DNA from: a virus
Reading direction: 5' to 3' (one strand)
DNA length: 32,509 nt
Virus record (IMG/VR): IMGVR_UViG_3300027763_000159
Span: 1 to 32,509 of that record
In this document: positions 1-32,509 of the stretch, piece by piece
Layout: each line of letters opens with the position of its first letter
Position numbering within the stretch: the first letter of the stretch is position 1
Made by a program: the position numbers and the translations under genes
Notes under the pieces: model-generated
Databases searched by the model: none
What the model saw: only the letters and a program-made list of their open reading frames with translations
Told to the model about the DNA's origin: nothing

Positions 1-606
1 ATCAACTTTTTCCATATCTTTTCTAATGGCTGATCTAATATGTGTTAAAATACAATTATCCAATACTACATTTTTTAGTCCCATCTCCGTAGACATAAGA
101 GACAAAGCAATATCAACCCAGCCATAATAGTGAACAGGCACAAATTCCCGCATTTGTTTTAATACTTTAGTATTGTAAAACGGAACCACATTTTCTACAA
201 ATTGTCTAGGTCCCAATATTCTAGGGACATTTCCAATTGGTAGCATAGGGGAATGTCTAGGACAATCTTCATCATCTAATGCCGGGGAAATAATACCTAC
301 ATCTTCTTTAAAGTATTCCGATACGCGAGAAATTAGATTGTCTGGGATGTTAGTTATATCGTTATTAAAAATTCCAACAAAAAGATTTTCTTTATCGCAG
401 TAATTATTGATAACATAATCATAAAAACCACCCACTCCTAAATTATTAGAACCCAAATCTATGGTTTGTTCATTAGAAAATTTTAATTCCGGAATGTAAG
501 AGTTTTCAAGTACAAATACATTATCTGTTTGTTTGCGAAGAGCAGAATATACATGGTCAGTATACTCCTTCGAATTGTGAGATAAAATAAAAATTATATG
601 ATTCAT
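1..606 (-). CDS. GT2-type glycosyltransferase, 3' end cut by window edge
   Basis: An open frame starts at the ATG at 604-606 and runs off the left edge without a stop, giving about 202 visible residues. The start overlaps the TGA of the dehydratase gene (ATGA), so the two are probably translationally coupled. The N-terminus ([19 protein letters not shown]) looks like a GT-A nucleotide-binding strand. A NLGVGG motif, then a FNND segment in the place of the DXD metal-binding motif, then a [11 protein letters not shown] block near residue 170 all match the layout of GT2 rhamnosyl/galactofuranosyl-type transferases. Inference: it adds a sugar to a surface or nucleic-acid acceptor, possibly using the deoxyhexose made by its neighbour. 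Donor and acceptor cannot be read from the sequence, and the true length is unknown. Confidence 0.72.
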
Positions 607-1610
607 TTATAGCATTCGCACATTTCTTTAACAAGCCCTTTGAAATCATATTCAGGTTCCCAACCGAGTACACTCTTAGCCTTTGTGGGATTACCTAATA
701 AAGTTTCAACTTCTGCGGGTCTAAAATACTTAGGATCAACTCGAATGATTACTTTATTTGTATTGACATCAATACCAACCTCATCCAGACCAGATCCTTC
801 CCACCGAATATTCATATTAAAATATGGTGCGGATTCTTCTACAAATTCTCGAACAGAATATTGTTTACCTGTTGCGATAACAAAATCATCTGCTTTGTCT
901 TGCTGTAGCATCATCCACATTGCTCGAACGTAATCTTTAGCATGACCCCAATCACGAAGGGCATTCATATTACCTAGATATAGACATTCTTGATTGCCCT
1001 GGCTAATATTAAAAAGAGCATCCGTAATCTTCTTAGTAACAAAGTTATAACCTCGACGAGGAGATTCATGATTAAAAAGAATACCTGAGCAGCAGAACAT
1101 ATCATACGACTCACGATAGTTCTTTACAATCCAATAACCATATAATTTAGCCACACCATATGGGGATCTGGGATAGAATGGAGTTGTTTCTGTTTGAGGA
1201 ATTTCTTGAACTTTACCATATAGTTCAGAAGTAGATGCCTGATAAATTTTAGTAGTCTTTTGCATATCAAGCAATCGAACCGATTCCAAAATCTTAAGCG
1301 TACCCAAGCCATCGACCATACCAGTATATTCAGGTGTTTCGAAAGAAACTTTAACGTGACTTTGTGCAGCAAGATTATAGATTTCGTCGGGTTTATATTT
1401 TTTAAGAACATTCATCAACGATAGAGAATCCGTAACATCTCCATAGTGTAATTTCAAATTGGGATTTTTATACAGATGATCAATCCTACCAGTATTAATC
1501 GAAGAACTTCGTCGGACGATACCATGTACTTGGTAACCTTTTTCCAATAGTAATTCTGCTAGATAAGATCCATCTTGTCCGGTAATACCGGTAATCAAAG
1601 CAACTTTCAT
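603..1610 (-). CDS. gmd: GDP-mannose 4,6-dehydratase
   Basis: This short-chain dehydratase (335 aa) converts GDP-D-mannose to GDP-4-keto-6-deoxy-D-mannose, the precursor of GDP-fucose, GDP-rhamnose and related deoxysugars. Visible hallmarks are the N-terminal NAD(P)-binding [12 protein letters not shown], the STSELYG active-site segment, the YGVAK (YxxxK) catalytic pair and the family-specific NHESPRRG motif. Length is normal for the family, so it looks intact. The start chosen is the ATG at 1610, preceded by GGAG six bases upstream; an in-frame TTG at 1625 is less likely. It sits between a GT11-like transferase and a GT2-type transferase and overlaps the latter, suggesting a sugar synthesis-and-transfer cassette. 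No GDP-fucose synthase is in the window, so the final sugar is open. Confidence 0.95.
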
Positions 1611-1621
1611 TAAATCTCCAT

Positions 1622-2470
1622 TCAAGTTTTTATAAATTTATACACATCCAAATGAGGTTGCGTGTAACTAAGAATTTTTTCAATTTGTTCTGGTCTTGCA
1701 GACCAACTATTTTCGGGAATATAATTTACTAAATCTATTTCAAATAATTCCACATCAATTTTACCAATAAGCATTTCATAATTTAATTGTCCAGATGCAG
1801 TAATATTTGTTGCATGGAGCTTTTGAATTTTTTCGGAGCATAATGCAGCTGCATATCCAAATGTGGACACCCCAGATGTTGCTAAATTTTTTGCATTAAG
1901 CAGAAGATCAAATGATTCCATTATATTAGATGATTCGAATATAATTACATTTTTATATTCTTCTAATTTATTTATAACAGGATTCATTCGATCCTGACAA
2001 ACTACGATTATTTTGGCATACTGTTTACATAGATAATCGTAGTATGCCATTGGATTCGGTGTCATAATACCATATGGATTATTCGGCGTAAAAATATCCC
2101 CTGTTCTAATATGTATTACAAGAGTATTATCATCCAGTTCTTGTCCGGTAGGGCTCAATTTTAACAATGGACGAATGTTCTTTTCGCAGATTTGTTTTCT
2201 GCAATAATTTAGATGAGGTACATTAAAGTCATATTGTTTACCGTCACCTTCAAAAAAGAAAAGGTCATTAAAAAATAGATTAGAATCATCTTGACCAGGA
2301 ATAAGATTAACACCAATATTGGTATCATACAATAAAGGGTGTTTCGGGTAAATAATACTTTTATTAAATCGCAATGCTAGATAATATGCATTGGAAAGAG
2401 CTTGTATAGTATTTCCCAGATATCCATAACCAAATAAATTTTTTACATATACAGTATTTAAAAGAGTCAT
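1622..2470 (-). CDS. GT11-like (fucosyltransferase-type) glycosyltransferase
   Basis: The protein is about 282 aa from the ATG at 2470. Three segments resemble alpha-1,2-fucosyltransferases of family GT11: an N-terminal [19 protein letters not shown] block (compare GGLGNQ), a central [11 protein letters not shown] block (HxRxGD donor-binding motif) and a later [15 protein letters not shown] block at the usual NSSFSWW position. The next gene makes GDP-4-keto-6-deoxymannose, a fucose precursor, which supports a GDP-deoxysugar donor. The start is uncertain: an in-frame GTG at 2494 lies inside a strong hairpin, and the ATG at 2470 has no clear Shine-Dalgarno sequence. The acceptor is unknown (host surface glycan or phage component). 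Family call is by motif only. Confidence 0.68.
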
Positions 2471-2477
2471 AATAGGT

Positions 2478-2504
2478 ATAGGGTGCTTGCGCACCCTATT
2501 TTTT
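2478..2504 (+). terminator. Hairpin with U-tract on the plus strand (GCAA loop on the minus strand)
   Basis: A perfect 9-bp inverted repeat (ATAGGGTGC / GCACCCTAT) with a 4-base loop is followed on the plus strand by five more T residues, the form of an intrinsic terminator for rightward transcription. No rightward gene exists to its left. On the minus strand the same stem has a GCAA (GNRA) tetraloop, is not followed by a T-tract, and lies just upstream of the ATG at 2470. It may therefore act instead as an mRNA-stabilising or translation-limiting element between cobS and the GT11-like gene. Confidence 0.6.
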
Positions 2505-2515
2505 CAAATTAATTA

Positions 2516-3712
2516 TTAAAACGGAATATCATCTACAACTGGAGCACCCTTCGCTCCTTCTTCTTCGATTACATTCTCTACTTCTGGCTCTTCCTTACTA
2601 TTCATCTTTGTATAAAGATCAAGGAAAGCATTCTTTGTATCTGTATCAAAGCGATTAATACAATATTGAATTGCATCTAGTTCACGTCCAAAGATTTTAT
2701 ATGCTTGAACAATATGAAGCAATCGACGAGTACTAATAAGATCATCTGCACCACCCTCTTCAAAAGTCTTACGAATGATACCTGCCCAAGCAATCAAACG
2801 GTCTGCATATTCTTCGTTAACCGTATCATGAGATTTCATAAAATTCATAATAATTTTCTTCTCAATTGATGCAGAGGGATATTCCTGTTCTACAGTAATA
2901 GGGAAGCGTTCCAAGAAAGCATCATCTAGAATTTGCGCTGCAATGAATCGACCATCCTCGGTACCTTTACCCTTAGTATTAGCAGTAGCAATAATATTGA
3001 AACCTTCTTTGGGATAAATAACATCTCCGTTCTTTTTATTGAACAAGGGTTTACCTTCAAGAATAGATTGCATACACATCAGTTTATTCGATCCGCGATC
3101 AATTTCATCAATCAAAAGAATTGCGCCGCGACGCATCGCAGTAATAACAGGACCTTCTCGATAAGTAATATTACCATCGACAAGAGTGCTACCACCGATC
3201 AAATCATCTTCATCTGTTTCGATACTAATATTGACACGAATACATTCTCGTTTTAGTTTAGCGCAAACTTGTTCAACCATAGTAGTCTTACCATTACCAG
3301 ACAGACCAGTAATAAAGACAGGATAGAAGTAATTAGATTTTACAATCTTTTCCATTTGTTTATAAAAACCAAAAGGAACGTAATCTTTATTTGTACTAGG
3401 AATAAGATCATCAACTTCTGTGATAAGCTTTTTCTGACGCAATTGTACAACTGGTGCCAATTCTGGAGATTGTTCTTGTTCTTTCATATTAGTTACAGTG
3501 CTTTCTTGCGTATTGTCGGCAATCAACATATTTAGGTTATAAATTTTTCCTTGTTTAATCTTAGAATTGCTAACCAAGAAATGCGGATTAGGCAGATTAT
3601 TCTTTGTAGTATAAGAAACAATCTGGTCTTTAGTTACCTTAGGACCATTATCAGCAATCAAACAATTGATCAATTCAATACGCTGAGCCGCACTATAAAA
3701 AGATTTAGACAT
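2516..3712 (-). CDS. cobS: MoxR/CobS-like AAA+ ATPase with SSB-like C-terminal tip
   Basis: The 398-aa protein has Walker A GLSGNGKT at residues 136-143, Walker B ILLIDE at 198-203, and an ATANTKGKG sensor region followed by an arginine-containing LDDAFLERF segment. This matches CobS/MoxR AAA+ ATPases, often annotated cobS in T4-like phages. The family's known members pair with vWA proteins to remodel client proteins or insert metals; a role in cobalamin synthesis is not implied here. The first ~60 residues resemble a small separate domain. The acidic tail ends in VVDDIPF, matching the DDIPF tip of bacterial SSB. The gene follows the CobT-like partner, has its own near-consensus promoter overlapping the cobT stop, and has an AAGGTGA ribosome site before the ATG at 3712. 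The phage function is unknown. Confidence 0.88.
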   Translation of the reverse strand: MSKSFYSAAQRIELINCLIADNGPKVTKDQIVSYTTKNNLPNPHFLVSNSKIKQGKIYNLNMLIADNTQESTVTNMKEQEQSPELAPVVQLRQKKLITEVDDLIPSTNKDYVPFGFYKQMEKIVKSNYFYPVFITGLSGNGKTTMVEQVCAKLKRECIRVNISIETDEDDLIGGSTLVDGNITYREGPVITAMRRGAILLIDEIDRGSNKLMCMQSILEGKPLFNKKNGDVIYPKEGFNIIATANTKGKGTEDGRFIAAQILDDAFLERFPITVEQEYPSASIEKKIIMNFMKSHDTVNEEYADRLIAWAGIIRKTFEEGGADDLISTRRLLHIVQAYKIFGRELDAIQYCINRFDTDTKNAFLDLYTKMNSKEEPEVENVIEEEGAKGAPVVDDIPF

Positions 3713-3740
3713 AGTTCACCTTTCATCATGATAATAATTA

Positions 3741-3769
3741 ATTATATATTCAAACACAAATCTTGTCAA
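3741..3769 (-). promoter_or_regulatory. Near-perfect sigma70-type promoter for the cobS-like gene
   Basis: Minus strand: TTGACA (3764-3769), 17-base spacer, TATAAT (3741-3746). Both hexamers match the consensus exactly. The -35 box overlaps the TGA stop of the upstream cobT-like gene, and the expected transcript start lies shortly before the ATG at 3712. It is preceded by TGC, as at two other promoters in the window. Likely an early promoter read by host RNA polymerase. Confidence 0.88.
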
Positions 3770-6042
3770 GCAATTTGCTCAATAAATTTGTTCAAAAATA
3801 CTCGATTTGTTTGCTTTGTTTTTTGCATTTTTAGAAATGCTTTTCTATAATCAGAGACACTTGCATCCTTACCTACTTCAAGTTCCTCGTCATCTAGATC
3901 TAGAGATGATTCTCCAGGAAGAACAAACTGCATCTTATATCCCGGCATTTGTATTGCGGCAAACTTCGAATTTTTAATAGATTTTGCAGCTTCGTTTGCA
4001 GTATTAGATGACATAAATTTACCCATACGTTCTACATAGTGTATCAAACGATTAGGTGACGGCTTAGGCATAATATAAAACCCAATAACATTTGATCCAG
4101 TAGATTTAGCTAAAATATCCAATAAAGCAACTTCTGTTCTTTCATTAGGTTTTTTACTACCACGAATTCCCGTAGCCTTATCTGTAATAACTAAGTTATT
4201 ATCTAGAAGAGGATCTCTGGTATATGATGGTTTAGGATCCGTATAAGTATATTTTTTATATTTACTACCAGCATAACTAAACTCTTCTATATTTTTAATG
4301 ATGCCTGGTGTTCTATTGCCTTCGCCATCTGTCAAGAAAATTGTATTAACAATATCTAATTTATAATTGGTTTTAAATTGCTTAGTTATTTCAATTGCAG
4401 CCGCGGTAGCTTCAACCAAAGGAGTACCATTCATAATATGTGCTTCAGAATTACATCGAATTTTTGGTGGAGGCTGCATTCTTCGATAATAAGTAGACCC
4501 TAGTCCCAGTAATAGTTTAACTGCTCTATTAAAATCAGCAGTATTCATAGTGCTACTAAGATATTCTGCAAGGAAAAAAGAACTATTATCGAAATGCAAA
4601 TCACCAATGGTTTCAGAAAACTTATAACTATTAGCAAAGTTTCCATATCCTGCTCGTAAAGGTTGGGTAGGAAAGTAAATAGAATGCGATCCTGGCTCAT
4701 CCGAAAATGAAAATACTCGATACGGGATATTAACTTTTCTACAAAATATTGCAAGAATAATTGTCTGTTCGATTGTTGCCCGGATGTTGTCAGTCATAGA
4801 ACCAGAAAAATCAATAAACATCAGCAATCCGTGATTTTTGCCTTTCGGTACTGTAGTTACCCGTTTAAAGATATCCGCATTGTATTGATAAGTATATGCC
4901 TTTTTGACATCAATTGCTCCAGTTTTTGCAGTTGCTGCTCGGGCATATTGCTTTGCATTCCTACGAAGTTCAAACTCTTTAATTAAGTATGAAATATAAT
5001 TTTTATTAGCATCCATAAAAGTTTTGTATATCTGCGAAATTTCTGCAGTAGCTAAACTTTCCAGCTCCTGTTCAGATTTACTAACATCAAGATATTCTGT
5101 AACTTTTGAAAAACTATCTTGTTGTATAACCTTTTTATAAGGAACAACAATAGCATCTAGTTTCATTTCAGGCAAATTTCCGTAGATGTAAGGGCGGGAT
5201 TTTGCATCAAGCAAATCTGATTCTTTATTACGAAAAATTTTATCAGTAATAGAAGAGGATTCTTCAGAGTCTTCTTCTTCGTTTTCATCATCTTTACCAT
5301 CCTTAGATGACATACGTTCAAGTACTTCTTTAAGAGTACTAATTTTATCTTCTAATTCTTCTTTTTCGGAATCGTCGCCAAAATCATCAGAATTGAAATC
5401 ATCAAAATCATCTAGATTATCGGAACTACCTCCCATGTTTTCAAGCTCTTCCTCAAGCTCATCTAGCATTTGTTTAAGTTTAGATTTTTCTTCCTTACCC
5501 ATCTCAAAAAGTATTTTAGAAATACTAACAACATCTTCCCAAGTTTCAAGTTTTAAGATTTTATCTACAAATACTTTTTCTTCATCAGAGAAATAGATAT
5601 TTGCAAATGGTCCAATCTTAAAGTGTAAATTGATTCGGTCAATTAATGGAAGAAATTCAGATTGAATAAGTCTAGATGGACCAAAGAATTCTTTGGCTGT
5701 CAATTCTTCATACGCAGCAAAGAATGAAGGCTTCAAGCCAGGATAGAGATCTTTAATTTTACGTTCGATTCGAACGTCTTCAATGACATTCAGGTAAGTT
5801 TTAAAACCTCCAGAATATTGCTTGATAGCATCGTGCCAACCCGCAGGTGGAGTATGTAGGCAATGAGAGACTTCGTGACCCATGAGAAGGTCATAAAGTT
5901 CAGGGGACATATCTTTCCAGATAGGGCACACCAAAAGCCGTGCAGAAAGATCAAAGTAAGCTGTTGCTACTTTTTTATGTTCAATGCGAATATTCTCTTT
6001 GGCAAGAAGCTTCGCAAGAATTGATTTAGATTGTACTAGCAT
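3766..6042 (-). CDS. cobT: CobT-like protein: metallopeptidase motif plus vWA domain
   Basis: The protein is 758 aa from the ATG at 6042, chosen because GGAG lies just upstream; the frame is open a further 18 codons but that part overlaps the promoter. Near residues 56-60 is HEVSH (HExxH), followed by NVIEDVRIERK, as in CobT and vWA-linked metallopeptidases. A very acidic, Ser-rich stretch lies around 195-265. A vWA domain begins near residue 404, with the MIDAS motif DFSGSM at 411-416 and a later FLTDGEGN. CobT-type proteins partner MoxR/CobS-type AAA+ ATPases, and that partner is the next gene. Known pairs act in metal insertion or complex remodelling; the client in this phage is unknown. 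The long acidic linker resembles that of cobaltochelatase CobT. Confidence 0.85.
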   Translation of the reverse strand: MLVQSKSILAKLLAKENIRIEHKKVATAYFDLSARLLVCPIWKDMSPELYDLLMGHEVSHCLHTPPAGWHDAIKQYSGGFKTYLNVIEDVRIERKIKDLYPGLKPSFFAAYEELTAKEFFGPSRLIQSEFLPLIDRINLHFKIGPFANIYFSDEEKVFVDKILKLETWEDVVSISKILFEMGKEEKSKLKQMLDELEEELENMGGSSDNLDDFDDFNSDDFGDDSEKEELEDKISTLKEVLERMSSKDGKDDENEEEDSEESSSITDKIFRNKESDLLDAKSRPYIYGNLPEMKLDAIVVPYKKVIQQDSFSKVTEYLDVSKSEQELESLATAEISQIYKTFMDANKNYISYLIKEFELRRNAKQYARAATAKTGAIDVKKAYTYQYNADIFKRVTTVPKGKNHGLLMFIDFSGSMTDNIRATIEQTIILAIFCRKVNIPYRVFSFSDEPGSHSIYFPTQPLRAGYGNFANSYKFSETIGDLHFDNSSFFLAEYLSSTMNTADFNRAVKLLLGLGSTYYRRMQPPPKIRCNSEAHIMNGTPLVEATAAAIEITKQFKTNYKLDIVNTIFLTDGEGNRTPGIIKNIEEFSYAGSKYKKYTYTDPKPSYTRDPLLDNNLVITDKATGIRGSKKPNERTEVALLDILAKSTGSNVIGFYIMPKPSPNRLIHYVERMGKFMSSNTANEAAKSIKNSKFAAIQMPGYKMQFVLPGESSLDLDDEELEVGKDASVSDYRKAFLKMQKTKQTNRVFLNKFIEQIA

Positions 6043-6067
6043 ATCTACTCCTATAGAACTTTTCTTT

Positions 6068-6096
6068 ATTATAAAGCCTATAGGAGCAGATGTCAA
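6068..6096 (-). promoter_or_regulatory. Consensus sigma70-type promoter for the cobT-like gene
   Basis: Minus strand: TTGACA (6091-6096), exactly 17 bases, TATAAT (6068-6073). Both boxes are exact matches. It lies in the 61-base gap before the ATG at 6042, with the predicted start near 6061. The -35 box is preceded by ATGC, as at the queE promoter. This is one of the strongest host-type promoters in the window. Confidence 0.9.
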
Positions 6097-6103
6097 GCAT
6101 TTT

Positions 6104-6379
6104 TTATTCGGAACGCGTGATAGCCAAGATTTTTTCGATTTGTTGTTCGATCTTTTCTACTCTATTTGGCCAATGTATATATTCCTTTTCAGGATTCTTG
6201 GTCAAATTCACAAGCAGAGGTAGTATCATCTGTTCAAGTTGCTGAAGTTTTGATTTTAACTTGGCATCGTTATTTGAATTGACTTCGCTTATAAATGGAT
6301 CAACCAAGTCGGTTTCATTGACTGCGGTGAATCCAAAGTCATGAGCGCCTGCGTAATATTCTAAAGGGATCTTACTCAT
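6104..6379 (-). CDS. Small conserved-looking phage protein of unknown function
   Basis: The 91-aa protein starts at the ATG at 6379, which overlaps the TGA of the oxygenase gene (ATGA). The C-terminal half contains NLTKNPEKEYIHWPNR followed by a short helical tail (VEKIEQQIEKIL). I recall similar NPxKEYIxWPNR small proteins in many T4-like phages, without a known function. There are no membrane segments and no recognisable catalytic motif. It is the last gene before the cobT promoter and so the probable end of the gp47-gp46-def-oxygenase run. Confidence 0.75.
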   Translation of the reverse strand: MSKIPLEYYAGAHDFGFTAVNETDLVDPFISEVNSNNDAKLKSKLQQLEQMILPLLVNLTKNPEKEYIHWPNRVEKIEQQIEKILAITRSE

Positions 6380-6963
6380 TTGAATGCTGGTCCAAGAATC
6401 CAACCCACCAATGCTTTACGTGTACCTTTTGTTACAGGTGTCACTTCATGTAAAACATAAGACGGGAAGAAAGTAATACCACCCTTTTGTTTAGCAATTG
6501 GCCAAGGGTTGTGCATATTATGAATAAGCATATCCCCACCTTCATATTCTGAAGGGTCAGAAAGTTGAACAGTGAAGCTCAACTTTCTTGGAGTTTTTCC
6601 TGGACCGATATGATGCATATCAACGTGCTTGTCATAAAATCCGCCGGGTTCGTATACAGAATATTGTAGTGATTCGATTGTATCTAAATCAAATTGAAAC
6701 CATTCTTGATTTGCTCTATGAATATGGTCTGTGAGAATTCTATATAACCAAGCAGTATCCTCAGAAGGATGAATCCAAGAAATTTCGGTTTTTCTTATTT
6801 CCTCAACAATAGAGCCACCTGGCTTGTCCTCTGCCCCACCAACCTTTGCGGGCGTCATGTCTAAACCACTACCATGTCTAATAATGCCCTCGACCTGATC
6901 TGCATCAAAAGCATTTTCATAATAACAATAACTATTGACTTTGTGCGTGTGTAGTTGCCACAT
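6376..6963 (-). CDS. 2-oxoglutarate/Fe(II)-dependent oxygenase (prolyl-4-hydroxylase-like)
   Basis: The protein is 195 aa from the ATG at 6963, preceded by TTAGGAG. The iron-binding facial triad is visible as H113-x-D115 in YDKHVDMHH and H172 in SYVLHEV, with R182 ten residues later to bind 2-oxoglutarate. GGDMLIH and ITFFPSYVLHEV are typical of P4H/PKHD-type hydroxylases. Length fits a single double-stranded beta-helix domain. The start lies 32 bases inside the end of the deformylase gene. Such oxygenases are common in marine T4-like phages, with substrates mostly unknown. Hydroxylation of a protein or of a DNA base are both possible here; the sequence does not decide. Confidence 0.88.
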   Translation of the reverse strand: MWQLHTHKVNSYCYYENAFDADQVEGIIRHGSGLDMTPAKVGGAEDKPGGSIVEEIRKTEISWIHPSEDTAWLYRILTDHIHRANQEWFQFDLDTIESLQYSVYEPGGFYDKHVDMHHIGPGKTPRKLSFTVQLSDPSEYEGGDMLIHNMHNPWPIAKQKGGITFFPSYVLHEVTPVTKGTRKALVGWILGPAFK

Positions 6964-7480
6964 TCTTATTTCTCCTAAGTTTAATATCAAGTTTTCTTCT
7001 TTTACGTGAAGCCACATCCCATTTCAAAGGAGAGACTCGTTGTTTCATTGTCATACCTACCATATGATCATATTCATGTAAGAATATTTTAGCAGTAAAA
7101 TTACTCAATGTTACTGTTCTAGTTTCTCCGGTAACATCTTGGTATGTTGCAACCACAGTCTTTGGTCTTTTAACTTTTACTGCAACCAAAGGAAAAGACA
7201 AGCATGCCTCTTCTGCTTCCCATGTATCCTCAGAAGTTTGTATAATAGTTGGATTAAATACATCCAATCTAAAATCTTGATGGGATATAACAAATACACT
7301 AACAGGTAACCCCAATTGATTTGCTGCTAAACCAACTGCCTTATATCTGTGAATTTTATCAAATAATAGATCTGCCAATTCTTGTGCAGGAATCGGTCCA
7401 TTAAAATCGAATTTTGCTGGGGGTATGTATAGTGCGGAATGAGTTTCCGGTACTAATTCTAAATTTTTCAAATCAATCAT
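6932..7480 (-). CDS. def: Peptide deformylase
   Basis: The 182-aa metallohydrolase removes the N-formyl group from new proteins. All three signature motifs are present: GLAANQLG at 50-57 (GxGLAAxQ), EEACLSFP with metal ligand C93 (usually EGCLS), and HEYDHMVG with ligands H135 and H139 and catalytic E136. It should therefore be active. The C-terminus is basic (KRRKLDIKLRRNK). The ATG at 7480 overlaps the TGA of gp46, and AGGA precedes it. Phage-borne deformylases are known from marine T4-like phages, where they are thought to help process new proteins in infected cells. Confidence 0.93.
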   Translation of the reverse strand: MIDLKNLELVPETHSALYIPPAKFDFNGPIPAQELADLLFDKIHRYKAVGLAANQLGLPVSVFVISHQDFRLDVFNPTIIQTSEDTWEAEEACLSFPLVAVKVKRPKTVVATYQDVTGETRTVTLSNFTAKIFLHEYDHMVGMTMKQRVSPLKWDVASRKRRKLDIKLRRNKNVATTHAQSQ

Positions 7481-9189
7481 GCAATCCTCGAAAAGTTTTG
7501 GTGTTTTTCAAATTTAACAACACTTCGGAATTTATCAAATAATAAATCACCTTTGTGACTAATAACAAATACATTGGTTTCATCTCCTAATGTATTCAAT
7601 AGGTTCATAACATAATCTGTACCGTTTGAATCTAAAGATGAATCGAATACTTCATCCAACAACAAAAGATTTGTGCTGGCGCTATTCTTCATCTTTGCAA
7701 TCGTTCTCCATGTGAATAACAATGCCAGGTCAATACGTTGTTTCTCGCCCTCACTAAAAGAGGCATAAGAAAACTCATCGCGATGTCTAGACTTTATAAC
7801 TTCATTAAAAGATTCATCCAATTCAAAATGGCAAAAGAAATCCATTGCCGACAAATACTTATTTACTAATTTATTTATAACAGGTAAATATTGTTTAATA
7901 ATTTTTGTCTTAATTCCGGTATCTTTTAGTAATACGTTTGCGATATCTAAATAGTGTTTTTCTTTAGTATATTCGCCTTTCTTTTCCGTAAGAGCAACTG
8001 CTTCTTTCGCCATGCTCTTTAGTTTTGTTTTTTCCTCAGAAATATTACCAATATTACTAGAAGTATCTATAATTTCTTTTTGCAGCTTGCGTATATAATT
8101 TTGTCCAGCAATAATTTGATTGTTTTGCTTAATAGATTCGGTATTTAATTCTGCAATTTGCTTTTTAACTTTTTCAATTTCATTAAGGCGATTTTCTATA
8201 GCAGATGATTGAGTTTCCATTTCTGTTAGAGCGGCTTCAATATCCACAATCTTTTTATTGTGAGATTCCATATGAGAAGTTTTTAAATCTTCTGATAGTG
8301 TTTGGCTGCAAGTGGGGCAATTATCGTGATTACTATAAAAATCAATTTCCTGCCTGGCACTATTAATTTTTTGTATTAGCTTTTTATTGATATCAATTAG
8401 CTTAGTCTTTTTATTGGAGTATTCAGTTTCATCGGAAATAGTATCTTCTAAATTCTTAATAGATTCTGCAATAACTGTTAAACCTTGCTCTATCGTATTG
8501 ATTTCTGTAGTAGCAGTTTCTATTAAAGCATTTACCTCAGTTATCTTTTTATTCTTATCGTTTTCAAGAGTTTTAATATATTCTTGTTGCATTTTAATAC
8601 GCATTTTTTCCATCTCGAGCCGGGTATCAATATCCGTGATGTTGGTTTTATTTTCAAGAATTTTATTTTTAAGAACCCCATTCATAATAGAAAATATTTG
8701 AATGTCTAAAATATCTTCAATAATTTCTCTTCGATGTCCCAAAGGTAATTGCATAAACGGAGTAAACGATGCGGACCCCAGAATAACAATCTGAGTAAAA
8801 GATTTATAGTTTAATTTTAAAATACTATCTTCAAGATACTTTTGATAGTCCTTAGATGCAGCATCTTGATTTAGTAATTGATCATTAGAATAGATTTCAA
8901 AAATACCAGGTTTGATTCCCCGTATAACTTTATATTCTTTTTTACCAATTGAAAATATTACTTGTACTTCCAAATTTTTACTATTAATAGTATTCATAAG
9001 CTGTGGCTTATTAACATTCCTAAAAGGTTTGTTAAAAAGAACAAAACAAATGGCATCTAGAATCGTACTTTTACCTGCGCCATTTTCCCCGATAACTAAA
9101 GTGGTTGTAGATTTATCAAGCAATACTTCGGTGTATTGATTTCCTGTAGATAGGAAATTTTTCCATTTAATACTTTTGAATTTTATCAT
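7477..9189 (-). CDS. 46: gp46: Rad50/SbcC-like recombination endonuclease subunit
   Basis: The 570-aa SMC-type ATPase is close in length to T4 gp46. It has Walker A GENGAGKS at 34-41, a long coiled-coil region with a zinc-hook CPTC at 291-294, the ABC signature FSEGEKQRIDLALLF and Walker B LLLLDEVFDSSLD near the C-terminus. With gp47 it forms the Mre11/Rad50-type complex that processes DNA ends for recombination-dependent replication and degrades host DNA in T4. Its ATG overlaps the TGA of gp47, giving coupled translation and matched amounts of the two subunits. A TATAAATA string inside the gene at 7872-7879 is probably chance. Confidence 0.95.
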   Translation of the reverse strand: MIKFKSIKWKNFLSTGNQYTEVLLDKSTTTLVIGENGAGKSTILDAICFVLFNKPFRNVNKPQLMNTINSKNLEVQVIFSIGKKEYKVIRGIKPGIFEIYSNDQLLNQDAASKDYQKYLEDSILKLNYKSFTQIVILGSASFTPFMQLPLGHRREIIEDILDIQIFSIMNGVLKNKILENKTNITDIDTRLEMEKMRIKMQQEYIKTLENDKNKKITEVNALIETATTEINTIEQGLTVIAESIKNLEDTISDETEYSNKKTKLIDINKKLIQKINSARQEIDFYSNHDNCPTCSQTLSEDLKTSHMESHNKKIVDIEAALTEMETQSSAIENRLNEIEKVKKQIAELNTESIKQNNQIIAGQNYIRKLQKEIIDTSSNIGNISEEKTKLKSMAKEAVALTEKKGEYTKEKHYLDIANVLLKDTGIKTKIIKQYLPVINKLVNKYLSAMDFFCHFELDESFNEVIKSRHRDEFSYASFSEGEKQRIDLALLFTWRTIAKMKNSASTNLLLLDEVFDSSLDSNGTDYVMNLLNTLGDETNVFVISHKGDLLFDKFRSVVKFEKHQNFSRIA

Positions 9190-10247
9190 AGTTCTTCAGA
9201 ATGCTGCGCTTCAACATATAATGTTTTTAATATTCCTTTAAGCTTTTCTTTGTCAACATCGGTTTCAATACTCTCAACATAACTAGATAGCATAGTCATT
9301 GTATCTTCAAACTCATAAGTTTCGTCTATGGCTTCGGTTTCGAATTCTGAAAAGTCTTCTATGATTTTTAATTCTAATGGATTTACTTTATAAATTCGTT
9401 CGACTAATCTATCAAACTGAGCAAAGTCTGTTTTATTTACTACAATCAATTTAACTTGAGCACCTGCAAGTTCAGAAACATCATACCCATCATAATGAAA
9501 CATACTATTTTCTTTATCATCATAACTAATTTTATGAAACAATGTATATGGATTTTTAATAAATTCTAAATCAAGTGTTTTAGTATCCAGTATATGAAAT
9601 CCCCTATCATCACCATAGTCGCCCCAGAATAAATGATATGGATTACCTAAATAGTGTACATTTGATTTACTACTCTTGTGATGGAAATGCCCGGAACCTA
9701 CAAACTTAAATTTCTTAAATATTGAAGGATCCATGCCATCATGATTTTCCTGTCCTTTAAACATAGAAAATCCTGATAATTCGAGATGGCCTAAACAAAT
9801 ATCGGCAGGAGATTTTTCCATCTCGTCCATAGTATCTTTATAATTGTCAGCACAAATCCAAGGCACAACAAATACAGGAACGTCTAACGTAATAGTTTGC
9901 GGCGTATCTAAAACATGAATATTATTATACTCATGTAATAACAAATCTAACGAATTTACTAAGTTAGTATTTTTGTAATATGTATCATGATTGCCCGCCA
10001 TCATATAACAAGTAATATTCTCTTCAATTAATTTACTGAAAAAATATTCTTTACATGATTTTAGTGTTTGATAGTTAATATATTTTCTTCTATCAAACAC
10101 ATCTCCTAAATGAATAACGTGATCAATTTTTCTTTTCTTTAATTCGGGAAAAAATATAGTATCATAGAATTTTTTAAAGTATTGATCAAATGCAATTGAA
10201 TCTGATCTAGCACCAAAATGCGTATCAGTTATTAAAGCAACTTTCAT
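9186..10247 (-). CDS. 47: gp47: Mre11/SbcD-like nuclease subunit
   Basis: The 353-aa metallophosphoesterase is similar in size to T4 gp47. The metal-binding motifs appear in order: DTHFG (D8, H10), GDVFD (48-52), GNHD (85-88), LGHLELSG (about 165-175) and SGHFHHKS (about 200). It is the nuclease partner of gp46, encoded by the overlapping downstream gene. The acidic C-terminal part after residue 290 is probably the gp46-binding region. The start ATG at 10247 follows ATAGGA. Recombination and replication role by family. Confidence 0.95.
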   Translation of the reverse strand: MKVALITDTHFGARSDSIAFDQYFKKFYDTIFFPELKKRKIDHVIHLGDVFDRRKYINYQTLKSCKEYFFSKLIEENITCYMMAGNHDTYYKNTNLVNSLDLLLHEYNNIHVLDTPQTITLDVPVFVVPWICADNYKDTMDEMEKSPADICLGHLELSGFSMFKGQENHDGMDPSIFKKFKFVGSGHFHHKSSKSNVHYLGNPYHLFWGDYGDDRGFHILDTKTLDLEFIKNPYTLFHKISYDDKENSMFHYDGYDVSELAGAQVKLIVVNKTDFAQFDRLVERIYKVNPLELKIIEDFSEFETEAIDETYEFEDTMTMLSSYVESIETDVDKEKLKGILKTLYVEAQHSEEL

Positions 10248-10266
10248 ATATTTTTCCTATCAGATA

Positions 10267-10416
10267 TTACCAGTGTCGGATAACACCTGCAACTATAACA
10301 ATATTAGTAATAATAGTTGTTACTACAATTAAAGTTCGGATATAGTTAATAAATTTTTTTTCTACATCCGATTCATTATTTAATGCTTTCACCCAGATTC
10401 GCCAAAACGATTTCAT
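10267..10416 (-). CDS. Small single-pass membrane protein
   Basis: This is a 49-residue frame between queD and gp47, starting MKSFWRIWVKAL and ending VIRHW. GGAG lies 10 bases upstream of the ATG at 10416. Residues 23-46 form one strongly hydrophobic segment after a charged stretch (ESDVEKKF), so it looks like a bitopic inner-membrane protein with a short cytoplasmic amphipathic head. I recall small proteins starting KSFWRIW or similar in T4-like marine phages, with no known function. It fills a gap that would otherwise be 189 bases without a gene. Confidence 0.7.
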   Translation of the reverse strand: MKSFWRIWVKALNNESDVEKKFINYIRTLIVVTTIITNIVIVAGVIRHW

Positions 10417-10436
10417 CTGAGAACCGCTCCTATTTG

Positions 10437-11000
10437 TTATCCTTCGTAAATTGCAGAGTTTGAACCATGCTCAAAAACTTCTACACTCTTAATTCTCACC
10501 GAAGGATTAATAGGATATCTACCTTCTCTAGGTCCACCTTCTTTTAGGTTTTCCAATATTCTTTGCATAGCATAAAATGCCATCTTAGCAAACATCTCAC
10601 AACCGACACCTTCAACAATACGCAGATCGCATAAAGAACCTCTTTGATATGGTTCAAAATTATTTCTTTCGGCTATCATTTCGCCCGGTGTTGCTTCAGG
10701 CAAAGTCCAATCGGTATCAATTAATGCCATTTGCTTAAAGAATTCAAGGTGAGGATCATCTTCAGCAATAATCAATGTGTGGTCAAACATATGATCTGCC
10801 CATGCCTTAAATTGCTTCAATCCCCCGAAATCCATACACCAGTTTTTATCGTCTAACGTATCGCATTCAAAAATAAGTTTTATACCGATAGAATAACCAT
10901 GCAATGTGGAACAATGCGAATGATTTGCTTTCCATTGTCTAAAACAACAAGAAAGTCCTCTGTCGTTACCATAAGTTTTTGTTGAGTAAAATTTTGCCAT
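10437..11000 (-). CDS. queD: QueD-like 6-carboxytetrahydropterin synthase (PTPS fold)
   Basis: The 187-aa protein belongs to the 6-pyruvoyl/6-carboxy-tetrahydropterin synthase fold. Family enzymes turn the FolE product into 6-carboxytetrahydropterin, the QueE substrate. The C-x3-H-G motif is present as C30-STL-H34-G, giving the catalytic Cys; an MDFGGLK segment, a FDHTLI segment and a C-terminal VEVFEHGSNSAIY with the ligand-binding Glu follow. The zinc motif is altered: HGY rather than HGH, so one usual zinc His is Tyr36. It is longer than E. coli QueD (about 120 aa), mostly from an insert around residues 85-125. SD AGGGG is seven bases upstream. Together with folE and queE in the same block it supports synthesis of 7-carboxy-7-deazaguanine. 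Confidence 0.82.
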   Translation of the reverse strand: MAKFYSTKTYGNDRGLSCCFRQWKANHSHCSTLHGYSIGIKLIFECDTLDDKNWCMDFGGLKQFKAWADHMFDHTLIIAEDDPHLEFFKQMALIDTDWTLPEATPGEMIAERNNFEPYQRGSLCDLRIVEGVGCEMFAKMAFYAMQRILENLKEGGPREGRYPINPSVRIKSVEVFEHGSNSAIYEG

Positions 11001-11006
11001 CTCTTG

Positions 11007-11072
11007 CCCCTAATATTTGAGTGAGTTTGATGGCAGCAGAATATTTAAAGAGGGATGATGCCTAAGACCTCT
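11007..11072 (-). promoter_or_regulatory. Candidate structured leader before queD
   Basis: In the 77-base gap before queD, the minus strand has AGAGG (11068-11072) able to pair with CCUCU (11049-11053) across a 14-base loop. GGCA in that loop (11059-11062) can pair with UGCC downstream (11032-11035), an H-type pseudoknot layout. The P1 bases AGAGG/CCUCU are those of the preQ1-I riboswitch, but its A-rich third loop and CUAA are not found. The CCCU of the hairpin could alternatively pair with the ribosome-binding site AGGGG (11007-11011). A regulatory leader is possible; identity is unproven. Confidence 0.3.
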
Positions 11073-11077
11073 GTGGA

Positions 11078-12043
11078 TTATTTATTATAATTTCTGCTCT
11101 CGTACCAGACAGCTAAAGATTTTATAATATCGTAAAATACTCTCTTAGGTGTAAATCCTAATGAATACAATTTATCCGGATTCGCTATAAGCGTTGCCGG
11201 ATCGCCTTCTCGTCGAGGTTCAAAAGTTGTTACTAATTTTTTATTAAGATATTTTTCGACCATTGTCTGTACTTCTAAATTAGACCAACCGCTACCCGAT
11301 CCAATATTATATATACCTTCCATATTATTGTCAATAGCCATAATATGTGCGTCTGCAATATCTTGAACGTGAATATAATCTCTTATGCAGGTACCATCTC
11401 TTGTATCATAATCAACACCGTAAATTGAGAACATCCCATCTGGCGTATTAGCACATTCAAACAATTTAGCAAGGATATGAGTAGCATTTTTTTCTTGCCC
11501 ATGTAAACCTTCTTCATCTGCTCCGCAAGCGTTAAAATACCTAAATGCGACAAATTTTATACCATATGCTTTATTATAGGCAGAAAGCATCCTTTCAACC
11601 ATCATCTTACTATCACCGTAAGGAGAGATAGGATCCGTAGGATGCGTTTCTGTTAAGGGGCCTTTAGGAATTCCATATACTGCAGCACTGCTACTAAAAA
11701 TAAATTTGGTATGCTTAGAGCAATTTTTAATTACGTTTAGATAATTATGGGTATTTTCAACATTATTGAAGAAATACATACTAGGGCTTTTTAAACTTGG
11801 ACCAACTAAACTTGTTCCAGCACAATGAACAATCGCATCAATATTATGTTCTGAAAGTAATCTATATGATCTAGTACTTGCAAAATTGTCTTTTAGAAAA
11901 ATATCATAATAAGGCATTAGATGTTCTTTTTCTCGAATATCCACACCAATTACAAAATATCCCTTTTTCTTTAGTTCGATACAAATTTGGCCACCGATAT
12001 AACCAGCAGCACCTGTTACAATAATCTTTTTAGTATTTTGCAT
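11078..12043 (-). CDS. galE: GalE-like NAD-dependent sugar epimerase
   Basis: This extended short-chain dehydrogenase is 321 aa from the ATG at 12043, which is preceded by AGAGG. It has the NAD-binding GAAGYIGG at the N-terminus, an FSSSAAVYG active-site segment, YGDSK (YxxxK), RYFNACGAD and CIRDYIHVQDIADAH, all typical of UDP-glucose/UDP-glucuronate 4-epimerases. The length is close to GalE (about 335). It overlaps the 3' end of the preceding glycosyltransferase by 14 bases, which argues that it supplies that enzyme's UDP-sugar donor. Substrate (glucose, GlcNAc or uronic form) cannot be read. Its position inside the dpdA run, between two PTPS-fold genes, is unusual. Confidence 0.9.
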   Translation of the reverse strand: MQNTKKIIVTGAAGYIGGQICIELKKKGYFVIGVDIREKEHLMPYYDIFLKDNFASTRSYRLLSEHNIDAIVHCAGTSLVGPSLKSPSMYFFNNVENTHNYLNVIKNCSKHTKFIFSSSAAVYGIPKGPLTETHPTDPISPYGDSKMMVERMLSAYNKAYGIKFVAFRYFNACGADEEGLHGQEKNATHILAKLFECANTPDGMFSIYGVDYDTRDGTCIRDYIHVQDIADAHIMAIDNNMEGIYNIGSGSGWSNLEVQTMVEKYLNKKLVTTFEPRREGDPATLIANPDKLYSLGFTPKRVFYDIIKSLAVWYESRNYNK

Positions 12044-13205
12044 AAGAAACCTCTTGTCTATAGGTGTTATCATTTCTATCCCATTTAAAAGAATCGGGAT
12101 CGTTAGTCATAATATCTATACAACGGTCAATGGTTGAACTTGTCCAATCTGATAATTTACCCATATTAGCATTAGGTAAATCTAATAGAGATTCTAATTT
12201 TTCCAAAGCATCAGACATAGACCAAGGTATATACAAACATTTATGATCATTTGCAAATGTCTCAGGGAAAGAACGATATGCAGGATATAGACAATTTGTT
12301 CCCAGAGCATCTGCTTCGGATGCAGTATTACTTACCCAATCTTGTAAAGCGCAATTAAATAGAACTTTAGAATTTGCAAGAATTTCGTAATATTCATTCT
12401 TTTTTAAGTTTTCATAGATTACTAATTTGCCGTCAGCCTGCATTAGTCTTGCTCTTGCCACAGTGGAAGAATCATTAGATTTTAAATCTCCTCCAGATAG
12501 AACAGCAAATTCTACATCAGAATTAATTTTTTGATATTCTTCAATTAAGTCCATAAAGAAATGCGGTTGCTTTTCTTGATCAAATCTTGCAGCAAATACT
12601 ACTCGATCTTTTCTATCTTCCCATTTTGGAATAACAGATACTCTAGATTGTACTTCTTCTTTATCAAAAGCCAATCCAGAAATATTATAGATGTGTGCAT
12701 TATCCCAGCCGGCAATTTTCATATGGGCAACCATTTCTTCATTGGTAGCCAATACAGATGCCCAAGGAATAACCATTTCTTCATATTTACGCATCCAACC
12801 TTGCATACCCCAGACATGCAGAAAGTCATCTGGGTCAATAGTCTGAGCAAGACAACGAACATAGACATGAGGACGATTTTCATATCCACACTGATCCATA
12901 ATATATGGCAAAGACTCAATGCCAGGAGTAAACATATCCTCAAAGAAAATAACATCGTTACTCGTAATTTCACCTTGTTTCATTTTCTTAACAAGTGCGG
13001 CCATCTGAGTCAACGAATAATAACTACGACCATGGGCATCTAGTACTTGACCAGTGACAATAGCTTTACTGTTATCTAGCAATTCTCCATGAATAACCTC
13101 ATAGTTAATACCTCTGCGTTGGAATGCCTTTTCAGACCATTGTTGCAATTGCAAAGTATATCTACCTTCGTATGGTTCTAAGCCCATATAAAATAGTTTT
13201 CTCAT
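12030..13205 (-). CDS. GT-B glycosyltransferase in the dpdA operon
   Basis: The 391-aa protein begins MRKLFYMGLEPYEGRYT. The C-terminal Rossmann domain opens with RVVFAARFDQEKQPHFF (about 201-217), the usual GT4 pattern (xxxVGRxxxxK), and a donor-site block ALQDWVSNTASEADALGTN spans about 286-304, where a Glu-containing helix contacts the nucleotide sugar. The N-terminal half includes DVIFFEDMFTPGIESLPYI. I recall related proteins in other phage genomes, sometimes annotated only as glycosyltransferase. The ATG overlaps the TGA of the PTPS-like gene and the 3' end overlaps galE, so it is translated as part of the dpdA block. Acceptor unknown; modified DNA base is a hypothesis. Confidence 0.82.
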   Translation of the reverse strand: MRKLFYMGLEPYEGRYTLQLQQWSEKAFQRRGINYEVIHGELLDNSKAIVTGQVLDAHGRSYYSLTQMAALVKKMKQGEITSNDVIFFEDMFTPGIESLPYIMDQCGYENRPHVYVRCLAQTIDPDDFLHVWGMQGWMRKYEEMVIPWASVLATNEEMVAHMKIAGWDNAHIYNISGLAFDKEEVQSRVSVIPKWEDRKDRVVFAARFDQEKQPHFFMDLIEEYQKINSDVEFAVLSGGDLKSNDSSTVARARLMQADGKLVIYENLKKNEYYEILANSKVLFNCALQDWVSNTASEADALGTNCLYPAYRSFPETFANDHKCLYIPWSMSDALEKLESLLDLPNANMGKLSDWTSSTIDRCIDIMTNDPDSFKWDRNDNTYRQEVSYAKY

Positions 13206-13591
13206 TTCATATTTTCCTCAAAACGAACAGGTGCAGTATATTGCAGGATCGCACCGTTTTCATCATCTTCATAAACCTTAACAACCATGTCTCGATTTGG
13301 ATACTTTTCAGAAATATATTTAATCAATTCTTCTGCCAACATCTCACAAGACATAAAGTCGATATTCAAAGTATTGTTACCATACAATGCCTCAAGCTCT
13401 CGCTTAAACAAGATGAATTCCACATCACGATCATTATGAAATACTTCTAACGATACTTTAAAATGAAAAATATGTCTATGAGGATAACCCAAGAATTCAA
13501 CTTCTTTTAGTTTCGGATCAGTAAGGGCCGCAGGGTACTTATGAATACCCTCTTTTTGAAATGTAACTTCAATTAATCTTTTAGTAATCAT
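13202..13591 (-). CDS. PTPS-fold protein lacking the catalytic Cys, partner of DpdA-like gene
   Basis: The 129-aa protein has the size and motif order of QueD/PTPS proteins: H17 near the N-terminus, HRH at 38-40 as the His-x-His zinc pair, a DVEFILFKREL strand-helix, CEMLAEEL at the PTxE position and EDDENGA at the C-terminus. The zinc triad seems complete, but no Cys lies four residues before HRH, where family enzymes carry the catalytic nucleophile. So it may bind a pterin or a deazapurine without doing QueD chemistry. The ATG overlaps the TGA of the dpdA-like gene, so the two are coupled. It may be a DpdA accessory factor or a variant enzyme. Confidence 0.7.
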   Translation of the reverse strand: MITKRLIEVTFQKEGIHKYPAALTDPKLKEVEFLGYPHRHIFHFKVSLEVFHNDRDVEFILFKRELEALYGNNTLNIDFMSCEMLAEELIKYISEKYPNRDMVVKVYEDDENGAILQYTAPVRFEENMK

Positions 13592-14871
13592 GCGAATAAA
13601 TCCTCAAGTGAAACAGGTGGTGCATGGTTTACGGGTTCGGATTCCATAAACTTTCCTACATGCTTTTCCCAATATAAAAAGTCATCAATATTTTTTACTT
13701 CGAATAATGTAGCATATTCATTTTCGCATTTTTTATCTCGACAAAAACGCAAGAATGCTTCTTTATTCGACATTAGAGATTCTACATCTCTGGTAAAATT
13801 ATGCACGTTAGTTAAGATGAAGCCCAATCTAGCTTGCATAATGTCTATAAATTTTCCACCATCTTCAATATACTGACCAACAGAAATATTCATAAGTTTA
13901 TGGAAATCTTTTGCTGTAAATTCTGTACCGCAAACCGTATTAATTTCTTCAACAACATTATTGTAGATGTTTGAGAATGGGCGCCCCATCTTTACAGATG
14001 ATCCGCCGTATCCATTTTTAGTTTTCTTACTATAAGAGAAATAAAACAAACCGTTATCTAAAGACATAGAATGAGTTGTAGAGTCATACGAGATTGCAAT
14101 GTCTTTATAAATGCCGGTCTGAGAAAATAGCAAGTAAGGAAGCATACGCCGAAGAGCGCCTACTCCCAGAACGTGTAAATGAAATGGTCTTTCGAAGGGT
14201 AATAGATTTACATAGAATGCACGTTTAACGTCTTCTAATTGACCCATACCCAATGCAGCAGATCCCATAGCGACTCCGCCGATTTTATCTTTTAAGTCGC
14301 CAACCTCATCTAGGATATAGTTTGCCCAGTCGCAGTATGTGTTATGATCAGCACCGTGGATAATAACGAAAGGGCGACAATTGCTGCCAAGCTCAACATA
14401 TCTTTCAATTTGAGATCGGGCGTTTTTGCCGGTTTGTCTTGCATAGTTTTCAAAATTATCCTTATCAAAGTATCTTTGTCTTGTATCTATCTTGGAACTG
14501 GTTCCGCTTGAATTTGTTGTCTTTACAGGAATCTCATCAAAAGACATACCAATGTCTGCATATGTTGCCTGATTGGTAAAAACTTTATCTCGTATCTCTG
14601 GGGAATTAGGAAGTCCGCGAGTAATAATCTGTAATCCGCCAGAGTCAGCATGGATGTTCTTAACTACAGGGCGATACTTTTGCAGTTTCTCTCCAAAATT
14701 CTTTTCCGTAAATCCATTATACAATAAAGAAAATTCATGACTGTTTTTATTATGTACAGTTCTGTCTATCATACTCTTAATCATATCAAGAGTTTCTGGC
14801 TCGTTACATTGCTCAGAGCCAAGGCGCAGATATGCTGGGCCAGAAATAACATATTCTAAAGTACGGTTCAT
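13588..14871 (-). CDS. dpdA: DpdA-like DNA 7-deazaguanine transglycosylase (TGT superfamily)
   Basis: The 427-aa protein shows the tRNA-guanine transglycosylase barrel motifs: HADSGGLQI (D76, compare DSGGFQ), MSFDEIP (D112), GGVAMGS (198-204, compare GGLAVGE), HLHVLGVGALRRMLPYL (about 231-247) and SYDSTTHSM with D263 at the nucleophile position. The C-x-C-x2-C zinc motif of tRNA enzymes is not visible. DpdA family members exchange guanine in DNA for a 7-deazaguanine made by FolE, QueD and QueE, all encoded nearby, so DNA rather than tRNA is the likely substrate. It overlaps its neighbours at both ends (ATGA), and a near-consensus promoter lies 90 bases upstream inside the preceding gene. Modified DNA would resist host restriction. 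Confidence 0.87.
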   Translation of the reverse strand: MNRTLEYVISGPAYLRLGSEQCNEPETLDMIKSMIDRTVHNKNSHEFSLLYNGFTEKNFGEKLQKYRPVVKNIHADSGGLQIITRGLPNSPEIRDKVFTNQATYADIGMSFDEIPVKTTNSSGTSSKIDTRQRYFDKDNFENYARQTGKNARSQIERYVELGSNCRPFVIIHGADHNTYCDWANYILDEVGDLKDKIGGVAMGSAALGMGQLEDVKRAFYVNLLPFERPFHLHVLGVGALRRMLPYLLFSQTGIYKDIAISYDSTTHSMSLDNGLFYFSYSKKTKNGYGGSSVKMGRPFSNIYNNVVEEINTVCGTEFTAKDFHKLMNISVGQYIEDGGKFIDIMQARLGFILTNVHNFTRDVESLMSNKEAFLRFCRDKKCENEYATLFEVKNIDDFLYWEKHVGKFMESEPVNHAPPVSLEDLFA

Positions 14872-16232
14872 ATAAACAAATTTTCCAAATTATTATCTTC
14901 GTTTTCTACAGGTTTGAAATCCGGGTCTTTAGATAGATAGGAGTTCTCATTAGTATAAATTATATTATACTTATGCTTGTTTGTCAATACAGATTTGACA
15001 TCATCTATAGCAACAGTTGTCCTTTTTAAGTCTTGTATAAACTGAGTATACTTAACAGTATCATAATCATTAATCTTAGCAGCATCAGATTTTGAAGATG
15101 CCGAAGGTTTAAAATTACTCAAGAAATCAGACCATTGCTTTGCAGTATTATCATCTAAATCTTTAACATATTGTGATGCGCCAAAATCATACCATTTCTT
15201 GGGTGTAATTTTATAAGCTGTCCTTACTGCATCTGCTGCTTCATCTAAAGGAACTCTAGCATAGTATTTAGAATCAAAATTGGTTACCCATTCTGATTTA
15301 TCTATAACTACACAAGGCATATTGCCGAGACATTCAAAGAATGTAAACGGATAGTTTTCTCGCAATGAAGGATTAAAATGAACTCTTGCAGATTGAATAA
15401 ATTTTACTTTTTCTTCACCTACGATACTTGCTTTAATTTCGTAGTTTTCAATCTTTAGTTCTGCTAACCTAGCTTCAAATTTTCTTTTGCCGTTGGCATT
15501 GGTCATAATTTTTGCAGGTAAATTTGTTTCTTTAATTACCTTCAAAAATGCTTCTGGATTTTTACGATCTTCCCATCTACCGATATACAAGACTCCCTCG
15601 CGAGAATCATCAAAATTATAATCTAATAATTTTCTTTCAGACATAGGCATGCTTAGACGCATAACATTTGTACCACCATTCTTTTCAATCTCAATCTTAT
15701 TTCTAATTGATTGTGTACCTACAAATGCATTATCTAAGCGCATCATATTATTGAAGAATTCGTTACAACTCTCAACAAAGACACCTTTAAATTTTCTGGT
15801 ATCTCGGAATACCATACTCTCTTCGTGAGTATAAAATACAACAGGAATATATTTTGCAAGGTCAAAGGATAACGCCGCGGGCATACTGTCTGGGGAATTA
15901 CAAACAATCATATCATAGATATTTGTAGTAAATGCCTGCATTATAGCATTTCTAAAATTTAGCATCTTCTCAAAATTCATCGTGTCAGAAAATGCAAATG
16001 TTCCGGTATGATTTTTATAAGATAGACATTCCTTAGGGGAAATTATATTGGCACCGAGCGACTCTACCAATTTAGAAAAATCATTAGTGGCAGGTTTATC
16101 GAGAATAATATCGACTTTCCAACCTAGTGTGTTGGACATCTCGACAAACCCTTTAGCAAATTGCCCAATGCCGCCATGCGGCACTAGGTGTTGATCACTA
16201 ATGCAAAAAGCAATTCTTTTGCTAAAGTACAT
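14868..16232 (-). CDS. GT4-type GT-B glycosyltransferase upstream of dpdA
   Basis: The 454-aa protein has an N-terminal GGIGQFAKG loop (20-28) for acceptor/donor contact, a second Rossmann domain starting VLYIGRWEDRKNPEAFLKV (about 214-232), and the GT4 EX7E motif at E292 to E300 in RENYPFTFFECLGNMPC. This is a retaining GT-B enzyme by family. The last ~75 residues form a charged, less conserved-looking extension. The start ATG at 16232 follows GGGG and lies three bases after the exonuclease stop; the stop overlaps the dpdA start. It may glycosylate a surface structure or the 7-deazaguanine placed by DpdA; only the operon position supports the latter. Confidence 0.82.
   Translation of the reverse strand: MYFSKRIAFCISDQHLVPHGGIGQFAKGFVEMSNTLGWKVDIILDKPATNDFSKLVESLGANIISPKECLSYKNHTGTFAFSDTMNFEKMLNFRNAIMQAFTTNIYDMIVCNSPDSMPAALSFDLAKYIPVVFYTHEESMVFRDTRKFKGVFVESCNEFFNNMMRLDNAFVGTQSIRNKIEIEKNGGTNVMRLSMPMSERKLLDYNFDDSREGVLYIGRWEDRKNPEAFLKVIKETNLPAKIMTNANGKRKFEARLAELKIENYEIKASIVGEEKVKFIQSARVHFNPSLRENYPFTFFECLGNMPCVVIDKSEWVTNFDSKYYARVPLDEAADAVRTAYKITPKKWYDFGASQYVKDLDDNTAKQWSDFLSNFKPSASSKSDAAKINDYDTVKYTQFIQDLKRTTVAIDDVKSVLTNKHKYNIIYTNENSYLSKDPDFKPVENEDNNLENLFI
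14959..14987 (-). promoter_or_regulatory. Consensus sigma70-type promoter inside the glycosyltransferase 3' end, ahead of dpdA
   Basis: Minus strand: TTGACA (14982-14987), 17-base spacer, TATAAT (14959-14964). Both boxes are exact. It lies about 90 bases before the dpdA-like ATG at 14871, within coding sequence, and would allow dpdA, the PTPS-like gene and the following glycosyltransferase to be expressed without the upstream genes. Confidence 0.78.
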
Positions 16233-16235
16233 AAA

Positions 16236-16742
16236 TTACCCCATAATTTTAATCAAATGCTTAGTTTGATACATAGCATCATCTAAAGCATTGTGGTATG
16301 TTCCTTCTCGACTATCAGCATCGATCCAATGTAGCATATTCTTCATTGTTCTATAGCAACGATCATCCCAGAACTTCCAGGGGCGAACTTTACCAATAGC
16401 AAGATATGCGTTTTCTAAAACAACATTATCGAAACCTGCACCATTACCCCAAGTAGGTAGACTCTTTTTACCATACCATTCAGAAAACTTAGTTAAAGCT
16501 TCTTCCAAAGAAATATTATTTTTAGTAAGTTCTTTTAGTGCTTCTTTATTTTGTTCTGACCACCATTGCACGGTATCTTTAGAAATGTGTAGTCCGGCTT
16601 CTTTACACGATTTGAGATCTATGGTGCAGTAAAACGTATCAAGAATTTGATCGTTTTCAAATTTTACCGCACCGATAGAACAAATCGCAGCATTTGATCT
16701 TGTAGACATTGTCTCCAAGTCGATCATAATATTGACTGTCAT
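16236..16742 (-). CDS. DEDDh 3'-5' exonuclease (RNase T/Rv2179c-like)
   Basis: The 168-aa single-domain exonuclease carries the four acidic residues and His of the DEDDh class: D8 and E10 in MIDLETMST, D105 in GAGFDN, and H150/D155 in HNALDDA. The sequence MIDLETMSTRSNAAICSIGAV resembles the Rv2179c-like (DUF5051) 3' exoribonuclease group and T4 DexA-type phage exonucleases. It overlaps the folE stop by one base (TAATG). It may degrade RNA or single-stranded DNA; its position between folE and the dpdA block is probably operon packing, though nucleotide supply or trimming of DNA ends during modification cannot be excluded. Confidence 0.85.
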   Translation of the reverse strand: MTVNIMIDLETMSTRSNAAICSIGAVKFENDQILDTFYCTIDLKSCKEAGLHISKDTVQWWSEQNKEALKELTKNNISLEEALTKFSEWYGKKSLPTWGNGAGFDNVVLENAYLAIGKVRPWKFWDDRCYRTMKNMLHWIDADSREGTYHNALDDAMYQTKHLIKIMG

Positions 16743-17422
16743 TATTTTTTACCCATTCTCGCAATACTTAAAAATTCATTTCTAGCAGCAGGATCAGATT
16801 TAAATCCTCCACCCAATCTAACAGTTACTGTAGAACTTCCGGTATCTTCAACACCTCGGCTCTTAACACAATAATGTTGAGCATCAATCATAACAGCAAC
16901 ATCTTCAGTATCCAGAATAAACTGTAATGTATGAAAAATTTGTTCTGTTAGACGTTCCTGAATTTGCGGACGCTTACTAAAATATTCTACAATACGATTA
17001 ATTTTAGAAAGGCCCAATACTTTATCTTTAGGAACATAAGCAACGGTTGCGAGTCCATCAATAACTACAAAATGGTGTTCGCAGTTGCTTTGTACGTTGA
17101 TATTACGCTCACACACCATTTCGTTATACTGCATTTTATTATTTACAGTAGTACATTTTGGAAATGCTTCATAGTCTAAACCCCAGAAGATTTCGTTTAC
17201 ATACATTTTTGCAACTCGTTTAGGAGTTTCATTAAGCGAATCATCACTTAAATCTAAACCCAATACTTGCATAATATGAGAAAACGATTTTTCAATTTCT
17301 GCAATTTTATCTTTTCGATCCATAATCAAAGAAAATGTAGGAGTCTCAACTCCCATCTTTACTAGATGTTGATGTACTTGTTCACCCAATACAGGGTCGG
17401 TTTTTGTTTTATTATATGACAT
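16742..17422 (-). CDS. folE: GTP cyclohydrolase I
   Basis: The 226-aa enzyme converts GTP to dihydroneopterin triphosphate, the first step to 7-deazaguanines and folate. Zinc ligands are C114 and H117 in CEHHF and C185 in HYCVKSRG; the active-site block KINRIVEYFSKRPQIQERL and the STVTVRLGG C-terminus are typical. Length equals bacterial FolE (about 222 aa), so it is intact. AAGGAAGGA precedes the ATG at 17422, and a T4-late TATAAATA box lies 61 bases upstream of the ATG. With queE, queD and a dpdA-like gene in the same block, it most likely feeds DNA-base synthesis rather than folate. Confidence 0.96.
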   Translation of the reverse strand: MSYNKTKTDPVLGEQVHQHLVKMGVETPTFSLIMDRKDKIAEIEKSFSHIMQVLGLDLSDDSLNETPKRVAKMYVNEIFWGLDYEAFPKCTTVNNKMQYNEMVCERNINVQSNCEHHFVVIDGLATVAYVPKDKVLGLSKINRIVEYFSKRPQIQERLTEQIFHTLQFILDTEDVAVMIDAQHYCVKSRGVEDTGSSTVTVRLGGGFKSDPAARNEFLSIARMGKK

Positions 17423-17461
17423 TTAGAATCCTTCCTTACGCGGATATGATGATTGAAATTT

Positions 17462-17477
17462 GTTACCTTTATGTAAC
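17462..17477 (-). other. Short hairpin in the folE leader
   Basis: Minus strand GTTAC-ATAAAG-GTAAC forms a 5-bp stem with a 6-base loop between the late promoter box and the folE ribosome site. It has no T-tract on either side, so it is not a terminator; it may be chance or an mRNA-stability element. Confidence 0.3.
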
Positions 17478-17482
17478 ATTAT

Positions 17483-17490
17483 TATTTATA
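17483..17490 (-). promoter_or_regulatory. T4-type late promoter box for folE
   Basis: TATAAATA followed by AT on the minus strand, an exact match to the T4 late promoter element read by gp55-bearing RNA polymerase. It lies between the queE stop and folE, so folE and the genes after it may also be transcribed late. Confidence 0.68.
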
Positions 17491-17493
17491 AGA

Positions 17494-18345
17494 TTAAGTT
17501 CCCCAAGCATTCTTGAAAAGAGGAATTTGAAGACGATCTGAATATCGGTATCCCTTAGCCATTGCCAATTCTGCGACACGGCGATTATTTAGATAATACG
17601 TTTGTTCTGTACCACCAACCGGCATTAAATAAACAGGACCTGAGAATCCAGCTTGTCTATATTGTTGTACAGCTTTTTCTGCTTCTTTAACATCATCCTC
17701 AGTTGCAACAACAAACTTGAGGTATGTATAACCGACAGATTGATATTCTACTATAATATCAGGGCATATTGCTTCTTCCCAAGATTCACCCGAAACAGAT
17801 AGTTTAGGAGATACGGAGAATGTTAAATTACTATAATCTCTGCCGAAGCGAGTAAATTCTTCAAAAAGATATGAATAGAACTCTTCAGTTAATGGCTGCG
17901 TGCCATTTGTTTCAAATGTAAGTTCTGTTAGTTTGTTTTTATTGCGAGGATCTTCTAATAGATCGGGAAACCCCCGCTGCCAACCGAGTAAAGGTTCGCC
18001 TCCCGTAATAACGAGATGCGCGTCTCCCCAATCATTGTTCGGTAACATTTCGATAATAGCATCCGTAATGGCCACAGTATCAAGAACGGGACTAAGATGC
18101 TTAAACCTAACATCCCAACTAGCATATGAATCACATCCAGTATGGACAAGCGGTAACTGATTATAGCTAGTATAGTTTTCTGCAACAACTTTAAAACGCT
18201 CATCGCTCTTTTCTCCTGGAGGCATTCCAAAGCCACCGCATGTAAAATTACACCCAAAGGTTCTAAGGAATACCGAAGGTACGCCCATATAACGACCCTC
18301 ACCCTGAATTGAATAGAACAATTCAGCAATTTTTAGTTTACTCAT
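17494..18345 (-). CDS. queE: 7-carboxy-7-deazaguanine synthase (radical SAM)
   Basis: The 283-aa radical-SAM enzyme makes 7-carboxy-7-deazaguanine (CDG) from 6-carboxytetrahydropterin. QGEG at 14-17, FLRTFGCNFTC (C32, C36), TGGEPLL (114-120) and FETNGT match QueE. The iron-sulfur motif is stretched: the third Cys is C71 in TGCDSY, giving C-x3-C-x34-C rather than C-x3-C-x2-C. Expanded cluster loops occur in some QueE groups, so activity is still likely. GAGG precedes the ATG at 18345. A sigma70-type promoter in the end of gp55 drives it, making queE the likely first gene of the deazaguanine block. Confidence 0.93.
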   Translation of the reverse strand: MSKLKIAELFYSIQGEGRYMGVPSVFLRTFGCNFTCGGFGMPPGEKSDERFKVVAENYTSYNQLPLVHTGCDSYASWDVRFKHLSPVLDTVAITDAIIEMLPNNDWGDAHLVITGGEPLLGWQRGFPDLLEDPRNKNKLTELTFETNGTQPLTEEFYSYLFEEFTRFGRDYSNLTFSVSPKLSVSGESWEEAICPDIIVEYQSVGYTYLKFVVATEDDVKEAEKAVQQYRQAGFSGPVYLMPVGGTEQTYYLNNRRVAELAMAKGYRYSDRLQIPLFKNAWGT

Positions 18346-18374
18346 AACAAAACCTCATTGATATTTTATATAGA

Positions 18375-19046
18375 CTATTCTAATATAGAATCGTCCGAGT
18401 TGTCAAGCATTTCTTCTTCCAATTTAGCCTTTCTAGCTTTCTTGGCTTTTAGTTCAGATGGAACCAATTTTTTATCAGGATCAATACCATCTAATTGCAT
18501 TTTGATATAATCAACTAACTGTCTACCCGTTTCAGAATCCCCTGCATTAGCAATAATAGAATCCAAATCCATATTTTCCATTAACTTATATTTAGTTGCT
18601 TGTTGTTTCTTTTCTTTTTGAATGCGTCTAATAAATGCAAAGAATATAATTTGAGTATAATATGCAAAAGGATTAGATCCCTTTGTTGGATCAAATTTTG
18701 TTGCTGCGGTTAAACAGTTTTCAATACCATCCGATATCATATCATCACGAAAAGAATAATTTATAAAATTCGATTTATATGATAAATGGGTTGCAATTTT
18801 TATAAAGCATTCTCCGATGTAATTTGTTACTCTAGGAATTTCCTTCCCCTGAGCAACAGCATCATCTATAGCTTGTCTATATTCAATTAATGCTTGTAAA
18901 AAATCTTTATTGTTTATGTAATGCGAAGACTTAGGAATTACTGGTTCAATGCAAAGTTCGTTTGTTTCTTCCAGTACTTCCAAAAGGGGGTCCTTCGTAT
19001 TCGTCATCTTGATCTTCTTCGGTTTCTTCGTCGTCGTTTCCGCCAT
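18375..19046 (-). CDS. 55: gp55: late-transcription sigma factor
   Basis: The 223-aa protein carries the gp55 core: PRVTNYIGECFIKIATHLSYKSNF, then FRDDMISDGIENCLTAATKFDP and FAYYTQIIFFAFIRRIQKEKKQ, matching sigma region 2 (core binding and -10 recognition). It replaces host sigma so that RNA polymerase reads TATAAATA late promoters, several of which are in this window. The ATG at 19046 is chosen because GGAG lies just upstream (GGAGATGATGATG); an ATG at 19007 is possible. The N-terminus is basic (TTKKPKKIK) and is encoded out of frame with the acidic tail of the upstream gene over 101 bases. It is longer than T4 gp55 (185 aa) at both ends. Confidence 0.92.
   Translation of the reverse strand: MAETTTKKPKKIKMTNTKDPLLEVLEETNELCIEPVIPKSSHYINNKDFLQALIEYRQAIDDAVAQGKEIPRVTNYIGECFIKIATHLSYKSNFINYSFRDDMISDGIENCLTAATKFDPTKGSNPFAYYTQIIFFAFIRRIQKEKKQQATKYKLMENMDLDSIIANAGDSETGRQLVDYIKMQLDGIDPDKKLVPSELKAKKARKAKLEEEMLDNSDDSILE
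18377..18406 (-). promoter_or_regulatory. Sigma70-type promoter for queE and the deazaguanine block
   Basis: Minus strand: ATGC-TTGACA (-35 at 18401-18406), 18-base spacer, TAGAAT (-10 at 18377-18382, one mismatch). It overlaps the last codons of gp55; the predicted start falls just before the queE ribosome site. It shares the ATGCTTGACA -35 context with the cobT promoter. Confidence 0.75.
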
Positions 19047-19434
19047 CATCATCTCCATCTGTAATATTGTCCCCAAAAAATAAATCCTCAGACATATTTT
19101 CTAGGCTCGGTTCGTCGTCATCAAAATCACGATCTCTAAACATTATATATTCATTATATCTAGAAGTCAATTGATCGTCTATATCAGACATAGTAATAAT
19201 TTGATTTATTGGAATTTCTATTTCCGAATGTAAACTAAAAGGCATCCACGAATTCATTATAAATTTTTCTAAATACGTATCGCCAGATGGTGCTGGAAAT
19301 TTAATACCTACAAGTACAACAGGATTAACTAAAATTATACTTTTACGATTAATCCAATCAGAATACTCATCCTCAGTAGTACAAATTATATTTTCGCAAG
19401 AAGTTAGTTTTAAAATTTTATAGTAAACTGTCAT
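18946..19434 (-). CDS. Conserved-looking small protein with acidic tail, between uvsW and gp55
   Basis: The 162-aa protein has an N-terminal part (about residues 1-85) of short beta-type segments: YKILKLTSCENIICTTED, SIILVNPVVLVGI and an EIPINQIITMSDI block. This pattern (xxKLxSGExI...NPxxV) resembles the Lsm/SH3-like proteins found at this locus in some T4-like phages, as I recall; the identification is tentative. Residues 105-150 are almost entirely Asp/Glu/Gly. The start overlaps the uvsW stop (ATGA), with AAGGTGG as ribosome site encoded in the end of uvsW. Function unknown; position suggests a link to transcription or recombination. Confidence 0.75.
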   Translation of the reverse strand: MTVYYKILKLTSCENIICTTEDEYSDWINRKSIILVNPVVLVGIKFPAPSGDTYLEKFIMNSWMPFSLHSEIEIPINQIITMSDIDDQLTSRYNEYIMFRDRDFDDDEPSLENMSEDLFFGDNITDGDDDGGNDDEETEEDQDDEYEGPPFGSTGRNKRTLH

Positions 19435-20915
19435 ATATCCACCTTAACCATTTTATAATTAAAGTGCTCATCATTATAAATTTTAATTCTTTCAACCATA
19501 TGAAGTAGGGTATAATTTTTCTTGCCTTTCCAAGTTAAATCATCTGCAATATCATATAGATTGCAACTTGTCTTATTTTCGCTTGTTCTTAATCCTCGCC
19601 CAATAGATTGTAAATTTCTTATTCTTGATTTCGAAGGAGATGCAAAAATAATATTGAAAAGATTTTTAATATTAATACCTGTAGAAAATGTACCATAACT
19701 TGCAACAATTATAGCATCATTTTCTGATTCAGTAATTTTTCGAATGCTTTCGCGTTGATCCGTATCTGTCCCACCAAAGACAAAAAATATCTTTCTACCA
19801 TCCTTGGCCTTTTCCTTAATCATTTCATGAAGGACTTTACCATGTTTTTCTACGTACTGAAAAAGAACTAGAGTATTACCCTTTTGAGACAATGCCAAGT
19901 TTCTTATATACCTATTTCTTGGTTCATATTGAACTATAAAGTCCATCTCCTCTTGATAAGAAGAACCCTTTACTATCTTTTTTACTTCGTCAGAATAATT
20001 TAGAATAAGATTATAAATTTGTAAATCGGCCAAAGCCTTTTCACCTATTAATTTTTTTGTAGTTGTAACTTTATAAACAGGACCAAATAAACCTTCTAAA
20101 ACTAGTTTATGTGTTTGTGTGCCATCTAAAGTACCAGTGGTACCTATTCTATAAGGACTGGTAATACACTTATTTAAAATTCCGGCTAAAGATTTTGCTT
20201 TAAATAAATGCGCCTCGTCTCCATAGATTGTCTCAAATGTAGAAAAGAAATTCTTCGGAAGTTTGTATAGAGACTGCCAAGTAGAAATAACAACTGGATA
20301 ATTATTTGATTTCTCATGACCACCATAAATCTTGTGACAGTTTTCAGAAGCTCTCCAACCATTGAGACAGGAATAATCTGCAAAATCAGAAAACATCTGT
20401 TCTACAAGTGAGGTTGTAGGTACAAGAATGAGTTGTCGTCGATCAAATTTTTCATGCCAACGTATTAGACAATATATGATTAAAGACTTACCCGAACCTG
20501 TAGGAGATAGTAATAATCTTCTACCATTAGTTATTGCTTGATAGACAGCGTCTATTTGATAATCTCTAATTTGTATAGGTTTATCTCGAGAAGCAAGATT
20601 TAATCCCTCGCAAAATTCCTTAACCATCTCGTAAGTTACAGAATCTGCGGTCGTAATAAATTGAGAATCGTCTACAGTATATTCACGTTCTTTTGCAAAA
20701 TGCTCGACATATTCTTTGAGCCCAATATATAATTCTTTTGTGAACATGGAAAACAATCTAATCTTTCCATCCCACATACGAGATTTATATAATGGATGAA
20801 ACTTTGCTCCAGGAGCATCAAATGAAAAATGATCATTTAATTCCTGAGCAATTGAGGGTTCCGCATCAATTAATAAATGTACTTCATCTTTTTTTCTTAT
20901 TTTTATATCTGACAT
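19431..20915 (-). CDS. uvsW: UvsW-like SF2 DNA helicase
   Basis: The 494-aa protein (T4 UvsW is about 500) has superfamily-2 helicase motifs in order: LLLSPTGSGKS (Walker A 137-144), STWQSLYKL (Ia/Ib region), YGDEAHLFKA (DEAH 233-236), GTTGTLDGT (motif III), VASYGTFSTGINIKNL (motif V) and QSIGRGLRTSENK (motif VI). The N-terminal ~110 residues form the small UvsW accessory domain. UvsW unwinds R-loops and branched recombination intermediates and shifts replication from origin to recombination mode. It follows uvsY, as in T4-like core gene order, beginning right after the uvsY stop. Confidence 0.95.
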   Translation of the reverse strand: MSDIKIRKKDEVHLLIDAEPSIAQELNDHFSFDAPGAKFHPLYKSRMWDGKIRLFSMFTKELYIGLKEYVEHFAKEREYTVDDSQFITTADSVTYEMVKEFCEGLNLASRDKPIQIRDYQIDAVYQAITNGRRLLLSPTGSGKSLIIYCLIRWHEKFDRRQLILVPTTSLVEQMFSDFADYSCLNGWRASENCHKIYGGHEKSNNYPVVISTWQSLYKLPKNFFSTFETIYGDEAHLFKAKSLAGILNKCITSPYRIGTTGTLDGTQTHKLVLEGLFGPVYKVTTTKKLIGEKALADLQIYNLILNYSDEVKKIVKGSSYQEEMDFIVQYEPRNRYIRNLALSQKGNTLVLFQYVEKHGKVLHEMIKEKAKDGRKIFFVFGGTDTDQRESIRKITESENDAIIVASYGTFSTGINIKNLFNIIFASPSKSRIRNLQSIGRGLRTSENKTSCNLYDIADDLTWKGKKNYTLLHMVERIKIYNDEHFNYKMVKVDI

Positions 20916-21356
20916 TTACATCATACCGTTAGTAAACTTCAACCATTCTATAGCATTCTTTATTTCCCAAGCCCTACCATTAAGAGATCGAAGTATTTGT
21001 TCTAATTGAAATACCACAGTTCTATGATATTCTACTTTATCCGTATATTTAATTAAATCAGAATCAACTTGAAGATATTCATCCATTTCATTTTTCAATG
21101 GTTTGGTTCCTTGCCATTGAGACCAACCCTCTTCTTCAAGTTCAGACTTCGTCATTTCTCCGCGATAGTACCGATACTTTTTTCTTCTACAGTTATAGTA
21201 ATCGGACTCAGCTTTGCGAAGTGCCAATTTAGTACTGGAAAGAAAATTCAAATATTTTGCATGAAGGTTAGGAGTCCGAATAGACTCCTGCCCTAAATTA
21301 TGTTCATCTATTTTAGAATCTTCTGCCCACATTTCCTGTAGGTCAGTGATCTTCAT
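20916..21356 (-). CDS. uvsY: UvsY recombination mediator
   Basis: The 146-aa protein is the size of T4 UvsY (137 aa) and shares its layout: MKITDLQEMWAEDSKID at the N-terminus, HAKYLNFLSSTKLALRKAE, a basic Tyr-rich helix (YYNCRRKKYRYYRGEM) and a C-terminal LEQILRSLNGRAWEIKNAIEW helix. UvsY loads the UvsX recombinase on gp32-coated single-stranded DNA. Adjacent uvsW supports the call. uvsX and gene 32 are not in the window. Confidence 0.85.
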   Translation of the reverse strand: MKITDLQEMWAEDSKIDEHNLGQESIRTPNLHAKYLNFLSSTKLALRKAESDYYNCRRKKYRYYRGEMTKSELEEEGWSQWQGTKPLKNEMDEYLQVDSDLIKYTDKVEYHRTVVFQLEQILRSLNGRAWEIKNAIEWLKFTNGMM

Positions 21357-21358
21357 AG

Positions 21359-22249
21359 TTATCTAATTTGAATAATTTGCGAAGGGTTGCCCTGGAAATT
21401 GAACGAACCGTAGTGGTTTAGAGAGATCGAAGGATCAAGCCAGATTTCTCCGCCCATATCTTGCCAACGACGACTAAAACAATAGTCCTCAGATAAGTAA
21501 CGCTTATCCTTAGGATCAATCATTGTGTCGAAGAACGCATAAAAATGAGGATTCAACTCTGGAGGAGTATTCAAATCATTGTTATATTTAAGTTCGGGAT
21601 ATTGTACAATCATACGATCAATAACATCGCGCTTAATCATCATGAAACCTGTAGCACCATCGTGCAATCTAATTAGACCATTTTCAATTGCGATCTGTCT
21701 TTCTTCTCGGTTGGAGAATTTAAAGTTGATTGCGTAATCGGAACCAAACGATGCAATTTGTCCATCATTCAATGGAGCATCTGCATCAAGAATGCCCTGC
21801 TTAATACGTTGCCAATTAACACCCTTTTTAGGATATGCTCCTACTGCAACATCTTTGTCATGTGCAATAAGTTTAATAACGTCCTCAACCTGATATTCAA
21901 TATCTGCATCAATAAACATTAGACGAGAAAAGTTACTGTGCAAGAAATATGCAACAAGAACGTTACGAGCACGAGTAACAAGAGACTCGTTAGCAATTGT
22001 ACCAAACGCCACAGGAATTTGATGTTGGTTACAGAAAGTCAAAAGCTTCACTGTAGAGCGAAAGTATGCTTCTGTTAGCATACCACCGTAACATGGTGTA
22101 GCAATAAAGATACTTTCTTTTCTAAGTTTGTCTAAGCTAACTTCCATTTTTCTAGGTTCCAGCGCAGATGAAGCTGCAGAAGATGCTGCTGCCGAAATTG
22201 CAGCTTTAGGAACCGGAGGAAGATCAAGAGGGGAAAATGTATTTGTCAT
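21359..22249 (-). CDS. GT-A (GT2-like) glycosyltransferase between capsid module and uvsY
   Basis: The 296-aa protein has a GT-A fold pattern: IFIATPCYGGMLTE at 47-60, FIDADIEYQ with the metal-binding D114-A-D116, TGFMMIKRDVID, and a C-terminal SEDYCFSRRWQDMGGEIWLDP block with the acidic residues of the acceptor site. The first 35 residues are Pro/Ala/Ser-rich (AAASSAASSAL) and probably disordered. GGAG precedes the ATG. Similar enzymes sit near gp23 and uvsY in other T4-like phages, to my recollection. Donor and acceptor unknown; decoration of virion proteins is one possibility given the position. Confidence 0.82.
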   Translation of the reverse strand: MTNTFSPLDLPPVPKAAISAAASSAASSALEPRKMEVSLDKLRKESIFIATPCYGGMLTEAYFRSTVKLLTFCNQHQIPVAFGTIANESLVTRARNVLVAYFLHSNFSRLMFIDADIEYQVEDVIKLIAHDKDVAVGAYPKKGVNWQRIKQGILDADAPLNDGQIASFGSDYAINFKFSNREERQIAIENGLIRLHDGATGFMMIKRDVIDRMIVQYPELKYNNDLNTPPELNPHFYAFFDTMIDPKDKRYLSEDYCFSRRWQDMGGEIWLDPSISLNHYGSFNFQGNPSQIIQIR

Positions 22250-22258
22250 AATAACTCC

Positions 22259-22289
22259 AAAAAATTATAAAACCTCTATATCATAGAGG
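22259..22289 (-). terminator. Weak terminator-like hairpin at the end of the gp19-like gene
   Basis: Minus strand CCTCTAT-GAT-ATAGAGG (7-bp stem, 22273-22289) is followed by TTTTATAATTTTTT. The stem lies in the last codons of the gp19-like gene. It could partly stop late transcription before the glycosyltransferase; the short loop and weak stem make it uncertain. Confidence 0.4.
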
Positions 22290-22849
22290 GAGTATTTAAA
22301 CGTCGCGTACGCTACAAAGTAATCAACAGTTGACGAAACGATGTCGAATTCTAAACCGCCAAGGGAAACGGGAAATATGTTCTTATATATTATATTTACT
22401 TTAGGGTTGTTTGTCGAGTCCATAATAGACAAAGTTGCATCCGAGTATGCCAAAACTTCAGGATAATTTTGTTTATTATTAACCGAAAAACTAGTTTTCT
22501 TTTTACTTGCAAAAGAAGAAAACTGAGTATAATCTTTTGGAAAACCTAGTCCTATTAACCAATTATACAATTCCAAATAATTTGACATGCCCTCGGTTAC
22601 AATAAACCGAACAGTTAAATCCCCAAACGTCATTTTATCACCTACAGTTGGGATGTCAATAAAAGGTGTTGGTCTTACGGCATAATTCATTTGAATCGCC
22701 GGAATATTTACTGCTTGGCAAGTGAAGGCAGTATGAGGCAAATCTTTAAAAGATAGCCTAAACGAATTCGGTCTTAAGAAATCTAGATCACGTTCAGTGT
22801 TTGTTTGATTTACTGTTTTATCAATATATTCTTTATTAATATCAACCAT
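22265..22849 (-). CDS. Second gp19-like tail-tube-fold structural protein
   Basis: The 194-aa protein has the same plan as gp19 in this window: an N-terminal RPNSFRLSFKDLP strand, VNIPAIQ, a GDKMTFGDLTVRFIVTEGM block followed by ELYNWLIGLGFP, and a C-terminal FPVSLGGLEFDIVSSTVDYFVAYATFKYSLYDI. This is the phage T4 gp19 (tail tube) family pattern. Marine T4-like phages often carry extra gp19-like copies. It has its own T4-late promoter right after the gp23 terminator. Role could be a tube variant, tube initiator or tail completion protein; the sequence does not decide. Confidence 0.78.
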   Translation of the reverse strand: MVDINKEYIDKTVNQTNTERDLDFLRPNSFRLSFKDLPHTAFTCQAVNIPAIQMNYAVRPTPFIDIPTVGDKMTFGDLTVRFIVTEGMSNYLELYNWLIGLGFPKDYTQFSSFASKKKTSFSVNNKQNYPEVLAYSDATLSIMDSTNNPKVNIIYKNIFPVSLGGLEFDIVSSTVDYFVAYATFKYSLYDIEVL

Positions 22850-22876
22850 ATAGTAATCCTTTACATTATATACAAT

Positions 22877-22884
22877 TATTTATA
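22877..22884 (-). promoter_or_regulatory. T4-type late promoter box for the gp19-like gene
   Basis: TATAAATA followed by AT on the minus strand, directly after the gp23 terminator and 28 bases before the ATG at 22849. Exact match to the T4 late element. Confidence 0.78.
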
Positions 22885-22888
22885 AGGT

Positions 22889-22916
22889 AAAAAAAGGGGG
22901 AATTTCTTCCCCCTTT
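22889..22916 (-). terminator. Strong intrinsic terminator after gp23
   Basis: Minus strand stem AAAGGGGGAA / TTCCCCCTTT (10 bp) closed by a GAAA tetraloop and running into a seven-T tract. It stands 25 bases past the gp23 stop and would end the capsid transcript; a late promoter restarts transcription immediately after. Confidence 0.92.
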
Positions 22917-22940
22917 AAATCCGATCTAACGCCGGCTCAA

Positions 22941-24230
22941 TTACATAAGATTTGTAACTCTTGTCTTACGATAGTATTGATTACGGTTAGCAGTGAAGCT
23001 ATCTGCATCGTTTGCGCCTGCAGCGTTTGTAACGTATGGGTTAGCAATTAGACCATAACGTGTCTTGAAGCCGATTTTTGGCTGGAAGCTGTTAGGATCA
23101 ACTGCACGAACCATTTGTAACGGAACGTATGGGCAATAGAACATACCTGCATCATATGGAGATGTACCTTTGTAACCTACCATATAGAACTGGTTTGCTG
23201 CGCCTAGGTTTGCAGAATATGGATCAATGTAAACACGGAAGCGTCCGTTTAGAACACCTGCGAATGTATTACCTGTATCGTCAACATTCAAGCCTGTAGA
23301 TAAAGCTGGGGCGTAGTCTAGAACACCAGACATAGCTAATGCACTTGCAACGTCTGCAGAGCAAACGATGAAGTTACCTTTTCCTCTACGAGTATCTTGT
23401 GCAATGTGGTTAGCATCACGTTCGATATTGAATAGAAGACCTTTGAAACGCTCTACAGACCAACGACCGTTCGAGTCAACGTCTAAGTCGAAAGTACCAG
23501 CAGTTGCTGTTGCAGGAGAACCTAGCTTAGCAACGTTGTAAATTGTACGAACAACTTCACGGTTGATTTCAAACATGAATTCTTGAGACAAGATGTTTGA
23601 AAGTTCTGCCTCAGCGTCTAGGCCGTGGATTGCTTTCAAGTCTTGTGCCAATTCAACAGTGTATTCTGCCTTTAAAGCACGAGTCTTAGCAGTTACTGTT
23701 GTCTTGTCGATAGAGAAGGACATTTCACCAAAACTACCACCGCCAGATGTGCCGTATGCTTCAGCTGCTGCTGTAGATACGCCAGTACCTGTAGATTGGC
23801 CTGTATATGGATCTGTGCCGGTGTGTGTACCTGCGCCGCTGAATGCCGTATTTGCTTCGTTGAATAACGCTTCTGTACGAGTAGATGTGTTACCACGCTC
23901 TGAACCATACATAGAACGCATTGCGAAGATCAAACCTGTTGGGCCTGTCATTGGCTGAACGCCGCAGATGTCATAAGCCATTAGGTTAGGCATTGCACGA
24001 CGTACTAAACCGATCATGATCGGGTCATACTTGTCGATACCGCCAGTTGCAGAAATGTTGTTGCCTGGAGCTGCCTCGAATAAAGCACTACGTTCTTCAC
24101 GTAAAGACTTCTCTTGGTTCTCTAGCAATACAGATGTAACTGCACGCTTGTAGGAATCCTTGATCTCTGGAAGATCAGGGTGATTAATAATCTGATCCCA
24201 TTTTTGTTGTAAATTTTCCGATAAAAACAT
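22941..24230 (-). CDS. 23: gp23: major capsid protein
   Basis: The 429-aa protein matches gp23 of T4-like marine phages (shorter than T4's 521 aa, which has an extra insertion domain). Recognisable parts are LVRRAMPNLMAYDICGVQPMTG near residue 75, EINREVVRTIYNVAKLG, a NFIVCSADVASALAMSG block and a C-terminal PLQMVRAVDPNSFQPKIGFKTRYG. SALFE|AAPGN gives a likely prohead-protease cut after E52 (L-x-E rule). The gene looks richer in G and C than its neighbours and uses many GCx/GTx codons, as expected for the most abundant late protein. AAAGGAG precedes the ATG; a late promoter variant lies 29 bases upstream and a strong terminator follows. Confidence 0.97.
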   Translation of the reverse strand: MFLSENLQQKWDQIINHPDLPEIKDSYKRAVTSVLLENQEKSLREERSALFEAAPGNNISATGGIDKYDPIMIGLVRRAMPNLMAYDICGVQPMTGPTGLIFAMRSMYGSERGNTSTRTEALFNEANTAFSGAGTHTGTDPYTGQSTGTGVSTAAAEAYGTSGGGSFGEMSFSIDKTTVTAKTRALKAEYTVELAQDLKAIHGLDAEAELSNILSQEFMFEINREVVRTIYNVAKLGSPATATAGTFDLDVDSNGRWSVERFKGLLFNIERDANHIAQDTRRGKGNFIVCSADVASALAMSGVLDYAPALSTGLNVDDTGNTFAGVLNGRFRVYIDPYSANLGAANQFYMVGYKGTSPYDAGMFYCPYVPLQMVRAVDPNSFQPKIGFKTRYGLIANPYVTNAAGANDADSFTANRNQYYRKTRVTNLM

Positions 24231-24258
24231 CTTTGTGTCTCCTTTAAGAATGTCTATT

Positions 24259-24266
24259 TATTTATT
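24259..24266 (-). promoter_or_regulatory. Late promoter variant for gp23
   Basis: AATAAATA on the minus strand, one base off TATAAATA, overlapping the gp22 stop codon. It lies in a 16-base block (ATAAATAAATAGACAT) identical to the gp18 late promoter region, with the box in the same relative position, which supports a real late promoter. Confidence 0.6.
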
Positions 24267-25332
24267 TTTTAACTGTTCTAGAAAGCGCTTTAGCATATAC
24301 AGAAACGGTACTTCCATCGAAAGACTCTTCCTGTACATTTACTTCCTCGGATAAAATTTGTTGATTCGAAACATCTTTAGCCTTTGGTTCAGCTGCACGG
24401 AAATAACTTTCCTTGATCACTTTAACCTTGTCTTTAAATGTATCGGCGCTGTCAAATTCTACACCTTCCAACAACTTGTTTAGCTTACTTGCTTCTGTGT
24501 CTGCAAGATCGTCGGTCATCTCTTTGATGATCAACTTTCTCTTAAGACCCATAAGTTCTGAATTAAGCGAAACGTTATTTTCTAGTTGAGTATCTAAGTG
24601 CTCAGATAATTCTGCCACTTTATCTTGCAATTCTTCAAGTACATTATATTTTTCTTCTGGAACTTCGATATAATGTTCTTTGAATAGCGTCTTCAATCCA
24701 GAAATAAAGTCTTCAGCGATTTCGGTACGTAAACCGTTTTCAACTGCTAGCTTATTTTCTTCCATCCAATTCTCAACTACATAGTTAAGGTATGAATCCA
24801 CTTTTTCAACAATTTCTTGTTTATATTCTTCTACTTGCTCTTCAAACTTTTCTTCTAAAGATACAACAACTTTTTCCATTTCGTTATTTACGCGAGCAAT
24901 AACGGCTGCTTCAAAAATTGATGTTGCTTTAGTCTTAAAGTCTTCGGATAATTCATCACCAAAAATTGGGGATAAGTCGATATTAGTATCAATATCTTCT
25001 TCTGTAACTTCACCTTCTTCTTCAGCTTCTTCATCTGGTTCTTCAGATTCTTTAACTGTAGTGAAGTTTGGAGCATTGCCCGCACCTTGTTGTGTTAATG
25101 TATTCTGCTTAATACTTTTGGATACTGCCGCGCCTTGATTTGGCTCGTCTTCTTCGCGCGTTTCTATGTCGGCGTCTGCAGAAGAACCTTGTTTAGGCTG
25201 AGTTGTATCACCAGCATTAGCAGGCTTGATGGATGTGTCTTTAGAAACGGTTGAAGCATCTAACGACTCTGCTAAAGAAGCCTTAACGTCAACACGCCCT
25301 AACAGTTCTTTGATTTTATTTTCTACCGACAT
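24262..25332 (-). CDS. 22: gp22: prohead scaffold core protein
   Basis: The 356-aa acidic protein lies between protease gp21 and capsid gp23, the T4 place of gp22 (269 aa). Residues 1-120 are low-complexity, rich in Ser/Thr/Glu/Asp (EESEEPDEEAEEEGEVTEED-type), and the rest is strongly helical with long coiled-coil stretches. It forms the internal scaffold and is destroyed by gp21; TSIFE|AAV around residue 140 resembles the cut site in gp23. AGGAG precedes the ATG at 25332, and an exact late promoter box lies 33 bases upstream. Confidence 0.87.
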   Translation of the reverse strand: MSVENKIKELLGRVDVKASLAESLDASTVSKDTSIKPANAGDTTQPKQGSSADADIETREEDEPNQGAAVSKSIKQNTLTQQGAGNAPNFTTVKESEEPDEEAEEEGEVTEEDIDTNIDLSPIFGDELSEDFKTKATSIFEAAVIARVNNEMEKVVVSLEEKFEEQVEEYKQEIVEKVDSYLNYVVENWMEENKLAVENGLRTEIAEDFISGLKTLFKEHYIEVPEEKYNVLEELQDKVAELSEHLDTQLENNVSLNSELMGLKRKLIIKEMTDDLADTEASKLNKLLEGVEFDSADTFKDKVKVIKESYFRAAEPKAKDVSNQQILSEEVNVQEESFDGSTVSVYAKALSRTVKK

Positions 25333-25364
25333 TAGAGTCTCCTAAAAAATTAATTACTCAATGA

Positions 25365-25372
25365 TATTTATA
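25365..25372 (-). promoter_or_regulatory. T4-type late promoter box for gp22
   Basis: TATAAATAT on the minus strand, between the gp21 stop and the gp22 ATG at 25332. Exact match to the late element. Confidence 0.75.
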
Positions 25373-25379
25373 AGTTTGA

Positions 25380-26030
25380 TTATCTAGACAATTTGTTAAT
25401 AAATTGTTCAAAAATTTGAAGTTTTGTTTCTTCTAGATTCTGTGTGCTTGCAGCTTTTAGTTTGACTTGTGCATTTTCTGCATCAATGGTTGTCCATACA
25501 CCATTAGTCATAACCCATTCTGCAGATTCATAAATGCCTTGAACAAAAGCATCATGTGCCGATGGATCAGCAACGATATCCACAGTTGCAAGATGAAAGT
25601 CATCTTGAACTTCCTGTAGTCCATCTTTATTCGCTTTTAGTGAACCTAGGCCTCTAGTAGATACGCCAAGCTTTACACCATTTTCAATTAAATTTTTAGC
25701 AATAGATCCCATAGGAGTATCTAAAACTTTCGCTTTACCTATTACATTATGGCCATCCATTCTTAGTTCAGTAATAAGATGCGATACCTTATCTAAATTG
25801 ATTGAAGGATTTGCTGGATGCCCTAGTTCGCCGAGCGATCTTTTTTCGTTGATAAGATTATTATATCTTTCAACTTCTTTTTTCATGACAGATTCTGGAT
25901 AGTATCTGCCATTTTTATTGCCTTTATTTGCCTGCGCAAAAATGCCTTCAATGAAAACACTTTTAGGGCCAGTACCTTTATCTTCTACTAGGTAGCCTAA
26001 TTCCTGAGCAACTTCTCTAAGTAATTTCAT
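25380..26030 (-). CDS. 21: gp21: prohead maturation protease
   Basis: The 216-aa protein (T4 gp21 is 212 aa) has catalytic-type motifs: GELGHP with H71, LGVSTRGLGS with S124, and VDIVADPSAHDA, which are the signature of phage prohead serine proteases. NKNGRYYPESVM near residue 40 is also typical. It cuts capsid and scaffold proteins after L/I-x-E. Its own C-terminus contains LQIFEQF, a possible self-cleavage site. The ribosome site GGAGG is encoded in the last codons of the upstream gene. Confidence 0.94.
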   Translation of the reverse strand: MKLLREVAQELGYLVEDKGTGPKSVFIEGIFAQANKGNKNGRYYPESVMKKEVERYNNLINEKRSLGELGHPANPSINLDKVSHLITELRMDGHNVIGKAKVLDTPMGSIAKNLIENGVKLGVSTRGLGSLKANKDGLQEVQDDFHLATVDIVADPSAHDAFVQGIYESAEWVMTNGVWTTIDAENAQVKLKAASTQNLEETKLQIFEQFINKLSR

Positions 26031-26032
26031 TA

Positions 26033-26425
26033 TTAGCCTCCTGGAGTATTTTGCGTATTAGGATAGGTATATCCTGCGGGTTTAGATAACGATAAAATAA
26101 CAGTACCATCGTTTACAAAACTAACGGTAATATTTGCATTTACACTATCATCATCAACAACACCCATAGATTGAGCGAAATCCCAATTCATTGGACCATC
26201 TGTTATTCTAAGAATAGTATTACTACCTCTGGATACTGTTACGAATCCATTTGCGCTACTCCACATAGCCTGAATAGATACTTTACTATTCGATCTATCA
26301 AAAGCTACGTTTGCAGATTGATTTAAATTTGCCAGGGAAGCTAAATCTAAAGTGGCCGACCCCGGTCCAAGAAATTTAACAACTGCCTGTTGTTTTACAT
26401 TCTTTATAATTCGTACGGTTGCCAT
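26033..26425 (-). CDS. Beta-rich putative virion protein upstream of gp21
   Basis: The 130-aa protein is predicted from its pattern to be all-beta: ATVRIIKNVKQQAVVKFLG, VSIQAMWSSANGFVTVSRG, NTILRITDGPMNWDF and ITVSFVNDGTVILSLSKP, ending in a Pro/Gly/Thr-rich tail. It lies in the head-gene cluster and is read with the gp67-to-gp21 transcript. Phages of this group often have an unnamed virion protein here. It might be a capsid accessory or decoration protein, but nothing specific is recognised. Confidence 0.75.
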   Translation of the reverse strand: MATVRIIKNVKQQAVVKFLGPGSATLDLASLANLNQSANVAFDRSNSKVSIQAMWSSANGFVTVSRGSNTILRITDGPMNWDFAQSMGVVDDDSVNANITVSFVNDGTVILSLSKPAGYTYPNTQNTPGG

Positions 26426-26428
26426 TTT

Positions 26429-26803
26429 TTATTTTTCCTTATCTTGTTCTGCTCGCATATAATTTGCCGCAGAAGAAATATAATCTTCTGCTTTAGTTAT
26501 TTTTGCTTGCAACCATTCTGGTAGATTTGTATTAGCTTCTATCATATCATGTAGCATTTTTGCATTATAGATAATAGAGCGAAGATCGGACTTGGCCATA
26601 TCTCCCTCATAATCATATTCCCCAGAATCATAATCTTCCTTTTGCAATTCTTTTTTTGCAGAATATGCTGCACCCAAAGCTTGCTTTATTCTTTCTTTCT
26701 TAGATTTTCCGGCGAATTTTGGATTATCTGAATGCACAAAATCGTGTATCCATTTTCCTACGGGATCTCCCGCCGTTAATTTTTCATCTAAGTATTTGGA
26801 CAT
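26429..26803 (-). CDS. Head-cluster protein at the gp68 position
   Basis: The 124-aa protein has two segments that I recall from many T4-like phage head proteins: FAGKSKKERIKQALGAAYSAKKE (about 31-53) and DYEGDMAKSDLRSIIYNAKMLHDMI with NLPEWLQAKITKAEDYISSAANYM (about 64-116). It is helical and charged and lies where T4 has the prohead core gene 68, so it may be an internal core or scaffold-associated protein. The ATG overlaps the stop of the upstream small gene by one base (TAATG). Function is inferred from position only. Confidence 0.75.
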   Translation of the reverse strand: MSKYLDEKLTAGDPVGKWIHDFVHSDNPKFAGKSKKERIKQALGAAYSAKKELQKEDYDSGEYDYEGDMAKSDLRSIIYNAKMLHDMIEANTNLPEWLQAKITKAEDYISSAANYMRAEQDKEK

Positions 26804-26976
26804 TATTCTTCCGTTTTAGGGTCTAGTGCTGTCAATGCTGCAGCAACTACAATTTTTTGATTTTGAATAGCGGCATTTAGTTTGTCGTTAATAGAAGCTT
26901 GAAATCCATCCAATGCTTCTTTATTACTACCAGCAATGATACTATTTACCATGTGTTGAATTACTTCTGATGACAT
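26803..26976 (-). CDS. 67: Small prohead-core-type protein at the gp67 position
   Basis: A 57-residue frame (MSSEVIQHMVNSIIAGSNKE... ending DPKTEE) fills the space between portal gp20 and the gp68-position gene, where T4 has prohead core gene 67. CGAGGA precedes the ATG at 26976 and an exact late promoter box lies 20 bases upstream. The pattern (SIIAG...ALDGFQASINDKLNAAI...VVAAALT) resembles short helical prohead-core-type proteins of marine T4-like phages. Homology to T4 gp67 itself is not shown. Confidence 0.68.
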   Translation of the reverse strand: MSSEVIQHMVNSIIAGSNKEALDGFQASINDKLNAAIQNQKIVVAAALTALDPKTEE

Positions 26977-26995
26977 ATTTTATTCCTCGATGTTA

Positions 26996-27003
26996 TATTT
27001 ATA
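26996..27003 (-). promoter_or_regulatory. T4-type late promoter box for the gp67-position gene
   Basis: TATAAATAT on the minus strand, just after the portal stop and 20 bases before the ATG at 26976. Exact match to the late element. Confidence 0.75.
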
Positions 27004-27008
27004 AACTA

Positions 27009-28526
27009 TTATTGACCAGGATTTTGATCAGGTACTATCGGTTGTGGCGGTGGTTCCTGTTCAATCTGGGTGTTCATTTGTTGAACTTCATTTTCAGTCA
27101 TTCTCAAGATATTTTTCATAATGTAATCTTTACTAAAATATGTACCAACAAAAGGTTGAATTTGGTTTAATAAATCTATTCTGTTACGAATGTTTTCTGA
27201 GGTTTTCATTTCCTCAAAATACTGATCCTGAGTATACCGATATTGGATTTTATCTTTAATAATATCCCAATCGGCATCAACAATAACACCCTTTAAGACA
27301 AGCTGCGTCTTTAATAAATCGTCAAATAATTCATTAAATCTCTTTCTCATTCGAGAAACAAACTTGGCAAATTTTAATTCATCTCTAGTAATTTCCGTTG
27401 CTCTACCAAAAGAAATACCCTGCTGTGCCTGCATACGAGATAAAGGAACATTCAAAGCTTGATATAATTTAACTTGGAAATAATTTACGTCGTCAATGCT
27501 ACCTAAGTTTTCTCCGCCGGGTAGAGTTGTAATTTCTGTACCTTTGCCGCCTTCTCTACGAGGCAACCAAAAGTCTTCAAGAATGGACATAAATTTTCTA
27601 TCATCTCGTATTTCGCCGGTGTTAGAATCATATACAATCTTGTTACGATATCTTGCCATAATATCTTTTAAATATTGTTCGGCTTTAACTTTTGGCAAAT
27701 TACCTACGTCAATATAAAATATTCTACGTTCAGGAGCTCTCGATAATCTATAGATTACTAAAGAGTCCTCCATCATTTTTAACTGATTAATTGGCTTAAT
27801 TGCTTTATGCAAATGGCTAATTACTACATTCTTTTCAGTATCAACTACACCCGAAGGTACATAGCAAATTGCATCTTTGCTAATCTTTATACCTTGATTT
27901 TGTGTAGATGATGAAGCATTCACATTAGAAAGAATGCCTTTATCATTATAGATAAAAAACTCGTCAATGGACTTAATTAGATCTAGTCCCGTATTTTTAT
28001 CTTTATCTTTTTTAACCTCTCTGACCTTTTTAATTTTACGAGGATCTAATTGAATTAAATTTACTATTCCTCGTTTTGGTGCAGATTTATCAATAATTTT
28101 TTGGTAGTATAATCTACCATCCACATACCAACGCTTGAATGTATCATGCGCTTTGGTATTAAAATCTAATAATTTTAAAACATTTTCAAATTCTAAATCA
28201 ATAGTTTCTTTTATATCATCCGGAATATCTAATTTGTCTAGATAAATTTTAACCGGAGGTTCGTCATCTACCGCGGCAATTGCTTCAGTTACAATTTCGT
28301 CGATTGCTGCTGCGCAATCGGAATACATAGATGCTTCTCTGTATCTGGTAATTAGTTCAGTTTCAGATTTTGCCGAAGCATCCATATCGAGATAAGTACC
28401 GAAAAATCCAGACCCCTGAACGGTAGTTGCCCCATCATCGCTGATTGGAGTAGCTACCGCTTGAGATTTTAAGTTTTTATACTCATCATCACTGCTAATG
28501 GTAAAACCAAATAATTTAATTGCCAT
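27009..28526 (-). CDS. 20: gp20: portal vertex protein
   Basis: The 505-aa protein (T4 gp20 is 524 aa) has typical portal segments: LITRYREASMYSDCAAAIDEIVTEA near residue 60, FKRWYVDGRLYYQKII, LIQLDPRKIKKVREV, RAPERRIFYIDVGNLPKVKAEQYLKDIM, and GTEITTLPGGENLGSIDDVNYF followed by NVPLSRMQ. It forms the dodecameric DNA channel at one capsid vertex. The C-terminus is Pro/Gln-rich (EQEPPPQPIVPDQNPGQ). No strong ribosome site is visible before the ATG at 28526. Confidence 0.97.
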   Translation of the reverse strand: MAIKLFGFTISSDDEYKNLKSQAVATPISDDGATTVQGSGFFGTYLDMDASAKSETELITRYREASMYSDCAAAIDEIVTEAIAAVDDEPPVKIYLDKLDIPDDIKETIDLEFENVLKLLDFNTKAHDTFKRWYVDGRLYYQKIIDKSAPKRGIVNLIQLDPRKIKKVREVKKDKDKNTGLDLIKSIDEFFIYNDKGILSNVNASSSTQNQGIKISKDAICYVPSGVVDTEKNVVISHLHKAIKPINQLKMMEDSLVIYRLSRAPERRIFYIDVGNLPKVKAEQYLKDIMARYRNKIVYDSNTGEIRDDRKFMSILEDFWLPRREGGKGTEITTLPGGENLGSIDDVNYFQVKLYQALNVPLSRMQAQQGISFGRATEITRDELKFAKFVSRMRKRFNELFDDLLKTQLVLKGVIVDADWDIIKDKIQYRYTQDQYFEEMKTSENIRNRIDLLNQIQPFVGTYFSKDYIMKNILRMTENEVQQMNTQIEQEPPPQPIVPDQNPGQ

Positions 28527-28542
28527 AATTTTATTTCAAGTT

Positions 28543-28570
28543 ATAATAAAGTTTAATTTAGATTTGTCAA
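28543..28570 (-). promoter_or_regulatory. Possible sigma70-type promoter before gp20
   Basis: Minus strand TTGACA (28565-28570) in the last codons of gp19, 16-base spacer, TATTAT (28543-28548). The -10 has one mismatch, and the gene is a late structural gene, so this may be a coincidence. Confidence 0.3.
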
Positions 28571-29128
28571 TGCGTTTAATAGTTGTTCAGAAGGATTTGT
28601 ACTAAACTCAAAAGACTGATATCTAAACGATACTTGGAAAGAAGATAGCTGATCATTTGCTTCAAAAGAAAGAGGAACTGCACCCAAATCTAATGGGAAA
28701 GCATTTCTTAATTTATATTGCTTTAAGATCGCACCATTTCTATCCAATTGATAAATGTACATATCTGTTTGATACGTAGAAGGATTTAATCTACCCGTCT
28801 TAGTATTTAGTCCTTCAATTCCTTCCATCCACTGCTCAATCGCAGTACGAATAGTGAAACCTGAATCGTTAAGTACGGTAAACGTAATAGGTGTAAAGTT
28901 TCTATCGCCAGCCATATGTACTTGTCTACCTCTATAGAATACCGTAGCTTCCGGAATGGTTTGCCCTGGTAATTCTGCAGTAGTAACTAAAAACGGTCCC
29001 TTTGCTGTTGCTGCTGCACGAGAAGCAACATAATTAGGGAAGGATAACTGAACCGCAAATTGATTCGGTCTAGCTCCACCGTTATTAAGTTCCGATTTAA
29101 ATGTTTCAATATTAAACTGTATAGCCAT
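28553..29128 (-). CDS. 19: gp19: tail tube protein
   Basis: The 191-aa protein follows the sheath gene as in T4. The pattern PNQFAVQLSFPNYV, TTAELPGQTIPEATVFYRGRQVHMAGDR, FTPITFTVLNDSGFTIRTAIEQWM and a C-terminal FPLDLGAVPLSFEANDQLSSFQVSFRYQSFEF matches the gp19 family. It polymerises into the inner tube of the contractile tail. AAGGGG precedes the ATG at 29128. A second protein of this fold is encoded after gp23. Confidence 0.94.
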   Translation of the reverse strand: MAIQFNIETFKSELNNGGARPNQFAVQLSFPNYVASRAAATAKGPFLVTTAELPGQTIPEATVFYRGRQVHMAGDRNFTPITFTVLNDSGFTIRTAIEQWMEGIEGLNTKTGRLNPSTYQTDMYIYQLDRNGAILKQYKLRNAFPLDLGAVPLSFEANDQLSSFQVSFRYQSFEFSTNPSEQLLNALTNLN

Positions 29129-29145
29129 TTTATGCCCCTTTTATA

Positions 29146-31323
29146 TTAAGCGCCTACTTCTTCAAAAGAAATGCCGCTTCTTGTAGCAACAAAATTCAAT
29201 TGAATGTAGTTAATTGAACGAGCAGGCTTAATGAAGATGTCCGCAACAAATTCGTTACGATCAACAACTGCCGCGGTGTTATTTGTTTCATCGCAAACAA
29301 CACGGAAATCTGTAACACCTCTTCTACCCTGAACATCTCGTAAGAATGGTTCTACAAGATTTTTAAATTGTGCTCTAGTAAACGGATCATTAAATTCAAA
29401 TAATTGAAATTTTGCTGCAGTTGCAATTGCTTTTTCTAAAACAATAAACAATCTACGAACGTTAATTCTATCAAATGATCCTGGGCGAGATAATAATGTC
29501 TTATCACCAAATAATACTGTACCCTGACCCGGGAAAGTAACTACTGGGTTTACACCATTTTTATAAAGAATATCTCTATCTGCCTTAGATGGAGAATAAG
29601 CCAATTTAACTACATTCTTAATAACGCCTCTATTATATCCCGCAGGAGAGAACCAAGGATCAGCAATATAATCCGTTCTTGCAGCAAGACCAGCAATATC
29701 TCCATTTAAAGGAATGTATCTATACTTATCGTTGTAACGATCATATTGATATTTCCATCCGCTATCCATAACAGCATAAGAAGAATTGATATTTAATGTA
29801 TTTCTAAAACTAACAATTTTTGTTTCTTGGTCGCTAGTATTTACCACATCCGAATATTGGGGAGAAATAAATACCATACTATCGCCTCTGGTTTCTGCAA
29901 GAGAAACTACAGAATTAATTACACCCGAATCTGTAATAGGACCCATCGGAATTAAACTAACGTCGTATAATTCATCGTTGGAGAATAATGAATACCCTGC
30001 GATTAAATTACCAGAAGTTACCATATTACCATCTACACCTCCAGATAATACGGTAGTAATACTATTTGTCAAACTAGTATATTCGGTATTTACCGAAGCA
30101 GTTCCCCAATTTGTACCATCCTCAGGATGCTTTAACCAACGAACGTACGCCGATTGATTATTTAATATATCGACATAATAATTTGTAGATCCATCAGAAT
30201 TCTTTGCATCAAATGCCTTTGATACATAAGAATATTTTTCTAATATTGTACCAGCTACTCCAGAAATTTCAGAAGTTGCATCTACAATTACGATATGCAT
30301 TTCGTCATTCATACCGCCACGGGCTTCTACAGATGCAGATGTACCTGGAGCAGATCCAAAAATTGCAGAATATTCCCAACCAGCAAAAGTATCCGCATCT
30401 GCTACAGATATCTCTATAGCATTACCTATAGAACCAGGATACTTAGCAGCAAATTCGCCGAATAAACTATTACCTAACGAAAACGCTTCTCTATAAACTT
30501 CGTCATTTGTAATCAACTGTCCTGCAGTTTGAATAGTAGTATTACCGGTAAAACTCGTTATTGTTGTAGAATTATATAGATTACCAGAAATTACAACATT
30601 AGGTGCAGATGTATAACCTGTACCCGGATTAGTAATTAATATATTAGCAACTTTTTTAAGAATTGTTGCAGATGCAATAGCAGTAGTCGAAGGATTATCT
30701 CCGCCAGTTGGATCAATATAAATTCCATTGATTTGACTATATCCAGAACCAGGACTTATTAAATTAATGCCAATAACACGTCCGCCAGAAATAACAGCAT
30801 TAGCAGTTGCACCAGAACCATCACCTTCGATCGTTATTCTAGGTGCATTAGCATATCCTAGTCCTTGTACTGTTACTGATATCGGACTAATTCTTCCGGT
30901 TGTTGCAAGAACAACATTTCCTCTAGCTTGCTGACCAGCATTGCCAGGGTCAGCAAAAACTGCAGTTAATCTAGATCCTGTAGGATAAACTTCTTGGCTG
31001 GCACTTGTATCTACACTAACCACTCCGCCAGATGATAATGAAACCGCATTTTTTGCAACCGATTTATCTACAACTCTAACTAAGTTGAGATTGTTGCCAT
31101 ATGATAAGAAATTTGCCGCAGTAAAGAAATATCCCGCAGTTGCATCATTAGGAGAACCAAATTTTGATACTAAGTTATTTTCCGATTCTACAACCGTAAC
31201 TTGGTCTACAGGCCCCCATTTGAATGCACCCGCGATTGCTCCTGCGCTTGTAGCAACGGAAGGCACAATATTAGTGCGATCTTCTTCAGTTACCAGAACT
31301 CCAGGTGAAAGTTGGAATGCCAT
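29146..31323 (-). CDS. 18: gp18: contractile tail sheath protein
   Basis: The 725-aa protein begins MAFQLSPGVLVTEEDRTNIVPSV, typical of gp18, and ends with the conserved sheath domain (PARSINYIQLNFVATRSGISFEE). AGAFKWGPVDQ, NNLNLVRVVD, DVSLIPMGPI and ISPQYSDVV are also characteristic. Around residues 148-246 it has three G-x-GY-type beta repeats (QGLGYANAPRITIEG, SPGSGYSQINGIYID, NPGTGYTSAPNVVISG), an insertion that makes it longer than T4 gp18 (659 aa). AAGGAG precedes the ATG; an exact late promoter lies 56 bases upstream. Confidence 0.97.
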   Translation of the reverse strand: MAFQLSPGVLVTEEDRTNIVPSVATSAGAIAGAFKWGPVDQVTVVESENNLVSKFGSPNDATAGYFFTAANFLSYGNNLNLVRVVDKSVAKNAVSLSSGGVVSVDTSASQEVYPTGSRLTAVFADPGNAGQQARGNVVLATTGRISPISVTVQGLGYANAPRITIEGDGSGATANAVISGGRVIGINLISPGSGYSQINGIYIDPTGGDNPSTTAIASATILKKVANILITNPGTGYTSAPNVVISGNLYNSTTITSFTGNTTIQTAGQLITNDEVYREAFSLGNSLFGEFAAKYPGSIGNAIEISVADADTFAGWEYSAIFGSAPGTSASVEARGGMNDEMHIVIVDATSEISGVAGTILEKYSYVSKAFDAKNSDGSTNYYVDILNNQSAYVRWLKHPEDGTNWGTASVNTEYTSLTNSITTVLSGGVDGNMVTSGNLIAGYSLFSNDELYDVSLIPMGPITDSGVINSVVSLAETRGDSMVFISPQYSDVVNTSDQETKIVSFRNTLNINSSYAVMDSGWKYQYDRYNDKYRYIPLNGDIAGLAARTDYIADPWFSPAGYNRGVIKNVVKLAYSPSKADRDILYKNGVNPVVTFPGQGTVLFGDKTLLSRPGSFDRINVRRLFIVLEKAIATAAKFQLFEFNDPFTRAQFKNLVEPFLRDVQGRRGVTDFRVVCDETNNTAAVVDRNEFVADIFIKPARSINYIQLNFVATRSGISFEEVGA

Positions 31324-31369
31324 TGTATTCTCCTTAAAATTTTATAGAATTACAGCTCTAAATTAATTC

Positions 31370-31405
31370 ATGTCTATTTATTTATAAATATCGCCTTTTA
31401 GACAT
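31370..31405 (-). promoter_or_regulatory. Late promoter region of gp18 within an inverted repeat
   Basis: Minus strand TATAAATA (31379-31386) is an exact T4-late box. It lies in the palindrome TATTTATAAATA (31379-31390), which places a second TATAAATA on the plus strand (31383-31390). The region is flanked by a perfect 7-base inverted repeat (31370-31376 and 31399-31405, TAGACAT/ATGTCTA). The 16 bases 31370-31385 are identical to 24250-24265 upstream of gp23. Confidence 0.78.
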
Positions 31406-31406
31406 T

Positions 31407-32509
31407 TTACTTAAAAATACCAAGAAGCTCCTGTTGAAATGTATCCAACGATTTATTCTTTTCTTCGGGAAACCAAAGATCCCCATTTACTACTTCTGGA
31501 GTTTTATTTTCATCTTGTCCCCCGTCAATAAAACCAAACGGAGTTAAATTTTCTTCAATTTGTCTAAATTGTTCTTCATACAATATTTTTCTCAAATTTG
31601 TATCTGTTAAATCTTTAAAGAATGCCTCATTTGTTGCCCATGCATATAACACCAAACACATCACTAAGTCATCGTGATATCCTTCGTCGGCTTTAAACGA
31701 TCCCCGAACTTCAATGAACGTAGATATTTCACTTATGATTTCTACATCGTGAATTAGTAATTTCGTACTTTCAACCAAACTCTTAAACGCAGTACAACCC
31801 AATCGTTTTACAAGTTTTGTAGTTCTTACACCTAAAGTAGCGCCCGGGGAAAATCCTCCAGATAGAAACTGACCAGTCTTAGAATTTGATCCTACAAAGA
31901 ATACGTTTTCATATTCCATATCTATATATAATGAATCTGCAACTTGTTGTCCGTTGTCATTAATCTCAATTAGACAGTATGCCCGGTTATAATCTTTCGC
32001 TACTTTGGCAATAATATTGGGGAAAACTAACGGACTTATTTTGTTATTTCTATATTTGGCAATTACTTTATGCGGATACGAAGTAATATCCATAACAACA
32101 AATGCGCAGTAATCTCCACCAACCCCCCGAGATGTATCTGCTACAAGCATATATACGTGGTCTTCCTCAGGTTCCTCGTATATATCCAACCCATCTTTGG
32201 AATAAATTGGCTGCTTAGTAGACATTTTACCGATTGCGTCAGGACTAACCAAAGTATTGGATGATCCGAGAAAGGTACAAAGAACTTCTTGATTAAACTT
32301 AAGTTCACCGAGCATCGCCCGTTGTTCTGCTGCCCATTTTTCATCTCTACCGGGAATTTCCTTATAGCTAATGAATAAAGGAGTAAATCCATTTAATCCT
32401 TGTTCAGCCTCGTTCCAAAATTTCCAGAAATGATTATAACCCAAAGGTGTAGATGTTAAAAGAATTTTTGTAGTCTGACCTGAAGAAATAGTAGGATATA
32501 CTGAAGTAA
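31407..32509 (-). CDS. 17: gp17: large terminase subunit, C-terminal part (5' end outside window)
   Basis: The frame is open to the right edge without a start, so only the last ~366 residues are visible. The segment TTKILLTSTPLGYNHFWKF is the end of the ATPase domain (coupling motif region). The RNase-H-like nuclease domain follows, with acidic residues in VADTSRGVGGDYCAF, CLIEINDNGQQVAD and HDDLVMCLVLYAW matching the D-E-D catalytic set of T4 gp17. It packages DNA into the prohead and cuts the concatemer. Gene order 17-18-19-20 is as in T4. Confidence 0.96.
   Translation of the reverse strand, partial: TSVYPTISSGQTTKILLTSTPLGYNHFWKFWNEAEQGLNGFTPLFISYKEIPGRDEKWAAEQRAMLGELKFNQEVLCTFLGSSNTLVSPDAIGKMSTKQPIYSKDGLDIYEEPEEDHVYMLVADTSRGVGGDYCAFVVMDITSYPHKVIAKYRNNKISPLVFPNIIAKVAKDYNRAYCLIEINDNGQQVADSLYIDMEYENVFFVGSNSKTGQFLSGGFSPGATLGVRTTKLVKRLGCTAFKSLVESTKLLIHDVEIISEISTFIEVRGSFKADEGYHDDLVMCLVLYAWATNEAFFKDLTDTNLRKILYEEQFRQIEENLTPFGFIDGGQDENKTPEVVNGDLWFPEEKNKSLDTFQQELLGIFK

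Follow-up and report, generated by a model that had tools for sequence, protein, structure and literature searches.

A phage gene run couples a DpdA2-type base exchanger with glycosyltransferases and points to a probable sugar-decorated 7-deazaguanine in DNA

We analyzed a viral DNA stretch of 32,509 nucleotides (the window), which is the complete IMG/VR record IMGVR_UViG_3300027763_000159 and itself a 32.5 kb fragment that covers the phage genome only in part. On its minus strand, from position 16232 to 11078, five genes follow one another in the order GT4-like glycosyltransferase, DpdA2-type transglycosylase, a QueD-fold protein (T129), a GT-B-fold glycosyltransferase (GTB), and a GalE epimerase. 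A preliminary description of the locus had listed these five open reading frames as overlapping end to end, which we confirmed (spacings of -4 for GT4/DpdA, DpdA/T129, and T129/GTB, and -44 for GTB/GalE). It had also correctly placed FolE and QueE upstream and QueD downstream of the run; in the order of transcription, QueE and FolE are separated by 71, and GalE and QueD by 77 nucleotides. Absent from that description was a gene for an RNase T-like 3'-5' exonuclease (16236-16742, minus strand; PF16473, 1e-49), which is inserted between FolE and GT4 (spacings of -1 and +3) and whose homolog in Synechococcus phage BUCT-ZZ01 sits at the opposite end of the cassette. The gene order is not due to chance, because dozens of contigs repeat it. 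Simple promoter matches in the run showed no clear excess over shuffled sequences (61 vs 49.7, sd 7.6). A second run of sugar genes, comprising GMD, GT11-like, and GT2-like genes, occupies positions 1-2494 of the window. A search for psbA in relatives found none.

The flanking genes, all on the minus strand, encode the GTP cyclohydrolase I FolE (16742-17422; PF01227, 1.2e-61), the radical-SAM 7-carboxy-7-deazaguanine synthase QueE (17494-18345; NCBIfam QueE models, 3e-13, below cut-off, with its position kept in relatives), and a canonical 6-carboxytetrahydropterin synthase, QueD, distinct from T129 (10437-11000; PF01242, 1.5e-13; TIGR03367, 1.3e-8, below cut-off). The FolE, QueD, and QueE families convert GTP to 7-carboxy-7-deazaguanine by established chemistry. 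A PTPS gene was present in all 21 cassette or T129 records. The QueC or Gat-QueC expected of a preQ0/archaeosine-type system was not the rule in these records, as QueC scored above cut-off in just one of the 21; the window fragment alone cannot exclude it. With most cassette phages lacking QueC, the phage pathway appears to end at 7-carboxy-7-deazaguanine, and gene content favours carboxy- or decarboxy-7-deazaguanine over a preQ0 derivative as the likely modified base. No QueF was found among the cassette phages; weak matches to it fell below cut-off at or beside FolE genes and were rejected as T-fold cross-matches.

The identification of a DpdA-like base exchanger in the run (13588-14871, minus strand) was upheld by homology to DpdA2 of Vibrio phage nt-1 (YP_008125322; blastp, 34.8% identity over 276 aa, E 4e-53; hhalign probability 100%) and by its catalytic motifs. 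Both proteins belong to PHROG 10773. The motifs DSGGLQ and ISYDSTTH contain D76 and D263, which are invariant and correspond to the general-acid and the nucleophile aspartate of TGT-type enzymes, and the Tgt model TIGR00430 matched at E 3e-5, below cut-off. The KVP40 match does not correspond to nt-1 ORF157; the DpdA2 of nt-1 is ORF390. Profiles of DpdA, T129, and GTB, searched against PDB sequences, returned nothing useful.

T129 (13202-13591, minus strand) was not recognised by Pfam or NCBIfam models. Its PTPS fold, proposed in the preliminary description, was supported by an AlphaFold2 model (pLDDT 90.7), for which Foldseek gave E. coli QueD as the best match (4ntk, E 2.5e-5, probability 1.00, TM 0.63/0.68). 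The zinc-site histidines and substrate glutamates (H17, H38, H40, E83, and E108) are invariant in 20 sequences and align with the E. coli QueD motifs, and every T129 sequence aligned lacks the catalytic cysteine at its place before HGH. The Asp-His pair of QueD is not conserved among the aligned T129 sequences either. Because a separate QueD/PTPS gene is present and the catalytic cysteine is missing, T129 does not serve as the pathway's QueD. It is a candidate enzyme that probably tailors 7-carboxy-7-deazaguanine, most likely by decarboxylation. DpdL is reportedly a 7-carboxy-7-deazaguanine decarboxylase. T129 could be DpdL, as it is QueD-like and accompanies FolE, QueD, and QueE without QueC.

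Both glycosyltransferases of the run match Pfam GT families only weakly at the sequence level. GTB (12030-13205, minus strand; AlphaFold2 pLDDT 82.9) resembles a retaining-type enzyme, and its model matched BshA (7e-12), T4 alpha-glucosyltransferase (1.5e-10), and many other GT-B enzymes in Foldseek, with BshA outscoring the T4 enzyme. Such matches to the predicted structure do not reveal the acceptor. The putative donor-site residues R207 and K212 as well as E297 are invariant, even in a member with 27% identity, while the first glutamate of the EX7E motif is replaced by aspartate in the main type and kept in PA5oct. The GT4-like gene (14868-16232, minus strand; weak PF00534 match; WlaC GT4 structure, E 0.0014) occupies a variable slot, and all 51 distinct GT4 loci have FolE and QueE nearby. 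The constancy of GTB next to this changing upstream slot suggests a core sugar and an optional second one. GalE (11078-12073, minus strand), a UDP-glucose 4-epimerase and the likely donor supply, scored 290.2 bits against TIGR01179, above the equivalog cut-off of 262.3, as did the L143 homolog. The type of GTB covaries with GalE: the divergent type (22-25%) lacked an adjacent GalE in 4/4 cases, and the main type had GalE in 62 of 84.

Co-occurrence of the glycosyltransferases with dpdA had been proposed as a check in the preliminary description, and homologs lying mostly away from dpdA as evidence against glycosylation of the base. Similarity-limited searches, begun in part from DpdA, yielded 56 distinct GTB loci with 4 kb or more of flanking sequence; every one of them has T129 and a DpdA near GTB, and 53 have FolE. 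DpdA2 was the exchange enzyme in 38 of these loci; the remaining 18 carry a DpdA of a family that looks unrelated but shares both Asp motifs, so that the linkage of GTB and T129 outlasts a swap of the exchange enzyme. A scan with GTB alone of 84,980 prokaryote species genomes in GTDB returned four contigs, each carrying DpdA, T129, and GTB. Related cassettes were found in unrelated phages, including Synechococcus phage BUCT-ZZ01, Acidovorax phage ACP17, Xanthomonas phage X1, Sinorhizobium phage Phosso, and PA5oct/Paride-type phages infecting PAO1, among them PA5oct, Paride, and Ettore. Those of ACP17, X1, and the PA5oct-type phages are without GT4, and in Phosso T129, GT, FolE, and QueE stand together with a DpdA-like gene elsewhere. 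The association also extends to phages without a nucleotide-sugar epimerase, as no PF01370 epimerase was found in ACP17, X1, or Phosso. The glycosyltransferases are thus part of the base-exchange system; linkage means joint use and does not prove that the base is the acceptor.

We propose that these genes form a cassette for DNA hypermodification, in which 7-carboxy-7-deazaguanine would be supplied from GTP by FolE, QueD, and QueE. T129, derived from QueD and devoid of its cysteine, would alter this base, most likely by decarboxylation. DpdA2, judged by its family, would then place the modified base in replicated phage DNA in exchange for guanine, and GTB, judged by its linkage, would move a sugar onto the inserted 7-deazaguanine. 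GalE might provide the donor, UDP-glucose or UDP-galactose, and the GT4 slot a second or alternative sugar that varies among relatives; the product may shield the phage DNA against host nucleases. Based on gene identities, folds, donor-site residues, linkage across lineages, and the absence of competing pathways, we regard a sugar attached to DNA 7-deazaguanine as the best reading and as probable. With respect to the glycosylation proposed in the preliminary description, the tie between glycosyltransferases and base exchange stood, and the identity of the sugar, the atom of attachment, and the order of steps are what we infer. Against this reading, relatives of the window carry GDP-mannose dehydratase sugar genes ~12 kb away, and decarboxylation by T129, if it occurs, would take away the exocyclic group to which a sugar would classically be joined, leaving the attachment site unexplained. 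A more specific product, decarboxylated 7-deazaguanine with a ring-bonded sugar (such as a carbon-7 C-glycoside) and a variable second sugar in place of guanine, is possible and, as a specific claim, unlikely.

The glycosyltransferases and GalE might instead target a surface glycan or a virion glycoprotein, with the 7-deazaguanine genes merely co-transcribed. Surface-glycan loci often contain GalE and GT4 enzymes, a second sugar run lies in the window, and relatives possess several NAD-sugar enzymes. However, GTB was never seen away from dpdA and T129 in the studied loci and is nearly absent from cellular genomes, its linkage holds through changes of DpdA family and genome context, and the glycosyltransferase is kept in ACP17, X1, and Phosso despite the missing PF01370 enzyme, which makes this explanation highly improbable. 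The least probable account is that 5-hydroxymethyl-C or -U is glycosylated as in T4 and 7-deazaguanine is made independently. It has the T4 precedent and the structural match to T4 alpha-glucosyltransferase in its favour, and a gene of the thymidylate-synthase/dCMP-hydroxymethylase family (PF00303) is present in PA5oct, Phosso, and lineages 2-3. Yet PF00303 had no match in contigs G001-G006 of the window lineage, BUCT-ZZ01, ACP17, or X1, and the linkage is with deazaguanine genes. Cassette genomes with neither a sugar epimerase nor a PF00303-family gene argue against both explanations.

Improbable, too, is an acceptor other than DNA, such as the free 7-deazaguanine base, its nucleotide, or a product like host tRNA queuosine. 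The structurally nearest GT-B enzymes (BshA, SenB, and LmbT) mostly use small acceptors, and GT4-type transferases that mannosylate queuosine in tRNA are known; against this, a DNA-type DpdA constantly accompanies GTB, and the cassette phages lack a detectable QueF. Animal tRNA carries mannosyl- and galactosyl-queuosine, and one of the enzymes is GT4-like. The proposed product would share with these a sugar on 7-deazaguanine in nucleic acid, but they occur in RNA, where the sugar is carried by the cyclopentene side chain of queuosine, a nucleoside that the cassette genes cannot make. As in the alpha- and beta-glucosylation of 5-hydroxymethylcytosine in T4, a GT-B transferase is predicted to act on a modified base after replication. 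In contrast to T4, the predicted acceptor is a deazapurine and not a pyrimidine, GTB is closer to BshA-type GT4 enzymes, and several cassette phages have no dCMP-hydroxymethylase family gene, the window genome being a fragment.

Modification of phage DNA with 7-deazaguanine via DpdA or DpdA2 has been described, e.g. for nt-1, CAjan, and 9g (Hutinet et al. 2019, PMC6884629). The cassette resembles these systems in its supply by FolE, QueD, and QueE and in a DpdA2 homologous to that of nt-1. It differs in that no QueC, amidotransferase, or QueF was found and in its additional QueD-fold tailoring protein, one or two glycosyltransferases, and GalE. In our literature search, neither a description of phage DNA with glycosylated 7-deazaguanine nor a DNA modification study of PA5oct turned up. 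To our knowledge, the known sugar-decorated DNA bases are pyrimidines and the known phage 7-deazaguanines bear small groups only; we know of no described glycosylated purine base class in DNA. If our reading is true, DNA chemistry would gain a glycosylated purine analogue, uncharacterised genes in several phage groups would be explained, and studies of defence and counter-defence would have a new substrate. The presence of cassettes in PA5oct, Paride, Ettore, and other phages infecting PAO1 makes this chemistry testable in standard laboratories.

The window is an IMG/VR fragment of 32.5 kb that makes up the entire record and carries almost all of its genes on the minus strand; by gene names assigned from translations, its structural and replication genes read as T4-like. 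The ORFs and overlaps bore out the coordinates and gene calls of the preliminary description for a run transcribed in the order QueE, FolE, RNase-T-like exonuclease, GT4-like glycosyltransferase, DpdA, a 129-residue protein (T129; 13202..13591, minus strand), a GT-B glycosyltransferase (GTB; 12030..13205, minus strand), GalE, and QueD. From GT4 through GalE, successive genes overlap by 4, 4, 4, and 44 bases.

We scanned IMG/VR with DpdA, GTB, and GT4 as queries and then mapped all cassette genes. Of the GTB loci, 56 were distinct and had 4 kb or more of flanking sequence, and every one of these had T129 and a DpdA. Part of this set had come via the DpdA query; DpdA2 was found in 38, and a family of about 500 residues, whose loci came via the GTB or GT4 queries, in 18. 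The co-occurrence with dpdA, proposed earlier as an in silico check, thus supports the preliminary idea. The DpdA family differs and gene order shifts while GTB and T129 stay together; the pair therefore survives a change of exchange enzyme. FolE and QueE were near the GT4 gene in 51/51 loci, and a GTB scan of 84,980 species genomes returned four contigs, each with the same cassette. Among 50,697 phage records, the GTB family matched BUCT-ZZ01, ACP17, X1, Phosso, and eleven PA5oct-like records, all with T129, and DpdA adjoins in all of these except Phosso, where a DpdA-like gene lies elsewhere. Four Xanthomonas/Erwinia records depart from this pattern: their match, partial and at 24%, lies in a different cluster. 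T129 occurs in five of six GTB-family lineages (26-27 phage records overall). Hypergeometric estimates of this association take no account of relatedness and indicate no more than an order of magnitude. In Xanthomonas phage PhiXhv-16 (L236 5735-8969), the neighbours of one distant GTB relative are a GlcNAc-malate deacetylase-like gene and an L-glutamine-D-fructose-6-phosphate aminotransferase; together they may form a further cluster for sugar-linked modification.

The 427-residue window DpdA is, by sequence, a homologue of DpdA2 (YP_008125322) of Vibrio phage nt-1 (34.8% identity over 276 residues, E 4e-53; hhalign probability 100%; common PHROG 10773). The transglycosylase general-acid Asp (DSGGLQ) and nucleophile Asp (SYDSTTH) are invariant in the alignment. 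Low levels of dPreQ0, dADG, and dG+ were reported in nt-1 DNA, as was DpdA2 (Hutinet et al. 2019, PMC6884629). The second family of about 500-540 residues (L143 6797-8290; L134 6297-7841; L223 5233-6855; motifs DSGGFQ and YDAASPF) was unrecognised by Pfam, PHROGs, and NCBIfam searches and aligns with DpdA2 across the transglycosylase core (hhalign 80%, E 1.4e-5). Phosphoribosyltransferases near the cassette in 18/56 GTB loci (L143 14492-15043; L134 15029-15583; L002 8748-9209; L223 9184-9618) perhaps salvage guanine freed by base exchange. A small uncharacterised family of 132-178 residues (L143 8504-9040; L003 11477-11875) accompanies 15/56 loci and ACP17.

Pfam and NCBIfam searches gave no match for T129. 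Its AlphaFold2 model (pLDDT 90.7) matched E. coli QueD best in Foldseek (E 2.5e-5, probability 1.00). Alignment to E. coli QueD and 20 relatives showed that the zinc-binding His triad is retained along with the ligand Glu, that the catalytic Cys is missing, and that the Asp-His pair is unconserved. A separate PTPS gene was present in each of the 21 records with T129 that we examined (above cut-off in 20), whereas QueC exceeded its cut-off in only one. T129 also occurs without a neighbouring glycosyltransferase in Rhizobium I1_18, Aeromonas Ahp1, Vibrio D479, and Cellulophaga phiST, where the accompanying small proteins look DpdA-like. Because T129 occurs in such settings, it looks like a step on 7-carboxy-7-deazaguanine that is independent of the sugar step. 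A decarboxylase, DpdL, has reportedly been predicted for a step on this base, and we take T129 to be a candidate DpdL. Vibrio phage Bakedbeans has T129 as a C-terminal domain, joined to a further N-terminal part in a single protein of 383 residues (gp176; L227 8212-9363).

GTB is the constant glycosyltransferase of the cassette. Its model is a GT-B enzyme (pLDDT 82.9) for which Foldseek ranked BshA first and DNA-bound T4 alpha-glucosyltransferase twelfth (1.5e-10); R207, K212, and E297 are unchanged even in a member of 27% identity. The GT4 slot between exonuclease and DpdA is variable: it holds one of two GT4 subclades, a 300-residue protein in one subclade (L007-L009, L011 at 9102-10004, L012, L073), or no glycosyltransferase (L078). 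The 300-residue protein had no Pfam, PHROGs, or NCBIfam match and looks like a GT-A transferase. GalE scores above the curated GalE cut-off and adjoins main-type GTB in 62/84 loci and divergent-type GTB in 0/4; since adjacency follows GTB type, a role in sugar-donor supply fits. The 22 main-type loci without adjoining GalE belong mostly to lineages with a GalE-like gene elsewhere in the locus. In a third-lineage contig (L182 1492-2181), a 2OG-Fe(II) oxygenase, which could provide a hydroxyl handle for the sugar, sits between T129 and GTB.

Could the glycosyltransferases serve surface glycans instead of a DNA base? The window has a second overlapping sugar run (1-2494, minus strand) with GDP-mannose 4,6-dehydratase (TIGR01472, 549 bits) and two glycosyltransferase-like genes, a truncated GT2-like protein and one whose HIRTGD motif resembles GT11 fucosyltransferases, and its relatives carry several nucleotide-sugar enzymes. 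However, ACP17, X1, and Phosso have zero PF01370 enzymes, yet keep a glycosyltransferase within or beside the deazaguanine genes, and we regard this explanation as very unlikely. The chance that hydroxymethylated pyrimidines are the acceptors appears slighter still: PF00303 matched in PA5oct, Phosso, and three other contigs, but not in BUCT-ZZ01, ACP17, X1, or the window-lineage contigs G001-G006. It is possible, if unlikely, that GTB acts instead on the free base or a tRNA. In window relatives, the dehydratase and, after it, a second epimerase lie some 12 kb away from dpdA. A GT-A-like protein with a weak Anp1 match (21359-22249, minus strand) lies apart from the cassette beside capsid-side genes and is kept in nearly all window-lineage relatives with sufficient flank.

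A sugar on the inserted 7-deazaguanine is the best explanation of the cassette, and a likely one. From family knowledge, FolE, QueD, and QueE would yield 7-carboxy-7-deazaguanine, which T129, judged by fold and gene content, would modify, probably by decarboxylation; DpdA, again by family, would swap the modified base into DNA. Linkage suggests that GTB would then attach a sugar and the variable glycosyltransferase a further or alternative one. This mechanism is weakest on the atom that would bear the sugar, because a decarboxylated base would be without an exocyclic handle at carbon 7. For the glycosylated 7-deazaguanine suggested in the preliminary description, the gene linkage stands, while the chemistry is inferred.

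A DpdA-like protein (540 residues), a glycosyltransferase, T129, a short epimerase-like protein, and a phosphoribosyltransferase, mostly annotated as hypothetical, follow consecutively in PA5oct (L223 5233-9618) and in ten Pseudomonas phage records resembling it. These phages offer a laboratory model for the cassette, which would represent a variant of phage 7-deazaguanine modification testable in laboratory phages.
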